A stretch of DNA of 64,000 bases from Candidatus Aenigmatarchaeota archaeon (GTDB lineage Archaea; Aenigmatarchaeota; Aenigmatarchaeia; GW2011-AR5). The notes under the pieces are model-generated. The model was not told where the DNA came from, searched no databases, and saw only the letters and a list, made by a program, of their open reading frames with translations. The stretch spans positions 1-64,000 of the forward strand of contig JACQID010000008.1 of the NCBI GenBank assembly GCA_016198685.1, read 5' to 3'. Numbering within the stretch: position 1 is the stretch's first letter; each line of letters starts with the position of its first letter. Shown here one piece after another: positions 1 through 64,000 of this stretch. A program made the position numbers and the translations under genes.

Positions 1-28
1 ATCTAATATATTCTATAGAATATAGATG

Positions 29-52
29 AACCCTCACCCATTTGTGAGGGTT
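29..52. repeat. Perfect 9-bp hairpin near the window start
   Basis: Two 9-bp arms (AACCCTCAC and GTGAGGGTT) flank a 6-nt loop. The hairpin lies beyond the 3' end of the minus-strand gene at 162-767, so it could help terminate that transcript, although no T-run follows on that strand. It could also be an operator for a gene to the left of the window. The rest of 1-161 is AT-rich and shows no gene. Confidence 0.45.
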
Positions 53-161
53 AAAGTGACTGCCTATATTATACTAAAGTGTTACAAAGCACAACCAATC
101 ATTCCGAGTCAATAATTATAAACACCGCTTATGACGATTAGAGACTGTAAATTTATAGAAT

Positions 162-767
162 TTAGCGTTCGTAAAGTTTGCGTGGATTCGCATGAGACGG
201 GGGTTTGAAAATAGGATCTGCTCGCTTCGGTGACGTGACAACGTCTACGCAGAAGAGATCTGTAACGTCTTCACCGAGGTGTTGGAAATCCACTGGCATG
301 GGATTGTGTTCGCGGTCATAATCCAGCGACATTCCTATGCCGCCCGGCTCGGTAATTACAATTTCCTGGCGATGGCGCTCATCGGCCTCATCCCCATAAC
401 TATAGACACTTGAGCTTGCATTCGAGTTGCCGCGCATGTTAATAGTTATATCAGCAGCATCCGATGCAGCAACTTTTATATCTACTCTCGTTATTCTGCT
501 TGCGCCCTGAAGGTTATCCCAGCCATATCCGGCTATTCCCGTGCCGGGATATGCTCTTTCAACCATGCTATTCAGGGTTCGATAGTGCCTATTCCATGCC
601 TTGTCGGAAGGCAATACAAGAGTCCTCCTTTCGCAATTTTCGATCGGGTATCTCAATATTACCCGTGCATTGTCCCGTGGAGCATTCACCGCCCCGGCAA
701 CGCCTCCCGTTATAGCCAAGGCCGCTGCTATTGCAAGAGCGCCCTTCCAATAATTGCTAAAGTTCAT
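162..767 (-). CDS. Hypothetical exported protein, 201 aa
   Basis: I do not recognise the family. Residues about 8-27 form a hydrophobic segment rich in Ala and Gly after a short N-terminus with one Lys, which reads as a signal peptide or membrane anchor. The rest is soluble, with two widely spaced cysteines (in ENCERR and LFCVD) that could form a disulphide outside the cell. The ATG start has a TATA-like TTTAAAT about 25-30 bp upstream, which suggests a leaderless transcript. That TATA box is the edge of the dispersed repeat at 790-846. The neighbouring minus-strand gene is also unrecognised, so context gives no role. Confidence 0.6.
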   Translation of the reverse strand: MNFSNYWKGALAIAAALAITGGVAGAVNAPRDNARVILRYPIENCERRTLVLPSDKAWNRHYRTLNSMVERAYPGTGIAGYGWDNLQGASRITRVDIKVAASDAADITINMRGNSNASSSVYSYGDEADERHRQEIVITEPGGIGMSLDYDREHNPMPVDFQHLGEDVTDLFCVDVVTSPKRADPIFKPPSHANPRKLYER

Positions 768-789
768 TGCATAGGCTTGGGAGTAACTT

Positions 790-846
790 ATTTAAACATT
801 GAATTCGGCCGTATTAACACGCGGACGAAACAACGGGAATTCGATG
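790..846. repeat. Dispersed 57-bp repeat, copy A
   Basis: This stretch matches 12598-12655 with only two substitutions and one single-base gap. It begins with TTTAAAC, contains GAATTC near both ends as an inverted pair, and has an inner imperfect stem around CCGTATTAACACG. On the minus strand it sits between the end of the gene at 875-1684 and the promoter of the gene at 162-767, and it supplies the TATA-like TTTAAAT. Copy B has the same polarity relative to a minus-strand gene. It may be a small non-autonomous mobile element or a shared promoter/operator cassette. Confidence 0.75.
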
Positions 847-874
847 CGCAAATCCAGCGCTTGAAAGCGGCGCA

Positions 875-1684
875 TCATCTGTGGCCGGCACGGGGCACGT
901 GGCGTCCTGAGCCGCCTTCCGCATAAGTAAAGTTGCTGCCCCATCCCGTGGGGACGGGTGCGGTAAGGGATGCGTCGTTCTTTTTGACAATGCCGATAGA
1001 CGGCAAAATTGCGTCAAATTCTTCGAAGCCGTCTGGATCGAGGACGCAAGGTATGATAACGCCGGAATGGCCGCGAGCGATCGCGTCCAGATAATCCGTT
1101 AGCCTGTTTCCGCGCAGCATATCTTCTTCATTGGCCCATAGAACTTTGAGCAGGGCGCTGTAGAAACCCGCGACCTGATCATCCGGGCAGGCGTTTCTTG
1201 CAGCGATTATCTGGGAGTGGAAGCCGCGCCTTTGCCGCAAGTCCGCCTTTGTATCGGGGCATTCCCTGTACACAGACGTAATTGTCTTTATTGCGCCCGG
1301 CTGGGGCTCTACCGCGATGTTTTCCCATCTTTGTTTCTGGCAGGCAAAAAGCTTGCGGTAGAAATTTTCGACCACGTCAGGATATAATTCCGTCAACTCG
1401 GGCGGCGCAGGAAGAGGTGAACTCGGGTATTTTTCAAACATTGCTTTTCCCTCCCCATATACTACCGCGCCATCGGGAAGCGATCGGCTGGAAAGCCACA
1501 CGAGCGCGTCATATACTTGGGCGGGCGTATAATTAGGATGGGAGATTTCGGAAACACGAAAGGGGCCGTCATTTTCTTTCAGCCTGAAAAATACATATCG
1601 GCGCAGAGTGTTTATAGAAGATTCCGTAATGCCCGGCGCATGAGAGACGCGCCCCCCTGAAGAGTTTGAAGACGAGCGTGCCAT
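875..1684 (-). CDS. Hypothetical protein, 269 aa, with possible N-terminal winged helix
   Basis: I do not recognise the family. Residues about 20-75 have the helix spacing of a winged-helix domain (RRYVFFRLKENDGPF then PAQVYDALVWLSSR), so DNA binding is possible. The remainder is mixed alpha/beta with no catalytic motif I can name. The ATG start is preceded at about -27 by AATTTAAAC, consistent with a leaderless transcript. The C-terminal tail is Gly- and Arg-rich and stops just before the dispersed repeat at 790-846. It lies in an accessory stretch of genes without known partners. Confidence 0.55.
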   Translation of the reverse strand: MARSSSNSSGGRVSHAPGITESSINTLRRYVFFRLKENDGPFRVSEISHPNYTPAQVYDALVWLSSRSLPDGAVVYGEGKAMFEKYPSSPLPAPPELTELYPDVVENFYRKLFACQKQRWENIAVEPQPGAIKTITSVYRECPDTKADLRQRRGFHSQIIAARNACPDDQVAGFYSALLKVLWANEEDMLRGNRLTDYLDAIARGHSGVIIPCVLDPDGFEEFDAILPSIGIVKKNDASLTAPVPTGWGSNFTYAEGGSGRHVPRAGHR

Positions 1685-1819
1685 GAAAAAATATGGCCGC
1701 CTTGTTTAAATTGTTTTTTGACGCGTCCTGCAAGGAACTGAAACCCTGTTTACAGGATGATCTGTGATAGCATGATTATTTCAGATGGGAATATGATTCT
1801 GCCATATCGGGCAGAAGAA

Positions 1820-2227
1820 TCACTTCTTCGCTTCGTTCTTCACGACGTTCGGGAACTGCATGGGTGGAGGAAGTCGTACATCCGAGCAGATTTCCACGGC
1901 TTTTGCAAGGCATCGTCTGAATATGGCATTGAGGACTTCAACCGCAATGTCATCATCGAGTCTCTTTTCCTTGTCCCATTTTTCCTGCATTTCTTTGGGC
2001 TTATCAGAACTATAAAGAACCTCGCCCTCAATGACGAGTTTGCCGACATCAGGATCGTAATTTGTTTCAAACGCATAAGCTATTGAGACCACGTTTTTTA
2101 TGCCGAGCAGGCCGTTGTGAACCTTCACGGATTTAACGCGTGGACTGCTTGATACATTGACATTAGCGGCTGTTTTGCCGTTGCTTTTAGCCTCTATTCT
2201 GTCGAAATTCACCGCAAGTATGGGCAT
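1820..2227 (-). CDS. Hypothetical protein, 135 aa
   Basis: This is a small soluble protein with an N-terminal beta-rich half (alternating hydrophobic residues around residues 2-75), an acidic/basic helical segment (KEMQEKWDKEKR) and a C-terminal helix. The pattern resembles conserved small proteins of unknown function common in DPANN archaea, possibly SecB-like in fold, but I cannot confirm that. It has no signal peptide or membrane segment. It is divergently arranged with the small gene at 2316-2564, and the about 90 bp between them hold promoters for both. Confidence 0.6.
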   Translation of the reverse strand: MPILAVNFDRIEAKSNGKTAANVNVSSSPRVKSVKVHNGLLGIKNVVSIAYAFETNYDPDVGKLVIEGEVLYSSDKPKEMQEKWDKEKRLDDDIAVEVLNAIFRRCLAKAVEICSDVRLPPPMQFPNVVKNEAKK

Positions 2228-2315
2228 ATTATCACGATTTACTAATAGGGCAACGTTTTTATATTTATCATGGACATTAATGTTTTTACATAATTTTCAA
2301 TTATACGTGATACTA

Positions 2316-2564
2316 ATGAAGCTGACGCCTGCGGAGGAGAAACTGCTCAAGAAGATAGGGGAAGCCCAGCTTATCACCAAGGCAGAACTCAAGGAATTCA
2401 TAGTCAATAACAATGGCGTGACGCCTAAGGACGCTTCTAGCCTCCTGGATATGGCAACAAGAAGCTTGATGGAAAAGGATCTTGTGTCCGTGATAAATCC
2501 TATCGGTTCCACGTGCTACATTATCACGCGCGACGGCTCCAAACTTCTCCGTGACAATGACTGA
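2316..2564 (+). CDS. Small winged-helix-like protein, 82 aa
   Basis: The start is placed at the ATG at 2316 because a longer reading of this frame would run back into the divergent gene at 1820-2227, while an AT-rich promoter-like segment lies just upstream. The protein is charged and helical with a likely HTH pattern: an initial helix with EEKLLKKIGEAQLITKAELK, a second helix DASSLLDMATRSLMEKDLV, then a short beta hairpin with TCYIITRDGSKLL. This is typical of small archaeal wHTH regulators. It has no other domain. The target is unknown, and the divergent neighbour may be one. Confidence 0.6.
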   Translation: MKLTPAEEKLLKKIGEAQLITKAELKEFIVNNNGVTPKDASSLLDMATRSLMEKDLVSVINPIGSTCYIITRDGSKLLRDND

Positions 2565-2666
2565 GTTCTTTAAAATATCAGGCTATAGCGAGCCGTTAAT
2601 AATTCAGGCATTATGAAGGGTTAACATATAGTTCCTAAGCGTGTAATATCCCTGTTGCTTGGAGAG

Positions 2667-2675
2667 CTATAAATT
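2667..2675 (+). promoter_or_regulatory. TATA box of tRNA-Gln
   Basis: CTATAAATT lies about 25-30 bp before the first base of the tRNA at 2700, the normal archaeal TATA-to-start distance. Confidence 0.6.
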
Positions 2676-2699
2676 CTTTTCCGATAATTCCTTAACTAC

Positions 2700-2803
2700 A
2701 GCCCCGTCGTCTAGTGGTCATTTCGTTTCTTTTTGGAAACGGAAACACAAAAGGATGCAAGCCTCTGGAGCTTGATACAGCGGTTCGAATCCGCTCGGGG
2801 CTA
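2700..2803 (+). tRNA. tRNA-Gln(CUG) with a D-loop intron
   Basis: The acceptor arms AGCCCCG/CGGGGCT pair fully, the T arm is AGCGG-TTCGAAT-CCGCT, and the anticodon arm CAAGC-CTCTGGA-GCTTG gives anticodon CTG. The D-stem GTCT/GGAT is separated by 40 nt instead of about 9, so an intron sits in the D-loop. Excision of 2720-2750 leaves a normal D-loop. The CCA end is not encoded. A PspC gene begins 30 nt downstream and is probably co-transcribed. Confidence 0.9.
2720..2750 (+). other. tRNA-Gln D-loop intron, 31 nt
   Basis: The predicted bulge-helix-bulge consists of a 5' bulge TC|A, a 3' bulge AA|A, a central helix GTGG/ACAC (three pairs plus a terminal G-A), and an inner 9-bp hairpin TTTCGTTTC/GAAACGGAA. 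Cutting after the second base of each bulge yields the D-loop AGTGGTCAA. The layout is the same as in the tRNA-Val intron at 54180-54204. Confidence 0.7.
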
Positions 2804-2833
2804 TTTTAAATGTTCAAAAAGAAAATAATTCAT

Positions 2834-3022
2834 ATGGCCAAGAAACTTTACCGTTCAAGAACAAACCGGATTCTAGGCGGCGTCTGCGGAGGCATAGGGG
2901 AATACTTTGATGTCGATGCAAACATCGTAAGAATTCTCTTCCTTATCTCAGGCGCGGGTCTCATGATTTATCTGATAGCCTGGATCCTCATTCCCGAGGA
3001 GCCTGTCAGGAGAAAGAAGTAA
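2834..3022 (+). CDS. PspC-domain membrane protein, 62 aa
   Basis: The protein is almost only a PspC domain. It has a basic N-terminus (KKLYRSRTNR), then the family hallmark ILGGVCGGIGEYFDVD, then a hydrophobic segment (about residues 35-55) ending IAWILIPEEP. PspC proteins are small inner-membrane proteins linked in bacteria to the phage-shock envelope-stress response; in archaea the role is unproven. I chose the ATG at 2834 over an in-frame ATG at 2810 because the latter is only 6 nt from the tRNA 3' end and adds a lysine-rich stretch outside the domain. The gene is probably read from the tRNA-Gln promoter. Confidence 0.85.
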   Translation: MAKKLYRSRTNRILGGVCGGIGEYFDVDANIVRILFLISGAGLMIYLIAWILIPEEPVRRKK

Positions 3023-3113
3023 TTTCCAATGCGTTTTTAGTTTTCATTCGAGCTTATGAGAATTAATTTTTTCATTAATATGATTATAAAAATGCTATAA
3101 ATAAAACTGTTAA

Positions 3114-3401
3114 ATGAAGGCTATCGAGTTTTTTGTTCATATTATATTTTTTATTGTTGGAATGATATTATCATGGACGTTGCTCAAGCCCTCAAATCTT
3201 GGATTATGGTTGGCTATTTCATTCGTTATATTTCTTGTCTATCTATTCAGCAAATCCAGCCCGCAACTTAAGACGTCATTCTCATTTCTTATGATGCTAT
3301 TTGCAGGAATATTTCTTGCATTCTGGACGATTAGCGGTTCGGAGAAATTCCTAGTAGGCGTAATAATAGCAATAGTTATTGCCGGCTTGAATATGCTGTA
3401 G
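3114..3401 (+). CDS. Hypothetical three-helix membrane protein, 95 aa
   Basis: I do not recognise the family. Three or four hydrophobic segments (about residues 5-24, 29-46, 55-72 and 77-94) span nearly the whole protein, with a short polar loop KSSPQLK between the second and third. A TATA-like stretch (ataaataaa) lies just upstream. It converges with carB, the two stop codons being adjacent. Confidence 0.6.
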   Translation: MKAIEFFVHIIFFIVGMILSWTLLKPSNLGLWLAISFVIFLVYLFSKSSPQLKTSFSFLMMLFAGIFLAFWTISGSEKFLVGVIIAIVIAGLNML

Positions 3402-6400
3402 CTATACTTTGACCAACTCTTCAATATTGTTCTTGCTTAGGGCATTCGCCATCGTGCGGAACAGTTCCATGTTCGTTATGACAGGCACGCCGAATTCCAC
3501 GGATTTTTTCCTTATGAGTTGCTCATCTTGTATCGTTTGAACGACGTTTGATGACAGGGACGGAATGTTCACGACCATGTCAAGCTTCTTGCCTATCAGA
3601 TAATCAAGGAGGTTGGGTTGCTTATCCTCATTGACCTTGTACAGGGTCTCGCATTTTATCCCCTTGGATGAGAGGAACCTTGCGGTATCCTCAGTTGCGT
3701 ATATTCTGAATTTTTGTGAGAGCATACGCGTCGGCTCTTCTATCTTGGTTTTGTCCCCTCCTACAGTTATGAAAATAGAACCATCTTTAGGTATCCTTAT
3801 GCCTCCGGCTGTGGCGGACTTGAGGAACGCTTCTTCAAAGGAAGCGCCAAAACACGCGACTTCTCCTGTTGAAACCATTTCAACTCCGGTTACAGGGTCG
3901 GCGCCTAGCCGTGTAAACGAGAACTGCGGGAACTTGACGCCGTATATGGTTGGTTCCGTATAGACTTCGGTAACCTTATTTTCCATCATGGCTCGCGCAG
4001 CTATTTCCATCATGTTTTTCCCTATAGTCTTGGAAACAAACGGCATGCTCCGTGACGCGCGCAAATTGCATTCTATCACGTATATGCCGCCTTTCTTTAG
4101 CAGGTATTGCATATTGAAAGGGCCTTTGATATCAAGCGCATCAGCTATTTTTTCAGTAATGCGTATGAGATTATTCTTCTCATCTTGAGACACATTTAGC
4201 GCTGGCAACATCATGGTAGCATCCCCTGAGTGAACGCCAGCGTCTTCAATATGTTCAAGTATGGCTGCAACAAACGTTTTATCCCCCCGCACGCCGTCAA
4301 CCTCAACCTCCTTTGCCTTTAGGAGGAATTTTGAAATCGCGATAGATGAGTCGTCCGGCACCAGCTTCATGAAATCACTAAGTTGTTCGTCGCTGAACGC
4401 TACGTTCATTGACGAACCTGAAAGAACATATGACGGCCTTATGAGTACAGGGTAGCCAACATGTTTAGCAAAATTTTTGGCGTCTGCGGCGCTTTTTAGC
4501 ATAGTCCACTGCGGCTGCTGGATTCCTATGCTGTCAAGGAGCGACGAGAATTTTACGCGGTCCTCGGCGCGATCTATATTCTCGGCTTTTGTACCGATGA
4601 TGTTCATGCCGTATTTTGCAAGCGCTGTTGCAAGATTGTTAGGAATTTGGCCGCCGACGGAAACTACAATACCTAAAGGATTCTCCTTATCCGCTATGTC
4701 AAGCACCCGTTCGAGGGTAAGTTCGTCGAAGTAAAGCTTGTCGATGATATCATAGTCAGTGGAAACGGTCTCGGGATTATAATTAATCATTATGACTTCA
4801 TCTGCATATTTTTTCATCGCTTGCGCCGTATTGACGCAGCACCAGTCAAATTCAACTGAAGAGCCTATGCGGTAGCAGCCCGAGCCCAGGACTATTATTT
4901 TCTTTTTTTCTTTAAACAAAATGTCATCTTCAGTGCCGCCATAGGTCAGGTAAAGATAGTTTGTTCTTGCCTCCCATTCGGCAGCCGTCGTATCTATTTG
5001 CCTCACTGCCGGCACTATACCCATTTCTTTTCTGAGCGACCTTATCTCATCTTCTTTGCTATCCATAAGACTTGCTATTCTCTTGTCCGAGAAACCCAAG
5101 CGCTTGGCGCGGAAAATTGCATCTTTAGTCATGCTTATGCTTTTTTCAGCATCCACAATATTTTTTATTTTGGAAATAAACCATGAATCTATTTTCGTCA
5201 GGAAAGCTACCTGCTCCACGCTCATGCTTCTCAATGCATTGGCAATATGGAATACGCGGCGGTCATTGGGAGTTTCAAGCATCGAAATATCCGCTTCGCC
5301 GTTCATATATGTAAGCTCTTTGCCGACATCCAGCATGCGAACGGCTTTCTGCAGCGCCTCTTCAAAGCGCGTGCCGATCGCCATCACTTCGCCCACGGAC
5401 TTCATTTGCGTGCCTATCGTGGGATCAATATCCTTGAATTTCTGGAAGTCCCATCTTGGCATTTTGACTACGACATAATCAAGCGCCGGCTCAAAGCAAG
5501 CGCTCGTTGCGGTCATCTTGTTCTTTAATTCATGCAAACGATGGCCAAGCGATAATTTCGCAGCTATGTATGCTATAGGGTAGCCTGTTGCTTTGCTCGC
5601 AAGCGCAGAGCTTCTCGAGAGACGGGAATTTACTTCTATTACCTTGAACGTATGGCTTCTGGGATCAAGTGCATATTGAATATTGCATTCGCCTACTATG
5701 CCGAGCGCGCGAACGACCTTAAGAGCGGTTGTTCTTAGCATATGATACTCCTCGTCATTGAGCGTCTGCGACGGCGCGACGACTATTGAATCGCCCGTAT
5801 GCACGCCCATTGGATCAAAATTCTCCATGTTGCATATGATTATGCAATTGTCGTCCCGGTCACGCATGACCTCGTATTCAAGCTCTTTCCAGCCGTCAAG
5901 ATATTCTTCAACAAGAATCTGCCTTATGCGGCTGTATGATAGACCACGATAGGAAATTTCTTTTAATTCTGCGTCGTTATGGGCCACGCCTGACCCATAG
6001 CCGCCGAGCGTATAGGCTACGCGCACTATGACAGGATACCCTATTTCTTTTGCGGCCTTGAGAGCATCTGTCACAGAATTTGCTTCCATGCTTCTTGGGA
6101 CAGGAACATTATTTTGCTCCATCAGCGACCGGAATTTTTCCCTATCGCTTGCCAGTTTTATGCTCTCAGGTCCTGTGCCAAGAACGACAACGCCGTATTT
6201 TTCAAGTATACCGGTTTCATGCAGTTCCATGCCGCAATTGAGCGCCGTCTGGCCGCCAAAACCTAATAGTATCCCGTCAGGCAGTTCCTTGGCTATCACC
6301 TTTTCGACGAACGCGGGCGTTATAGGGATGGAGTATACCTTGCCTGCAAATCCCGGGTCGGTCTGGACAGTAGCTATGTTAGGATTGACAAGCACCGTTT

Positions 6401-6509
6401 CGATGCCTTCTTCCTTGAGAGCCTTTATTGCCTGGGAACCGGAGTAGTCGAATTCTCCCGCCTCCCCGATCTTGATTGCGCCCGACCCGATAATAAGGAC
6501 TTTTTTCAT
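3402..6509 (-). CDS. carB: Carbamoyl-phosphate synthase large subunit
   Basis: It makes carbamoyl phosphate from bicarbonate, two ATP and the ammonia delivered by CarA, feeding pyrimidine and arginine synthesis. At 1035 aa it is close to full family length. Two homologous ATP-grasp halves are visible: the N-terminal carboxyphosphate half (start KVLIIGSGAIKIGEAGEFDYSG) and the carbamate-kinase half (start about residue 555, IIVLGSGCYRIGSSVEFDWC). A C-terminal MGS-like allosteric domain begins about residue 920. The ATG overlaps the carA stop as ATGA, so the two are translationally coupled. Archaeal UMP kinase later in the window belongs to the same pathway. Confidence 0.97.
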   Translation of the reverse strand: MKKVLIIGSGAIKIGEAGEFDYSGSQAIKALKEEGIETVLVNPNIATVQTDPGFAGKVYSIPITPAFVEKVIAKELPDGILLGFGGQTALNCGMELHETGILEKYGVVVLGTGPESIKLASDREKFRSLMEQNNVPVPRSMEANSVTDALKAAKEIGYPVIVRVAYTLGGYGSGVAHNDAELKEISYRGLSYSRIRQILVEEYLDGWKELEYEVMRDRDDNCIIICNMENFDPMGVHTGDSIVVAPSQTLNDEEYHMLRTTALKVVRALGIVGECNIQYALDPRSHTFKVIEVNSRLSRSSALASKATGYPIAYIAAKLSLGHRLHELKNKMTATSACFEPALDYVVVKMPRWDFQKFKDIDPTIGTQMKSVGEVMAIGTRFEEALQKAVRMLDVGKELTYMNGEADISMLETPNDRRVFHIANALRSMSVEQVAFLTKIDSWFISKIKNIVDAEKSISMTKDAIFRAKRLGFSDKRIASLMDSKEDEIRSLRKEMGIVPAVRQIDTTAAEWEARTNYLYLTYGGTEDDILFKEKKKIIVLGSGCYRIGSSVEFDWCCVNTAQAMKKYADEVIMINYNPETVSTDYDIIDKLYFDELTLERVLDIADKENPLGIVVSVGGQIPNNLATALAKYGMNIIGTKAENIDRAEDRVKFSSLLDSIGIQQPQWTMLKSAADAKNFAKHVGYPVLIRPSYVLSGSSMNVAFSDEQLSDFMKLVPDDSSIAISKFLLKAKEVEVDGVRGDKTFVAAILEHIEDAGVHSGDATMMLPALNVSQDEKNNLIRITEKIADALDIKGPFNMQYLLKKGGIYVIECNLRASRSMPFVSKTIGKNMMEIAARAMMENKVTEVYTEPTIYGVKFPQFSFTRLGADPVTGVEMVSTGEVACFGASFEEAFLKSATAGGIRIPKDGSIFITVGGDKTKIEEPTRMLSQKFRIYATEDTARFLSSKGIKCETLYKVNEDKQPNLLDYLIGKKLDMVVNIPSLSSNVVQTIQDEQLIRKKSVEFGVPVITNMELFRTMANALSKNNIEELVKV

Positions 6510-7546
6510 TTTTTCATCAGCTCGATAAACTTGTCAAAAAGAAATTCCGTATCCCGCGGCCCGGGGGATGCCTCGGGGTGGAACTGTACTGCGAAGAACG
6601 GCAAAGTCTTGTGTGTCATGCCTTCCATAGTTCTGTCATTTATATCGAGCATTGTCGCTTCCGCGTAATCAGGAAGATTGTTGACTTCATAGCCGTGGTT
6701 CTGGGACGTTATGTAGCACTTGTTTGTTTTCACGTCGATACACGCATGATTTTGCCCGCGGTGGCCGAACTTTAGTTTGCGTGTCGCGCCGCCCATAGAC
6801 AGGGCGAGTATTTGCATGCCAAGGCATATGCCGAATATCGGGATCTTGTATTCCATGAGCTGCTGTACGGCGCTTATTGTTGATTTTGCCATGGTAGGAT
6901 CGCCCGGACCGTTCGATATGAGGATGCCCTGAGGAGCATATGACATTATTTTATCTGCACTGTAAGATGCAGGCAATCGCAATACTCTTGCGTCTCTTGC
7001 CAGCAACGAACGAATTATGTTCTCTTTAGCGCCGCAGTCAATAACGGCTATTGTCGGCCCGGTGCCTTGATAAATTATAGGCTGTTTCACGGTAACCAGG
7101 GACACAAGGTCGGTCTGATTGGGGTCCTTGATGTCCGGCATTATCGGCGTATCGCTAATAGCTCCGAGCATGGTGCCTTTTGCGCGCAGAATTTTTGTCA
7201 GGCGTCTTGTGTCTATGCCTGATATTCCCGGGATGCCATGCTTTTTTAATGTTTCATGCAGCGTAGAAAATGCGCTCCTGTGGCTTGGGGTCTTGCAGTC
7301 TTCGCTTGTCACATAGCCCTCTATTTTGGGCGAAGCCGATTCAAAATCGTTTTCATCGATACCATAATTCCCTATTAGAGGGAAAGTCTGGCATAGTATC
7401 TGCCCTTTGTAAGAAGGATCGCTTATGGTTTCTGTATAACCGGTCATGCCAGTGTTAAATACAACTTCGCCGCTTGTAATGGCAGGGCTTCCGAATGACT
7501 GGCCTTCAAAGACAGATCCGTTTTCTAGAACAAGATATCTCTTCAA
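6506..7546 (-). CDS. carA: Carbamoyl-phosphate synthase small (glutaminase) subunit
   Basis: This subunit hydrolyses glutamine and channels ammonia to CarB. The N-terminal CPSase domain starts MKRYLVLENGSVFEGQSFG. The class I amidotransferase domain carries the nucleophile Cys in GICLGMQ and the His-Glu pair in QFHPEASPGP. Length is 346 aa, slightly short of the bacterial 380. The start codon is TTG: no in-frame ATG lies upstream, and GAGAGG sits 7 nt before the TTG at a good Shine-Dalgarno distance. It is the first gene of the carAB operon. Confidence 0.95.
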   Translation of the reverse strand: MKRYLVLENGSVFEGQSFGSPAITSGEVVFNTGMTGYTETISDPSYKGQILCQTFPLIGNYGIDENDFESASPKIEGYVTSEDCKTPSHRSAFSTLHETLKKHGIPGISGIDTRRLTKILRAKGTMLGAISDTPIMPDIKDPNQTDLVSLVTVKQPIIYQGTGPTIAVIDCGAKENIIRSLLARDARVLRLPASYSADKIMSYAPQGILISNGPGDPTMAKSTISAVQQLMEYKIPIFGICLGMQILALSMGGATRKLKFGHRGQNHACIDVKTNKCYITSQNHGYEVNNLPDYAEATMLDINDRTMEGMTHKTLPFFAVQFHPEASPGPRDTEFLFDKFIELMKK

Positions 7547-7652
7547 TATAACCCTCTCATATTCTGAAGTAAAAACTTAAAAAGTGGTATCTACGCTGCA
7601 AATTTAACGTCATGCACGATTCATAACGCCTGCCGGTTCTAGTAGGGCTAGT

Positions 7653-8228
7653 TTACACCCGAAGCTCGCCGCGGAATCCTCTGGCGACATAGTAAGATTC
7701 TGCGCCGTTGTGATACACGAAGACATGGCCATAGCGGCGATCAGCAAAAAGGGCACCGTCAAGTTTTCTGATATCGGAAGGTGTCTTCACCCAGCTTGAT
7801 GTCTTCGTATCGAACTTTCCAAGTTTCTGCAATTCCCGGTATTGTTCTTCCGTTAAAAGCTCAATGCCCATCTCGGTTGCCATCCCAATAGCGCTATTTT
7901 CCGGTTTATGTTCTTTCCTTGACTCCAGCGCTTCATGGTCGTAACAAACACTTCTGCGGCCTTTAGGGCTTTCCGCCGAACAATCGCAAAAAATATATTC
8001 GCCCGTCTTTTTATTATAGTCAACGACATCCGGTTCACCGCCAGTTCTTTCCATTTCATTGAGTGACCGCAGTTTCCCACTATTAGCTTCCAGCCTTGCT
8101 TGTACTTTAGCCCATTCAAGATCTTTATGACGGTTCGTGTTTTTCTCAAAACGGGCTTGCAACGCTCTGAGTAGTTCTTCACGTTGTTTTGGCGACAACT
8201 CCTTTTTATTGTCATTAATGTTGTTCAT
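7653..8228 (-). CDS. DUF4256 family protein, 191 aa
   Basis: The sequence is a full-length member of the family I know as DUF4256, which is common in bacteria. It has the conserved strings LEWAKVQARLEAN, MERTGGEPDVV, DCSAESPKGRRSVCYDHEAL and GHVFVYHNGAESYYVARGFRG. The function is unknown; the family is soluble and about 180-190 aa. The N-terminal 12 residues are a lysine-rich variable tail. The near-consensus sequence in an archaeal genome, next to carAB and in an accessory stretch, points to recent horizontal acquisition from bacteria, which is an inference. About 105 bp separate it from carA. Confidence 0.85.
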   Translation of the reverse strand: MNNINDNKKELSPKQREELLRALQARFEKNTNRHKDLEWAKVQARLEANSGKLRSLNEMERTGGEPDVVDYNKKTGEYIFCDCSAESPKGRRSVCYDHEALESRKEHKPENSAIGMATEMGIELLTEEQYRELQKLGKFDTKTSSWVKTPSDIRKLDGALFADRRYGHVFVYHNGAESYYVARGFRGELRV

Positions 8229-8439
8229 ATTTCTCTTTGTTATAGTATTTTCCCTTAATTATTAGTAAATTATGAACGTTTATTAAGCATACAATTTTTC
8301 AGGGAATTTTGATGAAGCGAAGCGTAATCCTTATGGTATACATCTTTCGGCGCATGAGAAAGAAATGCGTCAATTTCGGCGACTTGAACTTACGACCCAA
8401 CCTTATAAAGATTTTTAATCAGCTAATCAATGCGAGAAG

Positions 8440-8718
8440 ATGCTGAATATTTTCAGGAAAAATACTGTATATAGCAATCTAAAACCGGGTGATATCGTCT
8501 ATTTCTCGGACATGCACTATCCGGAACTGCATCCGGCAGGTTCGGTCGTTGAACTTTTGGCTAACGGAATGGTGCGTTTGGATTCCGGATGCAACGACAG
8601 CTATAGAGGCCTTGCCAGGTATTCTGAAAGGCATTCTTCAGTTCTCACTACGCTCCCGATAAAGGCAAAGAATCATTTCAAAAATCAAAAGCACTCTTCT
8701 AAAGCGGTGGATTTTTAA
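8440..8718 (+). CDS. Hypothetical protein, 92 aa, SH3-like beta fold possible
   Basis: I do not recognise the family. The core (LKPGDIVYFSDMHYPELHPAGSVVELLANGMVRLDS) reads as a small beta barrel of SH3/KOW-like type with the common 'GDIV.F......G.V.....G.V.' spacing. A basic His-rich tail follows. The ATG at 8440 is about 32 bp after CTTATAAAG, a good TATA box. Nothing else is seen in 8229-8439. The next gene follows after 23 bp on the same strand. Confidence 0.55.
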   Translation: MLNIFRKNTVYSNLKPGDIVYFSDMHYPELHPAGSVVELLANGMVRLDSGCNDSYRGLARYSERHSSVLTTLPIKAKNHFKNQKHSSKAVDF

Positions 8719-8741
8719 GATTCGTGTTGCAATAATCTACT

Positions 8742-9194
8742 ATGAAAGAAGAGACAAAAAAGAAAGCGATGGTGCTTTTCATAGTCGGAAGCTTGTTCCT
8801 CTCGTCCATTGCATTCTTCGTTATAGGCTTTGCAACCAGCAGCGCTCCGCCTGAAATAGAGCCGCTTACCTCTTTCGTTCTTGAAAAAGAGCTTTCAAGG
8901 GAATCAGAGAGCTTCTACATAAGCAATGGATTCACCGTGCTGAAATTATTCCATCATAATTCCAGCCTTGATGAATTTGCCAATGGCCTGCCGGATTCCA
9001 TGACAACAGTAGGCGGGCAGAGGCAGTTGATTGTGGAAAAGATACCTGCGAACCAGACTTATGTGACTATTGAGAGCCTCAATGGGAAGCAGGTAGTTAA
9101 TAATCCTGACGAAGAGAAAATAACAGCCGTTTTATGCGAGGGATTGATGCTCAAGCCTTCTGTCTGCCTTTTCGGAAACCTTAGCGCATCTTAG
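8742..9194 (+). CDS. Hypothetical membrane-anchored protein, 150 aa
   Basis: I do not recognise the family. A lysine-rich cytoplasmic start (KEETKKKA) precedes one membrane helix (about residues 9-30, VLFIVGSLFLSSIAFFVIGFA). The rest is an extracellular domain with two cysteines near the C-terminus (AVLCEGL and SVCLFG) and several N-x-S/T sites. It probably shares a transcript with the upstream 92-aa gene. Its 3' end overlaps the convergent small gene at 9181-9291 by 14 bp. Confidence 0.6.
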   Translation: MKEETKKKAMVLFIVGSLFLSSIAFFVIGFATSSAPPEIEPLTSFVLEKELSRESESFYISNGFTVLKLFHHNSSLDEFANGLPDSMTTVGGQRQLIVEKIPANQTYVTIESLNGKQVVNNPDEEKITAVLCEGLMLKPSVCLFGNLSAS

Positions 9195-9291
9195 CTATGT
9201 CTTCCTTGAAGCGCCGGAGAATCTTGGGCACGTCTTCCGCTTCAACGCGTAGTATTTCAGCCGCTTTCTTTATCTTTTGTATATCATCCAT
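9181..9291 (-). CDS. Small helical protein downstream of alaS, 36 aa
   Basis: The ATG overlaps the alaS stop codon (ATGGATGA), typical of translational coupling. The peptide is one amphipathic charged helix (MDDIQKIKKAAEILRVEAED, then VPKILRRFKEDIAKMR). The coupling and clean helical pattern support a real gene. No function can be assigned, and it might be only a readthrough tail. Confidence 0.4.
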   Translation of the reverse strand: MDDIQKIKKAAEILRVEAEDVPKILRRFKEDIAKMR

Positions 9292-11890
9292 CTTTCATCC
9301 GCTTCCTTATTTTTTCTAATGCCAGTTCATCCGGCGTGTTTTCGTACGTTCCCTGGGCAAATGTTCCGGAACCCCCGCCGTTACCTCCGGTGAGGTTTAG
9401 AGCGAACTTCATTATTTCCGATGCATTGCCGCCGGAGGCAACTATGCTTTTGTCTTTGGTTCCGAAAAGAACATAGGAGCCGCCAGTTCTTGTTATCGCC
9501 ATAAGGCTTTTTCTCTCCGCGTCAAGCACATCTACGCTTTTTACCTCGATGCTTTGTGCAAGCGAGGCCGCTTTTTCTTCATATTCTTTTCTTGCGCGTT
9601 TCCATTCGTTGAAAAGCTGCTCTGTACCGGCCACTATGTCCTTTGTTTCCAGTATACTTTCGGCTTCCCTGGCTAAAGATGCCATTTTTTCTTCGTATTC
9701 CTTAGCAGCTTCGCCTGCGACCAGTGTCAGTCTGACAACGCCGTCCTGTATTTTTTCGGCCTTGGTTATTATGATTCTGCGGATTGTTCCTGTATTGTCG
9801 ACGTGCGTTCCGCCGCATGCTTCCGTGTCCACTTCAGGTATTTCAACTATTCTTAGTTCCTTTGCAGGTATGGCCGGGCCCTGATATATTCGCATGCCGA
9901 ATCTCTTTTCAGCCTCGGTTCTCTCTATGACATGCTTATGCGTCTGAATGTTTCTTTTGACTGCGTCATTAGCCATCTTTTCTATCTCATCTAGCTGTTC
10001 ATGGGATGGAATCTTGTAATGCGTAAGATCTATAGTTGCCTTTTCAGGCGTCTTCAGAGCTCCTGCCTGCCAGAGATGGCTGCCAAGAACGCGCCTTGCA
10101 AGGCCATTGACTATATGAACTGCGCTGTGATGATGCATGAGCCTCTCGCGTCTTTTTGCATCAATAACGCCTTTTACGGTATCGCCTTCTTTGAAAGGAA
10201 TGCCGGACATCTTGTGCGCGACTACTGTGCCGAATTTTTGCACATCTTCAACAGGAATGGCATTAATAGCGCCTAAGTCATTCTGCTGTCCTCCGCCTTC
10301 AGGATAAAATACCGTTCTGTCAAGGACAACCCAGTTATCTCTTATTTTCAGAACTGTGGCCGTGAATTCCCTTGCGTTGTTGTCCTTGTAATAAAGGAGC
10401 TCTGTCGGCGCTGCGTCAAATTCTATCTTCATCTTTTCTTTCTTCTCGGTTCTTCTGTGTCTGTCAGCTACAAGTAGATAGAAATTTTCAGGAATAACTA
10501 TATTTGGCATCACTTCCTTTACGTCCTCTGGCGGGATGCCATGGCTGTCATAAAGCTCTATAAGCTTGTTTGTGTCAACGTTCCTAAGCTTGCTTACTAT
10601 TTCCCTGCTTTTCTCTTTCGTAGAATCATATTTTTCCTTTTCATATGCGAGTATATCGTCTATGCTCCCAATGGCTTCCTGAAGCTCAGGATATATTTCC
10701 TTGAGATAATCCGCATGCAATTCACAGAGCTTGGCAAAATCAATATCCCATCCGTACTTTCTTGAGAGCGAAAACGCCCTTCTCAGTATCAAGCGCAGGT
10801 TATAGCCCCCTCCGACATTGCTTGGAAGCGTTCCGTCATTTATCGCGACAAGCAATGTTCTTGTATGTTCGGCAATCGAATAGAGTGCAGCAAGAGGCAT
10901 GACGTTCTCCCTGAGAAGTTTTGCGTCATACCCCGTCTTTTCTGCAACTTTCTTCCATGCTTTGTCCATGTCTTCAGTTTCGTCTATGTTAAGCATCGAT
11001 GCATACGGCAGGAATTTCTTGATGATGTCTTCGTTTACTTGTATTCCGGTTATGCTCTTGAGATGCGTCATCACCGTTGGGAAAGTTGTCTCGTAGCTAT
11101 TGACAGTTCCGTGCGAGAACCATGCATTCCTTTCCTGCCCAAGACCCATGTCGAGGACCTTGAGCTTAAGGTCCTCGTAACCAGTTTCAGTCTGCCTGAA
11201 CTGCATGTATACCTGGTTTGCTAATTCAAGGCCGCCTGAGAAAAATTCCACGCATGGGCCGAAGTTGCCTGAGCCGGCCCAAACGTCCTCGTGTAATATT
11301 ATTTCTTCCTTGGGAAGGCCGAGGCCGTCTGTGAACCACTTCATGAGGTGGAGGAAATAATCATTCATCCTGTAATCCTTAGGCTGCTCGAATCTGTGCT
11401 GCCCAATCATGACAAAACATGTATAATGCGCTCCTGTTATTCCTACATTGTCTATGTCGTTGAACCTGAGGCACGTTTGCGGTATCACGAGTGGATTTGC
11501 CGGCGGCTTTACTTCGCCGGATATGACATAAGGAATGAAATCGTCTATTGAAGCTTCCACGAAATGCAGGTCTGTTCTCCATCTTGCCGTCACAGGATAG
11601 CGTTTTATCGGTGTATAGCCCTGCTTCTGCAAAAGTTCGGAAAATTTTTTCCAGACCTCAGGATAAGTCATCTTGTGCTTTGCCGGGCTGTTGCCTATGA
11701 ACGAATATCCTCCGCAACATGCAGAATCCCCGCAGGCGCTTCGCGCCTTGACGGACCAGAACGCGCGGCCGCACGACATGCATTTTCGCCTAACAAAGCC
11801 TAAATCCGCCATGCCGTTAGGATAGTATTTTGAAGGTTCCTTTGCGAATTCAATGAAGTATTTTTTCTTCAGTGCTTTGTCATCTAGCAT
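9284..11890 (-). CDS. alaS: Alanyl-tRNA synthetase, archaeal type
   Basis: The enzyme charges tRNA-Ala. An archaeal N-terminal zinc motif (CMSCGRAFWS...CGDSACCGG) precedes the class II catalytic core (about residues 55-330). The editing domain carries the HHHSAVH and CGGTHV metal-binding motifs, and a C-terminal coiled coil and DHHA1-type domain rich in Gly (GGNGGGSGTFAQG) follow. Length is 868 aa from the ATG at 11890. An in-frame TTG three codons earlier is possible, but the ATG start (MLDDKALKK) is favoured. A 36-aa gene is coupled to its stop codon. Confidence 0.96.
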   Translation of the reverse strand: MLDDKALKKKYFIEFAKEPSKYYPNGMADLGFVRRKCMSCGRAFWSVKARSACGDSACCGGYSFIGNSPAKHKMTYPEVWKKFSELLQKQGYTPIKRYPVTARWRTDLHFVEASIDDFIPYVISGEVKPPANPLVIPQTCLRFNDIDNVGITGAHYTCFVMIGQHRFEQPKDYRMNDYFLHLMKWFTDGLGLPKEEIILHEDVWAGSGNFGPCVEFFSGGLELANQVYMQFRQTETGYEDLKLKVLDMGLGQERNAWFSHGTVNSYETTFPTVMTHLKSITGIQVNEDIIKKFLPYASMLNIDETEDMDKAWKKVAEKTGYDAKLLRENVMPLAALYSIAEHTRTLLVAINDGTLPSNVGGGYNLRLILRRAFSLSRKYGWDIDFAKLCELHADYLKEIYPELQEAIGSIDDILAYEKEKYDSTKEKSREIVSKLRNVDTNKLIELYDSHGIPPEDVKEVMPNIVIPENFYLLVADRHRRTEKKEKMKIEFDAAPTELLYYKDNNAREFTATVLKIRDNWVVLDRTVFYPEGGGQQNDLGAINAIPVEDVQKFGTVVAHKMSGIPFKEGDTVKGVIDAKRRERLMHHHSAVHIVNGLARRVLGSHLWQAGALKTPEKATIDLTHYKIPSHEQLDEIEKMANDAVKRNIQTHKHVIERTEAEKRFGMRIYQGPAIPAKELRIVEIPEVDTEACGGTHVDNTGTIRRIIITKAEKIQDGVVRLTLVAGEAAKEYEEKMASLAREAESILETKDIVAGTEQLFNEWKRARKEYEEKAASLAQSIEVKSVDVLDAERKSLMAITRTGGSYVLFGTKDKSIVASGGNASEIMKFALNLTGGNGGGSGTFAQGTYENTPDELALEKIRKRMKDG

Positions 11891-11969
11891 CTTAATCAAT
11901 TATAGGCAAAATCTTAATAGTTAAGGAAAGGCGGATTTTTACCGGCTGTAGCGCCCATACGTTTGTATC

Positions 11970-12329
11970 TCATTTCATGAACTCGACATTCGGCATGCCT
12001 TCAAATTCCCTGTCGCCTGTGAGAAACTTCATGCCGTTTTTCAGGGCAACGGCGTATCCGATGCAATCTGTCATGGAAAGCTTTCTGTTTGATTTCTTGA
12101 TTGCGGCCGCCGCCTGGATAACATTGCCGTCGAATTCTATGGCAAGCTCTTCGTATTTTTTCAGGTAATGGCGCGCCTTGCCGGCATCTTCTTTCAGTAT
12201 CGAATAAAAAAGCTCGAAAAGATTGAGCTTTGTAAGCACTATTTCAGCATCTCTGTATTTTTCGTAGTGCGGGTTGCCGGATATGATCTCTATGACTGCG
12301 TATGTATCGAAGAAGAATGCTTCAGTCAT
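11970..12329 (-). CDS. vapC: VapC-type PIN-domain ribonuclease toxin
   Basis: This is a PIN-domain nuclease of 119 aa. Acidic active-site residues are visible in order: FFDTYAVIE (first Asp), NLFELFY (Glu), SMTDCIGYA (Asp) and FLTGDREF (Asp). VapC toxins cleave tRNA or rRNA when not held by VapB. The ATG overlaps the vapB stop, the usual antitoxin-first arrangement. The target here is unknown. Confidence 0.9.
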   Translation of the reverse strand: MTEAFFFDTYAVIEIISGNPHYEKYRDAEIVLTKLNLFELFYSILKEDAGKARHYLKKYEELAIEFDGNVIQAAAAIKKSNRKLSMTDCIGYAVALKNGMKFLTGDREFEGMPNVEFMK

Positions 12330-12540
12330 AAAGTTCTTTCCTTAGCTCGTCTTTCATCTCTTGCGCCGATTTCTTGAATTTCATGGTCCCGAACGTTTCC
12401 TTCAAGACGTTGGTCTTCTTCGTTATCAGTATCTCAACTTCCTTTCCGGGTTTGATGCCTTCCTTTTCGGCTATTTCTCTGGGTATAACTAGGCCCACGG
12501 AATTTCCCCATGCCCTTGCCCTGATTTTCACGGTTTCCAT
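12322..12540 (-). CDS. vapB: VapB-type AbrB/SpoVT antitoxin
   Basis: The N-terminal swapped-hairpin domain is typical of the AbrB family (KIRARAWGNSVGLVIPREIA, then GIKPGKEVEILI). A C-terminal charged tail (EMKDELRKELYD) would bind the toxin. I set the start at the ATG at 12540 (72 aa) because it begins exactly at the domain. It should neutralise VapC and repress its own promoter. A TATA-like AATTTAAATAG lies about 30 bp upstream. Confidence 0.88.
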   Translation of the reverse strand: METVKIRARAWGNSVGLVIPREIAEKEGIKPGKEVEILITKKTNVLKETFGTMKFKKSAQEMKDELRKELYD

Positions 12541-12597
12541 AACATCACAATAATTATACATAATATAACTATTTAAATTCCATAACAACAAGAAAGA

Positions 12598-12655
12598 ATT
12601 TAAACATCGAATTCCGCCGTATTAACACGGCGGACGAAACAACGGGAATTCGATG
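12598..12655. repeat. Dispersed 57-bp repeat, copy B
   Basis: This is nearly identical to 790-846. The inner stem is perfect here (CCGCCGT-ATTAAC-ACGGCGG), and the outer arms ATCGAATTCC and GGAATTCGAT are inverted repeats, so single strands would fold well. It lies upstream of vapBC on the minus strand, as copy A lies upstream of a minus-strand gene. In the 345 bp between vapB and the gene at 12886, this repeat and promoter-like AT tracts are the only things I can support. Confidence 0.75.
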
Positions 12656-12885
12656 TGGTTGTAGAGACCGAACAAACGAGCTAAGGAATGCAACCATGTC
12701 TTTCGCGCCGACATGTCGTACTCCTTTTTAATTATTGTGGTCTTCCCTCTAGGCCTGAGATAATTCAAGCACATACTTGCTTGTAATACCTGAAATCGGT
12801 CGGTAAATATTGCCTCAATATTCTGAAACAGTTCATTGGCCTCCGTCAAACGCTTTTTAAAGCCTTCCAAGATATTTCAGAATCT

Positions 12886-13395
12886 ATGAGATATGAATAC
12901 GTGCCCCCACTCCATGACTGGAGCGGATTCGCATTTGAGGGAACATGGGGGTTGACTGGGGAGATCCAGCAAATGCTGGAGGAGGAATATCCAGGGGAGA
13001 TGGTGTTGGAAGAGCGGCCGGAAATAAAGTTACTAGTAGCCTACCGGCTTTCGTTTGAAAGATACCGTGAATCAATTGGCAAGAACTTTCCAGAATATAA
13101 TCTGTTCTTGATAGATTCAGACGCTTATAGCAAAGAATATTTGCAGCCAGTGAAGGAGGTCGAACAGACTGATGGGCGTCATTATATTTTGGCGGGGATT
13201 CAATTAGGGCATGAGTATTCAATCAATGATTTTTTCTCAGTTGCACAGAAACTGGGATTTAGAGAAACTGATAGTTTTACGCAGGAGCAGTTAGAGGAGT
13301 TAACCCAAAAGGCACTAACGCCCTACAATCATCCGTACAATTCCGCGTTGCGCGATCTCAGAGAAACATCTGGATGTCACGTATGGCTTAGCTGA
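12886..13395 (+). CDS. Hypothetical protein, 169 aa
   Basis: I do not recognise the family. It is a soluble, acidic alpha/beta protein with many aromatic residues and no cysteine motif, signal peptide or membrane segment. A TATA-like CTTTTTAAAG about 28 bp before the ATG supports a leaderless transcript and this start. Its 3' end overlaps by 8 bp the convergent frameshifted gene at 13388-13682, and both lie in an accessory island between vapBC and the ribosomal cluster. Confidence 0.55.
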   Translation: MRYEYVPPLHDWSGFAFEGTWGLTGEIQQMLEEEYPGEMVLEERPEIKLLVAYRLSFERYRESIGKNFPEYNLFLIDSDAYSKEYLQPVKEVEQTDGRHYILAGIQLGHEYSINDFFSVAQKLGFRETDSFTQEQLEELTQKALTPYNHPYNSALRDLRETSGCHVWLS

Positions 13396-13682
13396 TAGCC
13401 ACCAGTTCGATCCAGCAGTAAGGTGGTGGAGCAAAAGCGTATTCGCCCCGGTGGCGCGTTAGAATGGTGGGACTAAGTCGCTCTAAGGGCTTGCCATTAA
13501 ATTCAAGTAAACGCCCGCTGTTAGAAACTACTGCATCTAATCGTGTAAAGTCATTTATCGGGCCTTTTTTCCATCGGCCGAAAGCTTAGGAGATAAAGAT
13601 TCCCTATCTTCTTTTCCGTTAGACGTACATCCGTAGCTCGGCTAAGCGCATCCAATCCAAAATTAGGTTCTTGAAATTCCAT
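13388..13682 (-). pseudogene. Frameshifted small gene, about 97 codons
   Basis: From the ATG at 13682 the frame reads MEFQEPNFGLDALSRATDVR and continues to a premature TGA after about 43 codons. A second open frame then continues with INDFTRLDAVVSNSGRLLEF to a stop at 13388. The frames join cleanly if the A6 tract near 13570 is read as A5 (FRPMEKGPINDF). A TATA-like sequence (CATATATTTC) lies upstream. This may be a decaying gene, a sequencing error in a homopolymer, or a slippage site. The product is not recognised. Nothing else is seen in 13683-13775. Confidence 0.55.
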
Positions 13683-13775
13683 AAATTTAGAACGCGTAAA
13701 GGTTTACGTATCCAGTGAAATATATGCAAAACTAATTAAATGAAGAATCATGAAAACAAAATGAAAGCAAAAAAT

Positions 13776-14075
13776 TTAACCGAACAATGCGCCTAATCCT
13801 GCGGCTGCTTCTTCGGCCTTCTTGGCTTCGTCTTCTTCTTTCTTCTCTTCTTTCTTGGCTTCTCCGGCAACTGCCGCAGGTGCCGCTGCCGCTACAGGCA
13901 TAGCCGCCTTGCTTATGGCTTCCTCGATGTTCACGCCTTCAAGCGCTGCAACGAGTGCCTTTATCTGTGCGTCTTCTATCTTTTCGCCTGCTGCTTCAGC
14001 AACTTTCTTTACATTTGCTTCATTTATGGGTTTTCCTGCGGAGTGAAGGAGGAGAGCTCCGTATACTAGATTCAT
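13776..14075 (-). CDS. rpl12: Ribosomal protein P1 (archaeal L12), stalk protein
   Basis: This is the acidic stalk protein that recruits translation GTPases. The N-terminal dimerisation domain ([19 protein letters not shown]) is followed by an Ala-rich hinge, a Lys/Glu-rich segment and the conserved C-terminus GLGALFG. At 99 aa it has the usual archaeal length. A strong AGGAGGT precedes the ATG. It is the last gene of the L1-L10-P1 run. Confidence 0.97.
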
Positions 14076-14088
14076 GTTTCAAAACCTC

Positions 14089-14922
14089 CTAAACATTCTT
14101 TGCGCTTTCGAGCGCCTTTGCTTCGCGTGATGCTTTTGCGAGAACTTCGCCTATGAAATCTTTGTCAAGTATGTCTGCCTCTATGACAAGGCTTCTCGCT
14201 TCGCCGAACGCCTTCTGTATCATGACAGAGATGTTTTCTTTGGTCGGATAGTGGGCGTTGACCGAGAGGTTGAATGCAGATGCAATGCAGGCTTCAACAT
14301 TTCTCTGGTACTCGTCCTTGTCGATATCCAGAACTTTGCCTTCGTATATCAAGCCATTCTCCCATGCGGATACCATGTCTATGCCTATCTGCATGGGCTC
14401 GAGCTTGAGTAAGTTAAATCCGTTGACCATGTCCGCCGTTATCGTTTCGCCTTTTTTTGCAACGACCTTGTCCTGGGAAACTGCAATTTTGCCTGCTTCG
14501 ACCGTTGTCTTAAGGCCAAGCTTCTGCAGGGTCGTTATTGCAGGGCCAGGCGGAAGGCCGGTCGGCCCCTTCTGTACCGTTATGTCCTGCGGAGCAATGT
14601 CGCCTATCTTGGCTCCTGAAGCTATTCTGTTCTGCTTCAATGTAGCGTAAAGACGGAACGGATTGTCGTTGGAAAGTATGATTGCAGATTCGCCTGCCAC
14701 CTTGCCGGAGAGTGCCGAGAGATCATGGCCGCTTTTTTCCATCGCTTTCTTGAGTATGACGTTCTTTGCCGCCTTGATTGTGGCCTTGCCTGACATCTTG
14801 TTTTTTATCTTCTGCATCTGCTTTGTCGGCATCTTGTGAATGTTAAGTATGCCTATCACGGAGTAGGAAGCAAGCATTTTTGCAAGCTCGTCTACCTTCT
14901 TGGGTTTTTGAGATTTAAGCAT
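14089..14922 (-). CDS. rplP0: Ribosomal protein L10 (archaeal P0)
   Basis: This is the base of the ribosomal stalk, binding 23S rRNA and P1 dimers. The rRNA-binding domain (KMPTKQMQKIKNKM, about residues 25-120) and the archaeal insertion domain (about 110-185) are visible, followed by helical P1-binding spines. At 277 aa it is shorter than many archaeal P0 proteins. It ends EAKALESAKNV and lacks the acidic hinge and terminal GLFG-like tail usually shared with P1. The start overlaps the L1 stop by 8 bp. Confidence 0.95.
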   Translation of the reverse strand: MLKSQKPKKVDELAKMLASYSVIGILNIHKMPTKQMQKIKNKMSGKATIKAAKNVILKKAMEKSGHDLSALSGKVAGESAIILSNDNPFRLYATLKQNRIASGAKIGDIAPQDITVQKGPTGLPPGPAITTLQKLGLKTTVEAGKIAVSQDKVVAKKGETITADMVNGFNLLKLEPMQIGIDMVSAWENGLIYEGKVLDIDKDEYQRNVEACIASAFNLSVNAHYPTKENISVMIQKAFGEARSLVIEADILDKDFIGEVLAKASREAKALESAKNV

Positions 14923-15517
14923 CTATCTTCACCGGTTTGCCCATTGTTGTCTTGATATATAAGGTTTTTATCTGGTTGACGCCCTTAGGCAACAGGGCCT
15001 TGACATCGTTTATGACAGCTTCAGCATTTTCCTTGATCTGAGAATCTGTCATGGCCTCAGTGCCTACAGGGACTGTTATCGCAGGAGCATCACGAACTTT
15101 GATTGAAACGGATTTCTTAAGGCCTTTCATCAACGCTTCTGCAGGAACATTCGGAGGTAATGGCTTGGGCATCTTGCCCTTCGGCCCCAAGAACTTGCCT
15201 AGTACCTTGCCTACTGTGGCCATCAATGCAGGCTCGCATAAGAAATAATCATATTTGTTGATTACTGCTCTCATCTTCTTCATGTCTTTTTGCAATTCGT
15301 CAAGACCGTCTTTGTTTATGGCATCTGGAATGCTGTTGGATATCAGGCCAATTTGCACATCCTTGCCTCTTCCGTGCGGGAGCACCGTTTCCTTGGAGAA
15401 TCTGTTCTCAGGTTTCTTGACGTCAATATTTCTTAGCGTCATTCCCAGGTCTATCGTCTGGGTGAACTTTTTCTTGTCCTGCTTCCTGAGCTCCTGTATA
15501 GCTTCTTCGAGTTTCAT
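14915..15517 (-). CDS. rpl1: Ribosomal protein L1
   Basis: L1 forms the mobile stalk at the E site and often represses its own mRNA in archaea. The two-domain pattern is clear: the core GPKGKMPKPLPPN signature at about residue 113, the flanking halves, and the C-terminal TLYIKTTMGKPVKIDA. Length is 200 aa. A strong AGGAGG lies before the ATG. Its stop overlaps the start of L10, so the two are coupled. Confidence 0.96.
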   Translation of the reverse strand: MKLEEAIQELRKQDKKKFTQTIDLGMTLRNIDVKKPENRFSKETVLPHGRGKDVQIGLISNSIPDAINKDGLDELQKDMKKMRAVINKYDYFLCEPALMATVGKVLGKFLGPKGKMPKPLPPNVPAEALMKGLKKSVSIKVRDAPAITVPVGTEAMTDSQIKENAEAVINDVKALLPKGVNQIKTLYIKTTMGKPVKIDA

Positions 15518-15588
15518 AATTATCCTCCTGTCGCGAAAACGCGGCAGTATACGGACCTATCTAATAATATGGTAAAGTATAAAAAGCA

Positions 15589-16053
15589 TTATGGGCGGCG
15601 ATAGCTTTCTTCTTCCTCGTCCTTGGAATTGATCCTGTCGTCCATGGAGCCAAGCGCGCTTGCAAAAGTTCTTCTTGCGGCAGTGAGGCGATTTTCAACT
15701 TCGAATATTTTGCGTGCAAGCTCGCGATAATTCATATCCATGTCCTTCTGGTAATCAGCTCTAGCTTCCTTAAGGCGGTTGTCAAACGTGTAAAATCCTT
15801 TGCCTACATCGTAGCGTATCTCTTCAAGCTTGCGTGAAAACATTTCAAGCCTTGCCACCACCTGAACAAGAGCTTCGCGGTTCTTGTCAGATTCTCTTAT
15901 CATCTCGTCCTCAACTGCGGCTTTCTGCACGAGGCTGAGCATAAGAATTAGTATCAGTATGGCGGCAAGCGCCCACACATCCGATAGTAAGGCGATGATC
16001 GCAAAAAGCGATATCGCATAAAGACCGAGGAGTGCCTTGTCGTAGGCGTTCAT
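15589..16053 (-). CDS. Membrane-anchored coiled-coil protein, 154 aa
   Basis: I do not recognise the family. Residues about 7-44 contain two adjacent hydrophobic segments (LLGLYAISLFAIIALL and LAAILILILMLSLV) forming a membrane hairpin. The remaining about 110 residues are charged and heptad-like, typical of a cytoplasmic coiled coil, ending in an acidic tail (SKDEEEESYRRP). The gene lies between L11 and L1, with about 40-70 bp gaps on either side, within a conserved ribosomal protein cluster where no such gene is normally found. Confidence 0.65.
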   Translation of the reverse strand: MNAYDKALLGLYAISLFAIIALLSDVWALAAILILILMLSLVQKAAVEDEMIRESDKNREALVQVVARLEMFSRKLEEIRYDVGKGFYTFDNRLKEARADYQKDMDMNYRELARKIFEVENRLTAARRTFASALGSMDDRINSKDEEEESYRRP

Positions 16054-16091
16054 GATTCAGCTATCTTGGGAAAGCATAAAAGGTTTGCGTA

Positions 16092-16574
16092 CTATTCGAC
16101 CTTGTGCTTGCCTTCATCTATTTCCTTCTGTAAGTCGCGTGGATCCTTGCCGTCAACTGTAACGCCACCTGACAGGCACGTTCCAAGTATCTGCTTTACC
16201 TTTCCCTTCATTGTGTGGCTCATCAGCACGTCTTCCTTGGCTTTTGCTATCTGAAGGATTTTTGAGAATGCAATGTCGCCGCCTTCTATTGTTGTTTCCT
16301 CTTTCTTGTGTCTGAGCTTGTCCTTCTTCATCTCCTTTCTTATCATGGAAGTTGTAGGAGGCGTACCTACTGTTATTGTATATTCTTTCGTTTCAATATC
16401 AACAATGATCTTGACAGGCACTTCCATACCGGCAAAACTCTTTGTTTTTTCATTTATCTGGGCAACTACTTGGCCGACGTTTACCTTAAGCGGTGAAAGG
16501 CTCGGACCTAGCGGTGGCGCAGGCGTAGCCTTGCCTCCCTGAACAAGAACGTCTATTGATTCTTTTTTACCCAT
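16092..16574 (-). CDS. rpl11: Ribosomal protein L11
   Basis: L11 binds the GTPase-associated region of 23S rRNA. The N-terminal domain has GGKATPAPPLGPSLSPL and the C-terminal rRNA-binding domain has PTTSMIRKE and the closing GTCLSGGVTVDG. Length is 160 aa, the usual archaeal size. It follows spt5 by 16 bp in the expected order. Confidence 0.97.
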   Translation of the reverse strand: MGKKESIDVLVQGGKATPAPPLGPSLSPLKVNVGQVVAQINEKTKSFAGMEVPVKIIVDIETKEYTITVGTPPTTSMIRKEMKKDKLRHKKEETTIEGGDIAFSKILQIAKAKEDVLMSHTMKGKVKQILGTCLSGGVTVDGKDPRDLQKEIDEGKHKVE

Positions 16575-16590
16575 ATAATATCCCTCCTGG

Positions 16591-17034
16591 TTATTCCTCT
16601 TTTTTCTTTGAGTGTATGCTGACTGAATTAACAGGCACTGTGACCGGTATCGGTATAGCGGCTTCCAGGAATTCTACCGTGACTTCCTGCTTGGTTTCGT
16701 CTATTCTGGTTACTTTGCCGCGCTCGCCCTTGAAGGGTCCGCCTACAATTTCTATGACGTCGCCCACGCCGACCTTGATTTCCTGTCTTTCTGCAACTAA
16801 GAATCTTTCAATCTGGGACATAGGAATTTCTTTAGGTATTATTCCACGAACGTGCGGGACGTTCTTCGTGGCGGATTCTATGTCATTTAATTCTCCTTCC
16901 ACGAAAATGTAGCCGCGTATTTCTTCAGGACGGAACATGGCGTTGATCGGAATGGCCCCGGCCTTTATTTTTGTGGCCAAGGATTCCATGACTACATTCT
17001 CTCTTCCTGTTGTCGTTCTTACCGTTAGAATCAT
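16591..17034 (-). CDS. spt5: Transcription elongation factor Spt5 (NusG family)
   Basis: It binds the RNA polymerase clamp and keeps transcription processive, and through its KOW domain may contact the ribosome. The NGN domain covers about residues 1-85 and the KOW domain about 90-140 (GDVIEIVGGPFKGERGKV). Length is 147 aa. It lies directly downstream of secE, an arrangement shared with bacteria and most archaea. Confidence 0.96.
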   Translation of the reverse strand: MILTVRTTTGRENVVMESLATKIKAGAIPINAMFRPEEIRGYIFVEGELNDIESATKNVPHVRGIIPKEIPMSQIERFLVAERQEIKVGVGDVIEIVGGPFKGERGKVTRIDETKQEVTVEFLEAAIPIPVTVPVNSVSIHSKKKEE

Positions 17035-17042
17035 TTTTTCAC

Positions 17043-17222
17043 CTATAGATGGCCTGCACCACTAAGCAGCATTGCCGTGACGAATATGATGAACCCGGCC
17101 AAGCCTATTGCCGCTATGCCCGCGCCGGTTATCTTGGCGCTTTGCGTGAGCTCCTGTTTATCCGGTTTGGATGCTATCATTAACACTCTGGCTATTTTAT
17201 CTATTCTATCCTTGATGTCCAT
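17043..17222 (-). CDS. secE: Preprotein translocase subunit SecE (Sec61 gamma)
   Basis: This short protein of 59 aa has an amphipathic cytoplasmic helix (MDIKDRIDKIARVLMIASKP, then DKQEL) followed by one membrane helix (GAGIAAIGLAGFIIFVTAML). This is the fold of Sec61 gamma, which clamps the two halves of SecY. Position supports the call: spt5 starts 9 bp after its stop. Confidence 0.93.
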   Translation of the reverse strand: MDIKDRIDKIARVLMIASKPDKQELTQSAKITGAGIAAIGLAGFIIFVTAMLLSGAGHL

Positions 17223-17244
17223 TTCCCTTAATTGAATGAAACAT

Positions 17245-17470
17245 TTAAATGGTTAATTTATGCTTCAGACGGGCGGCGTAGTTCGGGAAAGAGACGTCAA
17301 GCGCCGCGCCTGCGGGTTCATAAAGCGGTATCTCCTCAAACTGTTAAAGCCGCCAATTCTGAATACACGCTAAGTTTTGAGTCATGAATGACGCTATCCG
17401 CCCATACTTTCAGGGAATCGTCACCTGCAGGATCGGCTTCTATATGGAGATTGTAGAGAGGCCTTGCCAT
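17245..17470 (-). pseudogene. Small gene needing a +1 frameshift, about 74 aa
   Basis: From an ATG 5 bp after the ftsZ stop, the frame reads MARPLYNLHIEADPAGDDSL and stops at TGA after 44 codons in the context GTT-TGA-G. Skipping one T continues with EEIPLYEPAGAALDVSFPNY for 30 more codons to a TAA just before secE. Both halves look coding and fill the ftsZ-secE gap exactly. It may be a sequencing error, a recent mutation or programmed +1 frameshifting at a stop codon. The family is not recognised. Confidence 0.6.
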
Positions 17471-17475
17471 TATAC

Positions 17476-18555
17476 TCATTCCACAAAGTCTATGCCGAGC
17501 GTTTTCTCTATGTCGCGTTTTCTCTGGTGAACATAGGGTTTTTCGTTTGTCGCCATATGAGGCATGTTTATGCCTGTCACGATTATCATCGTCCTTATGG
17601 AATCGCCCAGTTCCTTCATTATCTGAGCTCCCCAGATAATTTTTGCGTCAGGGTTAAGTCTTTCGGCCACTGCCTCGACTATCTGCTGGCATTCTCTTAT
17701 AGTAACATCCATGCCGCCTGTGACATTTATCAGGGCGCCCTTTGCGCCGTCTATGTTTACGTCAAGAAGAGGATTATTCAGTGCCCTCTCTACGGCTTCA
17801 GATGCCCTGTTTTCAGTGTCAGAATCGCCCATGCCTATCATGGCAAGGCCGCCTTGTGACATGACTGCACGCACATCAGCAAAGTCAAGGTTTACAAGTC
17901 CGGGCCTTGTGACGAGTTCAGTGATGCCCTTGACGGCATTCACGAGTATTTCATCCGCTACCTTGAAGGCCGTAGTAAGAGAAACGTCCGGAACTATCTC
18001 GAGAAGCTTGTCGTTGGGTATTATGATAAGGGTATCCACAACCTTTTCGAGCTTCTCAAGTCCCTGTTTGGCGTTATTCATTCTTGATCTGCCTTCCATT
18101 GTAAAAGGAAGTGTGACTATGCCTACTGTAAGCGATCCTTGCTTCTTTGCAAGTTCAGCTGCAATCGGGATAGAACCTGTTCCTGTTCCGCCTCCAAGAC
18201 CGCACGTCAAAAATATCATGTCAGCGCCCTTTATGGCATCTTTAAGTTCGTTTTTGCTTTCCTTTGCGGATTCTTCGCCTACCTTAGGGTCTGCGCCTGC
18301 GCCAAGGCCTCCGGTTATTTCCTTGCCTATGAGCAGCTTGACATCCGCATCGGTGTAAAGAAGGTCCTGCGCATCTGTATTGATCGCTATGGTTTCTCCG
18401 CCAGTAACGCCAACCTGCGTCAGCCTGGAAAGTGTGTTGCCGCCAGCTCCTCCGGCGCCCAGAATTTTGATAGTAGCTTTCTTCGACTCAAGTATCTTTC
18501 TCAATTCCTCGTCCCCATTTTTGTTTCTTTTAGAATCAATGCTTCCTACTCCCAT
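17476..18555 (-). CDS. ftsZ: Cell-division GTPase FtsZ
   Basis: This is the tubulin-like GTPase that forms the division ring. After a short variable N-terminus, the Rossmann start IKILGAGGAGGNT and the tubulin signature GGGTGTGS (about residue 119-126) bind GTP. The T7-loop region NLDFADVRAVM contributes catalysis for the next subunit. Length is 359 aa. A TATA-like GCTTTAAATAA lies about 130 bp upstream of the ATG. It heads the run into secE and spt5. Confidence 0.97.
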   Translation of the reverse strand: MGVGSIDSKRNKNGDEELRKILESKKATIKILGAGGAGGNTLSRLTQVGVTGGETIAINTDAQDLLYTDADVKLLIGKEITGGLGAGADPKVGEESAKESKNELKDAIKGADMIFLTCGLGGGTGTGSIPIAAELAKKQGSLTVGIVTLPFTMEGRSRMNNAKQGLEKLEKVVDTLIIIPNDKLLEIVPDVSLTTAFKVADEILVNAVKGITELVTRPGLVNLDFADVRAVMSQGGLAMIGMGDSDTENRASEAVERALNNPLLDVNIDGAKGALINVTGGMDVTIRECQQIVEAVAERLNPDAKIIWGAQIMKELGDSIRTMIIVTGINMPHMATNEKPYVHQRKRDIEKTLGIDFVE

Positions 18556-18715
18556 GCAATCACCATTTTCCTTTAAACATCAACTAAAGGGCTGTACTAT
18601 TCCTGCCACCCCAAAGCAAAAATAACGGAGACAGTATAAACAGCGTGTTTCTTGCTCTGTATAATTCGCTGAAATTATTTAAAGCCTAATAGGATTGGCG
18701 CGTTAAAATTTTAAA

Positions 18716-18745
18716 TAGTAATAGTAGTAGTAATAGTAGTAGTAA
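18716..18745 (+). repeat. TAG/TAA trinucleotide repeat in a promoter leader
   Basis: Thirty bases consist of TAGTAA followed by two copies of TAGTAGTAGTAA. The tract starts within 3 bp of a TATA-like TTTTAAAT and ends at the AAGGTGAT ribosome binding site of the zinc-ribbon gene at 18755. Any change in repeat number would move the TATA box relative to the ribosome binding site. Confidence 0.85.
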
Positions 18746-18754
18746 GGTGATAGC

Positions 18755-18877
18755 ATGAAAATAAAATGTGGCAAATGCGGGCACGTTTGGATAACAAGGA
18801 AGGAAAAGATACCTGTGGCTTGCAGCTACTGCAAGACATCAATGTATTTCCACAAGCCGGTTATACTGAAGGAATAG
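18755..18877 (+). CDS. Zinc-ribbon microprotein, 40 aa
   Basis: The peptide is essentially one rubredoxin-like zinc knuckle pair: CGKCGHVW, then a basic linker (TRKEKIPVA), then CSYCKTSMYF. The paired CxxC motifs (Cys 5/8 and 23/26) should bind zinc. AAGGTGAT lies 6 nt before the ATG, and a TATA-like tract precedes the trinucleotide repeat. Such single-ribbon proteins are common in archaea and often bind nucleic acid, but no role can be assigned. Nothing was found in 18878-18995. Confidence 0.8.
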   Translation: MKIKCGKCGHVWITRKEKIPVACSYCKTSMYFHKPVILKE

Positions 18878-18995
18878 CACGATCACTTTTCATGGACTTA
18901 AAATAGAGAAAAGTGCAGGCGAATCTGCCAAAATCTATAGTGTCGGCAAAAAGTTTCTCTCTCATTGGCAGAAGAGAATAAAGCGCCGCTTTGCC

Positions 18996-19643
18996 TTAGA
19001 AAGCCTGTATAAATCTGACTTTCTGGAGCTTTTTACCGTCGGGCTTAACGTTCTTAAGTATGGTTTCTGCGATTTTTGACTTGATCTCAGCAGGCAGATC
19101 AGCTTCGATGTCTGCAACGCCGTTCGATATCATCACAGCAGACGCTTGGAAGCCGAAGAATTGAAGCAGCGACTTTATCTGCTCATCCGCTTTTTCTATC
19201 TTTTCCTTGACTTCCACGTCATAAATGAGCTTTTTCCCCGCGAGTGGATTATTGAAATCTACCGTAACACGGCCAGAGGAGACGGATTGTATCCTTCCCT
19301 TAAGGCCGGAGAAATCAACTATCATTCCAGGTTGCGGATCGACATTTTTGTCCCCAAAAACCTTGCTATTGACAGTTTTGACCATGTCAGCGTTTCTTTG
19401 GCCAAAACCATCGGCAGGCTCTATGGTAATTGTCTTCTTGTCGCCCGGCGTCATGCCGACAAGGGCATTTTCAAGGCCGGGAAGCACGAATCCAGAGCCT
19501 ATAACAACAGAAACCGGTCCATACTTCATTTTTTCATTATAAATTTTCTCCTTTCTGGCAACATCCTCGCGGGTAAGATCGAATATCTCGCCGCTTTCCA
19601 GTCTTCCAACATATTCTATTTTGACGAAGTCGCCTTTTTCCAT
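18996..19643 (-). CDS. FKBP-type peptidyl-prolyl isomerase, SlyD-like
   Basis: It is a prolyl isomerase and chaperone. The FKBP core is split by an insert-in-flap domain: VKIEYVGRLESGEIFDLT, then VIGSGFVLPGLENALVGM, then the IF domain (about residues 80-130), then RVTVDFNNPLAGKKLIYDVE. A C-terminal extension of about 65 aa follows, as in archaeal long-type FKBPs. I chose the ATG at 19643 (215 aa); in-frame ATGs at 19652 and further upstream are possible. Confidence 0.92.
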   Translation of the reverse strand: MEKGDFVKIEYVGRLESGEIFDLTREDVARKEKIYNEKMKYGPVSVVIGSGFVLPGLENALVGMTPGDKKTITIEPADGFGQRNADMVKTVNSKVFGDKNVDPQPGMIVDFSGLKGRIQSVSSGRVTVDFNNPLAGKKLIYDVEVKEKIEKADEQIKSLLQFFGFQASAVMISNGVADIEADLPAEIKSKIAETILKNVKPDGKKLQKVRFIQAF

Positions 19644-19731
19644 CACTACCATATAAAGAAAAAGCATTTAATTGCATATGTCCGGCTATTCCAGAGATCA
19701 TTTTTTATACCCTTCTGTCATAACCTGTTTT

Positions 19732-20031
19732 ATGTTCAAACTATTGATGAACACGCAGGGAAGAAATTGGAAAGAATATCTGACACCTCAAGACGAGGAA
19801 AAGATAAACGAGATAATCAAGAAAGTGGCAAAGCACAGAGGCGCATATAGCCATGCAGATGATACAAAGAATGCGCAGTTGTGGTGTGCTGTTCTGGAGG
19901 TTAACATCGCCCAGGACGCCATGGATCAGAGGCTTTCTGAACTTGAAGGCGTGTTTGAGTCCATGTTCCAGAGGATGCGTTTCAGGGAAAACGAGAAAAG
20001 AGAGCTCCATAAGAGTTTAGAGACCTTCTGA
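19732..20031 (+). CDS. Hypothetical helical protein, 99 aa
   Basis: I do not recognise the family. The start at 19732 is supported by TTTTTTATAC about 25 bp upstream, giving a leaderless transcript, and longer in-frame starts would lie upstream of that promoter. The protein is soluble and almost entirely helical, with a charged C-terminal segment (FQRMRFRENEKRELHKSLE) likely to form a coiled coil. Confidence 0.6.
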   Translation: MFKLLMNTQGRNWKEYLTPQDEEKINEIIKKVAKHRGAYSHADDTKNAQLWCAVLEVNIAQDAMDQRLSELEGVFESMFQRMRFRENEKRELHKSLETF

Positions 20032-20072
20032 AGTTCATTTGTTTTTATATATTAGACCATCCAATATCTAAC

Positions 20073-20309
20073 ATGCCAAAGGCTTCGCGCAACAGAAAAC
20101 AGAAAGTCTTTGTAGTGACGCTCAATGATTATCGCCGCCAATCCGGCTTCGCCTTTGCAATAGGGGGCATTATGTTTCTTGTCCTTGCTCTTTACTTCTA
20201 TTTCACGAACCAGGCGCCTTCCCTTATAATCGGCTGGCTGGCATACGGCGCTGTCGCCATGATTGTAATATACGCTCTTTATCAAAGATCGCTTTCTATG
20301 TTCAAGTGA
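20073..20309 (+). CDS. Small two-helix membrane protein, 78 aa
   Basis: A strongly basic N-terminus (PKASRNRKQK) precedes two membrane helices (about residues 24-44 and 50-70) joined by a short loop. A TATA-like TTTTTATATATT lies about 25 bp before the ATG. It is not a family I can name. It converges with leuS, 6 bp apart. Confidence 0.6.
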   Translation: MPKASRNRKQKVFVVTLNDYRRQSGFAFAIGGIMFLVLALYFYFTNQAPSLIIGWLAYGAVAMIVIYALYQRSLSMFK

Positions 20310-20315
20310 TGCTAG

Positions 20316-23084
20316 TTATTCTAAAAATATTCCAGGCTTGTCAGGCGCAGCTGCGTTAGCCTTCGGGTTTTGGCCGGCAGCTTCTTCCACAATAATAGGC
20401 ATTCCAGCCTGCGACGACATGAAATCCGCGGCTTCAGACAGGGCCTTTATCTGCAATTCGCGGGGGATGACTTGATATTTTCCGGCTTTTGCAGAGTTAA
20501 TGAATGATGATATCTCCCTGCCTTTATCGCGATGCATAGCCACAATTTCCTTGATAACGACCGCCGGCTCAATGCCTTGCGCGAGCTTTGATAGGGCAGT
20601 GAACTTCCATGCCTCGGCAATGTAAACTTTAGCATTCTTCTTGGCCCCGACCAGCTTCTTTATTTCTTCTATGTCTTCAGTGGCCTTTTGGATCAGCTTC
20701 TCAGCGTTTTCGTAGGAATCATCATATGCTTCTTCATGCAGTGGCTGGAACGCTGCGAATCCCTTGCCCCCGAGGACAGACCACATTTCTTCCGATATAT
20801 GAGGCGCCATAGGAGTAAGAGTTTTTACCGTTCTTCTTAATGACTCGGACAGTATATCAGGATTAGCGTCCTCTATGCCTCCTGTCCTGCGGATGTACCA
20901 CTTCAATGCATTGGTGGTCTCGAAAAGCGCATGAGTGCTTACATCCCTGAATCTGAGTTCCTCGTATGCCTTGATAGCGTTGGATGATTCTTTCTTTATT
21001 TTGTTTTCAAGATACATATCAAGGGATGTTTTTGTTTTGCGTTTTGCTTTCGAAGCGTCCTTAGAAAGCTCGCAAATCATATCGAGCCTCGATCTCATGC
21101 CCTTTACATTCTCTGATCGCCAGTCAGCGTCATCCAAGGCTTGCGCTGCAGTGATCATATTCAGGCGCACCATGTCAGCGCCGAACTCTTCAAGCATATC
21201 TTTAAGGGGTATGATATTGCCCTTGCTCTTCGACATCTTTTCCCCTTCGACATTGACAAAGCCGTTGACGGAAATTGCCCGCGGCCATTTACTTTCCGGC
21301 CATATGGCTGCATGATGAAACAGATAGAATGTAAGATGGTTCTGAGTCAAGTCTTTGCCCGAATTCCTTAGATCAACCGCATAGAAGTATTCGAATTCCG
21401 CCCTCATCTCTTCGAGGTCTTTGCTTTGGGCTCTGCCCTTGCCAAGAAATATGTAATCGAAGGCTTCGTCTGTCAACGTCTCGGCCGGTATTTTCCTTTC
21501 ATTGATGATTCGTGCTATCGTGTAATATGCCATGTAGATAGTGCTGTCAGAGAGAGTCTCAACTATCCATGACTTGTCCCATGGGAGGGGCGTTCCTAGA
21601 CCGCCTCTTCTTGTGCAAGCCTTGTCCTTCAGCCACTCTATGGTGTTCTCGAAATTTTGCCTTGCTTCTTCAGGGTATATTTTCATGCCCTTGAGCATCT
21701 TTCGGACTTTTGCTTTCCATGCCTCGTCCGAGAATTTAAGGAACCACTGGTTCTCCAGTATTTTCACGTGGCATTTTGTCGTGCAGCGGCAGACTACTCC
21801 AACGCAATCCCACATGAAATCGGCAACGCCAACGGCCTTGAGTTCTCCTATTATTTTGTCCTTGGCTTCGGCAACGGTCATTCCGGCGTATTTGCCGCAG
21901 TTATTGTTGAGTATTCCTTTATGATATTCTTTTTTGTAAATTTGAGATGTTGCTTCATCGAGCTTTGCTCTTTCCTCTGAAGAGCGGATTCCCATTTTAT
22001 TTACAGTGTCTATTGCCGGCGTTTCCCCGAGGCCCTCTGTTTTTATGAGTACAATAGGCTGCAATTCGGTTTTTGTAACTCCGTATCTTTCAAGACCCGA
22101 ACCAATCAAGTCAAGAATGCCCGCCCAGTCAAAAGGCGCATGAGAGGGAACTGACATGACAACGCCGGTTGCTATGTTTGTATCCACAAAATTGGCGGGC
22201 AGTACTGGTATCTCTTTATTATCTAACGGATGCATGGCTCTTTTGCCCAGAAGGTCTGCCGGATTAATTTCTGATGTGATTTTGACTTTCTTTAGTTGAT
22301 CTGCAATTTTAGAGGCAGCGTGTCTGCTTATAATCCATTTCTCTCCGTTTACCGCCGCCTTCACGTAATCGGCATGGGGGTTGATCCAGATATTAGTTAC
22401 TCCAAATATCGTTTCTGGCCGCAATGTAGCACAGACCAGGAAAGCATCGCCTATCTTGAACTTTATCACTGTGTATTCTACCGGGCTTTCTCCTTCGCCT
22501 TCCAGCCTGTCATGGTCGCCTGTGGGGCTTTCATCGTGGGGGCACCATATGACCGGATGCGTTCCTTGGACAACATATCCGGCTTTCTTCAGCGTATTGT
22601 ATTGCCATTCTATGAATCGCGAATATTGAGGAGTCAGCGTTGTCGTGACAAAACTTCTCCTCCAGTCAATGGAAAACCCGGTAGCTTTCTGAGCCTTCTT
22701 CCATTCGGTTATCCAGAAATTGACAAGATATTGAGGCGATTCCTTGAATTTATTGATGTCTTCGTCCGTGGCGCCAAACTGTTTGAGCGTTTGGATTTGC
22801 GATGCATCGCCCTTGCGAAGACGTTCAATAACGCCCAGTATTGGTTCGCCCGTGGCATGAAATCCCTGAGGATACAGAACGTTGAAACCGCACATGCGCT
22901 TGAAGCGGGCGTAAGAATCGGTTCTCAAAGAAGTGTATGCATGCCCGATGTGCGGAGCGCCATTCACATACGGATAGGGGAACGTTATGAAGAATTTCTT
23001 TTTGGAAGTATCTATGTTTGCCTCAAACGCCTTCTCTTTTTCCCATTTCTCCTGCCATTTCTTCTCTATCCGGGCGAAATCCAT
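20316..23084 (-). CDS. leuS: Leucyl-tRNA synthetase, archaeal/eukaryotic type
   Basis: This class I synthetase charges tRNA-Leu. The HIGH motif appears as PHIGHAY near residue 45 and KMSKS as GEKMSKSKGN near residue 610. The CP1 editing domain lies between (about residues 180-470). Length is 922 aa. The ATG at 23084 is preferred over an in-frame GTG three codons upstream. The C-terminal domain is of the archaeal kind. Confidence 0.96.
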   Translation of the reverse strand: MDFARIEKKWQEKWEKEKAFEANIDTSKKKFFITFPYPYVNGAPHIGHAYTSLRTDSYARFKRMCGFNVLYPQGFHATGEPILGVIERLRKGDASQIQTLKQFGATDEDINKFKESPQYLVNFWITEWKKAQKATGFSIDWRRSFVTTTLTPQYSRFIEWQYNTLKKAGYVVQGTHPVIWCPHDESPTGDHDRLEGEGESPVEYTVIKFKIGDAFLVCATLRPETIFGVTNIWINPHADYVKAAVNGEKWIISRHAASKIADQLKKVKITSEINPADLLGKRAMHPLDNKEIPVLPANFVDTNIATGVVMSVPSHAPFDWAGILDLIGSGLERYGVTKTELQPIVLIKTEGLGETPAIDTVNKMGIRSSEERAKLDEATSQIYKKEYHKGILNNNCGKYAGMTVAEAKDKIIGELKAVGVADFMWDCVGVVCRCTTKCHVKILENQWFLKFSDEAWKAKVRKMLKGMKIYPEEARQNFENTIEWLKDKACTRRGGLGTPLPWDKSWIVETLSDSTIYMAYYTIARIINERKIPAETLTDEAFDYIFLGKGRAQSKDLEEMRAEFEYFYAVDLRNSGKDLTQNHLTFYLFHHAAIWPESKWPRAISVNGFVNVEGEKMSKSKGNIIPLKDMLEEFGADMVRLNMITAAQALDDADWRSENVKGMRSRLDMICELSKDASKAKRKTKTSLDMYLENKIKKESSNAIKAYEELRFRDVSTHALFETTNALKWYIRRTGGIEDANPDILSESLRRTVKTLTPMAPHISEEMWSVLGGKGFAAFQPLHEEAYDDSYENAEKLIQKATEDIEEIKKLVGAKKNAKVYIAEAWKFTALSKLAQGIEPAVVIKEIVAMHRDKGREISSFINSAKAGKYQVIPRELQIKALSEAADFMSSQAGMPIIVEEAAGQNPKANAAAPDKPGIFLE

Positions 23085-23132
23085 GATATCCACTGTTCCT
23101 AAGTCTTAAATTGCTGATATAAAAAAAGAAAT

Positions 23133-23330
23133 TCAGACGTATCCTATCTCTCTTAATGCTTTGTATCCTGCTACAGATCTTGGATCAGTGGGGTCGTAAT
23201 CTATATTATTATTTGTGTATGCTTTATTCGGATACGCGCTTTTGTCGTCCGTATCCGGCATTTCTAACTGTCCAAATCTCTCAAATGCCCATTTTCTGGC
23301 AAGGATTCTCATATGTCGGTCTGTATTCAT
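23133..23330 (-). CDS. Hypothetical protein, 65 aa
   Basis: I do not recognise the family. The start at ATG 23330 has GAGGTG 6 nt upstream. The peptide opens with a basic helix (RHMRILARKWAFERFG), continues with a polar low-complexity stretch rich in Asp, Asn and Tyr, and ends with a short helix (SVAGYKALREIGYV). It has no membrane segment or cysteine. Confidence 0.5.
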   Translation of the reverse strand: MNTDRHMRILARKWAFERFGQLEMPDTDDKSAYPNKAYTNNNIDYDPTDPRSVAGYKALREIGYV

Positions 23331-23435
23331 AACATCCACCTCATTTTTTATTTATTGATTCCTCGTTTTGCATAGCGACATCTCCGCGTTTTATTTTTTG
23401 TGAAATACGAAGAAAAGCGGAGTGTCATAGGCTGC

Positions 23436-23501
23436 TTATCGCAGCAGGACAGTCGCAAGGCTAAGCAGAACTACGCTGAAAATCGATGTCTGCTTAGACA
23501 T
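23436..23501 (-). CDS. Possible membrane microprotein, 21 aa
   Basis: The short frame MSKQTSIFSVVLLSLATVLL encodes a Lys/Gln start and one membrane-spanning stretch. The ATG lies about 30 bp downstream of a clear AT-rich promoter (ATATATTTAATTATTT). No homology can be claimed at this length, and it could be chance. Confidence 0.3.
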   Translation of the reverse strand: MSKQTSIFSVVLLSLATVLLR

Positions 23502-23554
23502 AGAAGATCTTATGCGGGTAAATAATTAAATATATTACTGCCCACAGAGTGGGA

Positions 23555-24700
23555 CTATTCATTCTCTATTTTATTTATCGTTTCCATCATTGCGCTGCCG
23601 TCAAGTTCTCCAAGCGAGCCTTTTCTGCATGCCGTTTCGCTGAGCCTCCTTGTACCATCGGGTTTCTTTGACGTTATGCATATAGGAACGGAATCCTTGG
23701 TGTGCGCTCCGAGAGCCGATGATGTTGCATGATCGGCTGTGATTGCTATTGTAATGCCGGGAATGTTCTTGACGACCGAGAAGAAGTCGCGGTCTATTTC
23801 TTCTAGCGCCTTCACTTTGCCTTGGAAATCTTTCCTGTGGGAATACTTGTCCGGCGATTTTATCTGGACGCACACGCTGTCATATAGATAGAGCGACACG
23901 ACTTTTTTCGCAAGTTCTGCATTGCTCTCAGGTTTCTTGTGCACATGCATGCCGGCGAGCTTTCCGATGGTTGCGTCTGCATGGCTGTCTGCAAGCATGC
24001 ACCATTTGCCCTGAGCCGGAGGCAGTTCAGGCAGGCTGTCACCTGCCCCTCTTAATAGAATGTAGTTTGCCGTAGGATTGTCCTGAAGTATAGTGGATAC
24101 TCTTGCGGTTATCTCATTGACCAAATCAGCGGTCTTTTTTGCTTCAAGGGACCCGTCCAAAGGCTCGCAAATTCTGGGCGCGGCGCCTGTGCGTTCTTCA
24201 AGGGCAGTAGATACGCGGTTTTTTATCACAGCATATCCGGGATGCGTATTCTGGACAGCAGAACTCAAGCCGCGCCGGGAAAGCACAAGCGCGAAGCGGT
24301 AGCCTTTTGTCGTCTGGAATTTCACGCCTGTCATGTCAAGTTTTTCGTTTAGCAGTGCGCAGAGCTTTGCATTAACGTCCTCGGTTATCTCAACACTGGG
24401 CTCGGTGATTATCCCGTTCTTGATGACAGAAAAGTTACCCCTGAAAACTATATCGCCTTCACCGAATCTTACGCCGGCATCATACGCTTCAAGCGGGCCT
24501 CTGCCCGTATAATACGTATAGGGGCTGTACCCAAGAAGTGCCATCATGGCCTGGTCGGATTCAGGCGCAACGCCCTTTATGGGAAAGAGCATGCCGCCCT
24601 TGCTGCGTTGTGCTATTTCATCCAAATGCGGCGTGCGCGCAGTTTCCAACGCGGAAGGCGCGTCTCCGGCTCCGTCGAGTATCACGAAAAGAAGCTTCAT
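23555..24700 (-). CDS. apgM: 2,3-bisphosphoglycerate-independent phosphoglycerate mutase, archaeal (ApgM)
   Basis: It interconverts 3- and 2-phosphoglycerate in glycolysis or gluconeogenesis. It belongs to the alkaline-phosphatase superfamily: a metal-site start FVILDGAGDAP, the ApgM string SDQAMMALLGY followed by GRGPLEAYDAG, and the C-terminal metal motif TADHATSSALGAHTKDSVP. At 381 aa it is slightly short. Its ATG overlaps the enolase stop (ATGA), so two consecutive lower-glycolysis enzymes are coupled. A small hairpin (CCCAC-GTGGG) lies just beyond the stop. Confidence 0.94.
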   Translation of the reverse strand: MKLLFVILDGAGDAPSALETARTPHLDEIAQRSKGGMLFPIKGVAPESDQAMMALLGYSPYTYYTGRGPLEAYDAGVRFGEGDIVFRGNFSVIKNGIITEPSVEITEDVNAKLCALLNEKLDMTGVKFQTTKGYRFALVLSRRGLSSAVQNTHPGYAVIKNRVSTALEERTGAAPRICEPLDGSLEAKKTADLVNEITARVSTILQDNPTANYILLRGAGDSLPELPPAQGKWCMLADSHADATIGKLAGMHVHKKPESNAELAKKVVSLYLYDSVCVQIKSPDKYSHRKDFQGKVKALEEIDRDFFSVVKNIPGITIAITADHATSSALGAHTKDSVPICITSKKPDGTRRLSETACRKGSLGELDGSAMMETINKIENE

Positions 24701-25836
24701 AATTTCGCCATTTCAGGCTTTTCTGCAAGATTCCAAAGCCTTACAAGTTCGTTCATTTTTGCTATATCTGTGTCAGCAAGGCCGATCTTTATTATCGGCG
24801 TTTCCCAGTTGACTGCAAGGCGGGCTATCGTAGAATCAGATGTTTCTCCGGACCTGTGCGACATTACATTGATCACGCCTGCGGATTTTGCAACTTCGAC
24901 TGCCTTCAGGGCAAGCGTTACGCTGCCGATTTGGTTGGGTTTGACTATCATCGCGTTCACGGCATCCTTGTCTAACGCCATCTTGAGCCGCTCGGCATTT
25001 GTGACAGTGAGGTCATCGCCGCAAACTAAAGTGCGCCTCCCTATCTTTTTCTTCAATTCTGAGAAACCTGTAAAATCATCCTGATCAAATGGGTCTTCTG
25101 CATAAAATAAATTGTAAGTTTCGGCAATCTCTTTCATGAAATCCACCTGCTCGCCATTGTCAAGTTCCGTGCCTGAATTCTTGTACACATATTTTTCGCC
25201 GTTCCAGAGTTCGGAAGACGCGGCATCGATGCCTATTTTTGCCGGCATATCCTCAGCGACCTTAAGAAGCATGTCAAAAACATCTTCCTGTCTTATGTTT
25301 GCAGTCACAGCGCCTTCTATATTGCGTCCTACCGGCCCCCTTTTTTCGGCAAGCGATTTGAACGCGTTATAAAATTGTCTGCTCGTTTCAAAGGCTTCGG
25401 CGAAGCTCTTCGCTTCATGGGGCATTATCAAGAATTCCTGTATATCGGAAAACCCTCCATGCTTTCCGCCGCCGAAAATGTTCACAAGCGGAAACGGAAA
25501 GGATGATTTTTTTAATGCAAACCCGTGGTTAAAGAACGCGAAAGAAAGCGCTGTCGAAGTGTTTCCTCCTATGTTTGAGAAATCCTGGCTCTCGTCCGTT
25601 TTTTTCAGTTCATTATCAAAACTTTCCTGCGTGAACTCGCGGCCCATAAATTTTTCCTTCAGAGAGCCGTTAATGAGCAGGAGCGCATCCTCAACATCAA
25701 TTTCCTTGGCTTCGTATATTCCCTTGCTGGTTCCGCCGGGCGCTGCACCTTTTGTGCCGTTTATCTCGGCTTCGATCGTCCATTTTCCCCGGCAATCTTT
25801 TATTTTATCCGCCTTAAGATCGGTTATTTTTATCAT
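24697..25836 (-). CDS. eno: Enolase, short divergent form
   Basis: It converts 2-phosphoglycerate to phosphoenolpyruvate. The catalytic barrel is clear: YAEDPFDQDDF (metal Glu/Asp), CGDDLTVTN (metal Asp), MIVKPNQIGSVT (catalytic Lys) and VMSHRSGETSDS (His and Ser contacting substrate). At 379 aa it is some 40-50 residues shorter than usual enolases, mostly in the N-terminal domain, where the usual loop reads APGGTSKGIYEA. It is the first gene of the eno-apgM pair. Confidence 0.93.
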   Translation of the reverse strand: MIKITDLKADKIKDCRGKWTIEAEINGTKGAAPGGTSKGIYEAKEIDVEDALLLINGSLKEKFMGREFTQESFDNELKKTDESQDFSNIGGNTSTALSFAFFNHGFALKKSSFPFPLVNIFGGGKHGGFSDIQEFLIMPHEAKSFAEAFETSRQFYNAFKSLAEKRGPVGRNIEGAVTANIRQEDVFDMLLKVAEDMPAKIGIDAASSELWNGEKYVYKNSGTELDNGEQVDFMKEIAETYNLFYAEDPFDQDDFTGFSELKKKIGRRTLVCGDDLTVTNAERLKMALDKDAVNAMIVKPNQIGSVTLALKAVEVAKSAGVINVMSHRSGETSDSTIARLAVNWETPIIKIGLADTDIAKMNELVRLWNLAEKPEMAKL

Positions 25837-25883
25837 GTGGTGACTTTGTTTTGAGAAAATATAAACCTTCTGGCAACCAAAAA

Positions 25884-26268
25884 TTAGAATCCAAACGAAT
25901 ACGTGTCTTGGTTCTTGGGTAAATCAAACAGCTCTATGGAATTCTTGGAGTATCTTTTTTTATCTATCTTAGCAAGTCTATCTTTATTTGATTTACAAGA
26001 ATGACATATTGGGCATAGTGCCTGACCATTGGATGTTATCGTTTTGCCGCCATTTTCCATGACTTTATATGGTCATAATGGACTGCCGATAGTGTTAATT
26101 GCATTTTACAATTCGTACATTTTCCATGTTGTCTATCCCAGATTTCGTTTTTCTGAGTCTGCGTAAAAGCTCTGCGTGTATCCCTAACAGGGTCTGCTCT
26201 TTATCAAAAAGCACAAACGGTTTTAATTTTAGTGGTTTCAATCCAAAGATATCATGACTTTTTGACAC
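25884..26268 (-). pseudogene. Decayed HNH endonuclease
   Basis: Reading the minus strand in three frames reconstructs an HNH nuclease: an N-terminal piece (DIFGLKPLKLKPFVLFDKE), then AFTQTQKNEIWDRQHGKC with CTNC and HYDHIKSW, then NGGKTITSNGQALCPICHSC and a basic tail. Two frameshifts separate the pieces. The second is repaired by one extra A in the A4 run near 26055 (SWKNGGKT). The zinc CxxC pairs and HxDH core survive. The gene sits between eno and tRNA-Arg and may be the remains of a mobile nuclease. Confidence 0.7.
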
Positions 26269-26289
26269 GTTATTTTTGATTTTAAAGGG

Positions 26290-26298
26290 TTATAAATC
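26290..26298 (+). promoter_or_regulatory. TATA box of tRNA-Arg
   Basis: TTATAAATC ends about 27 bp before the tRNA 5' end at 26326. Confidence 0.6.
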
Positions 26299-26325
26299 TA
26301 AACTTCTTTATATTCTCAGTCTTTA

Positions 26326-26400
26326 GGGCTCGTAGCTCAGCTTGGACAGAGCATCTGCCTTCTAAGCAGGGGGTCGCGGGTTCGAATCCCGTCGGGCCCG
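26326..26400 (+). tRNA. tRNA-Arg(UCU)
   Basis: The acceptor GGGCTCG/CGGGCCC (one G-T pair), the D-arm GCTC/GAGC, the anticodon loop CTTCTAA with anticodon TCT, and the T arm with TTCGAAT are all present. It is intron-less, 75 nt, with discriminator G and no encoded CCA. A T-run (GTTTTTG) follows as terminator. Confidence 0.93.
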
Positions 26401-26440
26401 TTTTTGTTTTTCGTGTTCTGCCATCAATATTAACTAAGAA

Positions 26441-27811
26441 TTATTTTTTAGGAAAAAATCGATTATATAGTGTTTGTATACCTGGGCTGATATCATGTTG
26501 GCCTATTATGAATCCGATAGAATTTCTGCTAGGGTCTGCGCCATATTCTATATTTATCCCCGCCCGTCCCACAGCGCCTGCGCTTGCTTCTAGCATACCT
26601 TTCGTGTTTCTTACTCCGCCGACAATGCCTATATGGCCCTTTTCGCCCTCATATTCCATTTTAATTCCATTAGTTTTTCTGTGTTTAGATTCCATGTAAT
26701 CTCCCAATACCAATTCCGTGTGATCTCTATTTTCATACGGAACTGCTATGGATAGGTTGTCAGCTGTTCCTGTTATTGTGGTATACTCCACATTTCGGCC
26801 TCTTAGCGTATCCTCTAAGCCGGATATGTTTCCCTCGAATGTATAAACGTCAACACGGCGCCCGGCGACAAGCAGAACGCGGCCTTCTTCTGCAGTTTTA
26901 ACTATGTTTGTCTTATTGCCGCTTATATCCTGGGAATGCGCAATATAGACCTCCGGTTCTTCGTTCTCATCATATCTCATTTCAAGTCCTTCAAGGCTCT
27001 TGCTTCCTGGTAGCTTGGCGCCAAGGTTCGCCGCAGCTTTGGCATGAGCCAGGCTGAGTACCGGGACCGTGTCAGCGTCATCCCTATCGGCAGTTTTTAT
27101 TCCTGCAACGTTCGTAAGGATTCCAAGGCTGCCTGCCTGTGCGGCGTATTGAAGTGCAATCGCAGACCTGTCAGAACCGCCCCTTGCAAGAATGCCGCCT
27201 TTTCTGGTTGCCCTATTCATGCCGCCATATCCGGGAAGTATGAGTAGCGGCGGGGTTGTCTGTTGTAACATTTGATATGTTCTGCGTCTTGAATCCGGAA
27301 AATCTATGCTTGCATTCATGTAATCTCCTTTGACGGTTAGCGGAAATCTCTCATCTGCAAGGTCAATAAGTGCGCAATTTATGCCCGACTGGCGCGCAAG
27401 TTCATACGCATCTATTGCGGCTATTCTTTCACCCATTAAATGAAGCATGGCAACATAAGAATTATCGTCAAGCTGTTTTCTGGTTTCCGGATCTTTTCTG
27501 ACCTTGTCTATCTCAGTCAGTATAGAATAACGCCGGGCCTGCGAATCGGGCTCATATGCCAACCCAAAATTTGTGGAATCGGCAAACAAGTCTTCGGGTT
27601 CGGGGAGGGACTTGCCGGTTTTTGCGTCACAAATGAATTTCTTTATTCTGTTTGTGGTTTCGCCTTGCGCTGACGTTATGAAAATTATTTTATCGTCCAT
27701 TCCATATATCTGGGGGAATATGCCTGGCACAAGTTTGCCGTCTACATATCCGCCTGCCAGCCTTTCAGGCCTTGTTACGGACGAGCCGCCTGCTTTTATT
27801 ATCGTTGTCAT
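26441..27811 (-). CDS. Aspartate kinase
   Basis: It phosphorylates aspartate, the first step to lysine, threonine and methionine. The amino-acid-kinase fold begins IIKAGGSSVTRPE and carries LPGYGGMNRATRKGGILARG and GSDRSAIALQ (aspartate/ATP-binding strings). C-terminal ACT domains (about residues 315-456, with HIGIVGGVRNTKGMLE) would bind an effector amino acid. Length is 456 aa from the ATG at 27811. The same frame stays open upstream, but only as antisense of the Lrp gene. It is divergent from an Lrp/AsnC regulator with a palindrome between them. Confidence 0.9.
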   Translation of the reverse strand: MTTIIKAGGSSVTRPERLAGGYVDGKLVPGIFPQIYGMDDKIIFITSAQGETTNRIKKFICDAKTGKSLPEPEDLFADSTNFGLAYEPDSQARRYSILTEIDKVRKDPETRKQLDDNSYVAMLHLMGERIAAIDAYELARQSGINCALIDLADERFPLTVKGDYMNASIDFPDSRRRTYQMLQQTTPPLLILPGYGGMNRATRKGGILARGGSDRSAIALQYAAQAGSLGILTNVAGIKTADRDDADTVPVLSLAHAKAAANLGAKLPGSKSLEGLEMRYDENEEPEVYIAHSQDISGNKTNIVKTAEEGRVLLVAGRRVDVYTFEGNISGLEDTLRGRNVEYTTITGTADNLSIAVPYENRDHTELVLGDYMESKHRKTNGIKMEYEGEKGHIGIVGGVRNTKGMLEASAGAVGRAGINIEYGADPSRNSIGFIIGQHDISPGIQTLYNRFFPKK

Positions 27812-27854
27812 AATCGAACATAACAAATTATCTATAACTAATTTAAGCTTGCGT

Positions 27855-27875
27855 TTTCGTAATAAAATTACGAAA
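27855..27875. promoter_or_regulatory. Perfect 21-bp palindrome, likely Lrp operator
   Basis: TTTCGTAAT and ATTACGAAA flank a 3-bp AAA spacer. The site is 15 bp before the ATG of the Lrp-family gene at 27891 and 44 bp before the aspartokinase ATG at 27811. Lrp/AsnC proteins typically bind such inverted repeats and autoregulate, so both genes may be controlled from here. Confidence 0.7.
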
Positions 27876-27890
27876 TTCGTAGGTGATGAA

Positions 27891-28280
27891 ATGGATGAGA
27901 CGGACTTTAGCATTCTTGGAATGCTTGAAAAAAATTCAAGGGAAAGTTTTGTGACGATAGCAAAGAGCCTCGGGATCACCGAAGGAACTGTCAGGAACCG
28001 CGTAGCGGCACTGATACGGACTGGCAAAATCAAACGCTTTACAGTTGAATTCGAGGCGCCTTTTGAAGCGATAGTCATGATAAAGGCCTCGGGGAAGAAA
28101 GGAGGGCGTCTTGCGGCAAAAATAGAGGAATTTTGCGGCAATGCCTACGAAATATCGGGCGATTACGATGTTGCAGCGGTCGTGAAAGCCGTGTCCATGG
28201 ATGACCTGAACAAAAAGATAGACCGCATTCGAGGAACCAAGGGTGTCTCTGTGACTGTGACAGCAGTCAAGCTGCGATAG
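27891..28280 (+). CDS. Lrp/AsnC-family transcriptional regulator, 129 aa
   Basis: The N-terminal HTH has the family order DETDFSILGMLEKNSRESFV, then AKSLGITEGTVRNRVAALIR for recognition, then GKIKRFTVEF. A C-terminal RAM-like ligand/oligomer domain follows (YEISGDYDVAAVVKAVSMDD). The start is the ATG at 27891, with AGGTGATG just before it, and earlier in-frame codons lie inside the palindrome. Divergence from aspartokinase suggests an amino-acid effector such as lysine, which is an inference. Confidence 0.9.
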   Translation: MDETDFSILGMLEKNSRESFVTIAKSLGITEGTVRNRVAALIRTGKIKRFTVEFEAPFEAIVMIKASGKKGGRLAAKIEEFCGNAYEISGDYDVAAVVKAVSMDDLNKKIDRIRGTKGVSVTVTAVKLR

Positions 28281-28418
28281 GTGCAAGAAAAGGATTAATA
28301 CCCTAGGATTGAATTAGTTATAGCATCGGACAGTAATCATTGGATTGTTGATGCTATATGCGAAAGGCGTTAAAAAATATTCAAATTATACGGCCTTTCA
28401 CTGTATAACGGTGCGGAA

Positions 28419-29192
28419 ATGACAAGAGTTATAGCTATCTGTTCCGGCAAGGGGGGCGCCGGCAAGACAACTGTTACGGCAAACCTCGGCGCGAGGCTTG
28501 CACAGATGGGCAAGAACGTTGTCGTTCTTGATGCCAACCTTACTACTCCTAATCTGGGCATGCACTTCGGCATGCCGCTATATCCAGTGACGTTACATGA
28601 CGTGCTCAAAGGCAAGGCCTCGATAAATCAGGCCATGTATGAGCATGACAACGGTCTGAAAATAATTCCTGCGGGCATATCGGTCCGAGACCTTCGTGGC
28701 GTTGACGCTCGCGATTTGCCTAATGCGATGCTTGATCTTTTAGGCAATGCCGACATAGTTCTTGTTGATGTAGCTGCAGGCCTCGGACGAGAAGCCCTGT
28801 CGGCCATGGAAGCTTCAGATGAGCTTATACTCGTGGCAAACCCGGAAATGACCTCGGTCACTGATGCACTAAAGGCGGCCAAGCTTGCCGAGCAGGTCGG
28901 AACCAAGATCATGGGGGTTGTAGTTAACAAAGTTAAGGGCATGCGCCATGAAATGAAAACTGAAGATATACGCCTCATGCTTGACGGATTGGAAGTGCTT
29001 GCCGAGATACCGGATGACATTGAAGTGCAGAAGAGCATAGCAGCAAGAACGCCGGTTATATATTATTCTCCTAAATCGGAAGCCGCCTATAACCTTCGGC
29101 GGCTTGCGGCATGGGTCTCCGGGGAATCGTTTAGTGAAAATCTGCCGTTCAGCAGAAGACTCTGGAAAGTTTTCTTCCGCAGGGGCTTCTAA
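28419..29192 (+). CDS. MinD/ParA-family ATPase, 257 aa
   Basis: This is a deviant-Walker ATPase. The P-loop GKGGAGKTT with signature Lys opens the protein (RVIAICSGKGGAGKTT), switch I is VVLDANLTTPNLG, and Walker B is DIVLVDVAAGLG. A C-terminal basic segment (SRRLWKVFFRRG) may act as a membrane-targeting helix. MinD proteins position division or surface machinery; which partner applies here is unknown. The cysteine-rich gene at 29198 follows after 5 bp. Confidence 0.9.
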   Translation: MTRVIAICSGKGGAGKTTVTANLGARLAQMGKNVVVLDANLTTPNLGMHFGMPLYPVTLHDVLKGKASINQAMYEHDNGLKIIPAGISVRDLRGVDARDLPNAMLDLLGNADIVLVDVAAGLGREALSAMEASDELILVANPEMTSVTDALKAAKLAEQVGTKIMGVVVNKVKGMRHEMKTEDIRLMLDGLEVLAEIPDDIEVQKSIAARTPVIYYSPKSEAAYNLRRLAAWVSGESFSENLPFSRRLWKVFFRRGF

Positions 29193-29197
29193 TCATA

Positions 29198-29326
29198 ATG
29201 GAATGCAATCATTGCGAAATCTGCAGAAGAGAGCACAGATGCAGGAAGGATTTTCACGTATGCATGGCCCATGATTACCTGAAAGATATGCGGCCTGTGA
29301 AATGGAAACCTGCTCAAAGGAAATGA
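29198..29326 (+). CDS. Cysteine-rich microprotein, 42 aa
   Basis: Five cysteines (C3, C6, C9, C15, C22) are packed with histidines at the N-terminus (ECNHCEIC, HRC, FHVC). This pattern could hold zinc or an iron-sulphur cluster. The gene starts 5 bp after the MinD stop and ends 4 bp from the convergent pheT stop, so it is probably co-translated with the MinD gene. The family is not recognised. Confidence 0.6.
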   Translation: MECNHCEICRREHRCRKDFHVCMAHDYLKDMRPVKWKPAQRK

Positions 29327-29330
29327 ACCG

Positions 29331-30962
29331 TTATTGTGCGAGGCTGTTTGCATCGATTTCAAACGCCACAACAGGTGTGTCTATGCCCCAGTTTTGGAGG
29401 ACCTGGGGGTCGACTTCTCCGACGATGCCTGCCGCTTTTTTATCAACAATGATATGCGCCTGCCTGCCTTCAATAAAGCTCTTGCTCTTCGACGGTTTCA
29501 ATTCATACTTTACGCCTAACATGCCAAGCAAAGCATCAACGACAGACGAGATATCTTCGTAGCCTATTGAAGTATCTGCTATAGCTGCAGCAAGCTTGGC
29601 CGCACTTTTTGGGTCAGTATCAAGGACAGCACATTCGCCAAATTCAAAGATCCTGTGAGGATACTCTACATGCAAGTTCTTGCCGAGCATATTCAACAGT
29701 GAGGGCAGAACACCGTTTCTTACGGCAGAATAAGTTTCGCTCATGAAATTCTCTATTTCTATGATTTTTTCGGTAGAACGCATTTTGTCCTCAAGCGCAG
29801 CTTTGTTTGAAAGTATCGGGGACATTATTTCCTGGAATCCCATGCCTATCATCGATCTCCTTGCCCTTTCCGAGAGGGACGTATACGCCGAGAAGCCGCC
29901 TGGAGTAAAGCTCTTCACCTCGGCAGGCCGTATATTGCCGTAGCCGTAGGCTATAGCTATGTCTTCCATGATGTCGAACGGATGCATGACATCTCTTCTG
30001 TAATAAGGTATTGTGACAAGTATGTTCTTTCCTCTCCTGACTGCATCATACTGCATCGACTTGAGCAAAGAAATCATATCTTCGGCATTCAGGGACAGAC
30101 CAAGCCTTTCCTCGGCAAGGCTTTGCGGAATTGACATCTTGTCATCAAAAACGAGAGGAGTCGTCACTTTCCTGCCAAGAGGCGTTGCGTAAGGGTACTG
30201 AATTTCTATGCTCTCTATGGATGCACCCCGATCCTGCAGTGCCAAAGCTATTACGTTTACAGCAAGAATGGTGGGCTTGATATCGCTTCCGGTGGCTTCT
30301 ATGAAAATGTCCGATGTGCCTTCCCTTACGCGGCCAAGATGATTGCTGTTTATCACCGGCGGGAATGAAAGTACTTGATTTCGAGAGTCCGTAAATATCG
30401 GGTAAAGTTTGTGCTTCCTGACTATATGACCGTACTGCCAGCCTTTAGGATGTTTTTCAAGTATTTCATCCAGATTCATTTCTTCCTCGAATTCAAGAGG
30501 CGCAAACTTTATGCCAGATGGCTCTATTGCCTTGTAACGTAGTGGGAACTTGGCATCAGCATAATTGTATATGCCTATCGAAATCTTTTCTCGCTTCCGC
30601 CCGAAATTCTCGGCTATTTTTTCCTGTAATTGTATCAGGTCCAAAAGCAGCTCTTCGGTAATCTCGGCTTTCCTGGCAATAAAACCTGCTATATATGGTC
30701 TTATCGTTTCAACGGTTTTGTCGACTATGATTTTCTTGTCGCTTTTCTTCAGCTTGAGTTTCGGCATGCCTCTTTCGCGGTAAACACGTGCTACGCCTTC
30801 AACGCTCCAGAGATCTGGCCTGTTGGTATCTCCTATCTCAAGCTTTATGGCGCCCTCATTCTCTTCTTCTATCTCGCCTTTGACACGGTCTAGCATATCT
30901 TCGGTTATCTTCCTTCCTGCAAGTTTTTCCAGTATCTTGCGTGAAACTTCTATTGTTGGCAT
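29331..30962 (-). CDS. pheT: Phenylalanyl-tRNA synthetase beta subunit, archaeal type
   Basis: Non-catalytic subunit of the (alpha-beta)2 enzyme, carrying the B3/B4 editing region (about residues 85-280) and the B5 domain with RRDVMHPFDIMEDIAIAYGY. Length is 543 aa, typical of the short archaeal/eukaryotic form without the bacterial OB and FDX domains. Its ATG overlaps the pheS TGA by one base. Confidence 0.95.
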   Translation of the reverse strand: MPTIEVSRKILEKLAGRKITEDMLDRVKGEIEEENEGAIKLEIGDTNRPDLWSVEGVARVYRERGMPKLKLKKSDKKIIVDKTVETIRPYIAGFIARKAEITEELLLDLIQLQEKIAENFGRKREKISIGIYNYADAKFPLRYKAIEPSGIKFAPLEFEEEMNLDEILEKHPKGWQYGHIVRKHKLYPIFTDSRNQVLSFPPVINSNHLGRVREGTSDIFIEATGSDIKPTILAVNVIALALQDRGASIESIEIQYPYATPLGRKVTTPLVFDDKMSIPQSLAEERLGLSLNAEDMISLLKSMQYDAVRRGKNILVTIPYYRRDVMHPFDIMEDIAIAYGYGNIRPAEVKSFTPGGFSAYTSLSERARRSMIGMGFQEIMSPILSNKAALEDKMRSTEKIIEIENFMSETYSAVRNGVLPSLLNMLGKNLHVEYPHRIFEFGECAVLDTDPKSAAKLAAAIADTSIGYEDISSVVDALLGMLGVKYELKPSKSKSFIEGRQAHIIVDKKAAGIVGEVDPQVLQNWGIDTPVVAFEIDANSLAQ

Positions 30963-32206
30963 CAGTAAGTCACCTTCATGCTCCTCAGATAGTTCAAGTC
31001 CGTGCTGAACAGGTCACGAATATCTTTTATTCCCATGTTGAACATGCCTATCCTGTCTATCCCGAGCCCCCATGCTACGACAGGAACATTGATGCCCAAA
31101 GGCTCCAGCATCTCTTGCCGGAACATGCCTGCGCCTCCAAGTTCAATCCATCCCATGTCTGGATGCTTCGCGTACAGCGAGGCCGACGGTTCTGTAAACG
31201 GGAAATAGCTAGGCGTTACCTTGATGTCTTCGGCGTTTGCAAATTCCTTGCCGAACATCTTGAGCATACCTATCAGATGGCGAAGGTTCAGCCCTTCATC
31301 AAGTATTATCCCCTCAACCTGGAAGAAATCAACAAGGTGCGTAGCGTCTATCACGTCATGACGGAAGCATCTTGCGACCGAAAAGTACTTGCCAGGAATC
31401 CTTGGCTTTGATGCCAGTGTCTTTGCAGAGAGGACTGTTCCCTGCGTTCTTAGTATATGACGATGAGCTCTCTGGACATCATACTGGTATTCCCAGCCTC
31501 TTGATTGTGTCGTGCCCCTCTCATGTGCATTCTTAACAGATTCCAGTATTGCCGGATCAAGGCTCTTAGCGTACTTCGGCTCCTTGACAAAATATGCGTC
31601 ATGAATGTCACGGGCCGAATGGTGCTGTGGCATGAAGAGCGCATCCATATTCCAGAACTCGGTCTCGACGATTGGGCCGCGCATTTCCTCAAACCCGAGG
31701 AACGCGAGCTTCTGCTTGACGTGGTCAAGGAACGCGGCATAGTGATGCTTTTTTCCGGGGTATATTTTTTTCCCTGCAACGGCAACGTTGTATTTCTTCA
31801 GCTTGGCCTCGCGCCAAAGCCCGGTCTTTATGAGTTCTGGCGGTATATTTGCTATTTCCCGGCCTAAATATTGCTGTGCCTTCTTTACTATGTCCTCCCG
31901 CTCTTTTTCAGCAAGGTTTCTCGAAAGAAGTATCTGAAGATGGAAATCATCTGCTTTCCCCATCTTCGCCACGCTTTCCAGTGCATTTTGAAGCTCAAAA
32001 CCATCAGGTTTCTTGGCAAGCGATATCTTGCCGCCTGCCATTTCAACCCAGCCGTTTCTCTTTGCCCACTGTATTGCAATTGGAAAGTCTTCCATTTTTT
32101 GGGCTTCGTTCATTGTCAGTGGCCCCTTGCGCAAGATATCAGCCAGCCGTTTCTCGGGCAGCCCCTGCTCAAGATATTTCTTTCCTTCATCAGTCAGCTT
32201 GTACAT
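30962..32206 (-). CDS. pheS: Phenylalanyl-tRNA synthetase alpha subunit
   Basis: Catalytic subunit. The N-terminal winged-helix tRNA-binding region (about residues 1-90) precedes the class II core: motif 2 around FRHDVIDATHLVDFFQVEG and motif 3 in VVAWGLGIDRIGMF. The string PQHHSARDIHDAYFV is typical of PheRS alpha. Length is 414 aa from the ATG at 32206, favoured over a GTG three codons upstream. It is in an operon with pheT. Confidence 0.95.
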   Translation of the reverse strand: MYKLTDEGKKYLEQGLPEKRLADILRKGPLTMNEAQKMEDFPIAIQWAKRNGWVEMAGGKISLAKKPDGFELQNALESVAKMGKADDFHLQILLSRNLAEKEREDIVKKAQQYLGREIANIPPELIKTGLWREAKLKKYNVAVAGKKIYPGKKHHYAAFLDHVKQKLAFLGFEEMRGPIVETEFWNMDALFMPQHHSARDIHDAYFVKEPKYAKSLDPAILESVKNAHERGTTQSRGWEYQYDVQRAHRHILRTQGTVLSAKTLASKPRIPGKYFSVARCFRHDVIDATHLVDFFQVEGIILDEGLNLRHLIGMLKMFGKEFANAEDIKVTPSYFPFTEPSASLYAKHPDMGWIELGGAGMFRQEMLEPLGINVPVVAWGLGIDRIGMFNMGIKDIRDLFSTDLNYLRSMKVTY

Positions 32207-32262
32207 TGTTATCACTTGAACGCCGGTGGATTTAAGATTTAGGAGGACCCAATTTTTTGAAT

Positions 32263-32517
32263 TCAGGGTATGTCCCTATGCTTTGATATTTGTCCTTGGA
32301 CATAAATTCTCAAGCCATTCTGCCCCGAAATAGGATACGTCCTGCTGAGTTGCGGATTCATTCCTTCTGCAACGTGGTGTGTATAGTCGTTCGCGGCATA
32401 TGTAATCCAATTGGCTACTGAAGGGTTACCTTCTATCGATGCTGATAGGGATAATCTTTCCCCCGCCCACGCTCTACCTCCTATTCTAATCCATGGTTCC
32501 ACATTGCTTATTTTCAT
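32263..32517 (-). CDS. Hypothetical protein, 84 aa
   Basis: I do not recognise the family. The start is set at the ATG at 32517 because GGAGGT lies 7-11 nt upstream; an in-frame ATG at 32535 would overlap that site. The protein is soluble, beta-rich and Gly/Ser-containing, with no clear motif. Nothing is seen in the about 240 bp between its start and the gene at 32759. Confidence 0.5.
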   Translation of the reverse strand: MKISNVEPWIRIGGRAWAGERLSLSASIEGNPSVANWITYAANDYTHHVAEGMNPQLSRTYPISGQNGLRIYVQGQISKHRDIP

Positions 32518-32758
32518 TTTCCATCCAACCTCCATTTTTATTTCATAGCTTTTGCTATCATAATATCGAGGCCCGCATATTCGCGAGCCTAGTTAAATCT
32601 AAAGAAGAATCCTTCGAGTGACGGGTTCAATTTTATGTAAATAAGGCTAGAAGAGATTGCCTTTCCGGTTATTGTATAAATTGGGACATACCAATCCTGC
32701 TTTTTCCTATGAATGCCAGAATATTTAAACATTTCTGGTTAAGCTGGAATGGAAAAAT

Positions 32759-33133
32759 ATGGGGCGGCATTATAATTCAGGATTTGTTCATGGAACCCGT
32801 GTAGATGAAATTCGGGGCAAAATTACAGCAGCCGGTGAATACCCGGATTTTGTCAGGATGCACGGCGATAGGGGATTGCTTATCGGATACAATAAATCGG
32901 ATCTCCTGGTGAAAGTGGAGTACCCCGTAAAAACTGGTATCGAAGATAGGCTTACGTATTTTAATGAGAAAGTTGCAGCGGGAATTCTTAGCGATTGGGG
33001 CTTGAAAGAATATCCGGAATTAGAAAACTGTTTGGTAACGGTTTTATTGCAATATCAAAGGTTAATCGGAATACAAAAGGAAGCGCCTTATCAAGGCAGT
33101 GTCCCGATTCGGCCTAAAGGTCTCCTGAGATAA
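32759..33133 (+). CDS. Hypothetical protein, 124 aa
   Basis: I do not recognise the family. It is a soluble mixed alpha/beta protein with no cysteine or membrane segment. A TATA-like TATTTAAAC lies about 35 bp upstream of the ATG. It precedes glyS on the same strand but has its own promoter spacing. Confidence 0.5.
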   Translation: MGRHYNSGFVHGTRVDEIRGKITAAGEYPDFVRMHGDRGLLIGYNKSDLLVKVEYPVKTGIEDRLTYFNEKVAAGILSDWGLKEYPELENCLVTVLLQYQRLIGIQKEAPYQGSVPIRPKGLLR

Positions 33134-33179
33134 ATCGTTTCAGAGGCGCATTTAAGAATAGCACCATAATAATTCTCTT

Positions 33180-34676
33180 ATGCCTGAGAAAGAAAAACTT
33201 TTGGATAAGATCGAGGAAATTGCAAAGAATCGCGGGTTCTTCTGGCCTTCGCAGGAGATATACGGAGGCGTTTCCGGGTTTTACGAATACGGCCCTCTGG
33301 GAGCGCTTCTCAAAAAGCACATACAGGACATGATTCTTGATCATTACGTAATGCAGGAAGGATGCCTTGTCGTGGAGGCGCCGGTCCTGACTTCGATAAG
33401 CCCCTGGATAGCATCGGGTCACGTTGAAAGCTTTGCGGACCGCATGACAGAATGCGAAAAGTGTGGCGAGCCTTATAGGGCCGACCATATCATAGAAGAG
33501 AAAACAGGAAAGGGCGCAGAAGGAAAAAGCCTGGCCGAAATGGACACAATGCTAAAGGAGAACAACATACGATGCCCCAAGTGCAAAGGAGTACTCGGCA
33601 AGGTTTACGATTATAACATGATGTTCCGAACATTCATAGGTCCCGGAAAGAACAAGATAGAGGGCGCATTGCGTCCGGAAACCGCGCAGACGACATACAT
33701 GCCTTTCCGAAGGCTCTATGAAATCGCGCGCCGCAAGATGCCGTTTGGAGTCATTCAGATAGGCAAGAGTTTCAGAAATGAAATCTCGCCAAGAAAGGCA
33801 ATAATCCGCCAGCGCGAGTTCACGCAAGCGGAAATACAGTTCTTTACCCCGCCGGCACTCGATGAATGGAAAAATTTTGATAAAATAGCAGGCATGGAAG
33901 CAGAAGCGCTGGTGAAGGGTTCAGAAAAAACTGTGAAAATGAAATTTTCTGATTTCGTTTCAAAGAAACACGTCAAGCAGACAATATCATATTTCCTCGC
34001 AAGATCGCTTGAGCTTTTTAAGAATATGGGCATGGACGAAAAAAAGCTTCGCCTGCGCCAGCACAGGGACGATGAAAGGAGCTTTTACTCTTCTGACACG
34101 TGGGACGTCGAGTTCCTTTCCGAAAAATATGGCATAGTCGAGCTTGTGGGAGTCGCCGACCGCACAGACTATGACCTCAAGCGTCATCAGGAACAGAGCA
34201 AGCAGAGCATGGAAGTCACCTTTGACGGAAAGAAGTTTATCCCGAACGTTATAGAAGTAGCTTATGGCATAGACAGGCCCGTAATATGCATAATGGAGTC
34301 TGTAATGAAGGAAGAGAAGGAGCGCCTGTTCTTTTCGTTCCCGGCCGCCATATCGCCGTATCAAGTCGCAGTCTTTCCTCTTGTCCGCAAGGATAATCTG
34401 CCCGTAAAGGCAAGATATATATTTGATTTGTTGAGAAAGCGATACTATACCGCTTACGACGAAACCGGCTCCATCGGCAGGATGTATTATCGTCAGGACG
34501 AGGCAGGAACGCCATTGTGCATAACGGTTGATTATGATACATTAGAGGATGGCACGGTTACGATTCGTGAAAGAGACACGCAGAAACAGATCAGGGTGCA
34601 TGAAGACGCTCTGATCGATTCCATACAGAGAATTTTTGACGGCGAAAGCGTGGAAAATGTCGGAAAAAATCTTTAG
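33180..34676 (+). CDS. glyS: Glycyl-tRNA synthetase, class II homodimer type
   Basis: It charges tRNA-Gly. Motif 1 region GFYEYGPLGALLKK, motif 2 with IQIGKSFRNEISPR and REFTQAEIQFF, and the C-terminal anticodon-binding domain (from about residue 385, PYQVAVFPLV) are visible. A zinc-binding insertion with CEKCGEP and CPKCKGVLG lies at about residues 92-142. Length is 498 aa. A TTTAAGAATAG tract lies about 25 bp before the ATG. Confidence 0.95.
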   Translation: MPEKEKLLDKIEEIAKNRGFFWPSQEIYGGVSGFYEYGPLGALLKKHIQDMILDHYVMQEGCLVVEAPVLTSISPWIASGHVESFADRMTECEKCGEPYRADHIIEEKTGKGAEGKSLAEMDTMLKENNIRCPKCKGVLGKVYDYNMMFRTFIGPGKNKIEGALRPETAQTTYMPFRRLYEIARRKMPFGVIQIGKSFRNEISPRKAIIRQREFTQAEIQFFTPPALDEWKNFDKIAGMEAEALVKGSEKTVKMKFSDFVSKKHVKQTISYFLARSLELFKNMGMDEKKLRLRQHRDDERSFYSSDTWDVEFLSEKYGIVELVGVADRTDYDLKRHQEQSKQSMEVTFDGKKFIPNVIEVAYGIDRPVICIMESVMKEEKERLFFSFPAAISPYQVAVFPLVRKDNLPVKARYIFDLLRKRYYTAYDETGSIGRMYYRQDEAGTPLCITVDYDTLEDGTVTIRERDTQKQIRVHEDALIDSIQRIFDGESVENVGKNL

Positions 34677-34707
34677 CTCTTTATATATCACATAACTAAA
34701 TTGTCAA

Positions 34708-35037
34708 ATGCCTTATAGCATGCGAAGAGCACTGGAGGATGTGGGCTTTGTTGTTCGTCTGGCATTGCCTAGTAATGAGGAGAATGGGTACAGAGAAGCG
34801 TTATCATTTTTACGCTTAAGACCTTTAGGAAATAGGGCTCCTCTTGAGGAAGTCGTAGTGCAATATACATTGCCGGACGGCACCTGTGAACTAATATATA
34901 ATTTTGGCCGAGAGTTTTTGATAGGAAGCTCTTTTCTCCTAAAATATAGTCCAGAAGGCGAATTGTTAAGCAATGATGGGCGTTTGCTATATGCTCATGG
35001 CTGCATATTCAGACCCTCAGAAGAGACGCTTGATTGA
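34708..35037 (+). CDS. Hypothetical protein, 109 aa
   Basis: I do not recognise the family. It is a soluble, mostly beta protein with repeated strands around FLRLRPLGN, VVVQYTLPDG, FLIGSSFLLKYSPEG and LLYAHGCIF. TTTATATATC about 25 bp upstream of the ATG supports a leaderless start. It converges with the CBS gene at 35054. Confidence 0.5.
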   Translation: MPYSMRRALEDVGFVVRLALPSNEENGYREALSFLRLRPLGNRAPLEEVVVQYTLPDGTCELIYNFGREFLIGSSFLLKYSPEGELLSNDGRLLYAHGCIFRPSEETLD

Positions 35038-35053
35038 GTTTTAAACGCCTATC

Positions 35054-36175
35054 TTAAATCTGCTTTCTTGATTCAGCGGCTCTTTTGCCCTTGGCTCTAT
35101 CCTTGCCGTATTTCTTGAGAATTTCTTTTTCCAGCGTATCCGTAAGATCCTGAGCAACTTCGGTTATATCCCATCCCCATTTGTGGGCGACGAACAGTCC
35201 TTTTGGAGTCGGCAGGCGCGCCCGCATTGAGTATTTCTTCTTGCCCTCGTCATGATGCGTTTCGACGTAGATGTTCATGGTTCCGGCAGCAGGCTCGATC
35301 TTCATGATGGTCGCCGAAGACTTGAGAAATATCCTGTTGATTTTGGCCTCGGTTATCGGATCCTCGCGCAGGTGCGTGACCTGCACAGGCACGCCCTCTT
35401 CCGGAGTGAAAAGCGTTTCCAGTATGTCTTTCGGGGTCACCGTATAGACGGTTCCCGTTTCATACGCGGCTATATGCTCGTTTTTCTGGAGCAATGCCGC
35501 GACCTTTGAGATTTTTTCGCGCTTGCCGATTATGACGGGCGGCTTCATTACGGTGCCCGCGGATATGGAGTACATGGGCACCTTGTCCTTCTCGCCCGAT
35601 TCCCTGCCGCGCGCACTGAATTTCTGTTTCCCTTTAAGATAAACGTCTATGAGATCCATCGTGTCTATCATGCCGACAACTTTTCCTTTCTCGACGACCG
35701 GAACGCGGGAAACGTTGTTGTAGCGCATGATATGTTCGGCTTTCCCGAGATCATCAGTAGGTTCCACATAATCGCATCTTGACAGCAAAGATTCGACCGG
35801 GCCATCCTTGAGTTTCACATTGAGAAGATCCGTTTCCGAAATTATTCCTATTACAGTATTGTCATTTACTACAGGCAAGGCTCTGGAGCCGCTTTTAATC
35901 AACACAGAAACTGCATCATCAACATCGGTGTCTGGAGAAATTGTGGCAGTACTTATCATGACGGTCTTGGCTTTTGCCGAAGTAGGGTCAAGCTCCCTTG
36001 TTATTATAGTGCGCAATTCCACTATGCCGGCAAGAATGCCTTTGTCTATAACAGGCATTTGGTGTATGCCATTCTGCTTCATCTTGCCCATCACTTGAGA
36101 GAGGGGCGTATCAATGCTACAAGAAATCACTTTTGTCGCCATGAGGTCGGAAACTTTCATATTCATCACGACCAT
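35054..36175 (-). CDS. Four-CBS-domain protein with possible HPF-like C-terminus
   Basis: Four CBS motifs form two Bateman modules: VSDLMATKVISCSIDTPL, then TISPDTDVDDAVSVLI, then SRCDYVEPTDDLGKAEHI and GTVMKPPVIIGKREKISKVA (residues about 6-300). CBS modules bind adenosine nucleotides. The last about 100 residues have a beta-beta-helix order (SATIMKIEPAAGTMNIYVET; YSMRARLPTPKGLFVAHKWG; ITEVAQDLTDTLEKEILKKY) like ribosome-hibernation HPF/YfiA proteins, and a basic tail follows. The HPF likeness is my reading of the pattern. In-frame ATGs at 36166 and 36160 are alternative starts. Confidence 0.8.
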   Translation of the reverse strand: MVVMNMKVSDLMATKVISCSIDTPLSQVMGKMKQNGIHQMPVIDKGILAGIVELRTIITRELDPTSAKAKTVMISTATISPDTDVDDAVSVLIKSGSRALPVVNDNTVIGIISETDLLNVKLKDGPVESLLSRCDYVEPTDDLGKAEHIMRYNNVSRVPVVEKGKVVGMIDTMDLIDVYLKGKQKFSARGRESGEKDKVPMYSISAGTVMKPPVIIGKREKISKVAALLQKNEHIAAYETGTVYTVTPKDILETLFTPEEGVPVQVTHLREDPITEAKINRIFLKSSATIMKIEPAAGTMNIYVETHHDEGKKKYSMRARLPTPKGLFVAHKWGWDITEVAQDLTDTLEKEILKKYGKDRAKGKRAAESRKQI

Positions 36176-36204
36176 TATATGGGGTTGAGAATTAATATAT
36201 CCAT

Positions 36205-36816
36205 TTATGGCTTGTGCCTTAGCACCTGATAGTAGGTGCAGTCGCCTTCATTGTCAACAACTGCCCATAGCATCCTTGCACGAATATTATGGGCAAGACG
36301 CACTGCGCGGGAAAGCTCCTGAAAAGAACAGTTATAATCCTCAGAAATGGCAAATACTATCCACTTGGTATGCTCCTTGGCACTTTTCGGGCCTTTCTTT
36401 AATTGTACGCCTCTTTCATAAACGCGGAAATCGCATCCGAACTTGAAACCTGTTCTTACCAGAAGACCACGTTCACGCAGATCCTCATACACCCTGTATC
36501 TTTCAGGCATCCTGGTATCCAGTGCAGATGCGTGCTTGTAAAGATCGTCAAAATTCATGGGAGCGCCTTTGTTTGCAAGGCGTATCCTTCCTCTTTTGAG
36601 CAGAAGCAGTGCTTCTATAAGCGCGATTTCAAGACGGTTTTCCATGGGCTTGCCATAATAACCCGGCTCATAAAGGGGTTCCCAGCCTTTCCAGACAATG
36701 ATTTTATCATCATGGAGTTCTGCAGGCACTGGCTCTTTGAGCGGAGCTTCTACTATGCCGGGCGATGGAAGTTCCTCAGGCTCCGTCTCAACTTCCTGTT
36801 GTTTTTTCTTGCTCAT
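36205..36816 (-). CDS. endA: tRNA-splicing endonuclease subunit, catalytic Lys apparently replaced
   Basis: This is the EndA family that cuts BHB motifs in pre-tRNA. A low-complexity N-terminus (residues 1-37) precedes the N-domain (ALIEALLLLKRGRIRL) and nuclease domain (VYEDLRERGLLVRTGFKFGC). Catalytic Tyr (Y133 in DFRVYERG) and His (H149 in KEHTKWIV) are present. Where the family has RLAHSVRK followed by the catalytic Lys position, this protein reads RLAHNIRARMLWAVVD, with Ala180 and Arg181. It may be a structural subunit paired with another gene, or use Arg. Length is 203 aa. The window itself contains four intron-bearing tRNAs. Confidence 0.88.
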   Translation of the reverse strand: MSKKKQQEVETEPEELPSPGIVEAPLKEPVPAELHDDKIIVWKGWEPLYEPGYYGKPMENRLEIALIEALLLLKRGRIRLANKGAPMNFDDLYKHASALDTRMPERYRVYEDLRERGLLVRTGFKFGCDFRVYERGVQLKKGPKSAKEHTKWIVFAISEDYNCSFQELSRAVRLAHNIRARMLWAVVDNEGDCTYYQVLRHKP

Positions 36817-36853
36817 TCTATCACGAAACTATCAACTGGAAAGCTTTATAATC

Positions 36854-37558
36854 CTAATAATTAGTGGCGCCTGTAGCGCAATTGATCGTGTAATTGCTTG
36901 AGCCGCAGGTAATGGAGTTGTCAATTATGCCCCAGCCTACAGTTCTGCCAGTGATAACATCAAGTGCCGTGCAGCATGATAATCTTGCAGCGCTCTTGGC
37001 AAGCGTGTCATACGCTTCTTTTCTCTCTTTGAATTCATTTGTGACGGAATCCACTGTAGCGCTAAGTCCTTCCTTGTCTGCGTTGCAGGAACTCAGGAGC
37101 GTTCCGAGTTCGTCAGATTGCGTTTTGAAGGCGTCTTTTTCTGCTGTACAGGAAGCAAACTCTTTGCTTCTGGAATTCAAATTAGTGCTGCATGTTTCAA
37201 AGCTGCTTTTTGTACTTCCAAGGTCGGTTTTGCATGCGTCATAGGAAGCAACGGTATTTTGGAGCGTTGCATTAGTCTCGCTAAGGCGCGCTTCCAAGCT
37301 ATTGGCGCGCGTCACGTATCCCGTTATGCTTTGATTCAGGCTATAAAATAAGATTATCATGACAAGCGAAACGACCGCTATAGAAATTGTCTTCCCGTTG
37401 TGCCTCCAGAATTCGCGTATTGCAGATTTGGTCTCAGGGCTGAAGCGATAATTCTTAGGACGCGCCGCGGAGAATTTGAACTGCGGGATGTTTATGTTTA
37501 CGGGATTGCTTTTTGGCGTATCCGGATTTCCCTGCACATCGCGGCCATCTGGATCCAT
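36854..37558 (-). CDS. Membrane-anchored coiled-coil protein with heptad-spaced cysteines, 234 aa
   Basis: I do not recognise the family. A cytoplasmic basic N-terminus of about 56 aa precedes one membrane helix (about residues 57-75, TISIAVVSLVMIILFYSL). The outside part is a long Ser/Thr/Glu-rich coiled coil with cysteines at 109, 123, 137 and 158, spaced 14, 14 and 21 residues, exact multiples of seven. Four more cysteines (195, 196, 218, 227) sit in the C-terminal Gly/Thr-rich domain. This suggests a disulphide-linked dimer or trimer on the cell surface. Confidence 0.7.
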   Translation of the reverse strand: MDPDGRDVQGNPDTPKSNPVNINIPQFKFSAARPKNYRFSPETKSAIREFWRHNGKTISIAVVSLVMIILFYSLNQSITGYVTRANSLEARLSETNATLQNTVASYDACKTDLGSTKSSFETCSTNLNSRSKEFASCTAEKDAFKTQSDELGTLLSSCNADKEGLSATVDSVTNEFKERKEAYDTLAKSAARLSCCTALDVITGRTVGWGIIDNSITCGSSNYTINCATGATNY

Positions 37559-37604
37559 GTGCTATATTTGTGCATCCTTATTATAAAAGGTTGTGCCGTA
37601 AAAA

Positions 37605-37678
37605 TGGGAACGGAGGGATTTGAACCCCCGACAGCACGAGCTTCAGTCGTGTGCTCTCCCAGGCTGAGCTACGTTCCC
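37605..37678 (-). tRNA. tRNA-Phe(GAA)
   Basis: GGGAACG/CGTTCCC acceptor, D-arm GCTC/GAGC, anticodon arm CACGA-CTGAAGC-TCGTG with GAA, and T-loop TTCAAAT. It is 74 nt, intron-less, without CCA, and followed by TTTTT. It lies 4 bp downstream of tRNA-Asn and is co-transcribed with it. Confidence 0.94.
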
Positions 37679-37682
37679 AAAG

Positions 37683-37785
37683 CGCCCTCGCGCGGGCTCG
37701 AACCGCGGACCTTCTGGTTAACAGCCAGACGCTCTACCTATCTCAAAACGCTCCCGCAGGATACGTTTAACTGAGCTACAAGGGC
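37683..37785 (-). tRNA. tRNA-Asn(GUU) with a D-loop intron
   Basis: The acceptor GCCCTTG/CGAGGGC, anticodon arm TCTGG-CTGTTAA-CCAGA (GTT) and T arm CCGCG-GTTCGAG-CCCGC-type pairing are intact. The D-stem GCTC/GAGC is separated by 38 nt. Removing the predicted intron 37740-37769 gives the D-loop AGTAGGTA. A promoter-like TTTAAACTTATTAAAG lies upstream on this strand near 37812-37827. Confidence 0.92.
37740..37769 (-). other. tRNA-Asn D-loop intron, 30 nt
   Basis: A canonical bulge-helix-bulge forms: the central helix CTCA/TGAG has four perfect pairs, the 5' bulge is GT|T, the 3' bulge is AT|A, and the inner helix AAACG/CGTTT closes a 13-nt loop. The central helix uses D-stem bases, so the D-arm can only form after splicing. 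Confidence 0.75.
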
Positions 37786-37855
37786 TTAACTAAATCTGTT
37801 AGAAGTTATACTTTAATAAGTTTAAAAATGAGAAAATGAAAATGCAAAAGCAGAA

Positions 37856-38944
37856 TTAATCAATGAAATCCTTCTTCCTGAGCTTGTCCGGTAGGTATTC
37901 CTCGGACATGAATTTGAGGCCTCTATGCGAGAGAGCCTCTATCTCCGCTTTCACGCCTTTCTCTATCATGAGGTTTAGTTCCTTGACCCAACGCGGGTTC
38001 TTGTTGAACCATTCGTATTGAAGCAGCTCTTTTGCGCGCTTTATGTCAACTTCCCTTGTCTTTATAATGGCTTTTTTCAGGTCATAGTTATAGATGTCGC
38101 TGACTGTAAGGCCTATGAACCTCGCTTCAGGCGTTGCAATTCTGTCCGAAACGTGTGCTAAACTTATGGATCCGGATTTTATCACGGAATATATATAGAA
38201 ACCGTAGCTGTCGCTGTCTGCAAATACATAGACAGGCAGTTTATATTCGCTATTCAGTCTCTGTATCAAGAGTCTTGTCCCTCGGGACGGCTGGCCTCCT
38301 GTACCTATCAGTATGCACTTGAATTTCTGCCAGAATTTGTCCTCGTGAAGACGCTCGAATCCTGCGTTCTTCTCTACAACAAGCACGAACTCGGCTTTGA
38401 CGCTCTTGAATGTTATTTCATCCACCGTAGAGGGTATTGACCAGCCGCCGCTTCCGAGCTTGCCCCAGTTAATCTCGTCGCCTCGGTCTTCTATAATAAC
38501 ATCTCCTGCAACTATTCCTTTCCGATCGGTTGTCAGGTGCAAGTGCTCCCTTAACGTGTCAAGTGCGACCTCAAGATCCACAATAAGCGGATCGGATTCG
38601 CCTTGCTCATCAAATGTATTTTCATTGCTGTCAGCAAGCGTTCTCTTGAGGTTGTAATACATGTCTCTAATGCTCGCATGTATGCCTTCATCGAGCAGGC
38701 TTTTGCAGAAGCCGCCGACCATCATGGTCTGCATGAACTTCTTCGAGTGAGCAACGTTGAAAAAATATCTCTTGGCGGATTTGTCGCCCAGCATGAGCTG
38801 CTTCGTTTTCTTGTCAAATACAACGTTAGACAAAGTTCTGAGTGGAATGTCTATGCTTGGATTGCCTTCCTTTTCCAGCGTCTTGATTACATCTTCGCCC
38901 ATTTCAGCGAGTTTATTGCTTGTCTTCTTCACATCATCCGCCAT
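37856..38944 (-). CDS. top6A: DNA topoisomerase VI subunit A
   Basis: The Spo11-like subunit that cuts both DNA strands. The active-site Tyr pair is in SIRDMYYNLK (residues 96-97). The Toprim metal residues are in VVEKNAGFERL and YVFADSDSYGFYIY. Length is 362 aa, typical. The ATG lies 2 bp from the top6B stop, so the two subunits are co-expressed. Confidence 0.96.
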   Translation of the reverse strand: MADDVKKTSNKLAEMGEDVIKTLEKEGNPSIDIPLRTLSNVVFDKKTKQLMLGDKSAKRYFFNVAHSKKFMQTMMVGGFCKSLLDEGIHASIRDMYYNLKRTLADSNENTFDEQGESDPLIVDLEVALDTLREHLHLTTDRKGIVAGDVIIEDRGDEINWGKLGSGGWSIPSTVDEITFKSVKAEFVLVVEKNAGFERLHEDKFWQKFKCILIGTGGQPSRGTRLLIQRLNSEYKLPVYVFADSDSYGFYIYSVIKSGSISLAHVSDRIATPEARFIGLTVSDIYNYDLKKAIIKTREVDIKRAKELLQYEWFNKNPRWVKELNLMIEKGVKAEIEALSHRGLKFMSEEYLPDKLRKKDFID

Positions 38945-38946
38945 GA

Positions 38947-41900
38947 TTATTCACCCTCTTCCTGCTTAGGCGTTTCAGGTTCTTCAGCCAGGGCATCGCC
39001 GGCTTTCTCGGTAGCTTCCTTAAGCTTATTTCTGTTCTCTATTATGCCTTTGAGTTTCGCAAGTATGCTTTTTTCTTCCTTGCCCGTTAATATGTGCAGG
39101 GCAGTTGCGACTTCGACCGAGTATCGTTCGAATATCTGCAGCCTTCTTTTCTGTTCGCCTTCCTTGCGCTTGCCGGAAATGTATCTTGATAGTTGCCTGC
39201 CTGCGTCCTGTATCGCAAGCTTCATCTCCTTGACTATGTCCGGATAAGGGGCTATGGCTTCCTTGCTCTCCGAAACGAAAGGCACCCATGATGATGCCAT
39301 GTGAACCACTAGCACCATAGGACCCACTGGAACATTGCTTCCGGATTGCTGCAGGCCGTATCGCTTCCATTCGATTTCCTTGATCGCTTCCATTGTTGCG
39401 CCTGCGCCTGCCTGATAAAGAAGAGGCACACGGTTGGCAAATCTCATTATTTGTATCTGTTCATCCGCCTTCATCTCACCGCCGTATGCTATGCCCACTT
39501 CTATTTCAAAAGGGTTGCCTCTGTAAACCGTAGGCTCTCTCTGCACGGCGACAATGAATTCAGCGCCAGGAAACTCCTTCTTCAGGCTTTTCTCGAGTTC
39601 TTTCCCGCCTATAGGCGAGAGGCAATCAAGAGGCGGCCTCTGAAGCTTGGCTTCCTGCATAGCCTTCAGGAGTTTTTCTATCTGCGTCCTGTCAAGTGAT
39701 GCAGGCGCTGCCTGAGCATCTATCTTTGCCATGTTGCATATTTCCTTGGCGCTTTGTGCCCCTGTTGACGAGAAATCATTTGCTATGAAAGTGCTGACGT
39801 TTCTGCTTTTCGTATTAACCAGCATTCGCTGCAGAATTCCGAATTCTATGCCGTAAGGATGCGGCTTCATTTCCTTCGGCGCTTTTGGAAGTTCATTAAC
39901 GCTTCTTGGAAATATACTTTTGACGCCGTCAGGCGCAGTATACGTTATTTTTGCAAAAGGATTGGCTATCGACGTCTGCTTGAGATAATCATCGACCCCC
40001 TGTGTCTTCCTGTAACGACCGGACATCTCTATGCTGACTATTGTGCCGTGCTCTTTGAGAGGCGATTCGTCAAGATAATCTTCTTTGACAACTTTTGGCT
40101 CATTCTTCATCGTGTCTATATTCAGTTCAACATAAGTTGTCTTCTTGTCGCCCTCTGTGCGCGTCCATATCTTTGTAGGGGTTCCTGTTGTCAGTTGCGA
40201 GTATAATGCTACTGCAGATATCCCGATACCCTGCTGGCCGCGGCTGTTGTGGCACGATATGCCTCCCAAGCCGCCTATGAAATTTTCACACTCCGGAACC
40301 GATATATCATATACAAATTCGTAGCCTTCATTGAGGACTTCAATCGCCGTGACAGGGAGCATCACGATATCGGTCCCCTGTTCTGTGAGAAGGGCGGCGG
40401 AATTGTGATATATCGATCTCATTCTTGTCGTATTGGTAGTTTTGAAAACATAGGATGAGTTTATGTCCGTGCCGTATACCGAAACCACGTGGGCGGTATA
40501 CGGATTTCTCCCAAATCCTTTGCCGGTTCTTCGCGTCCTGCATGCCGCTATTCCCTGCATGGCCCAGAGATACATGAGTTCGTTGCAAAGGCGGGCGCTT
40601 ACGGTGCTGAACATAAGGCAGTTTCTTTTCCTGACTTTGTGGCCGTCTCCCTGGTAAAGGGCGTCTATGAAATGTTGCCTGTTTTCGCGGCTTGTCCTGA
40701 AGATGAACTCCGGGATGCGTTTGTTGTGCGCGCCTTTTCCGCACAGTTTTTCGAGCAGAAGGCTCATTACGTTGCCGAATATCTTGACCCTTATACTCCT
40801 TTCGCGCGGCTCGACCGTAAAGCTCAATCCCATCCTCCTTGCAAATCCTATGGTCTCCTCTATCAGGGAATCCTCGTGTTTTCCAAATGTTAGTCCTATC
40901 TGCCTTTTGTCAACGTGACCTTCGGCCACAAAAAGGCCGAGGAAACGCATGAAGAATCTTTCAAGTTTCAGGGCGACAGGTATCCTTGTAGGCTTCCCGT
41001 GGTAATAAGATTGCAATATGCAGTCTTTCAACATGGATGTTGGCACAAGCCTGAGTGCCAGATGAAGCGGCATAAATCCTTTGCTTGTATACTGCTTCCA
41101 GCTGTCATCAAGTATATCAATGCCGCCTATCCTGTAATATCTCCGGCTTTTATCTGTTTTGTTGTGCACGGTTAGGGATTTTTTGAATAATTCCTCGAAT
41201 ATGCTCTGCTCTATGCCGTATACATAAAACCAGTTAGCATCTATATCGCCAGGTTGGATGTAGTCAAGTATGTTTATCTCATCTATTTCTTCAGGAGGGG
41301 ATATTGCCCTCGGCGCCGCTATGAAATCTCCTATCCTGAGGTTTCTCGCTTCAACCTCCTTGAGTCCGGCCCCTTGGGCGGAAAACAGGCTATGACAGCC
41401 TGTCACCTTTATTTCCCTGTTGCCAGCAAGCTTTATTTTCAGTATCTCGTTTTCCCTTCTATGGCGTATTACATGGCTGACTTTGCGGAATGCATATTTA
41501 TACCCTTTCCAGTCGAAGGAAGGAACCTTTATATTGAGCGATGAAACATCTCGCAGTTCAGCATCCCCTATATACCGGTCCACAAGCTCTCCGATAGGGA
41601 GTATTTCGACTTTACCGTTAATGCATGCCATGACAGGCTCGTCATGCGTCAGAGACTGCCTCAATCTGTGGAATTTGCTTCCATAAAGTAGCTTTCCGAA
41701 TATTCGCGGAACCTGCTCTCTGACAATTCCCGGCCCGTTGTCCTGTACGGTAACAAGGAACTTATCTTCGCCAATATCCTTCATTTTAACGGCAAGGTCT
41801 GGAAGTATCTCGCTTTCTTCGCATGCATCGAGAGAATTGTCAACTGCCTCCTTTACAGCCATCAGTAGAGCCTTCGTAGGATTATCGAAACCTAAAAGGT

Positions 41901-41976
41901 GGCGATTCTTCTCAAAAAACTCACTTATTGATATCTCTTTCTGCATCGCTGCCATTTCTTGTGCTGTCTTTCCCAT
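38947..41976 (-). CDS. top6B: DNA topoisomerase VI subunit B, interrupted by an intein
   Basis: GHKL ATPase subunit that gates DNA passage. The extein has the Bergerat motifs KEAVDNSLDACEE and TVQDNGPGI, then GKLLYGSKFHRLRQ, then, after a 470-residue intein, SRGQQGIGISAVALYSQ (ATP lid). The transducer domain and C-terminal tail follow. Spliced length is about 540 aa. I prefer the ATG at 41976, with GAGTGATG before it, over a GTG at 41985. The start overlaps the KH gene by about 56 bp. Confidence 0.95.
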   Translation of the reverse strand: MGKTAQEMAAMQKEISISEFFEKNRHLLGFDNPTKALLMAVKEAVDNSLDACEESEILPDLAVKMKDIGEDKFLVTVQDNGPGIVREQVPRIFGKLLYGSKFHRLRQSLTHDEPVMACINGKVEILPIGELVDRYIGDAELRDVSSLNIKVPSFDWKGYKYAFRKVSHVIRHRRENEILKIKLAGNREIKVTGCHSLFSAQGAGLKEVEARNLRIGDFIAAPRAISPPEEIDEINILDYIQPGDIDANWFYVYGIEQSIFEELFKKSLTVHNKTDKSRRYYRIGGIDILDDSWKQYTSKGFMPLHLALRLVPTSMLKDCILQSYYHGKPTRIPVALKLERFFMRFLGLFVAEGHVDKRQIGLTFGKHEDSLIEETIGFARRMGLSFTVEPRERSIRVKIFGNVMSLLLEKLCGKGAHNKRIPEFIFRTSRENRQHFIDALYQGDGHKVRKRNCLMFSTVSARLCNELMYLWAMQGIAACRTRRTGKGFGRNPYTAHVVSVYGTDINSSYVFKTTNTTRMRSIYHNSAALLTEQGTDIVMLPVTAIEVLNEGYEFVYDISVPECENFIGGLGGISCHNSRGQQGIGISAVALYSQLTTGTPTKIWTRTEGDKKTTYVELNIDTMKNEPKVVKEDYLDESPLKEHGTIVSIEMSGRYRKTQGVDDYLKQTSIANPFAKITYTAPDGVKSIFPRSVNELPKAPKEMKPHPYGIEFGILQRMLVNTKSRNVSTFIANDFSSTGAQSAKEICNMAKIDAQAAPASLDRTQIEKLLKAMQEAKLQRPPLDCLSPIGGKELEKSLKKEFPGAEFIVAVQREPTVYRGNPFEIEVGIAYGGEMKADEQIQIMRFANRVPLLYQAGAGATMEAIKEIEWKRYGLQQSGSNVPVGPMVLVVHMASSWVPFVSESKEAIAPYPDIVKEMKLAIQDAGRQLSRYISGKRKEGEQKRRLQIFERYSVEVATALHILTGKEEKSILAKLKGIIENRNKLKEATEKAGDALAEEPETPKQEEGE
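40246..41655 (-). other. Intein with LAGLIDADG homing endonuclease in Top6B
   Basis: The 470-aa element begins SLTHDEPVMA with a Ser nucleophile and ends GGISCHN followed by Ser+1. Block B is VTGCHSLFS, and the terminal blocks are YDISVPECENFIGG. Two DOD endonuclease motifs are visible: RFLGLFVAEGHV and HFIDALYQGDGHK. The insertion point is inside the ATP-lid motif of Top6B, a typical conserved site for inteins. Confidence 0.93.
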
Positions 41977-42475
41977 GATCATCACTCTTTATTTTTTTTA
42001 TAGCGCGGTAGGCATTCTTGTGAGGTGCGCCGCTTATGAGCTTGTCAAGCGCCTTTACTGCAAGTTCCACACGCTCGTGCCCCCCTATCACGGAAACCGT
42101 CTTGCCGTAAACGGAGAGCCGTGTTTTTGTTTCCCGTTCTATGCGCCTTCTTGCTTTCCCGCGCGTGCCTATGATTCTTGCTCTTACCCTTTCCAATCCT
42201 TTCTCCGGCAGGTTCATTATGTGGAGGGTTTGGGTTTCGTCAAGAAGCTTTAGCGCTGCCATTGGCGGGAACCCCCTTCCAATTGCACTTATTATTTGCG
42301 CTGCAACCATGACATCCAGGGGATCTCCCCTTATCACTATGGCATCTCCTATATTTATTCTTGTCCGCGTTTTGGCTTCTATTTCATTCTTCGTTGTACC
42401 GGCCCTGCCTATCAAAACGGCCTTTCTTTCTTCCGGTATTTTAATATCCTTTTCAGCGTAGTTATCGGAATCCAT
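41921..42475 (-). CDS. KH-domain RNA-binding protein, Pno1/Dim2-like
   Basis: Two KH domains: IPEERKAVLIGRAGTTKNEI with GxxG, and RARIIGTRGKARRRIERETK, then VYGKTVSVIGG. The link IISAIGRGFPPMAALKLLD is characteristic of archaeal Pno1/Dim2-like proteins, which act in small-subunit rRNA maturation. Start at ATG 42475 (about 184 aa). It follows aIF1A and overlaps top6B at its 3' end. Confidence 0.88.
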   Translation of the reverse strand: MDSDNYAEKDIKIPEERKAVLIGRAGTTKNEIEAKTRTRINIGDAIVIRGDPLDVMVAAQIISAIGRGFPPMAALKLLDETQTLHIMNLPEKGLERVRARIIGTRGKARRRIERETKTRLSVYGKTVSVIGGHERVELAVKALDKLISGAPHKNAYRAIKKIKSDDHGKDSTRNGSDAERDINK

Positions 42476-42480
42476 CCGCA

Positions 42481-42771
42481 TCACATGGTCAGAATGCCTT
42501 TTCTTCGAAGAGCGTTAGACTCTGTCGAAGTATATCTCCATATTACGTCGCCGTTTGTATCGCCTTGTATGTCCCAGGGCTTTAGTATCACGTAATCCCC
42601 TAACCTTATCCACACTTTTTTCTTCAGCTTGCCGGGTATCCTGCCAAGCCGTACCTTTCCATCCTGGCATCTGACTCGGAGGCGGCTCGCGCCTAACATT
42701 GACTCGACGAGTCCAAGGACTTCGCCCTGTCTGGGGGTCCTGATTCTTACCTCTTGGGGCTGTTCATCCAT
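42481..42771 (-). CDS. eif1A: Translation initiation factor aIF1A
   Basis: OB-fold factor binding the ribosomal A site. The sequence EVLGLVESMLGASRLRVRCQ, then GKVRLGRIPGKLKKKVWIR, then GDYVILKPWDIQ and DVIWRYT is diagnostic. Length is 96 aa. GGTGAT about 9 nt upstream supports the ATG at 42771. Confidence 0.96.
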   Translation of the reverse strand: MDEQPQEVRIRTPRQGEVLGLVESMLGASRLRVRCQDGKVRLGRIPGKLKKKVWIRLGDYVILKPWDIQGDTNGDVIWRYTSTESNALRRKGILTM

Positions 42772-42778
42772 GATCATA

Positions 42779-43387
42779 TCACCTTATTGAGTAGACGCTT
42801 CTATAAAGCATCTTTCCATCCTTTTCTCCTGCAAGCTTAAAAGAGCTTATAACCTTGAACTCTTTTCCAAGGCTGGTAGCAACCCTGATGGCTTCGGATT
42901 TCCGTACTATTCTTGCATCATACCCCTCCTTCTTAGTGTCTATGCGAGCAAGGTACTGAGGCGCCACCATTTGTTTGACCAATTCGAGTATTTCTTCTTT
43001 CTGGCTGCCCCTTATCTGGAGAACCGCCTCATGATAATTCCCTGAAAGCCTTGAGCAGTTTTCGCAAAGTCTTTTCCTTACCGAAATGCGGATAGTCTTT
43101 AGTTCTTTTCTTGTCTTGCCCCCTGTCAGGGCTATGGTTGCAGTCACCGTTGCAGTAACAGGCCCTTTAAGGTTTGTCTCGACCTTGAAGGACTTGACGT
43201 TCTTTATGTTTTCGAGTGACTTGTCTATCCTCTCCTTAATATGATTTTGAGCCTTCTCTTCGCCGTCAGGGCAGCGGGGGCACATGATTATCTCAAAGCT
43301 CTTGAGCCTGAGAGCGCTCTTTTTAGACAGGCATTCCACGCAAATATAGCCGGATTCAGCGTTCTTTCCGCATTCTATACAGAACAT
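42779..43387 (-). CDS. NMD3-family protein, 202 aa
   Basis: Archaeal homologue of the eukaryotic 60S-subunit adaptor NMD3. The N-terminal zinc region has paired motifs CIECGK, CVEC, CPRC and CENC (residues about 3-115), followed by the family's alpha/beta domain (EILELVKQMVAPQYLARIDT). It starts 1 bp from the upstream pilus-locus gene's stop and runs into aIF1A. Confidence 0.88.
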   Translation of the reverse strand: MFCIECGKNAESGYICVECLSKKSALRLKSFEIIMCPRCPDGEEKAQNHIKERIDKSLENIKNVKSFKVETNLKGPVTATVTATIALTGGKTRKELKTIRISVRKRLCENCSRLSGNYHEAVLQIRGSQKEEILELVKQMVAPQYLARIDTKKEGYDARIVRKSEAIRVATSLGKEFKVISSFKLAGEKDGKMLYRSVYSIR

Positions 43388-43388
43388 C

Positions 43389-44453
43389 CTAATAGAACGT
43401 TTTCCATATTAAAATAGTTATCTTGTAAGGGTCTGAGCCGACAGCTCCGGGAAAATCGTACCGCATATAAGGCTGCCTTGAAGGCAGGTCTCTTTCTGAT
43501 ATAACATATCTTTCCCCGGATTCCCAGATTATCGCAGCCCTTAGCAGCTTGTTAATATCATCATTGCGTATTGTAACAGACCCGTCGTCATTTAAGATAA
43601 ACGCCTCACCGTCATAAGCTGCAAACCACAACGCTCTTCCGCCTGCTTCACGTCCTTTCACAAAAGAGACAGAACCCGAATTGATCACGCTCCCTTCCCC
43701 TGCGCTTATCTGGTTGGCGCCCGCAGAAGGATTGAAATTAAAGTTTTCAGAGCTTTGATATGCCGAAGAAGCTGTGAAATATTTCGCAATTTTGTAGGGA
43801 ATTTTCCGGATATCATCGCTTTGCGTGAATGTGCCCGGAGAACCCCCTGCGCTTCCTGTCCATTGAAGGCCGAAAACGTCAGTCAACGCAGGCCCTATAG
43901 TCTCGTCATTAAAATGCGCTTGCTGGATATCGGCGAGCAGCATAACGTTTCTGCCTTGGATGATCCAATTATCAAGTCTTTGTTGTTGGCCGGACAAGTC
44001 TGATGTGCGCAGAAATAGTATTATGTCCGCCGCTCTATCAACATTGCCTATGTCCGGGTCAGCACTCATGATTATTGAAATCACCCTTTCATTATAGGCG
44101 AAAAACGTTCCGATAAGGCCCAGCCGTGTTCTTATAATATCAGCCTCTGCGATTGTGCACACGCAATGTATCTTTATTTCAGGTGGTGGCGCTCCTGATA
44201 TCTCTGCAGAGTAATCGGTTGTAGACGGCATTATTCTATCCAGTGCAGTCTTGACAGCAGCAGGATCGCCAGAATAGAATGATTCATTTACCGTTCCGCC
44301 TATGTAAAGCGCGGAAACCGTATCCTGAACGAGGGTTCTAAGCGATGCAGAATTCCAGAACGAATAATCATACGTTGTAAAGAAATAGGTAAGTGATGTG
44401 AATAATATTATTGACGATATCAGCGCCTCCAGTATCCTTACAAACCCTTTCAT
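43389..44453 (-). CDS. Large pilin-like surface protein, 354 aa
   Basis: I do not recognise a specific family. The N-terminus MKGFVRILEALISSIILFTSLTYFF has the short charged start and hydrophobic helix of archaeal type IV pilin-like proteins, and the rest is a large extracellular domain. It is the last gene of the pilus-like locus, coupled by ATGA to the 172-aa gene upstream. It could be a tip protein or minor pilin. Confidence 0.65.
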   Translation of the reverse strand: MKGFVRILEALISSIILFTSLTYFFTTYDYSFWNSASLRTLVQDTVSALYIGGTVNESFYSGDPAAVKTALDRIMPSTTDYSAEISGAPPPEIKIHCVCTIAEADIIRTRLGLIGTFFAYNERVISIIMSADPDIGNVDRAADIILFLRTSDLSGQQQRLDNWIIQGRNVMLLADIQQAHFNDETIGPALTDVFGLQWTGSAGGSPGTFTQSDDIRKIPYKIAKYFTASSAYQSSENFNFNPSAGANQISAGEGSVINSGSVSFVKGREAGGRALWFAAYDGEAFILNDDGSVTIRNDDINKLLRAAIIWESGERYVISERDLPSRQPYMRYDFPGAVGSDPYKITILIWKTFY

Positions 44454-44971
44454 CAGCCTGCCACCGTAATGTCCAATGTTATTAGTTCTGGCGCCAGCGG
44501 AGACTTATCAAGCAGGGCCACCCTTCTTGCAGTGTATTCTGATACACCTGCAATTGCGGGCGGCGGGCAAAAGACTAGTACATTGCCTGACTGGTCCGTT
44601 ACCTGTATCCCCACTCCTCCGCCGGATGTGAGCATCGACGTAAGTTTGACGAAATTCGCGGCAACAGGCGGGTTGCAAAAGCTGTCAAGAGTGCTGAGTT
44701 TTTCCTCGGAAAGATAGAATCTTTTGCCTGAAGATAGTCCTATTGTTTCTACCGCTTCTGGATTGCTGGCCAGCAGAATTTCCCAGTTACGAGTGCCGCT
44801 TCCGTATATCAGCATATCTGATATTCTGTATGATTCAGCTATTATGTTATTGAAATCGCTTTCTTCTTCCAGGAAGGGTATGCGGGAATTTATCGTAAGC
44901 AATATGAATGATGCCGTGCCTATGAATATAGCTATGGCAAGTATGAATTCGATGTCCAACATTCCTTTCAT
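44453..44971 (-). CDS. Pilin-like protein, 172 aa
   Basis: The start MKGMLDIEFILAIAIFIGTA is a class-III-pilin-like N-terminal helix with Glu near position 8. A globular outer domain follows with two cysteines (SFCNPP, VFCPPP) that may pair. Located between the two TadC-like genes and the 354-aa gene, it probably belongs to the same surface structure. Confidence 0.65.
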   Translation of the reverse strand: MKGMLDIEFILAIAIFIGTASFILLTINSRIPFLEEESDFNNIIAESYRISDMLIYGSGTRNWEILLASNPEAVETIGLSSGKRFYLSEEKLSTLDSFCNPPVAANFVKLTSMLTSGGGVGIQVTDQSGNVLVFCPPPAIAGVSEYTARRVALLDKSPLAPELITLDITVAG

Positions 44972-44977
44972 GAGAGC

Positions 44978-45952
44978 TTACACCAGCCCGAGCCTGACTA
45001 CGATAAGGTAAATGAATACTCCAAATATGAACATGATCACGCTGTGCTTTACGCCGGCCGCAAGCGAGTCTGAGCCTATCTGGCCTGCTATGAGACCTGA
45101 GAATATGGCCTGTATTGCGACCATTACAAAAAACAGCGACTTATAGTATGATGAGGGTTCCTTTGGATCGCCAAAGCCGAAGGCAAGGGAAACTGAACCG
45201 AATGTCGTGCAACCAAAGCATGCCGGAACCGTAGAGCCTACGCATTTTTCGCAGGGGTTCTGTGTGGGAAGGAAAGATGAGTATGAACTCAGTCCTGTGT
45301 TAATGCTGGACGTAGTGCCAGGTGCAAGACGAGACTCAACAAGCGGTATAAGAAACTTGACAAGAGAGAGCGATATGCCAACGAATATGAAAAATATCGC
45401 ATATAGCATCATCACCTGCTGATTAAGAAGTGCGGCTTTCTCATCCGCGACATCTTTAAGCAATTCTATATTATTCGCCAAAGAGTCCATTATGTCTTCT
45501 ACTTTTTCGCCTGATTTATTCGCCTGCTCGATGACCATCATAGATCTTACTATCAAGGGGCTTCCACTGACTCTGTCCGTGAAGCTATCAAAGACCTTTT
45601 CTAATGGCACGTTCCAGCTGAGCTGAAGTGCCATCTTCTGCACATGGGGCGTTAACGAGCCATAATTGGATTTGGCCACAAGTCGTATGCTCTGCATTAT
45701 GCTAAGCCCTGCTCTTTGAGCTTCTGCAAGATCTCTAAGAAACACAGGGAATTCCTCTTCGTATATCTTGATCTTCTTGAACTCGAAAAAGCTGTATGCG
45801 GCATATGGAAGTATGAGGATGAGTATTCCGAGGAAAATGAGATTTGCAGAGAGTGCAAAATCCCTTCCGAATATCATCGAGAGTATCAGCATCAGGAGGA
45901 ATCCGGCTGCTGATGCGGCTATTAGCTTTTCCTTGTCACTGTATTTTTTCAT
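44978..45952 (-). CDS. TadC/GspF-family pilus assembly membrane protein (second copy)
   Basis: T2SF-type platform protein. Two N-terminal membrane helices (about residues 11-51) precede the T2SF helical domain (PVFLRDLAEAQRAGLSIMQS; SWNVPLEKVFDSFTDRVSG), followed by four C-terminal membrane helices. A loop with CEKCVGSTVPACFGC (two CxxC) sits between membrane segments and could bind metal or form disulphides. It pairs with the homologous gene at 45957, 4 bp upstream. Confidence 0.85.
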   Translation of the reverse strand: MKKYSDKEKLIAASAAGFLLMLILSMIFGRDFALSANLIFLGILILILPYAAYSFFEFKKIKIYEEEFPVFLRDLAEAQRAGLSIMQSIRLVAKSNYGSLTPHVQKMALQLSWNVPLEKVFDSFTDRVSGSPLIVRSMMVIEQANKSGEKVEDIMDSLANNIELLKDVADEKAALLNQQVMMLYAIFFIFVGISLSLVKFLIPLVESRLAPGTTSSINTGLSSYSSFLPTQNPCEKCVGSTVPACFGCTTFGSVSLAFGFGDPKEPSSYYKSLFFVMVAIQAIFSGLIAGQIGSDSLAAGVKHSVIMFIFGVFIYLIVVRLGLV

Positions 45953-45956
45953 TGCA

Positions 45957-46817
45957 TCAACTCAATGGAGATATTGACTTTATCAGTATCATGAATCCTG
46001 CTGAAAGGAGCGGCAGAAGCACAAAAACTATGAACGTTTGTATGAGCGCAGTCTCTGCGCCTCCGCTTATCGAGGCTATGATCGACGACAAAACTATGAA
46101 GAATATAGCGCCGACTATTATCAGCGTCAGGTATATTTCTACGAATAGCGACAAATCCTGTGAGTATTTTTTTATTTTTCGCCTGTAATCGGCCATGAGT
46201 TCATTGCCCTTGCCTTTCAGGTATACATTGACGTTTCCGCCCGAGCTGTAAATATTATTTATGCCCCATAGCAGTTCTTTGAATTCCTTGGACGGAGTCG
46301 TCTTGGCCCTCTTCTTTATTGCCGAATGAATAGGCATGCCCAGAATTTCCACGTCTCTGACTATGCTCTGTGAGTCCGTGGATATCTCTCCGTATTCCTT
46401 GAATTGGGAAAGCGTCTTGAAGAAGAATATCAAGGGCACGTCGGCACTCGATACCGAAGACATGTAGGAAACTGCAAACGGCAATGCCTTGTTTATCTTC
46501 ACTTCCCTGTTTTTTGCTATGGCTCCGGGATATGAATAGAAAAGAAAGAGGAGCGCCCCAGCTATGGAAAAAGAAAGGGTTATAGAAAGTAGTATGGCTA
46601 TCAAAGGTGCCATGCCCATTAGCCCGAATATAAAGGCAAATATGACTGTCTCCATGACAAAAGTCGTGAGAGTTACGAACGCGGCTATGGACAGCCATTC
46701 TTCCAGGGTATATTTGAGGTTGGCTTTTTGGAGATTTTCCTTGACATCGAGAAAGTATACGGAAAATCCCTTCACATAGGTTCCGAATATGCCATACGAT
46801 ATGCTTTCCAACTTCAT
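45957..46817 (-). CDS. TadC/GspF-family pilus assembly membrane protein (first copy)
   Basis: Membrane platform for pilus or archaellum assembly. Membrane helices lie at about residues 44-66 and 70-95, with a T2SF helical domain around residues 105-215 (ALPFAVSYMSSVSSADVPLI; GINNIYSSGGNVNVYLKGKG) and two C-terminal helices. The ATG overlaps the ATPase stop by a few bases. Archaea often encode the platform as two tandem half-copies, as here. Confidence 0.87.
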   Translation of the reverse strand: MKLESISYGIFGTYVKGFSVYFLDVKENLQKANLKYTLEEWLSIAAFVTLTTFVMETVIFAFIFGLMGMAPLIAILLSITLSFSIAGALLFLFYSYPGAIAKNREVKINKALPFAVSYMSSVSSADVPLIFFFKTLSQFKEYGEISTDSQSIVRDVEILGMPIHSAIKKRAKTTPSKEFKELLWGINNIYSSGGNVNVYLKGKGNELMADYRRKIKKYSQDLSLFVEIYLTLIIVGAIFFIVLSSIIASISGGAETALIQTFIVFVLLPLLSAGFMILIKSISPLS

Positions 46818-48619
46818 AAATCTCCCTCTATTTTCTCCATGAGGGATTCAGGCGAGGCATAGAATGAATCAAGAATGGCTCCGACTTTTCTAAAGTCTTC
46901 TATACCTTTCTTGAACATCCAGTTTATTACTTTTCCTCGTTTCTCCAGTTCTTCTTTCATACGGCTGTGTGATATGCCCATTGATTCGGCTACCTTCTTC
47001 AGAGCGACGCTCTTGTTTTTTGCAATATATCTGTCGTTCTTCGGGTCCCAAGCGAACACCTCATCCATAATAGGCGCCTTGGTCTTATCGTCGAATCCTA
47101 TGACCTCAACAAGAGAGCTTATCCTCCTGATGTATTTCCTGCCGCGCTTGAAGCGCTTAAGGAATATTATCACGTCCAAATTCTGCATAAGGTAAGGTGG
47201 CAATCCTATGGGTTCTGTCGTTAGCCTGTCTATGAGCTTGTTGAAATCCTCAGCGTGTATGGTTGAGAGGCCTGCATGGCCTACGGCCATCTGTTGGAAC
47301 AGCACATAGGCTTCCTTGCCTCTAACTTCACCTACGATGATATAGTCAGGTCTTTGCCTCAAGGACTCCTTCAGAAGTTCGAACATGTCGACTTGCGTTC
47401 TGTTCTCGGAAACCGAGACTCTCGACACTTCAGGCACCCAATGGGAATGCGGCAGCCTCAGTTCAGCGGTATCCTCAATGCTGACTATCTTCATCTGCGG
47501 CTTAATGAAAAGCGATAGGACATTAAGGAAAGATGTCTTGCCGGTTGCCGTCCCGCCTGAAACGAGAAAGCTTTTGCCGTATTCTATGAGCATCCAGCAA
47601 TATGCAAGTATAGCTGTATCCGACGTTCGGTATTTTATCAGGTCGACAGGCGTTAAAGGCTTTTCAGTAAACATTCTGATGGTAAAATTGCTCCCCCTTC
47701 TTGCGATGTCGCTGCCCAGAGTGGCCTGAACTCTCGATCCGTCAGGAAGCGTGCCGTCAAGAAGCGGGTGCGTTATAGATATGGTCTTCCCGCACCTTTC
47801 GCCCAGACGGTTTGCAAATGAATCCAGCTCCCTTGTATCGTCGAATTTGATGTTCGTTCTCACTGAGCCAAGACGCGAGTCTCTATGATACACGTAAATA
47901 TTAACGCTCTTGCCGTCGCACGATATGTCTTCTATATTTTTGTCCGCTAGCAGCGGCTCTATCTTGCCCATCCCAACGAAGTCGCGCATGACATAATATC
48001 TTAGTGCCGCCCTTTTCGAAGGATCGGTTCTGTGGCCGAAGTATCTTATTGCATTATCCACGAATTTGTCTATGTATCGTTCTATGCCCGCAGTGCGTAT
48101 TTCTGAGAAGTTTATGTCGACTTTTTCCTGTATGTAGTTCTTTATCTCTTCTATCATGGAAATATCTTGCGGGCTTATTTGCGGTTCAATAACCTCGTAA
48201 ACGAGTTCTTGCCCGCGTTTATCATAAAATATACGGACGCTGATTTCAACTCCAGGGGTTGAGAAACTCCGGAACTCCAACGGGTATTGTATGCTTATTG
48301 TCTCAAGGCCGCTCGTTTTTTCTGGCTCTGCGCTTTGTTCTTCTTCTGGCTCCTGTTCAGTATGTATAACAGGTATAGGCACGCCTTCCTCTATCATCTT
48401 AAGGAACGGTCCTGTAGGCATCCCTCTGGGAGTGTATTCGTCGTTTCCGGGTTGCTGCCACGGGAAGCCGAAAGGTTGCATCTGCCCGACAAACCCTCCG
48501 GTCATTGCAATATTATTTGCCGGCGTCGGTGTTTCTCGCTCACGAGGCTGGTCTTTTTTCAGCCCGACCTTGAGCTTTCGCCCGCCAAATCTTACATATA
48601 CAGAACGCGCTTCATCCAT
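46814..48619 (-). CDS. Type II/IV secretion ATPase (FlaI/VirB11/TadA family)
   Basis: Hexameric ATPase that drives pilus or archaellum assembly. A Pro/Gly/Glu-rich variable N-terminus of about 110 residues precedes the N-domain. The ATPase core has Walker A SGGTATGKTSFLN (about residue 357), an Asp box IVSIEDTAELRLPH, Walker B YIIVGEVRGKEA and a His box AVGHAGLSTIHAED. Length is 601 aa. It heads the assembly genes that follow. Confidence 0.93.
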   Translation of the reverse strand: MDEARSVYVRFGGRKLKVGLKKDQPRERETPTPANNIAMTGGFVGQMQPFGFPWQQPGNDEYTPRGMPTGPFLKMIEEGVPIPVIHTEQEPEEEQSAEPEKTSGLETISIQYPLEFRSFSTPGVEISVRIFYDKRGQELVYEVIEPQISPQDISMIEEIKNYIQEKVDINFSEIRTAGIERYIDKFVDNAIRYFGHRTDPSKRAALRYYVMRDFVGMGKIEPLLADKNIEDISCDGKSVNIYVYHRDSRLGSVRTNIKFDDTRELDSFANRLGERCGKTISITHPLLDGTLPDGSRVQATLGSDIARRGSNFTIRMFTEKPLTPVDLIKYRTSDTAILAYCWMLIEYGKSFLVSGGTATGKTSFLNVLSLFIKPQMKIVSIEDTAELRLPHSHWVPEVSRVSVSENRTQVDMFELLKESLRQRPDYIIVGEVRGKEAYVLFQQMAVGHAGLSTIHAEDFNKLIDRLTTEPIGLPPYLMQNLDVIIFLKRFKRGRKYIRRISSLVEVIGFDDKTKAPIMDEVFAWDPKNDRYIAKNKSVALKKVAESMGISHSRMKEELEKRGKVINWMFKKGIEDFRKVGAILDSFYASPESLMEKIEGDL

Positions 48620-48623
48620 GCTT

Positions 48624-49070
48624 TTAACCTGCCGAGAGCCTTAGACCGCTTCCTTCCTTGCGGATTTCCACAAATTCGGATCCGCTTGTAGCAAAGCCTG
48701 ATATAATATCAATGTCGCCGACTATATTAAAAATTTTTTCGCGTATTCCCTCGCCTGAGGAGCTTGTAAGATTCAGATAACAATTGCTGCTTGATAAACA
48801 GTTCCCGCCGGTTTCTGATTCGAGTCTTATGTAATAGCTGCTCTCAGATATAGTGGCAGGAACCCTGATGCGTATTGCGCCATTGGGGAGTTCCGATGCC
48901 TTGGCCATCGCAGATTTTACGCTGTTTGAAACCGATTCAAACTGGCTTCTTGCCGATGCGCCCTTTACCGTTTCTGAAACCCCGGAGAAGCTGATTATCA
49001 TATAGCTGGCAAGAAGGATGCCTATCGCGAAGAAAAGAACTTCCATTATTATCCTATACTGGCCTCGCAT
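48624..49070 (-). CDS. Pilin-like protein, 148 aa
   Basis: Start set at the ATG at 49070 (an in-frame TTG lies two codons earlier). The N-terminus RGQYRIIMEVLFFAIGILLA gives a basic start and long hydrophobic helix, and a beta-rich outer domain with Cys pair (GNCLSSSNCYL) follows. It lies 4 bp before the ATPase gene. Confidence 0.65.
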   Translation of the reverse strand: MRGQYRIIMEVLFFAIGILLASYMIISFSGVSETVKGASARSQFESVSNSVKSAMAKASELPNGAIRIRVPATISESSYYIRLESETGGNCLSSSNCYLNLTSSSGEGIREKIFNIVGDIDIISGFATSGSEFVEIRKEGSGLRLSAG

Positions 49071-49103
49071 AAGCAATAATCGGCAGGTACGGCTTAAAAG
49101 CTC

Positions 49104-49709
49104 TTATGCCTCTATGGACACGCTCACGAGCGACTTCTTTTCGTTTGTTCCAGTGTCACCGAGTTTTTCCAAGACTATAAAGCTGTCTCTATTGCCAAGC
49201 TGCGGCCCTGGACTCTGAAGATCTATTTTCCTGCTTTCGATTGTCTGGCCTATCCTAAGCTCGACCGGCACAAGCGTGTAAGCGACAGAATATCTCCTGC
49301 ATGATTGGTCTCCTTTTTCTATGCAGGTGCTGAGTACGCACAATGTCAGTGGTGAATTGTCCTGCCAGAAACCCTGGCTTATTCCGCAATCATTACGGCC
49401 TAGCGGTATTTCGGCCTCTGAATCGTAAAGAGTTCCGGATGTTATCATTCTCATTTCTATTTTTTCCGTTGCCGGATCGAAAGAGACATCCGAGTCCACA
49501 GTAACGGGTATTCTTACCCTACCTCCGTTGTTTGCCACTTCCTTGAGGCTGTTTTCAAGGTTGATCATGAAATTGCGGGAATTTTCAAGTGAAGAAGCGT
49601 CTCTTGTCTTGTCAAGAAGCGGAAGCCCTATTGCGGTGACTGCAGTGACTACGGCTATAAGGATGCCTGTAAGTAATACGGAAGAAACTATCTGTTCGAC
49701 TCCCTTCAT
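49104..49709 (-). CDS. Pilin-like protein, 201 aa
   Basis: The N-terminus MKGVEQIVSSVLLTGILIAV has a short charged start, Glu at position 5 and a hydrophobic helix like archaeal pilins. The outer domain carries four cysteines (NDCG, LCVL, STCIEK, QSCRR). It is the second gene of the pilus-like run, 1 bp after the coiled-coil gene. Confidence 0.65.
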   Translation of the reverse strand: MKGVEQIVSSVLLTGILIAVVTAVTAIGLPLLDKTRDASSLENSRNFMINLENSLKEVANNGGRVRIPVTVDSDVSFDPATEKIEMRMITSGTLYDSEAEIPLGRNDCGISQGFWQDNSPLTLCVLSTCIEKGDQSCRRYSVAYTLVPVELRIGQTIESRKIDLQSPGPQLGNRDSFIVLEKLGDTGTNEKKSLVSVSIEA

Positions 49710-49710
49710 T

Positions 49711-50106
49711 CTAGCGCCCTCTCTTGAATTTCATGTTGGGCATTGTAGTGAGAATCAGTGCGTTGAGTCTTTTCTCGAGCTTGGCAAGCTTTTCGTTCAC
49801 TTTTGCGGAGTTCTCGTCCGATTTCTTGCCCGACTCCTCTATGTCAGTTTCAGAAGCAATTTCGAGCTTCTGCATGAAGTCAGTGAGATTTTCATTGAGA
49901 GAATTAACGGATTCCATGAGCTTGGCAACACGGTCTACGAGGTCGGAATTAACCTTTATCATTTCATCGACAATGGTCTGGTTTGATTTTACGACTTCAA
50001 CCAGCGCCTTTGTAGATTCACCGCCTCCGGTGTTTTCCATTTGCTCTATTTTTTTCTCAAGTCTTCTTATCGGTCCTATAGGCACAAGTTCGTATTCCTC
50101 TTCCAT
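49711..50106 (-). CDS. Coiled-coil protein of the pilus-like locus, 131 aa
   Basis: I do not recognise the family. It has no membrane segment. Heptads run from about residue 12 to 115 (RRLEKKIEQMENTG; LVDRVAKLMESVNSLNENLT; LAKLEKRLNALI), with a basic end (KFKRGR). As the first gene of the run, it may be a cytoplasmic adaptor or a regulator, resembling in style archaellum FlaC-like proteins. A short promoter region precedes it. Confidence 0.6.
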   Translation of the reverse strand: MEEEYELVPIGPIRRLEKKIEQMENTGGGESTKALVEVVKSNQTIVDEMIKVNSDLVDRVAKLMESVNSLNENLTDFMQKLEIASETDIEESGKKSDENSAKVNEKLAKLEKRLNALILTTMPNMKFKRGR

Positions 50107-50227
50107 TTTATCACCGCAATTATAATTATGATATTCTCATAATTAATGGCTGATTGTATATAAAGATTAGTTGCCTTTCCCAATGCTCAATAGGAAAGGC
50201 TAGAAAAAGGAAAATCTAAAATCGGCG

Positions 50228-51853
50228 CTACTCGCCCATCTCGCCGCCCGGCATGGGAGGAGCCGAAGTGCCTGTGGACTTGGACGTTATCACGTCGTCT
50301 ATCCTCAGTATCATTTCCGCAGCTTCGGAAGCCGATGTAATGGCCTGAGTCTTTGTTTTTAACGGCTCTACAACGCCCATCTGCTTCATGTCAGCGACGC
50401 CCGCCTTGAACACGTCAACCCCCATCGTTTCCCCGCCTTTGTCGTGTTTTGTACGGAGGTCTACTAGAATGTCTATCGGGTCGCGGCCCGTGCTTTCAGC
50501 CAGTGTGCGAGGTATAATCTCAAGGGCTTCTGCGAAGGCATTTATTGCAAGCTGCTCTCGTCCGCCAACTGAATCAGCGTAAGTCTTCAGGCGCCTTGAA
50601 AGCTCGATTTCAGACGATCCGCCTCCGAAAACCACCTTTCCGTTTTCAAGGGCGGCTATGATGCCGAGAACTGCATCATCCATTCCCCTCTTGACTTCAT
50701 CAACGACATGCTCTGTGCTTCCGCGCGCAAGTATGGAAACTGCCTTCGGATCTTTGCACTCTCTTACAAAAATCATCTGGTCGCCGGCTATTTTTCTTTC
50801 CTCAACAAGCCCTGCGTAGCCAAGATCCGTCTTGGAAAGTTCGTCAACACTAGAGATTATCTTTGCGCCTGTAGCCTTGGCCAGCATTTCTATGTCGCTT
50901 TTTTTGACGCGTCTTGCAGCGGTTATGTTATTCTTGGCAAGATAATGCTGGGCTAAATCGTCTATGCCTTTCTGGCAAAAAGCGACGTTGGCGCCGCTGT
51001 CCACGACTTTCTTTACCATGCTCTTGAGCATTGCGCTTTCCTGTTCAAGGAAGGCCTGCAGCTGCTCAGGCGTATTTACGCGTATCTCTGTCGTCCTTTC
51101 TGTTTCCTTTACTTCCAAAGCGCAATCGAGCAGCGCTATCTTGGCGCCTTTTATGATTTTGGGCATTCCGGGATGAACTACCTCCTTGTCAATAACGAGG
51201 CCTTTTATCAATTCGGAATCCTCCACGCTCGCGCCATGCTTCTTTTCTATCTTGATATCATCCTTGTTTATCTTGACAGAACCGTCTTGCTTCTCAGCAA
51301 CGAGCTTCACCGCCTGTACTGCAAGTGCAGAAAGACTGTCTTTAGCTGTTTCGCCGCTCTTGCCTGTAATTGCAGTCGTGGCTATTTTCTTGAGAAGATC
51401 TTCGTCTTCAAGAGAAACCTTTGTAGCGAAGGAATTCAGTACTTCTATAGACTTGGATTTTGCCAGCCTGTAGCCTCTTACTATGACCGTGGGATGCACT
51501 TCCTGCTCCAGAAGGCCTTCGGCTTTCTTCAAAAGTTCGCCGGCTATAACAACCGCAGTTGTTGTGCCGTCACCAACCTCATTTTCCTGGGTCTTGGCAA
51601 CTTCGACTATCATTTTAGCCGCAGGATGCTCAACTTCCATCTCTTCAAGTATCGTGACGCCGTCATTGGTTATGGTTACATCGCCAATAGAATTGACCAG
51701 CATCTTGTCCATGCCTTTCGGTCCCAATGTCGTTCGGACGCTCTCTGCAACGGCCTTTGCGGCCGCTATATTCCTGCTTTGGGCATCCTTGCCTGTATTC
51801 CTGAGCGAGCCCTCAGGTAATATGAATATCGGCTGTCCTCCAAGCTGATTCAT
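50228..51853 (-). CDS. thsA: Thermosome subunit (group II chaperonin)
   Basis: ATP-driven folding chamber subunit. N-terminal [20 protein letters not shown], then [29 protein letters not shown], and the nucleotide motif [12 protein letters not shown] are all present, and an apical domain with built-in lid lies at about residues 215-370. The C-terminus ends with the repeat-like [10 protein letters not shown]. Length is 541 aa. AGGAGGTG precedes the ATG, and a perfect palindrome lies between the TATA box and the ribosome binding site. Confidence 0.97.
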
Positions 51854-51874
51854 TATTCACGCACCTCCTGTATA

Positions 51875-51892
51875 GTAGGGCATTTGCCCTAC
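51875..51892. promoter_or_regulatory. Perfect palindrome in the thermosome promoter
   Basis: GTAGGGCA and TGCCCTAC flank 2 bp. The site is 22 bp before the thermosome ATG and about 20 bp downstream of TTTTTTAAATATTG on the minus strand, so it covers the predicted transcription start. It is likely an operator for a heat-shock-type repressor. Confidence 0.6.
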
Positions 51893-52058
51893 GATATAAT
51901 CTAGGCAATATTTAAAAAAGTGTACTTTAATGCTCCAAAGCGGCAGGAAGCGCAGAAAACGGCCTTTCAGTGGGCCAAACGCCGCTCTGTTTGCATGGAT
52001 TTAAGTTTTGCGAATTAAGTAGCAGTCAGGGGCCGGTAGCTCAGTCGGTAGAGCATCA

Positions 52059-52071
52059 AAGTGATGTGCAC
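52059..52071 (+). other. tRNA-Ile intron 1 (position 29/30), 13 nt
   Basis: A minimal BHB: outer pairs AGA/TCT, central helix GCAT/GTGC (one T-G), 5' bulge CA|A, 3' bulge AC|G, and a loop of only six bases (AGTGAT). It lies in the anticodon stem between positions 29 and 30. Confidence 0.65.
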
Positions 52072-52079
52072 GTCTTATA

Positions 52080-52108
52080 TGACGGCTGAGTATTATGCCA
52101 TCTAGGCA
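52080..52108 (+). other. tRNA-Ile intron 2 (position 37/38), 29 nt
   Basis: A canonical BHB: outer helix TCAGT/ACTGA (complete only after intron 1 is removed), central helix CTTA/TAGG, 5' bulge TA|T, 3' bulge CA|A and inner helix GACGGC/GCCATC with one mismatch. Confidence 0.75.
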
Positions 52109-52176
52109 AACTGAAGGTCGGGAGTTCGATTCTCCCCCGGCCCATTTCTTTCCTATTCATGTTTTCATCACGGATG

Positions 52177-52323
52177 CTAATTTTGATTTTGGTGATATTG
52201 GACGATTGCAATCGGCGTGCTGCCGATAAAAACGTTTTCAGTTGTTCTGATTATATATTGCTCTTTCGTCGGTTTGTAATTAACTGATTGTTCATGTGCG
52301 AGGATAGTTTCAGGCGTGTCCAT
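52177..52323 (-). CDS. Possible small protein, 48 aa
   Basis: An uninterrupted frame from ATG 52323 to TAG 52177 gives MDTPETILAHEQSVNYKPTK, continuing YIIRTTENVFIGSTPIAIVQ and a Gln/Asn-rich end. An AT-rich TATA candidate (CAATTTTATTTG) lies about 28 bp upstream. It is the only candidate gene in the about 300 bp between tRNA-Ile and the Lys-rich peptide. No family is recognised. Confidence 0.4.
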   Translation of the reverse strand: MDTPETILAHEQSVNYKPTKEQYIIRTTENVFIGSTPIAIVQYHQNQN

Positions 52324-52448
52324 GTATCATCAAATAAAATTGAATGCATGCGCAAATTCGGTAAGTAAAGTTTATTTTACGATGTCTATGACCGCAACTT
52401 ATATATATGGGCCGTTGTCATAGCATTATTATAAATAATAGGTGAAAA

Positions 52449-52520
52449 ATGATGGCAGCTAAAAAGAAGAAAGCCGTGAAAAGAACAACAAAGAAAACGG
52501 CCAAGAAGAAAAAACGATAA
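52449..52520 (+). CDS. Lysine-rich basic microprotein, 23 aa
   Basis: Thirteen of 23 residues are Lys or Arg with Ala and Thr between (AAKKKKAV, TTKKTAKKKK), like a free histone H1-type tail. It has a strong promoter (ACTTATATATATGGG, about 45 bp upstream), an AGGTGA ribosome binding site and a following T-rich terminator, so the short length looks deliberate. It probably binds nucleic acid, which is an inference. Confidence 0.65.
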   Translation: MMAAKKKKAVKRTTKKTAKKKKR

Positions 52521-52617
52521 ATAAATTCTTTCTTTTTCTTTTTTTGATTCTCAGAAGTGTAATTTTTTATAAAAAATCAAGTAGCCTTCTCGACTTCTAT
52601 TCTCAAGCTTGACGGAT

Positions 52618-53085
52618 TTAACCGTGATAATCTGTAGTCTCGCTCTTGAACTTGAGATCCTGCCAGCCCGCGGAAAGCTTCTTGCACATATGCTTCACTT
52701 CCTTTTTCATGTCGTTGTTCCAGAACTGCCATGTCTCACGTATCCATTCGGCAACGTCTTCTTCCTCGGGATCCATCAGGAGCATATTATTTTTCCATTT
52801 GAGAACCTGCAGCCTCTTATAGAGCTCAAAGAGCTTCTGCTTCTCTTCTTTCGTTATCATGTGCTGTTCATAGAAGCCGGAGAGCGAATCAACATCGCCT
52901 ATCATGGGTTCTATCATTCTTTCAGTGAAGGAGAAGACTCGGTTGGAGATTTCTGATCTGATCTGTTCAAATATTTCTCCTTCCTCTTCTATTTCAAAGT
53001 TGAAAGTTTCTTTTAATTCGGTCAGGTGCGGCAGGCTGAACTTGGTTTGGAATTTTTTATACTTCTCCAGAACGTCGGGTTGCAT
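52618..53085 (-). CDS. Hypothetical helical protein, 155 aa
   Basis: I do not recognise the family. It is soluble, acidic and almost wholly helical, with several Trp residues and one Cys (HMCKKL). Its TATA box (ATTTATATAG, about 28 bp before the ATG) is embedded in the palindrome at 53099-53127, so its expression is probably regulated. Confidence 0.6.
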   Translation of the reverse strand: MQPDVLEKYKKFQTKFSLPHLTELKETFNFEIEEEGEIFEQIRSEISNRVFSFTERMIEPMIGDVDSLSGFYEQHMITKEEKQKLFELYKRLQVLKWKNNMLLMDPEEEDVAEWIRETWQFWNNDMKKEVKHMCKKLSAGWQDLKFKSETTDYHG

Positions 53086-53098
53086 CGTATAATAAATC

Positions 53099-53127
53099 TG
53101 GCAAACTATATAAATTATAGTTAGCCA
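53099..53127. promoter_or_regulatory. 12-bp inverted repeat over a TATA box
   Basis: TGGCAAACTATA and TATAGTTAGCCA, with one mismatch and a 5-bp spacer, straddle the TATA box of the minus-strand gene at 52618-53085. A further half-site, GGCTAACTGTA, lies at 53151-53161 toward the UMP kinase gene. This is the layout of a repressor operator with an extra half-site. Confidence 0.6.
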
Positions 53128-53229
53128 AGTTAAGCGGGAATATTAGACTCGGCTAACTGTATGTGACGAAGTTCTATGATTATGTATTAAAATTATCTTG
53201 GCCAGCTATATTCTGCGGATGTGGAATGC

Positions 53230-53889
53230 ATGAAGGTTGTAATAAAGATTGGAGGATCGGTTGCAATAAACGAAATGGGAATTAATTCCCACTATTTTTC
53301 TCAGATGCTTCCAATCCTAAAGATGATCGAGAAGGGCAATGAGGTCTCCCTATGCATAGGCGGAGGGCGCATAGTGAGAAATTATTTCGCGTCTGCGCGC
53401 GCCCTTGGCATGACAGAAAGAGAAATGGAACTTATAGGCATAGATATGATCAAGGCGCATGTCCGTTTCCTTGCATTTCTCACTAAAAAGACACCGATTT
53501 TTTCACGTGAAGAGATAAAAGCCAAGAATATGGTGATAGGAGGTCTTGAACCAGGAAAAAGCACTGACCATAGTGCTGCGCTCCTCGCTTCAATCATAAA
53601 AGCGGATATGTTTGTGAAGATGACGAACGTTGCAGGCATATATGACAAAGATCCTGCAACGCATGAAGGAGCAAAACTGATAGAATGCATGTCATTTTCG
53701 CAGCTTAAGGGCTATGCCAGCAGCGGAACTCCCGGTAATTACGGCATCCTGGACGCGGCGGCTATAGAAATAATAGTCAGAGAAAAAATAACCACCGTTA
53801 TAATGGACGGAAGAACGCCGGAAAACCTTGCCAAGGCGCTGTCGTTGCAGACAGGAACGATCATCAAAGAAACATTACAAGGAAAATAA
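53230..53889 (+). CDS. pyrH: Uridylate kinase, archaeal type
   Basis: It phosphorylates UMP to UDP. Amino-acid-kinase fold: KVVIKIGGSVAINEMG, CIGGGRIVRNYF, then STDHSAALLASIIKADMFVK, then MTNVAGIYDKDP and GNYGILDAAAIEIIV. Length is 219 aa from ATG 53230; a GTG lies three codons earlier. Isopentenyl phosphate kinase shares this fold, but the TDHSAALLA and nucleotide motifs fit UMP kinase better. Confidence 0.9.
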   Translation: MKVVIKIGGSVAINEMGINSHYFSQMLPILKMIEKGNEVSLCIGGGRIVRNYFASARALGMTEREMELIGIDMIKAHVRFLAFLTKKTPIFSREEIKAKNMVIGGLEPGKSTDHSAALLASIIKADMFVKMTNVAGIYDKDPATHEGAKLIECMSFSQLKGYASSGTPGNYGILDAAAIEIIVREKITTVIMDGRTPENLAKALSLQTGTIIKETLQGK

Positions 53890-53944
53890 TGAATAGGAAT
53901 AACCCGAGTATTGTTCCAACCGCATCTTCTATTGTGAGCTTCAT
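53864..53944 (-). CDS. Possible single-helix membrane microprotein, 26 aa
   Basis: MKLTIEDAVGTILGLFLFII then FLVMFL: a short acidic amphipathic start followed by one membrane helix. AGTTTTATAAGG about 30 bp upstream is a good TATA box. Its end overlaps pyrH by 26 bp, tail to tail. Similar one-helix peptides are seen in other archaea, but I cannot name a family. Confidence 0.45.
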   Translation of the reverse strand: MKLTIEDAVGTILGLFLFIIFLVMFL

Positions 53945-54159
53945 AAAGTAGATATGGGATGGCCACCTTATAAAACTTTCTAGTCCTTATTACGGCCGAT
54001 GAATGCAACTTTTGCCCTGCAGGAATTATACGGCTAAATACTTATGTTCAATCCTATAATTATACTCAAAGATGCAATTTACGGAAATTAATGCGGCTTT
54101 GTATATGCAAAGGACGCCATTAAATGCCCGATTATCAATATCCTTCAGTATAATTGCAA

Positions 54160-54257
54160 GGGCTCGTGGTCTAGCGGCTATTTTCCGAAAACGGAAAAAC
54201 GCAAATGACGCAACCTTCACATGGTTGAGGCCGGCGGTTCAAATCCGCCCGGGCCCA
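54160..54257 (+). tRNA. tRNA-Val(CAC) with a D-loop intron
   Basis: Acceptor GGGCTCG/CGGGCCC (one T-G), anticodon arm CAACC-TTCACAT-GGTTG with anticodon CAC, T arm GGCGG-TTCAAAT-CCGCC. The D-loop is expanded by 25 nt. No encoded CCA. The mvaD ATG is 11 bp downstream of the tRNA end, so they must share a transcript. Confidence 0.92.
54180..54204 (+). other. tRNA-Val D-loop intron, 25 nt
   Basis: BHB with central helix GCGG/ACGC (three pairs plus terminal G-A), 5' bulge CT|A, 3' bulge AA|A, and a 7-bp inner hairpin TTTTCCG/CGGAAAA with loop AAAA. The spliced D-loop reads AGCGGCTAT. Same design as the tRNA-Gln intron. Confidence 0.75.
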
Positions 54258-54268
54258 TTGGTGATGGA

Positions 54269-55252
54269 ATGAAAGCTACAGCAAAGGCGAATGCAAATAT
54301 AGCTCTGATAAAATATTGGGGCAAACGTGACGAAGCGTTGATATTGCCGTATAATTCATCAATATCAATGACTTGCGATGCCATGGAAACCATTACTACA
54401 GTAGAATTCTCGGAAAATTACGACACAGATACGGCAATCATAAATGATGAGGAGCTGTCCTCGGATCAGAAGCGTGTCTATGACCATATAGGCATGATTA
54501 GAAAAATGGCAGGAATAAAGGAAAAAGCAAAGATAGTTTCCGAAAGCAATTTTCCACTTGCTGCGGGATTGGCTTCTTCTGCCTCCGGTTTTGCAGCTCT
54601 TACCGTTGCGGCCGTCGCCGCCGCGGGGTTGAAACTCCCGGAAAAAGAACTGTCCATTATCGCTCGGCAAGGCTCCGGCTCCGCTTGCCGCTCCATACTC
54701 GGAGGTTTTGTTGAATGGAAGAAAGGCAGCAAGTCCTCGGATTCATATGCCGAACAGATAGCAGGCAAGGATTATTGGAAGGATTTCAGGATGATAGCTA
54801 CCATAGTCAAGGAAGGGAGGAAAGCGATTTCATCCCGTTCCGGTATGTCGCAGACAGTGAAGAACTCGCCCTATTACAGCGGCTGGCTCTCTTCGATAGA
54901 GGAAGATCTAAACAGGATGAGAGAAGCGATACGCTCACGAGATTTCGCATCTGCAGGCAGCATTGCAGAGTACAATGCTCTAAAAATGCATTGCACCATG
55001 ATGACATCCAAGCCGCCCATCATGTATTGGAAGCCTGCAACTGTTGAAATAATGAACGCGGTGATGGCATGGCGAGAGGATTTGGAATCATATTTCACAA
55101 TGGATGCGGGTCCTAACGTTAAAGTCATGTGCATGAAGAAAGATGAAAAAGAGCTATGTCAGAGGCTCTCAGAATTGGAGGGAGTTGTAAAGACAATATC
55201 CTGCGCCCCAGGAAGCGGCGCGGCTCTTAGTCAAAAGCATTTGTTTGATTGA
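54269..55252 (+). CDS. mvaD: Diphosphomevalonate decarboxylase
   Basis: It converts mevalonate diphosphate to isopentenyl diphosphate. GHMP-kinase fold with the family strings NIALIKYWGKRDE, LPYNSSISMT, SGSACRSILGGFVEW and the catalytic Asp in TMDAGPNVKVM. Length is 327 aa. The start is the ATG at 54269 (GGTGATGG just before it); an upstream in-frame start would lie in the tRNA. The related phosphomevalonate decarboxylase of haloarchaea cannot be fully excluded, but a PMK gene nearby favours this call. Confidence 0.9.
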   Translation: MKATAKANANIALIKYWGKRDEALILPYNSSISMTCDAMETITTVEFSENYDTDTAIINDEELSSDQKRVYDHIGMIRKMAGIKEKAKIVSESNFPLAAGLASSASGFAALTVAAVAAAGLKLPEKELSIIARQGSGSACRSILGGFVEWKKGSKSSDSYAEQIAGKDYWKDFRMIATIVKEGRKAISSRSGMSQTVKNSPYYSGWLSSIEEDLNRMREAIRSRDFASAGSIAEYNALKMHCTMMTSKPPIMYWKPATVEIMNAVMAWREDLESYFTMDAGPNVKVMCMKKDEKELCQRLSELEGVVKTISCAPGSGAALSQKHLFD

Positions 55253-55253
55253 T

Positions 55254-55646
55254 ATGATTCTGCATGATACGGCTTCGATAGTAGTTGAGAAAGAAAATAA
55301 AGTCCTTCTCGTGAAGCGAGCTACGCGCCCTGAAAAGGGTTATTGGACAGTGCCTGGCGGGCACGTGGATGCGGGTGAGACGTTCAGGCAAGCTGCACAG
55401 CGCGAGGCCATAGAAGAAGTAGGCGGTGTCACTATTGAGGGTTCGCAGATGATGTCTTTTATCCATGATGCAGACATATGCCACAGGCACAAGGCGCATG
55501 TATTCCGGGGAAACGTCACAGGCAAAATTATTGCAGGAAGCGATGCCGCCGATTTTGGCTGGTTTTCTTTGAATGAAATGAAGAAAATGGACATAACGCA
55601 TTATACCAAAAAAATTCTGAATAAGCTTTGTGAGGAAAAAGCATGA
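55254..55646 (+). CDS. Nudix hydrolase
   Basis: The full Nudix box is present: GGHVDAGETFRQAAQREAIE then EVGG, with the metal-binding Glu residues. Length is 130 aa. The ATG lies 1 bp after the mvaD TGA and its stop overlaps the mevalonate kinase ATG, so it is firmly in that operon. Nudix enzymes hydrolyse nucleoside or other diphosphates; location suggests a prenyl or mevalonate diphosphate, which is an inference. An ordinary nucleotide-cleaning enzyme is the alternative. Confidence 0.9.
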   Translation: MILHDTASIVVEKENKVLLVKRATRPEKGYWTVPGGHVDAGETFRQAAQREAIEEVGGVTIEGSQMMSFIHDADICHRHKAHVFRGNVTGKIIAGSDAADFGWFSLNEMKKMDITHYTKKILNKLCEEKA

Positions 55647-56650
55647 ATGTTTCCGCGCCGGGCAAGATAATAATAATCGGGGAGCATGCTGTCGTCTATG
55701 GCAAGCCTGCCATAATAGCTGCGGTTAACAAGCGCTGTAATGTTGCGATCAAGAAAGCTAAGACCATAACGGTTAGCTCGCCTCTGATAAAAGCCGTCTT
55801 GAATTTTTCAGCACCAGAAGCCATTGAACGTTCCGAAAAAGCTGATGCTCTCTGGAAAAAATGCGCTGAAGCGAAGGACTTCAGTGCGCTCTTTGCAGCT
55901 ACGAAGAATAACGGCGATGCCCTGAAGGCAGGAATAGGCAAGATACTGCGTGAATTCAGGATAGATGGCGGAGCGGATATTAAGATAGATTCCGATATAC
56001 CTATAGGTTACGGGATGGGGTCTTCTGCCGCTCTGGCCGTTTCTTTGACTAAGGCCATTACATCGCTTTACGGAAAGAATGTTGCGCTTGAGGAGTTAAA
56101 CGCAGTTGCATACAAATTGGAACAATATTCCCACGGCACGCCTTCAGGAGGAGACAATACAGCTTCCTGCTTTGGTGGCGTCATGCGATACGTCAAAGAG
56201 CCTAAAACTATGGAGCGGTTGGATCTAGGCAAACTCGAGAACTTTATTCTTATTTACTGCGCGCCGCCAATGAAAACTACAGGAGAACTTGTCCAGAGCG
56301 TACGCAATCTTGACGCTGCGTTTAGGGCGGAAAGGGTGGATGCGCTTGGATTGCTGGCAGAACGCATGCTCGGCGCTTTGCGCAAGAGAGATCATGCGGA
56401 AATAAAACATATAATCAACGAGGCGCAGAAAAATCTTCAGGAACTCGGCGTTTCTACACCTGAAATAGACAAAGTCTGCAAGAGAGTGGAAAAAACAGGC
56501 GGAGCCGCCAAACTCTGCGGAGCCGGTGGCGGCGGCGTTGTGATGTGCTATCATGAAGACGCTGCCAAGCTCGAGGCTGCCGTGCGCGCTGGGGGTTACG
56601 AGCCGCAGCATGTACAGCTCGGAGCAGAAGGCGTCATGATAGATTCATAA
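55643..56650 (+). CDS. mvk: Mevalonate kinase
   Basis: GHMP kinase phosphorylating mevalonate. Motif 1 APGKIIIIGEHAVVYGKPAI, motif 2 DIPIGYGMGSSAALAV, then HGTPSGGDNTASCFGGVM, and motif 3 KLCGAGGGGVVM. Length is 335 aa. It overlaps the Nudix stop by ATGA, forming the operon mvaD-nudix-mvk. Its end overlaps the convergent ppsA gene by 6 bp. Confidence 0.94.
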   Translation: MNVSAPGKIIIIGEHAVVYGKPAIIAAVNKRCNVAIKKAKTITVSSPLIKAVLNFSAPEAIERSEKADALWKKCAEAKDFSALFAATKNNGDALKAGIGKILREFRIDGGADIKIDSDIPIGYGMGSSAALAVSLTKAITSLYGKNVALEELNAVAYKLEQYSHGTPSGGDNTASCFGGVMRYVKEPKTMERLDLGKLENFILIYCAPPMKTTGELVQSVRNLDAAFRAERVDALGLLAERMLGALRKRDHAEIKHIINEAQKNLQELGVSTPEIDKVCKRVEKTGGAAKLCGAGGGGVVMCYHEDAAKLEAAVRAGGYEPQHVQLGAEGVMIDS

Positions 56651-58858
56651 CGATTTTTCGGCTTGGGCGACTATATGCCTTATTTTATCGACTGCATCTG
56701 CATTGACTGATATGCTGGTCGTTCCCCATTGCACGAGTTTCTTCGCAAGATCCGGATAATAACTCGGCGCTTGGCCGCATATCGAGCAGGTCACGCCGTT
56801 CTTTGCGCAGGCCTTCACGACTCTTTCAATGCACCACAGTACAGCAGGATCAAGCTCATTGAACCATCTTTCAGCCAGCATTGCGGAGTCTCTGTCTACG
56901 CCCAATGTAAGCTGCGTAAGGTCATTGCTGCCTATTGAAACTCCGTCTATCCCTTCGCGTATGAAGTCCTCAATCAATATCGCGGTTGATGGAACTTCCA
57001 CCATTATCCAGAGCTTGAATTTCGGGTAATCGTAGAGCCCTGCTGTCTTTATCGTATTTTTTATTTCTCTGAGTTCCCAGGCGCTTCTGATGAATGGTAT
57101 CATCAGGCATATATTGTCAAGGCCTTCTTCGTACGCTTTTTTTATCGCAGCAAGCTCGAGCCTGAATTCCTGGGGTTCCACGATGTAGCGGGAAGCGCCT
57201 CTCCATCCTATCATGGGATTATTTTCCACAGGCTCCCTTTCTCCGCCCTCTAGATTGCTGTATTCATTGGTCTTGAAATCAAGCGAGCGGTATACTACAG
57301 GGCGCGGATAAAATGCTTTTCCCACGCGTGCCACGCCTTCGTATATCTTTTCAACAAATTCATTTTCCCTGCCTTCGGCTATCAGGAATCCCGGATGCTT
57401 TCCCACATTGGCGGCTATGAACTCCGCTCTCATCAGGCCTATGCCGTCGCATGCAAGTTTTGAGTACCTTTCCGCCGCTTCCGGCTGGCCAAGGTTTACA
57501 TATATCTTTGTCCTTGTAGGAGCGAAGTCGTATTTCTCTTCACGTCTCTCTATCTTAACCGTTCCATTGTAAATCCGGCCTGTATATGCATCAAGCGTAG
57601 CTATTTGATTTTCTTTCAGAGCTAATGTCGCAGTCCCGGCCCCGACAACGCATGGTATGCCAAGCTCCCTGGATACTATAGCAGCGTGAGATGTCATTCC
57701 TCCTTCGTCTGTGATTATTCCCCCAGCTATCTTCATCGCAGGCACAAAATCCGGCGATGTCATCTTTGCAACCAGTATGTTTCCGGGACTGACTTTACCC
57801 ATATCCTTCGCATTTGCAAGTATCTTGACTGCGCCTGTTGCCGCACCCGGAGATGCAGGGAGCCCCTTGGCCAGGTATTCGATTTCCTCGGATACAGAGC
57901 TTGTCCCCCCTGTACGCACTGCTGTCACAGGTCTGGCTTGCAGAAGGAATATCGTACCGTTCTCGATTGACCATTCAAAATCCTGCGGCCGGCCGTAATG
58001 GGATTCCAGTCTTAAGGCCATGCGTGCGAGTTCTTCCACAGACTTTTGCGGAAGGCAGAGTATGTCCTGCCTTCCGCCTTCTATTACCGTTTCCTGCAGG
58101 CCTCCTGCGCTGTTTAATATCTTCATTCTTGTTTTTTTCCCGCTTCGCGTATCTATGATGTTCAGGGTTTTCTTGTCAATTATGTAGGTGTCAGGGGTTA
58201 TCTCTCCTGACACAACCGAATCTCCCTGCCCCCAAGCCGCTTCGATAACTATCCGATCCGTTTCTCCTGTTACCGGGTTTACGGTAAACCCTACTCCGGC
58301 TTGGGAAGAATCAAGCTGCTTCTGGACAACGACCGACATAAACACGTCACGGTCGCTTATGCCTTTCGCTTTTCTGTAAGAAATAGCCCGAGAGGTAAAG
58401 GCAGATGCCATGCATTTCTTTACGGCATCGAGCACGTTTCTTTCTCCGCTGACGTTCAGCAATGTAAGCTGTTGTCCCGCAAAGCTGGCATCTTCAAGAT
58501 CTTCTGTTGTAGCCGAGCTCCTTACTGCAACAGGCAAATCACGCGTTCCGTATTTTTCAGAAAGATCGCGATAAGATCCCGTTATTTCCTTTTCAATATG
58601 GTCAGGCATGCGTGATTCTTCTATCTGTCTGCGTACAGAGGCTGATGCTTCTTCGGATCGTGATATGTCATTATCCTCTCCGAGTAACGAAGAATAATCC
58701 ATGCCATTTAGAAAATGTTTGTAAGCTTCAGTCGTAACGGCAAATCCATGGGGCACAGGGAGACCGGCCCTGATGATCTCGCCAAGATTGGCGGCCTTGC
58801 CCCCGACAGAAAGAATATCATTTTTGGAAACATTTTCCAGCCCCCTTACAAATTCCAC
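56645..58858 (-). CDS. ppsA: Phosphoenolpyruvate synthase
   Basis: It makes PEP from pyruvate and ATP for gluconeogenesis. The N-terminal ATP-grasp has SVGGKAANLGEIIRAGLPVP and the swivelling phospho-His domain has GGMTSHAAIVSRELGIPCVV. The PEP-binding barrel carries catalytic Cys in CSICGQAPSYYPDL. Length is 737 aa, slightly short. The start is GTG, with GGGGTGGT 5 nt upstream. TATA-like CTATTTAAATAA lies about 60 bp upstream. Confidence 0.94.
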   Translation of the reverse strand: MEFVRGLENVSKNDILSVGGKAANLGEIIRAGLPVPHGFAVTTEAYKHFLNGMDYSSLLGEDNDISRSEEASASVRRQIEESRMPDHIEKEITGSYRDLSEKYGTRDLPVAVRSSATTEDLEDASFAGQQLTLLNVSGERNVLDAVKKCMASAFTSRAISYRKAKGISDRDVFMSVVVQKQLDSSQAGVGFTVNPVTGETDRIVIEAAWGQGDSVVSGEITPDTYIIDKKTLNIIDTRSGKKTRMKILNSAGGLQETVIEGGRQDILCLPQKSVEELARMALRLESHYGRPQDFEWSIENGTIFLLQARPVTAVRTGGTSSVSEEIEYLAKGLPASPGAATGAVKILANAKDMGKVSPGNILVAKMTSPDFVPAMKIAGGIITDEGGMTSHAAIVSRELGIPCVVGAGTATLALKENQIATLDAYTGRIYNGTVKIERREEKYDFAPTRTKIYVNLGQPEAAERYSKLACDGIGLMRAEFIAANVGKHPGFLIAEGRENEFVEKIYEGVARVGKAFYPRPVVYRSLDFKTNEYSNLEGGEREPVENNPMIGWRGASRYIVEPQEFRLELAAIKKAYEEGLDNICLMIPFIRSAWELREIKNTIKTAGLYDYPKFKLWIMVEVPSTAILIEDFIREGIDGVSIGSNDLTQLTLGVDRDSAMLAERWFNELDPAVLWCIERVVKACAKNGVTCSICGQAPSYYPDLAKKLVQWGTTSISVNADAVDKIRHIVAQAEKSL

Positions 58859-58990
58859 AATACCACCCCGTATTAACGCGCAAGCAATCGCGCCTGAATA
58901 TTATATGCCCCATTATTTAAATAGTTTCATACTTCTTCATACTTTTTCATTTGTTTCTATTTTAAAATATAGCAATGCAAAAAGCTACAC

Positions 58991-60064
58991 ATGACCCATG
59001 TTTCGGCGCCGGGCAAGCTGATGATAGCAGGAGAATGGTCGGTTCTTGAGCCAGGGAACCCTTGCATAGTTGCGGCAGTGGATAAGCGCGTTCACGCGGA
59101 AGTCAGAAAGAGCGCCGTGCTTACACTCGAGTTGAAAGATTTTGATATCAAGGCTTCCGGCTCGTTTGTCAATGGCAGGATTATATGGGATTCTGACGAT
59201 CCGAAACTCATTTTTGCCAAATCGTCTGCCGAAACCGTAGTCAAATATACCGGCAGAGAAGAGCCTTTCAGGCTGATAACTTATGGCTCTGCTGACATGG
59301 AAACCAAAGGAGCAAAACTCGGTTTCGGTTCGTCGTCTGCAGCGACCGTTGCCATGGTGGCTGCCATATTGGGTTATTTTTCCAAGAAAGAAAAATTCGA
59401 GACTACGGTCTTCCGGCTTTCCGCCATAGCTAGTTATAACGCGCAGGGCAAAATGGGATCGTGCTTCGATATAGCGGCTGCAGTATATGGCGGCGTGATA
59501 ACTTATGAAAGATTCGACCCGAAATGGCTAGAGGCGGAATTGCGTTCTTCGCAAATGCGGGATATGATCATTAAGAAATGGCCGGGTCTAAAAGTCAGGC
59601 GCTTGGGCATTCCGGGGAATCTGCAATTGCTCGTGGGCTACTCGGGAAAGGCAGCTTCTACGACTGAAATGATCCGGCAGATGAAAGAATTCAGGCAGGA
59701 GAACTCTGAAAATTACGCAAGAATCATGGGCGATATATCCGTAACAGTACAGTCCATGGTAAAGGCATGGGAAGCTTCTGATGCAGATGTTGTAATCTCA
59801 CTTGCCAACAGGAACGAAAAGTTGCTGCGGGAACTGACACGCCTTTCCAACATGCCAATAGAGACAAAAGAGCTTATGCGTCTCTCTGCGTTAGCCGAGG
59901 ATGAGGGGGCTGGCGGCAAGCTTTCCGGCGCAGGGGGCGGTGATTGCGCCATAGCTATCTGTTTCTCCGAGAAAACGGCTCAACAGGTCAAGAGTGCATG
60001 GGAATCTAACGGTTTTCGCATGGTCAATGTGAAGATAGACAAGCAAGGGATACGCGAAGAATAA
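58991..60064 (+). CDS. mvaK2: Phosphomevalonate kinase, bacterial (MvaK2) type
   Basis: It phosphorylates phosphomevalonate. The GHMP-kinase strings are of the Gram-positive MvaK2 kind: APGKLMIAGEWSVLEPGNPC, LGFGSSSAATVAMVAA, KMGSCFDIAAAVYGG, VGYSGKAASTTEMI and KLSGAGGGDCAIAI. Length is 357 aa. Start ATG is about 25 bp after TTTTAAAATATAG. Together with mvk and mvaD it completes the classical mevalonate route. Confidence 0.92.
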   Translation: MTHVSAPGKLMIAGEWSVLEPGNPCIVAAVDKRVHAEVRKSAVLTLELKDFDIKASGSFVNGRIIWDSDDPKLIFAKSSAETVVKYTGREEPFRLITYGSADMETKGAKLGFGSSSAATVAMVAAILGYFSKKEKFETTVFRLSAIASYNAQGKMGSCFDIAAAVYGGVITYERFDPKWLEAELRSSQMRDMIIKKWPGLKVRRLGIPGNLQLLVGYSGKAASTTEMIRQMKEFRQENSENYARIMGDISVTVQSMVKAWEASDADVVISLANRNEKLLRELTRLSNMPIETKELMRLSALAEDEGAGGKLSGAGGGDCAIAICFSEKTAQQVKSAWESNGFRMVNVKIDKQGIREE

Positions 60065-60094
60065 GTTTTTATCATTTCACCCCTATGGGATTGA

Positions 60095-60619
60095 ATGGAA
60101 AACGACACGCTCATTCTCGTGGATGAGAATGATAACGAGATAGGCAATGATAGTAAAATTAATTGTCATTATCGCGAACCTAAGCTTCATCGGGCATTCT
60201 CGGTTTTTATTTTCAATGGCAATGGCGACATGCTGATAACCCAACGAAGCGAGTCGAAAAAGACATGGCCGCTTCACTGGAGCAATGCCTGCTGCAGCCA
60301 TCCGCGGAAGGGTGAGATTACAGATGTTGCGGCCTTGCGCAGAACAAAGGAAGAGCTTGGCATAAGCTGCGCCCTGAAGTTTCTTTTTAAATTTCAATAT
60401 GCCGCCCGATACAGCGAGGAGTGGGGCGAGAAAGAACTCGATTGGGTTTATATCGGGATGCACGAAGGCCCGATCAATCCGGATCCCGGCGAGATAGCCG
60501 GCTGGAAGTTTATTTCTGTGCAAAAGCTACAGAATGATATTAAGAAAAATGCTGACAATTATACTCCATGGTTCAAACTTTGTGCTGAAAAAGTCATTGA
60601 GCGCATGAGAGGTCTCTGA
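60095..60619 (+). CDS. idi: Isopentenyl-diphosphate delta-isomerase, type I
   Basis: It isomerises IPP to DMAPP. Type I (Nudix-fold) signatures: active-site Cys in SNACCSHPRKGE, metal-binding Glu in WGEKELDWVYIG, and the closing YTPWFKL. Length is 174 aa. It follows PMK on the same strand with a 30-bp gap. Most archaea use the flavin-dependent type II enzyme instead. Confidence 0.94.
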   Translation: MENDTLILVDENDNEIGNDSKINCHYREPKLHRAFSVFIFNGNGDMLITQRSESKKTWPLHWSNACCSHPRKGEITDVAALRRTKEELGISCALKFLFKFQYAARYSEEWGEKELDWVYIGMHEGPINPDPGEIAGWKFISVQKLQNDIKKNADNYTPWFKLCAEKVIERMRGL

Positions 60620-61282
60620 ATGCAGGAAGAGATATTCTTTGGCAACGGCCGCGGCGAGAAGCTGGCAGGCGTTGTGCACTACCGAAAGGAAATTTCTAGC
60701 GCCGTGATATTATGCCACGGTTTCAGAAGTTCAAAAGAAAACAAAGCCGCGTGGGCCGAAAGGCTTTCCGATAATTTTGTAGTCCTGCGTTTTGATTTGA
60801 GCGGCCATGGCGAAAGCGACGGTGAATTGAAGGACATAACTATTACCCGTCTTCTTGCCGATATGAATGCCGCGATTGATTTCATGATTGCTCGCGGAGC
60901 AAAAACTATAGGCCTTGCCGGGCATAGTCTTGGCGGCTCGCTTTCCATTCTTGCTTCAGAGCGCGCAAAAGCAATATGCTCTTTGGCCGGCGCGACGGAC
61001 TTCGGCACGCGCAACCTGAACAGATTCGGGCTGCTGCATTTTGATCAGGACGCGAAAAAGTATGATTTTTACAGAACCCTGAAAAAAAGCAAGACGCCCG
61101 CGCTTTTCATTCATGGGGACCGCGATGAAGTCGTGCCTTTGTGGCATTCCGAAAAAGGCATACAAGCCGCTACAGAGGGCAGCAGAATGGAAATAATAAG
61201 AGGAATGGATCATTCCTATGCCGGACATTACGATAAAATAATTTCGCTCAGCGAAGCGTGGTTCAAAGAACGTTTAGGCTAA
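60620..61282 (+). CDS. Alpha/beta hydrolase (S33/lysophospholipase-like), 220 aa
   Basis: Alpha/beta hydrolase fold: oxyanion region AVILCHGFRSSKENK, nucleophile Ser in GLAGHSLGGSLSI, Asp in IHGDRDEVVPLW and His in IRGMDHSYAGH. It is a cytoplasmic esterase or thioesterase-like enzyme of unknown substrate. The ATG directly abuts the idi TGA, so it is in the isoprenoid operon. Its end overlaps rps17e by 9 bp, tail to tail. Confidence 0.88.
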   Translation: MQEEIFFGNGRGEKLAGVVHYRKEISSAVILCHGFRSSKENKAAWAERLSDNFVVLRFDLSGHGESDGELKDITITRLLADMNAAIDFMIARGAKTIGLAGHSLGGSLSILASERAKAICSLAGATDFGTRNLNRFGLLHFDQDAKKYDFYRTLKKSKTPALFIHGDRDEVVPLWHSEKGIQAATEGSRMEIIRGMDHSYAGHYDKIISLSEAWFKERLG

Positions 61283-61480
61283 AGTGGCGCGTCTTGTGAT
61301 TATCTTTTTCATTGTGGTGACTTCGCCCGCCAGCTTGTTCATAGTTTCCTTGCTGACTTCCATTTTTAACTCCTTGAGTGCTGTCTTGTTAGCCGCAAAG
61401 TCATGGCCAAACTTTTCGCCGTGCTTCTCCATGAGAAGGTGCGCTGCCCTCTTTATGTCAGTAGTCTTTATGCTGCCCAT
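61274..61480 (-). CDS. rps17e: Ribosomal protein S17e
   Basis: Small-subunit protein shared by archaea and eukaryotes. The order MGSIKTTDIKRAAHLLMEKH, then KFGHDFAANKTALKEL, then SKETMNKLAGEVTTMKK matches S17e. Length is 68 aa from the ATG at 61480, with AAGGTGAC upstream; a longer in-frame start adds residues outside the family. Confidence 0.9.
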   Translation of the reverse strand: MGSIKTTDIKRAAHLLMEKHGEKFGHDFAANKTALKELKMEVSKETMNKLAGEVTTMKKIITRRATLA

Positions 61481-61539
61481 GTAGTCACCTTCATAGATTT
61501 TTCGCAAAGGGTTAAATAGCTTGTGAAAGCCTAAATATC

Positions 61540-62481
61540 ATGAAAAAAGCGTTTCTATCCCGCATGCCTGCAGGGATTTTCATATTTGACGAGGCTCAAA
61601 AGCTCCTGGAAGCCCGTTTTTTCTCCAAAAATCCGGTTGAAGCGGCTGAAGAATATGAAAAACCTCTAACTTTAGCAGGTTATGAAATAAGGCCGGACGA
61701 CAGCCTGGGAAGGGCATTGGCCAGAAAAATATCGGTGGAAAAGGGCCATTTTTCTTCGGACCATGAGTATACTGAATTCTTGTCCGGTTTTGCTGCGGCA
61801 TTTTCGCTTAAGAAGCTCGAAGGGTCGGTAGGCAAAGACAAGCTGCTTCAGCAGAGCATGAACGCTTTGCTTGAGCTGGAAGACATGGAAAGCATGCTCG
61901 GTACGCGGTTGAAAGAATGGTTCACTCTGCATTATCCTGAAGAGCGCTCTCAGGGCAAAGAGCTCGGCAAGAAAGTTGCTGAATTTGGCAAAAGAGAAAA
62001 CTTTCCGGGGTTTGCGGGATCTACAGGGGTTGCAATGGATTCTATTGATGAAGCCGCAGCACGGAAATACGCGTCACTCTTTCTTGCAACTTCTGACTGT
62101 AGAAGAGATACAGAAGCTTATATCAGAAATCTTGCCGAGAAAGTCATGCCAACTACATCTACTATAGTTAATCCGATGCTGGCAGCCCGATTGCTCGCGC
62201 ATGCAGGCTCATTGGAGAAGCTCTCGAGAATGGCTGCATCCAGCATCCAATTGCTTGGCGCGGAAAAAGCTTTGTTCAGGCATATCAAGAATCAGGGCAA
62301 ATCGCCAAAGTACGGCATAATATTCATGGATCCAAGGATACAATCCGCCCCGCCGGAAACAAAGGGCAAAGTCGCGCGCGCGATAGCCGCCAAAATAATG
62401 GTGGCTGTAAAAATAGACTTCTTTTCGCGCAGAAAAGATGAGACTTTAGCAAAACAACTGGAAAAGGAGCTGGCAGCATGA
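61540..62481 (+). CDS. nop5: Nop5/Nop58 C/D RNP core protein
   Basis: Scaffold of the box C/D snoRNP that guides 2'-O-methylation. The N-terminal domain (about residues 1-90) contacts fibrillarin, a coiled coil follows, and the C-terminal Nop domain is clear: NPMLAARLLAHAGSLEKLSR, SSIQLLGAEKALFRH and YGIIFMDPRI. Length is 313 aa, short for the family because the usual Lys-rich tail is missing. It is coupled to the HAD gene by ATGA. Confidence 0.94.
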   Translation: MKKAFLSRMPAGIFIFDEAQKLLEARFFSKNPVEAAEEYEKPLTLAGYEIRPDDSLGRALARKISVEKGHFSSDHEYTEFLSGFAAAFSLKKLEGSVGKDKLLQQSMNALLELEDMESMLGTRLKEWFTLHYPEERSQGKELGKKVAEFGKRENFPGFAGSTGVAMDSIDEAAARKYASLFLATSDCRRDTEAYIRNLAEKVMPTTSTIVNPMLAARLLAHAGSLEKLSRMAASSIQLLGAEKALFRHIKNQGKSPKYGIIFMDPRIQSAPPETKGKVARAIAAKIMVAVKIDFFSRRKDETLAKQLEKELAA

Positions 62482-63173
62482 AAGCTGCATTTTTTGACAT
62501 GGACGGCGTTTTGAGCCGCGGGCATTACATGTTCAAGATATGGAGATATTTCTATGGCCAGGGTTATATGTCGCGGGAGAACCTCAAATCATTACTTTCT
62601 GTTGTCAATTCGTACCTCTTGAGAAAGATAGATTATCGTGAGTTTACGAAGAAAACAATAGAAATAGCGGCATTATGCGTAGCCGGTTGCGAAAGGCAGT
62701 TAATACAAAATTCAATCGATGATTTTTTGCGGAAGAAAGGTCTGTCTCTGTTCCCATACAGCGTAGATCTGATACGCTTGTTTAAGAATAACGGTTACAG
62801 AACGATTATAATATCAGGTTCTACAATCGAGCTCCTGCAAGCATACAACAGGCACATAGGCGCTGATGAAATCCACGGCACGATATTTGAAACTATGGAC
62901 GGAATATTCACGGGCAAGGTTGACATGAATATGTCATTGAAGGAATCGAAGCAGAGTGCCATGGATTCTTTGAAAGGCATAGACATGGAGAAATCTTTCG
63001 GCTTTGGCGACACTGACCAGGACATAGCCATGCTTGAAAAAGTCGGGCATCCTGTGGCTCTTAATCCGACAAAACCGCTCAAGAAGATCGCTACTGCCCG
63101 CGATTGGACAATTCTCACAAAGAAGGACGATGTAGTGACGCAAGTCGCGCAGATGATGGAGGGGCATTTATGA
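62478..63173 (+). CDS. HAD-family phosphatase, SerB-like
   Basis: HAD motifs in order: motif I FFDMDGVLSRG (Asp nucleophile and acid), motif II IIISGST, motif III Lys around KESK, and motif IV GFGDTDQDIAML. A helical cap lies between (about residues 20-85). Length is 231 aa. It resembles phosphoserine phosphatases, but substrate is not provable. It is embedded between nop5 and fibrillarin with ATGA overlaps on both sides. Confidence 0.88.
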   Translation: MKAAFFDMDGVLSRGHYMFKIWRYFYGQGYMSRENLKSLLSVVNSYLLRKIDYREFTKKTIEIAALCVAGCERQLIQNSIDDFLRKKGLSLFPYSVDLIRLFKNNGYRTIIISGSTIELLQAYNRHIGADEIHGTIFETMDGIFTGKVDMNMSLKESKQSAMDSLKGIDMEKSFGFGDTDQDIAMLEKVGHPVALNPTKPLKKIATARDWTILTKKDDVVTQVAQMMEGHL

Positions 63174-63820
63174 ACGAAATATTCCCAGGGGTCTTCCGCG
63201 ACGGAAAGAAGCTATACACGATTAATTTTGCTCCCGGCAGGAAAGTTTACGGCGAAAAATTGATAAAAAAAGACGTTGAGTTCAGGGAATGGACACCTGA
63301 AAGAAGCAAGCTCGGCGCTGCAATAGCAAACCGCATGAAAGTCATGCCAATAGGCATTCAGAGCTCAGTTTTATATCTGGGGGCGTCAACAGGCACGACC
63401 GTTTCTCATGTCAGCGACATAGCACGCAACGGCATTGTGTATGCTCTTGAATTTGCCGAGCGCGTCTTCAGACCCCTTCTGGAATTGCAGAAGTTCAGGA
63501 AGAATATCGCGCCTATTCTTGCTGATGCACGAAAGCCAGAAACATACTCTTGGATCGAGACATGCGATGTCGTCTTCGCAGACGTGGCACAGCCTGACGA
63601 AACGGAAATCGCGATAAGGAACGCAAAAATATTTCTCAAGAAGGGCGGCTATGTGATGGTTTCAATCAAATCGCAAAGCATAGACGTGACAAAGAACCCA
63701 AAGGATGTTTACCGGGAGGAGGCCTCAAAGCTTGAAAAAGCGGGCTTCTCTGTCGAAGAAACTGTCAATTTGGAACCGTACGAAGACAAACACGCGCTTA
63801 TCGTAGCGAAGTATCTCTGA
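63170..63820 (+). CDS. flpA: Fibrillarin-like rRNA/tRNA 2'-O-methyltransferase
   Basis: Methyltransferase of the box C/D RNP. The N-terminal strand domain (FPGVFRDGKKLYTINFAPGR) precedes the SAM-binding Rossmann fold (VLYLGASTGTTVSHVSDIAR), DVVFADVAQPDE and the conserved VMVSIKSQSID. Length is 216 aa from ATG 63170, with GGAGGGG before it. Works with Nop5 encoded two genes upstream. Confidence 0.96.
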   Translation: MNEIFPGVFRDGKKLYTINFAPGRKVYGEKLIKKDVEFREWTPERSKLGAAIANRMKVMPIGIQSSVLYLGASTGTTVSHVSDIARNGIVYALEFAERVFRPLLELQKFRKNIAPILADARKPETYSWIETCDVVFADVAQPDETEIAIRNAKIFLKKGGYVMVSIKSQSIDVTKNPKDVYREEASKLEKAGFSVEETVNLEPYEDKHALIVAKYL

Positions 63821-63857
63821 CTGAGAACAAGCAATGGCATGAAAGATACGTATGCGA

Positions 63858-64000
63858 TTATTTCTTCATCGCAGCAATGAGGCGTTCCTTGAATTCGTTC
63901 CATTCTTTCTCTGCAACAGTAGCGCCGGCCGCCGCAGGATGGCCTCCTGCCGAAGCTTTGAGACCGCGGGCCGCCTTCTTCATGGTAGATGCGACATCAA
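63858..64000 (-). CDS. DHH-family phosphoesterase, C-terminal end (partial)
   Basis: Only the last 47 codons are in the window. They contain the DHHA1 nucleic-acid-binding signature GLKASAGGHPAAAGATV, followed by a helical tail (EWNEFKERLIAAMKK). This is the end of a RecJ-like or GAN-like DHH phosphoesterase. The catalytic DHH part lies beyond the window edge. Confidence 0.8.
   Translation of the reverse strand, partial: DVASTMKKAARGLKASAGGHPAAAGATVAEKEWNEFKERLIAAMKK

Follow-up and report, generated by a model that had tools for sequence, protein, structure and literature searches.

A two-intron tRNA-Ile(UAU) gene as the probable AUA reader of an Aenigmatarchaeota genome

A tRNA-Ile(UAU) gene interrupted by two introns lies at 52030–52144 (+) of the window analysed here, the first 64,000 nt of a contig from an Aenigmatarchaeota (DPANN) genome of 0.93 Mb in 8 contigs that is 93.7% complete. 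On the evidence of the sequence, its identity is confirmed. We consider it very likely that the gene encodes an AUA-reading tRNA-Ile that stands in for the agmatidine pathway, with intron 1 leaving first, intron 2 aiding this step through the D-stem, and intron 2 then being cut in turn. How to read AUA but not AUG is a classic problem of decoding, solved differently in the three domains of life; the usual archaeal system is a tRNA with a modified cytidine (agmatidine, TiaS). The phylum apparently does without this standard answer and uses AUA as a frequent Ile codon, in the window as the main one. The local gene is a good example, and the phylum-wide pattern is the interesting part. As far as our searches show, the phylum-wide combination of UAU tRNAs with no TiaS and the near-obligate anticodon-loop intron are new; taken singly, UAU tRNAs, multiple introns and ordered splicing were known before. 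The literature searched, to which most subscription journals did not belong, yielded no report of UAU tRNAs or of TiaS loss in Aenigmatarchaeota.

The Rfam tRNA model matches the locus at 53.4 bits (E 1.2e-8 in the window), and the gene divides as follows.

52059–52071 (+), intron 1, 13 nt at position 29/30; from folding and the same geometry in 11 genomes
52080–52108 (+), intron 2, 29 nt at position 37/38; from folding and orthologs
52030–52058 (+), exon 1, nt 1–29 of tRNA-Ile(UAU); from the Rfam match, splitting of the gene and the cloverleaf fold
52072–52079 (+), exon 2, nt 30–37 (GUCUUAUA), which holds the anticodon UAU; from the sequence and splitting of the gene
52109–52144 (+), exon 3, nt 38–73; from the Rfam match, splitting of the gene and the cloverleaf fold

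Removal of both introns leaves a 73-nt tRNA whose free minimum-energy (MFE) fold is a complete cloverleaf, with the anticodon stem UCAGU/ACUGA, the loop CUUAUAA and the anticodon UAU in place. The original prediction had proposed this stem and loop, together with the gene coordinates, the anticodon and introns of 13 nt at 29/30 and 29 nt at 37/38. Splitting of the gene, the fold and the orthologs bear it out on each point. An ortholog in a genome of the same genus (L031) is 97% identical and keeps both introns. ARAGORN did not report the gene under default settings. When long introns were permitted, it returned Gly(gcc) in one mode, which we rejected, and Ile(gat) in another.

Several observations make this tRNA very probably the AUA reader. 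The genome has a separate tRNA-Ile(GAU) (L021, with an intron near nt 8–9), TiaS, searched as the PF08489 profile with its cut-off, has no match in the genome (93.7% complete), the only CAU tRNAs found are the elongator (L011) and initiator (L253) Met tRNAs, and AUA accounts for 635 of the 985 Ile codons (64%) in 29 window genes. A tRNA-Ile2(CAU) was sought among Rfam candidates read down to E 10 and by pattern, and none was seen in this genome; a second CAU pattern match (C6:312140) is an intron-bearing tRNA-Lys(CUU). The search for TiaS and tRNA-Ile2(CAU) that had been put forward as a check on UAU decoding thus came out in its favour. The profile likewise has no match in 31 genomes of the order, and in none of 156 phylum genomes does a match reach the cut-off; four archaeal controls were positive in this search. 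One match in genome G080 (18.6 bits) was discarded as sub-threshold and carrying two internal stops. The mature tRNA would read AUA through U34, which presumably bears a modification or some other constraint that keeps it from reading AUG, and tRNA-Ile(UAU) would in this way replace the agmatidine pathway.

The gene is not peculiar to this genome. Ile(UAU) was verified in 70 of the 156 phylum genomes, from 18 families, a count from which L077 and L106 were dropped as lying beyond the phylum and to which L046 and the truncated L177 were added by hand. Because the search pattern requires an uninterrupted TAGCTYAG...GAGC D-arm, the remaining 86 genomes are no evidence of absence. The thermosome gene that adjoins the tRNA has its nearest named relatives on Candidatus Aenigmatarchaeota contigs (best 74% identity). 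An Ile gene likewise sits next to it in L060 and L062, two of the 16 thermosome loci scanned, and we count synteny as support for these two alone.

Two other accounts of the locus and of AUA decoding have to be weighed against this reading. It is extremely improbable that the gene is a decayed tRNA or a tRNA-Ile(GAU) with a single long intron. The ARAGORN Ile(gat) call, with its 42-nt intron, and an ortholog with a CUGAUA loop (L032) speak for this, but the Ile(gat) reading leaves pairs 30–40 and 31–39 of the anticodon stem unpaired (two mismatches by our own reading), the genome already has an Ile(GAU) gene in L021, and L031 and dozens of relatives that retain CUUAUA and full stems contradict it; we rejected the call. 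It is likewise very unlikely that some unrecognised enzyme modifies a CAU tRNA to read AUA and that the UAU tRNA plays a minor role. A genome 93.7% complete leaves some room for this, but no Ile-type CAU tRNA appeared among the candidates described above, and the UAU anticodon is conserved in 18 families.

Both introns are framed by the archaeal bulge–helix–bulge (BHB) motif, a 4-bp central helix flanked by two 3-nt bulges with cuts after the second bulge nucleotide. In the folded BHB1 (intron 1) the central helix pairs G24-C25-A26-U27 with GUGC, between the bulges CA|A and AC|G; the intron side is a single A-U pair closed by a GUGA loop, and the outer helix joins nt 21–23 with 31–33. The central helix of BHB2 (intron 2), again from folding, pairs C32-U33-U34-A35 with UAGG, its bulges are UA|U and CA|A, and the intron helix GACGGC/GCCAUC contains one mismatch; the outer helix is the anticodon stem. 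The 29/30 intron recurs in 11 genomes of six families (f1, f2, f7, f16, f17 and f20) at lengths of 12 to 63 nt. Its central helix is intact (4/4) in 10 of these 11 genes and its outer helix (3/3) in all 11, and exchanges in relatives preserve the BHB1 pairing (A26-U to G26-C, U27-G to C27-G). Compensatory changes of this kind, with the sequence and the orthologs, back the predicted splice sites and both BHBs. Thirteen of the 70 UAU genomes carry an additional intron at some point between nt 25 and 31, a count to which L032 with its GAU loop does not contribute. The view of the 13-nt intron as close to minimal in size is true only in a loose sense, since relatives have introns of 11 and 12 nt. 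The 12-nt intron interrupts the Ile(UAU) gene L151 (G061) at 29/30, and the 11-nt one, read by hand, lies in the anticodon loop of a tRNA-Ile(GAU) (L241, G075); the central helix is 4/4 in each. Some Ile(UAU) genes have further introns in the D-loop or T-loop: L046 (G019), L041 (G010), L179 (G086) and L181 (G105). L046 apparently contains four introns.

Nucleotides 31–33 belong to the outer helix of BHB1 and also to the outer or central helix of BHB2, and because both motifs need them the two are mutually exclusive. Folding energies, which were computed for naked RNA and serve as a guide only, favour the order intron 1, then intron 2. In the full precursor, BHB1 can be forced at 6.1 kcal/mol above the free MFE. 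Forcing BHB2 costs 10.8 (with a 2-bp outer helix) to 14.6 kcal/mol (with the helix across a 13-nt bulge) before intron 1 is removed and 4.1 kcal/mol afterwards; relative to the free fold, BHB2 is 6.7–10.5 kcal/mol costlier before than after. These values support the ordered splicing of the original prediction. Its premise, that the outer helix of BHB2 exists only once intron 1 is gone, holds in part: two of the five pairs can form earlier, and the other three need the 13-nt bulge at high cost. With intron 2 already gone, BHB1 can be forced for 4.7 kcal/mol, which is compatible with the reverse order; the asymmetry comes from BHB2. The minimum-energy fold contains neither BHB, and the free precursor fold has a different hairpin at intron 1. 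We suggest that the 13-nt intron would leave first because BHB1 needs nt 21–27 and 31–33. Its removal would complete the anticodon stem, the outer helix of BHB2, and intron 2 would then be cut. The nested introns offer a concrete and cheap in vitro test case for ordered archaeal splicing.

Intron 2 may also take part in the first step. In the free precursor fold its GGCUGAG pairs with the 5' strand of the D-stem, and this pairing survives when BHB1 is forced. The stretch concerned is the following.

52085–52092 (+), part of intron 2 with CUGAGU, complementary to the D-stem 5' strand GCUCAG (nt 10–15, 52039–52044); candidate clamp, from folds and gene comparison

By holding the 5' strand, intron 2 would free the 3' strand of the D-stem (within nt 21–27) for BHB1, and in this way it probably assists removal of intron 1. 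Intron 2 contains the complement of the D-strand hexamer (GCUYAG) of its own gene in 9/14 two-intron and 9/58 one-intron genes (Fisher p 6e-4), in a post hoc test with the central-helix strand of intron 2 masked; the expectation in shuffled two-intron introns is 0.29. L156, L179 and L180, mis-parsed by the script, were read by eye for this count and scored as intron-bearing. When two G-U pairs are allowed there are 10 two-intron matches, and by eye nt 13 covaries in all ten, C facing G and U facing A. Base-pair probabilities between D-strand and intron 2 are higher in two-intron than in one-intron genes (Mann–Whitney p 1.6e-4; 12 and 56 genes, with L046, L156, L179 and L180 not folded), and exceed 0.5 in just 6 of the 12 two-intron genes, with L032 below that value. 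A general D-arm/intron 2 duplex in 63 introns stood out weakly from shuffled introns (4/200 shuffled sums as low) and did not differ significantly from swapped D-arms (42/200). We accordingly rejected such pairing across all Ile(UAU) genes and kept the narrower claim for two-intron genes. The clamp is put forward as a hypothesis, because the fold of this very gene prompted it, the genes compared cannot count as independent, and the general duplex test failed.

The anticodon-loop intron is retained in 69 of the 70 UAU genomes, G128 being the exception. Of 69 loci, 59 have a complete (4/4) BHB2-type central helix, which occurs in two registers: 32–35 paired with UAAG/UAGG-type strands (29 loci) and 33–36 paired with GUAA/GUAG-type strands (30 loci). 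The 10 loci that are imperfect in either register include the three mis-parsed genes and intronless G128. Thirteen loci were skipped by name in this analysis, comprising false pattern matches, elongator Met, truncated contigs and L032. The anticodon pairs with the loop intron through U34 (class I) or through U34 and U36 (class II). We compared the two isoacceptors Ile(UAU) and Ile(GAU) in genes with an uninterrupted 27–31 strand: the loop intron is missing from 1/57 UAU and 34/44 GAU genes (Fisher p 8e-17), a statistic inflated by relatedness of the genes. The other 10 GAU genes all have one, and an eleventh match, L239, was dropped as an Arg gene that the pattern had taken for Ile(GAU). Both genes were detected in 19 genomes; in 16 of these the loop intron is in the UAU but not the GAU gene, and the reverse was never seen. 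A UAU gene with a loop intron is also present at two loci beyond the phylum set, L077 (Nanoanaerosalina) and L106. The same-genus ortholog L032 (G015:C79) has the GAU-type loop and a U29-U41 mismatch, in a genome that also has a normal Ile(GAU) (L245) and whose thermosome gene has AUA at 31 of its 44 Ile codons; the loop may reflect an assembly error, decay or an anticodon switch.

Why the introns behave in this way can be read differently. It is unlikely that the order of splicing is set by enzyme preference, or is random, and not by folding. Broad-specificity endonucleases do cut relaxed motifs, according to the available text of PMC6379350, and BHB1 is not the MFE fold either; against this stand the mutually exclusive use of nt 31–33 and the extra cost of BHB2 while intron 1 is present. 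For the loop intron we see about an even chance that it is functionless and kept by inertia, with the GAU contrast reflecting ancestry. Anticodon-arm introns are frequent in this genome generally (by eye, in about half of the 27 tRNAs that ARAGORN lists), the genes are not independent, and G128 lacks the intron. Its presence in the other 69 UAU genomes, the UAU–GAU difference and the 16 one-sided genomes with none reversed argue the other way. A tentative and on present evidence doubtful proposal is that the loop intron is retained as needed for correct treatment of U34 (and U36) and, in two-intron genes, as a cis clamp opening the D-stem for the upstream intron. If this were true, an anticodon held in a helix would direct or block a modification that prevents AUG reading, on the principle of the intron-dependent Psi-A-Psi system of eukaryotes, whether ancestral or convergent. 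With the loop intron in nearly all UAU genes, the purpose of such an intron becomes testable outside eukaryotes.

A UAU anticodon had been called unusual, and for cultured archaea it is: the accessible part of one survey gives 2 of 167 archaeal genomes and an intron-bearing gene in Korarchaeum (PMC6000648). Within this phylum the description does not apply. Nanoarchaeum equitans and Korarchaeum cryptofilum have tRNA-Ile3(UAU) in place of Ile2(CAU) (PMC8450103, in the sections available). The present gene resembles theirs in its UAU anticodon, in the lack of a tRNA-Ile2(CAU) and, for Korarchaeum, in having an intron (PMC8450103, PMC6000648). It differs in that the state is phylum-wide, with TiaS at 0/156 over the cut-off, and in its second intron within the anticodon stem. 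Certain archaeal introns must leave before the next BHB forms (PMC8450103), and several BHB introns in one tRNA are removed iteratively in multiple-intron pre-tRNAs of Thermoproteales and others, as far as the accessible portions of PMC8450103 and PMC4033280 describe. Unlike those cases, the present one lies in another phylum, and its intron 2 may serve to release the D-stem so that intron 1 can be cut.

The loop intron that pairs with the anticodon recalls eukaryotic tRNA-Ile(UAU), although the gene described here is archaeal. In the available parts of PMC4090602, PMC11408192 and PMC9602550, Psi34 and Psi36 of yeast tRNA-Ile(UAU) depend on the intron, and Pus1 requires the anticodon–intron helix. 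The same sources describe a C. merolae tRNA-Ile(UAU) with three introns, of which the anticodon-arm intron is the last out. They indicate that cmPus1 makes Psi34/36 weakly and that native Psi34/36 may be incomplete or missing altogether, an argument against any universal rule.

Micrarchaeota provide a further archaeal case: the accessible portion of PMC12397907 reports the intron-containing pre-tRNA-Ile(UAU) of ARMAN-2 as an endonuclease cleavage substrate, cut by a broad-specificity endonuclease. The genome studied here has one strong match to PF01974.

36205–36816 (−), tRNA splicing endonuclease (PF01974), sole strong match in the genome; from profile search and alignment

Its catalytic Tyr and His align, and Ala occupies the position of the catalytic Lys (K282 in ARMAN-2), in the context HNIRARMLW here vs HSVRKK/HSVRKT. 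All 25 orthologs examined within the order have Ala at this position; the next residue is Arg in 20 and Lys in 5, and a KGPKSxKEHTKW-like loop nearby is strongly conserved. Tyr, His and Lys are conserved across four EndA types (PMC6379350, available text); of these, the Lys is missing here. The ARMAN-2 enzyme is of the epsilon-2 type, and its triad, Y236-H251-K282, is intact; Ala substitutions in the triad abolish cleavage (PMC12397907, same portion). Here there is a single gene with Ala for Lys.

Other genes were noticed in the window. Three tRNAs with D-arm introns fall below the Rfam cut-off: one at about 2700–2803 (+) read as Gln(CUG), one at about 54160–54256 (+) read as Val(CAC), and one at 37683–37751 (−), adjoining tRNA-Phe, read as Asn(GUU). 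The 1012-aa ORF at 38947–41985 (−) resembles, from its translation, topoisomerase VI subunit B with an intein-like insertion.

Follow-up and report, generated by a model that had tools for sequence, protein, structure and literature searches.

The DNA analyzed here, referred to as the window, spans positions 1 to 64,000 of the forward strand of contig JACQID010000008.1 in assembly GCA_016198685.1 of Candidatus Aenigmatarchaeota archaeon, the genome of which is ∼94% complete. Two of its tRNA genes, tRNA-Val(CAC) and tRNA-Gln(CTG), carry short inserts within their D-loops, and the window also encodes a tRNA splicing endonuclease, EndA (Table 1). In tRNA-Val(CAC) the central helix pairs GCGG (54174-54177) with ACGC (54199-54202) through three Watson-Crick pairs followed by a G.A step. 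The motif has CT^A and AA^A as its bulges and an inner hairpin (TTTTCCG-AAAA-CGGAAAA) with a helix of 7 pairs. The corresponding elements of tRNA-Gln(CTG) are a central helix of GTGG (2714-2717) with ACAC (2745-2748), again comprising three pairs and then G.A, the bulges TC^A and AA^A, and an inner hairpin of 10 pairs. Each insert thus has two 3-nt bulges at a spacing of four, as in a BHB motif, and both motifs are relaxed rather than strict because the fourth central step is G.A. The original prediction had described these inserts from the sequence, and its coordinates, the lengths of 25 and 31 nt, the bulges, the central helices ending in G.A, and the inner hairpins were all reproduced base for base.

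Table 1. Positions of the tRNA genes, introns, and related features discussed in the text.
Feature	Position	Strand	Remarks
tRNA-Gln(CTG) gene with D-loop intron	2700..2803	+	2803 is the discriminator A
Gln(CTG) D-loop intron, 31 nt	2720..2750	+	
EndA, 203 aa	36205..36816	-	Pfam PF01974 and PF02778; only EndA detected in the genome
tRNA-Asn(GTT) gene with third D-loop intron of the window	37683..37785	-	Missed by ARAGORN and absent from the original prediction
Asn(GTT) D-loop intron, 30 nt	37740-37769	-	At about position 16/17; four central pairs, CTCA/TGAG
tRNA-Val(CAC) gene with D-loop intron	54160..54257	+	Read directly; called by ARAGORN in spliced form only
Val(CAC) D-loop intron, 25 nt	54180..54204	+	Just 5' of A21
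Diphosphomevalonate decarboxylase gene	54269..55252	+	Pfam; just downstream of tRNA-Val(CAC)
Introns of the dispersed family	L153, L154, L155, L156, L157, L167, L169, L177, L179-L182, L184, L185		

Excision of exactly the two listed intron intervals yields 73-nt tRNAs that ARAGORN calls as Val(cac) and Gln(ctg), and the program made no call on either gene in its unspliced form. The spliced Val(CAC) D-arm (GTCTAGCGGCTATGACG) is identical to that of the intron-less Val(GAC) gene of the same genome, and the spliced Gln(CTG) D-arm (GTCTAGTGGTCAAGGAT) has the length and layout of the intron-less Gln(TTG) gene, from which it differs by two C/T exchanges; the mature D-loops are thus normal, as had been anticipated. 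When the BHB pairing of each insert was compared with 2000 shuffles, under the requirement that cutting regenerate a standard D-loop, p values of 0.009 for Val(CAC) and 0.036 for Gln(CTG) were obtained. The same template-restricted parse applied to 29 D-loop inserts from this genome and its relatives gave a combined p of 2e-12 (Fisher), a value that overstates independence because congeners are included. Both genes have orthologues with identical exons in a congener, genome G001. The Val(CAC) orthologue (locus L174) is syntenic, its locus being marked by the diphosphomevalonate decarboxylase gene that adjoins it there too, and its 26-nt intron has C-G in place of G-C as the seventh inner pair. 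The intron of the Gln(CTG) orthologue (L175) has Watson-Crick pairs in place of two wobble pairs, and 10 of 10 inner pairs are kept. Compensatory change with preserved pairing is therefore found in both introns across the two species compared.

The tRNA genes of the genome were collected with a custom parser, which returned 33 genes; it merged Gln(CTG) with Gln(TTG) because the 3' ends of these genes are identical, and the addition of Gln(CTG) brought the set to 34. A few of the parses are uncertain, namely those of tRNAs with long variable arms and that at L014. Among the recovered genes of this genome no second gene for the anticodon CAC (Val) or CTG (Gln) was present, and the intact extra copies that had been named as a finding that would overturn the proposal were accordingly not encountered in this set. 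Both tRNAs also appear to be required: in 27 open reading frames of the window, 187 of the 831 codons for Val are GTG and 234 of the 355 for Gln are CAG. Both tRNA genes were missed by ARAGORN in bacterial mode and by Rfam at its gathering score, as might be expected of pseudogenes or silent copies holding random inserts. We nevertheless regard that explanation as very improbable: a second species has identical exons, and its introns have diverged with their pairing kept, other genes for the two anticodons were not found, and excision restores the tRNAs precisely. We conclude from these sequence comparisons that the Val(CAC) and Gln(CTG) inserts are confirmed as genuine D-loop BHB introns.

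Introns occur in about 26 of the 34 tRNA genes of this genome, at least six of them with D-loop introns (Val-CAC, Val-TAC, Gln-CTG, Glu-TTC, Glu-CTC, and Asn-GTT). The earlier picture of two tRNAs sharing one unusual design was an undercount, since dozens of D-loop introns were also found in relatives and the central helices vary. A GTCTAG-type D-arm pattern applied to 40 genomes (the assemblies used are MAGs, 56-97% complete) located Val, Gln, or Glu D-loop introns across the genus, family, order, and class, with those of Gln and Glu reaching class level with differing sequences. At the same D-loop place the introns of relatives vary, with lengths of 11-48 nt, and the 29 parsed inserts have four central pairs in 18 cases and three in 9. 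One fit in this parse, at G026:C3, is spurious, its insert being an intron of the dispersed family described below. The Val-GAC gene has no D-loop intron in the genome under study versus one of 48 nt in its congener G001; D-loop introns of the clade come and go between congeners. Separately, the D-loop introns of two different genes, Val-GAC of G001 (L171) and Val-TAC of G002 (L172), share the start ATCTGCAAAGGCG, which suggests transfer between isoacceptors. Two additional tRNA genes were noted. One, detected by Rfam at 52030-52144 (+) of the window, has an internal insert of ∼42 nt, its anticodon and splice sites not being confidently assigned; the other, a tRNA-Ile(GAT) gene at L021 (C6:296825-296883 and upstream), has an apparent intron with four central pairs after position 8, at the junction of the acceptor stem and D-stem.

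EndA of the window is the sole copy above noise in its genome. As in α4 enzymes, one short gene encodes both an N-terminal and a C-terminal EndA domain, and the α4 Tyr-His-Lys triad is incomplete: Tyr133 and His149 are kept and the Lys position is occupied by Ala180 (His+31), which is in register with the Lys of 1a79, 3iey, and 4fz2 with no gaps between His149 and position 180. The monomer model (pLDDT 82) matched M. jannaschii EndA 1a79 best (Foldseek TMt 0.90). The nearest relatives of the protein are nearly all from Candidatus Aenigmatarchaeota MAGs. In a set of 62 short Aenigmatarchaeota EndAs, made up of this protein and 61 loci (L087-L147) that are relatives by selection because they were fetched with peptides of the protein itself, Tyr133 and His149 are invariant (62/62), the catalytic Lys position holds Ala in 56, Thr in 5, and Ser in 1, and Lys144, located in the loop between the Tyr and the His, is also invariant (62/62). 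A Pfam sample drawn independently from the phylum agrees, in that every short, His-bearing copy that was read is Lys-less, and the ∼400-aa ε-type EndAs of other Aenigmatarchaeota keep the catalytic Lys.

A sole EndA of this kind is an odd candidate nuclease because a narrow specificity is assigned to the published α4 enzymes (PMC6379350) and Ala mutants of the catalytic Lys are inactive in the A. fulgidus and ARMAN-2 EndAs (PMC12397907). A second nuclease could be missing from a genome that is incomplete, yet the eight genomes of the same family in the Pfam sample have only one EndA match each, and those read are of the Lys-less type. We propose that the enzyme cuts without the usual catalytic Lys, with Lys144 of its enlarged loop as the probable replacement. 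We put forward tentatively, as a possibility we do not favor outright, that the Lys-less EndA with its loop Lys represents a new active-site arrangement that could allow both the relaxed D-loop introns and the spread of the dispersed family. Two unusual EndA arrangements were also observed in relatives. In one lineage (L211) a Lys-less copy of 222 aa lies in tandem with a 171-aa copy that also has no catalytic His, the two probably being catalytic and structural partners; another genome with the short type has a second, ARMAN-like EndA of 418 aa (L170, G015:C50), possibly through contamination or gene transfer.

In archaeal tRNA splicing, EndA cuts the precursor and RtcB joins the exons, and one RtcB gene was detected in this genome. 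BHB introns that are cut by EndA are known at the D-loop (PMC6379350). We consider it highly probable that the two inserts are D-loop BHB introns that would be cut by EndA and joined by RtcB to give ordinary Val(CAC) and Gln(CTG) tRNAs. In the precursors, the central helix would form between the 3' end of the intron and exon bases of the D-loop, G18 and G19 among them, and the two 3-nt bulges together with the inner hairpin would complete the BHB motif. Cleavage by the single EndA encoded in the window would then fall between the second and third bases of each bulge, and the exons would be ligated by RtcB. Both introns are members of a set of D-loop introns that extends across the clade and whose members come and go.

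A distinct family of tRNA introns is dispersed through the clade and has the core NNA-CC-UUU..AAA-GC-UNN-(A)CCAAAA. In the genomes of the family to which this organism belongs, introns with this core interrupt the D-loops of Gln, Asp, Glu, Pro, Gly, and Ala tRNAs and the anticodon loops of Gln, Glu, Gly, and Leu tRNAs; one tRNA-Gln (L153) has two of them, in the D-loop and the anticodon loop. Fourteen copies were typed by hand and their stem pairs counted by script, including L167, which was missed by the tRNA-context filter and recognized as tRNA-Asp by eye. The second pair of the stem flanking the core is C-G in 8 copies, G-C in 3, and A-U in 3, and the third is A-U in 4, U-A in 4, G-C in 3, and C-G in 2, with one mismatch; the flanking stem covaries. 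Judged from the sequences, the spread of introns within the clade is real. The Gly-TCC intron of the genome under study has a degenerate form of the core, which was found neither in the Val-CAC intron (by core search) nor in the Gln-CTG intron (by eye). Spread is thus plausible at the level of the clade but unproven for the two introns of the window. The original suggestion that the shared architecture of the Val and Gln introns reflects intron spread or a dedicated cutting specificity therefore holds in part, being supported at the level of the clade by the observed spread and by the Lys-less EndA with its loop Lys, but not for these two introns.

Much of the design common to the Val and Gln introns arises because the exon that they share (G18-G19 and its neighbors) forms the 5' strand of the central helix. 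We lean toward the view that the likeness is imposed by the site, in that the same exon letters and one endonuclease would select a single BHB solution, so that introns gained independently or retained from deep ancestors come to resemble one another. Consistent with this view, the 5' central strand is exon in all cases (GCGG, GTGG, and CGGC), the introns of relatives at this place are varied in length and in the number of central pairs, and the Gln and Glu D-loop introns extend to class level with different sequences, although the hairpin arms of three introns of this genome look more alike than the site alone requires. Those arms, which follow TTT(T)C..GAAA(A) in Val-CAC, Gln-CTG, and Glu-TTC and accompany three central pairs and an X.A step in each, would be accounted for if the Val and Gln introns, and that of Glu-TTC, descended from one intron that jumped between D-arms sharing GTCTAG, by gene conversion or by transposition at the RNA or DNA level. 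Movement of this sort has precedents in the demonstrable spread of the conserved-core family through D-loops and anticodon loops of many tRNAs and in the intron start common to Val-GAC of G001 and Val-TAC of G002. We judge descent from one intron to be rather unlikely for the pair, however, given that the Val and Gln arms are alike over only about 4-5 bases each, that pairing with the exon dictates the similarity of the flanks, and that both introns are without the dispersed core.

The introns have the same BHB anatomy, with bulges cut after two bases, as the noncanonical introns of Crenarchaeota, Thaumarchaeota, and ARMAN. The D-loop or D-arm is among the noncanonical positions reported (PMC6379350, PMC3293823), and such introns have been catalogued mainly in Crenarchaeota and Thaumarchaeota (PMC8450103). 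By comparison with the known examples, as presented in reviews, those described here differ in their Aenigmatarchaeota host and in their clustering just 5' of the end of the D-loop in Val, Gln, and Glu tRNAs, and the EndA of the organism is encoded by one short gene and is not of the αβ or ε type. The dispersed introns of the clade likewise resemble a known system in that similar introns occupy canonical and noncanonical sites of unrelated tRNAs; they differ in the visible conserved, covarying core, and the two introns of the window are not clear members of the family. With respect to the enzyme, the likeness to the ARMAN-2 ε2 EndA (ASL) and the crenarchaeal CSL lies in a loop peculiar to the lineage, with an important Lys close to the active site, and in the richness of the tRNAs in introns (PMC12397907). 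An assignment of the EndA loop as a crenarchaeal CSL was dropped because the published residue numbers place the CSL and ASL elsewhere: K161 of the ASL and K44 of the CSL lie far upstream of the catalytic Tyr, whereas the loop described here falls between Tyr133 and His149 (PMC12397907). The protein resembles the M. jannaschii α4 EndA (1a79) in size, fold, and placement of the Tyr and His, but K156 of that enzyme is replaced by Ala, Thr, or Ser in the short Aenigmatarchaeota EndAs and the loop is six residues longer. The catalytic subunit of N. equitans (3iey) has a long Tyr-to-His loop of the same length; the N. equitans and ARMAN-2 (K282) enzymes keep the catalytic Lys that the short Aenigmatarchaeota EndAs do not have.

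G18 and G19 are needed for the tRNA elbow. Since the D-loop introns engage these two residues, the affected tRNAs are presumably unable to fold fully before splicing. Because default tools miss the Val(CAC) and Gln(CTG) genes, these would appear as missing tRNAs. The presence of a sole EndA without the Lys makes the roles of the triad testable, as the Lys-to-Ala change kills the enzymes studied so far (PMC12397907). A phylum in which D-loop introns are common and come and go, and in which a dispersed intron family also occurs, is a good place to study the movement of tRNA introns.
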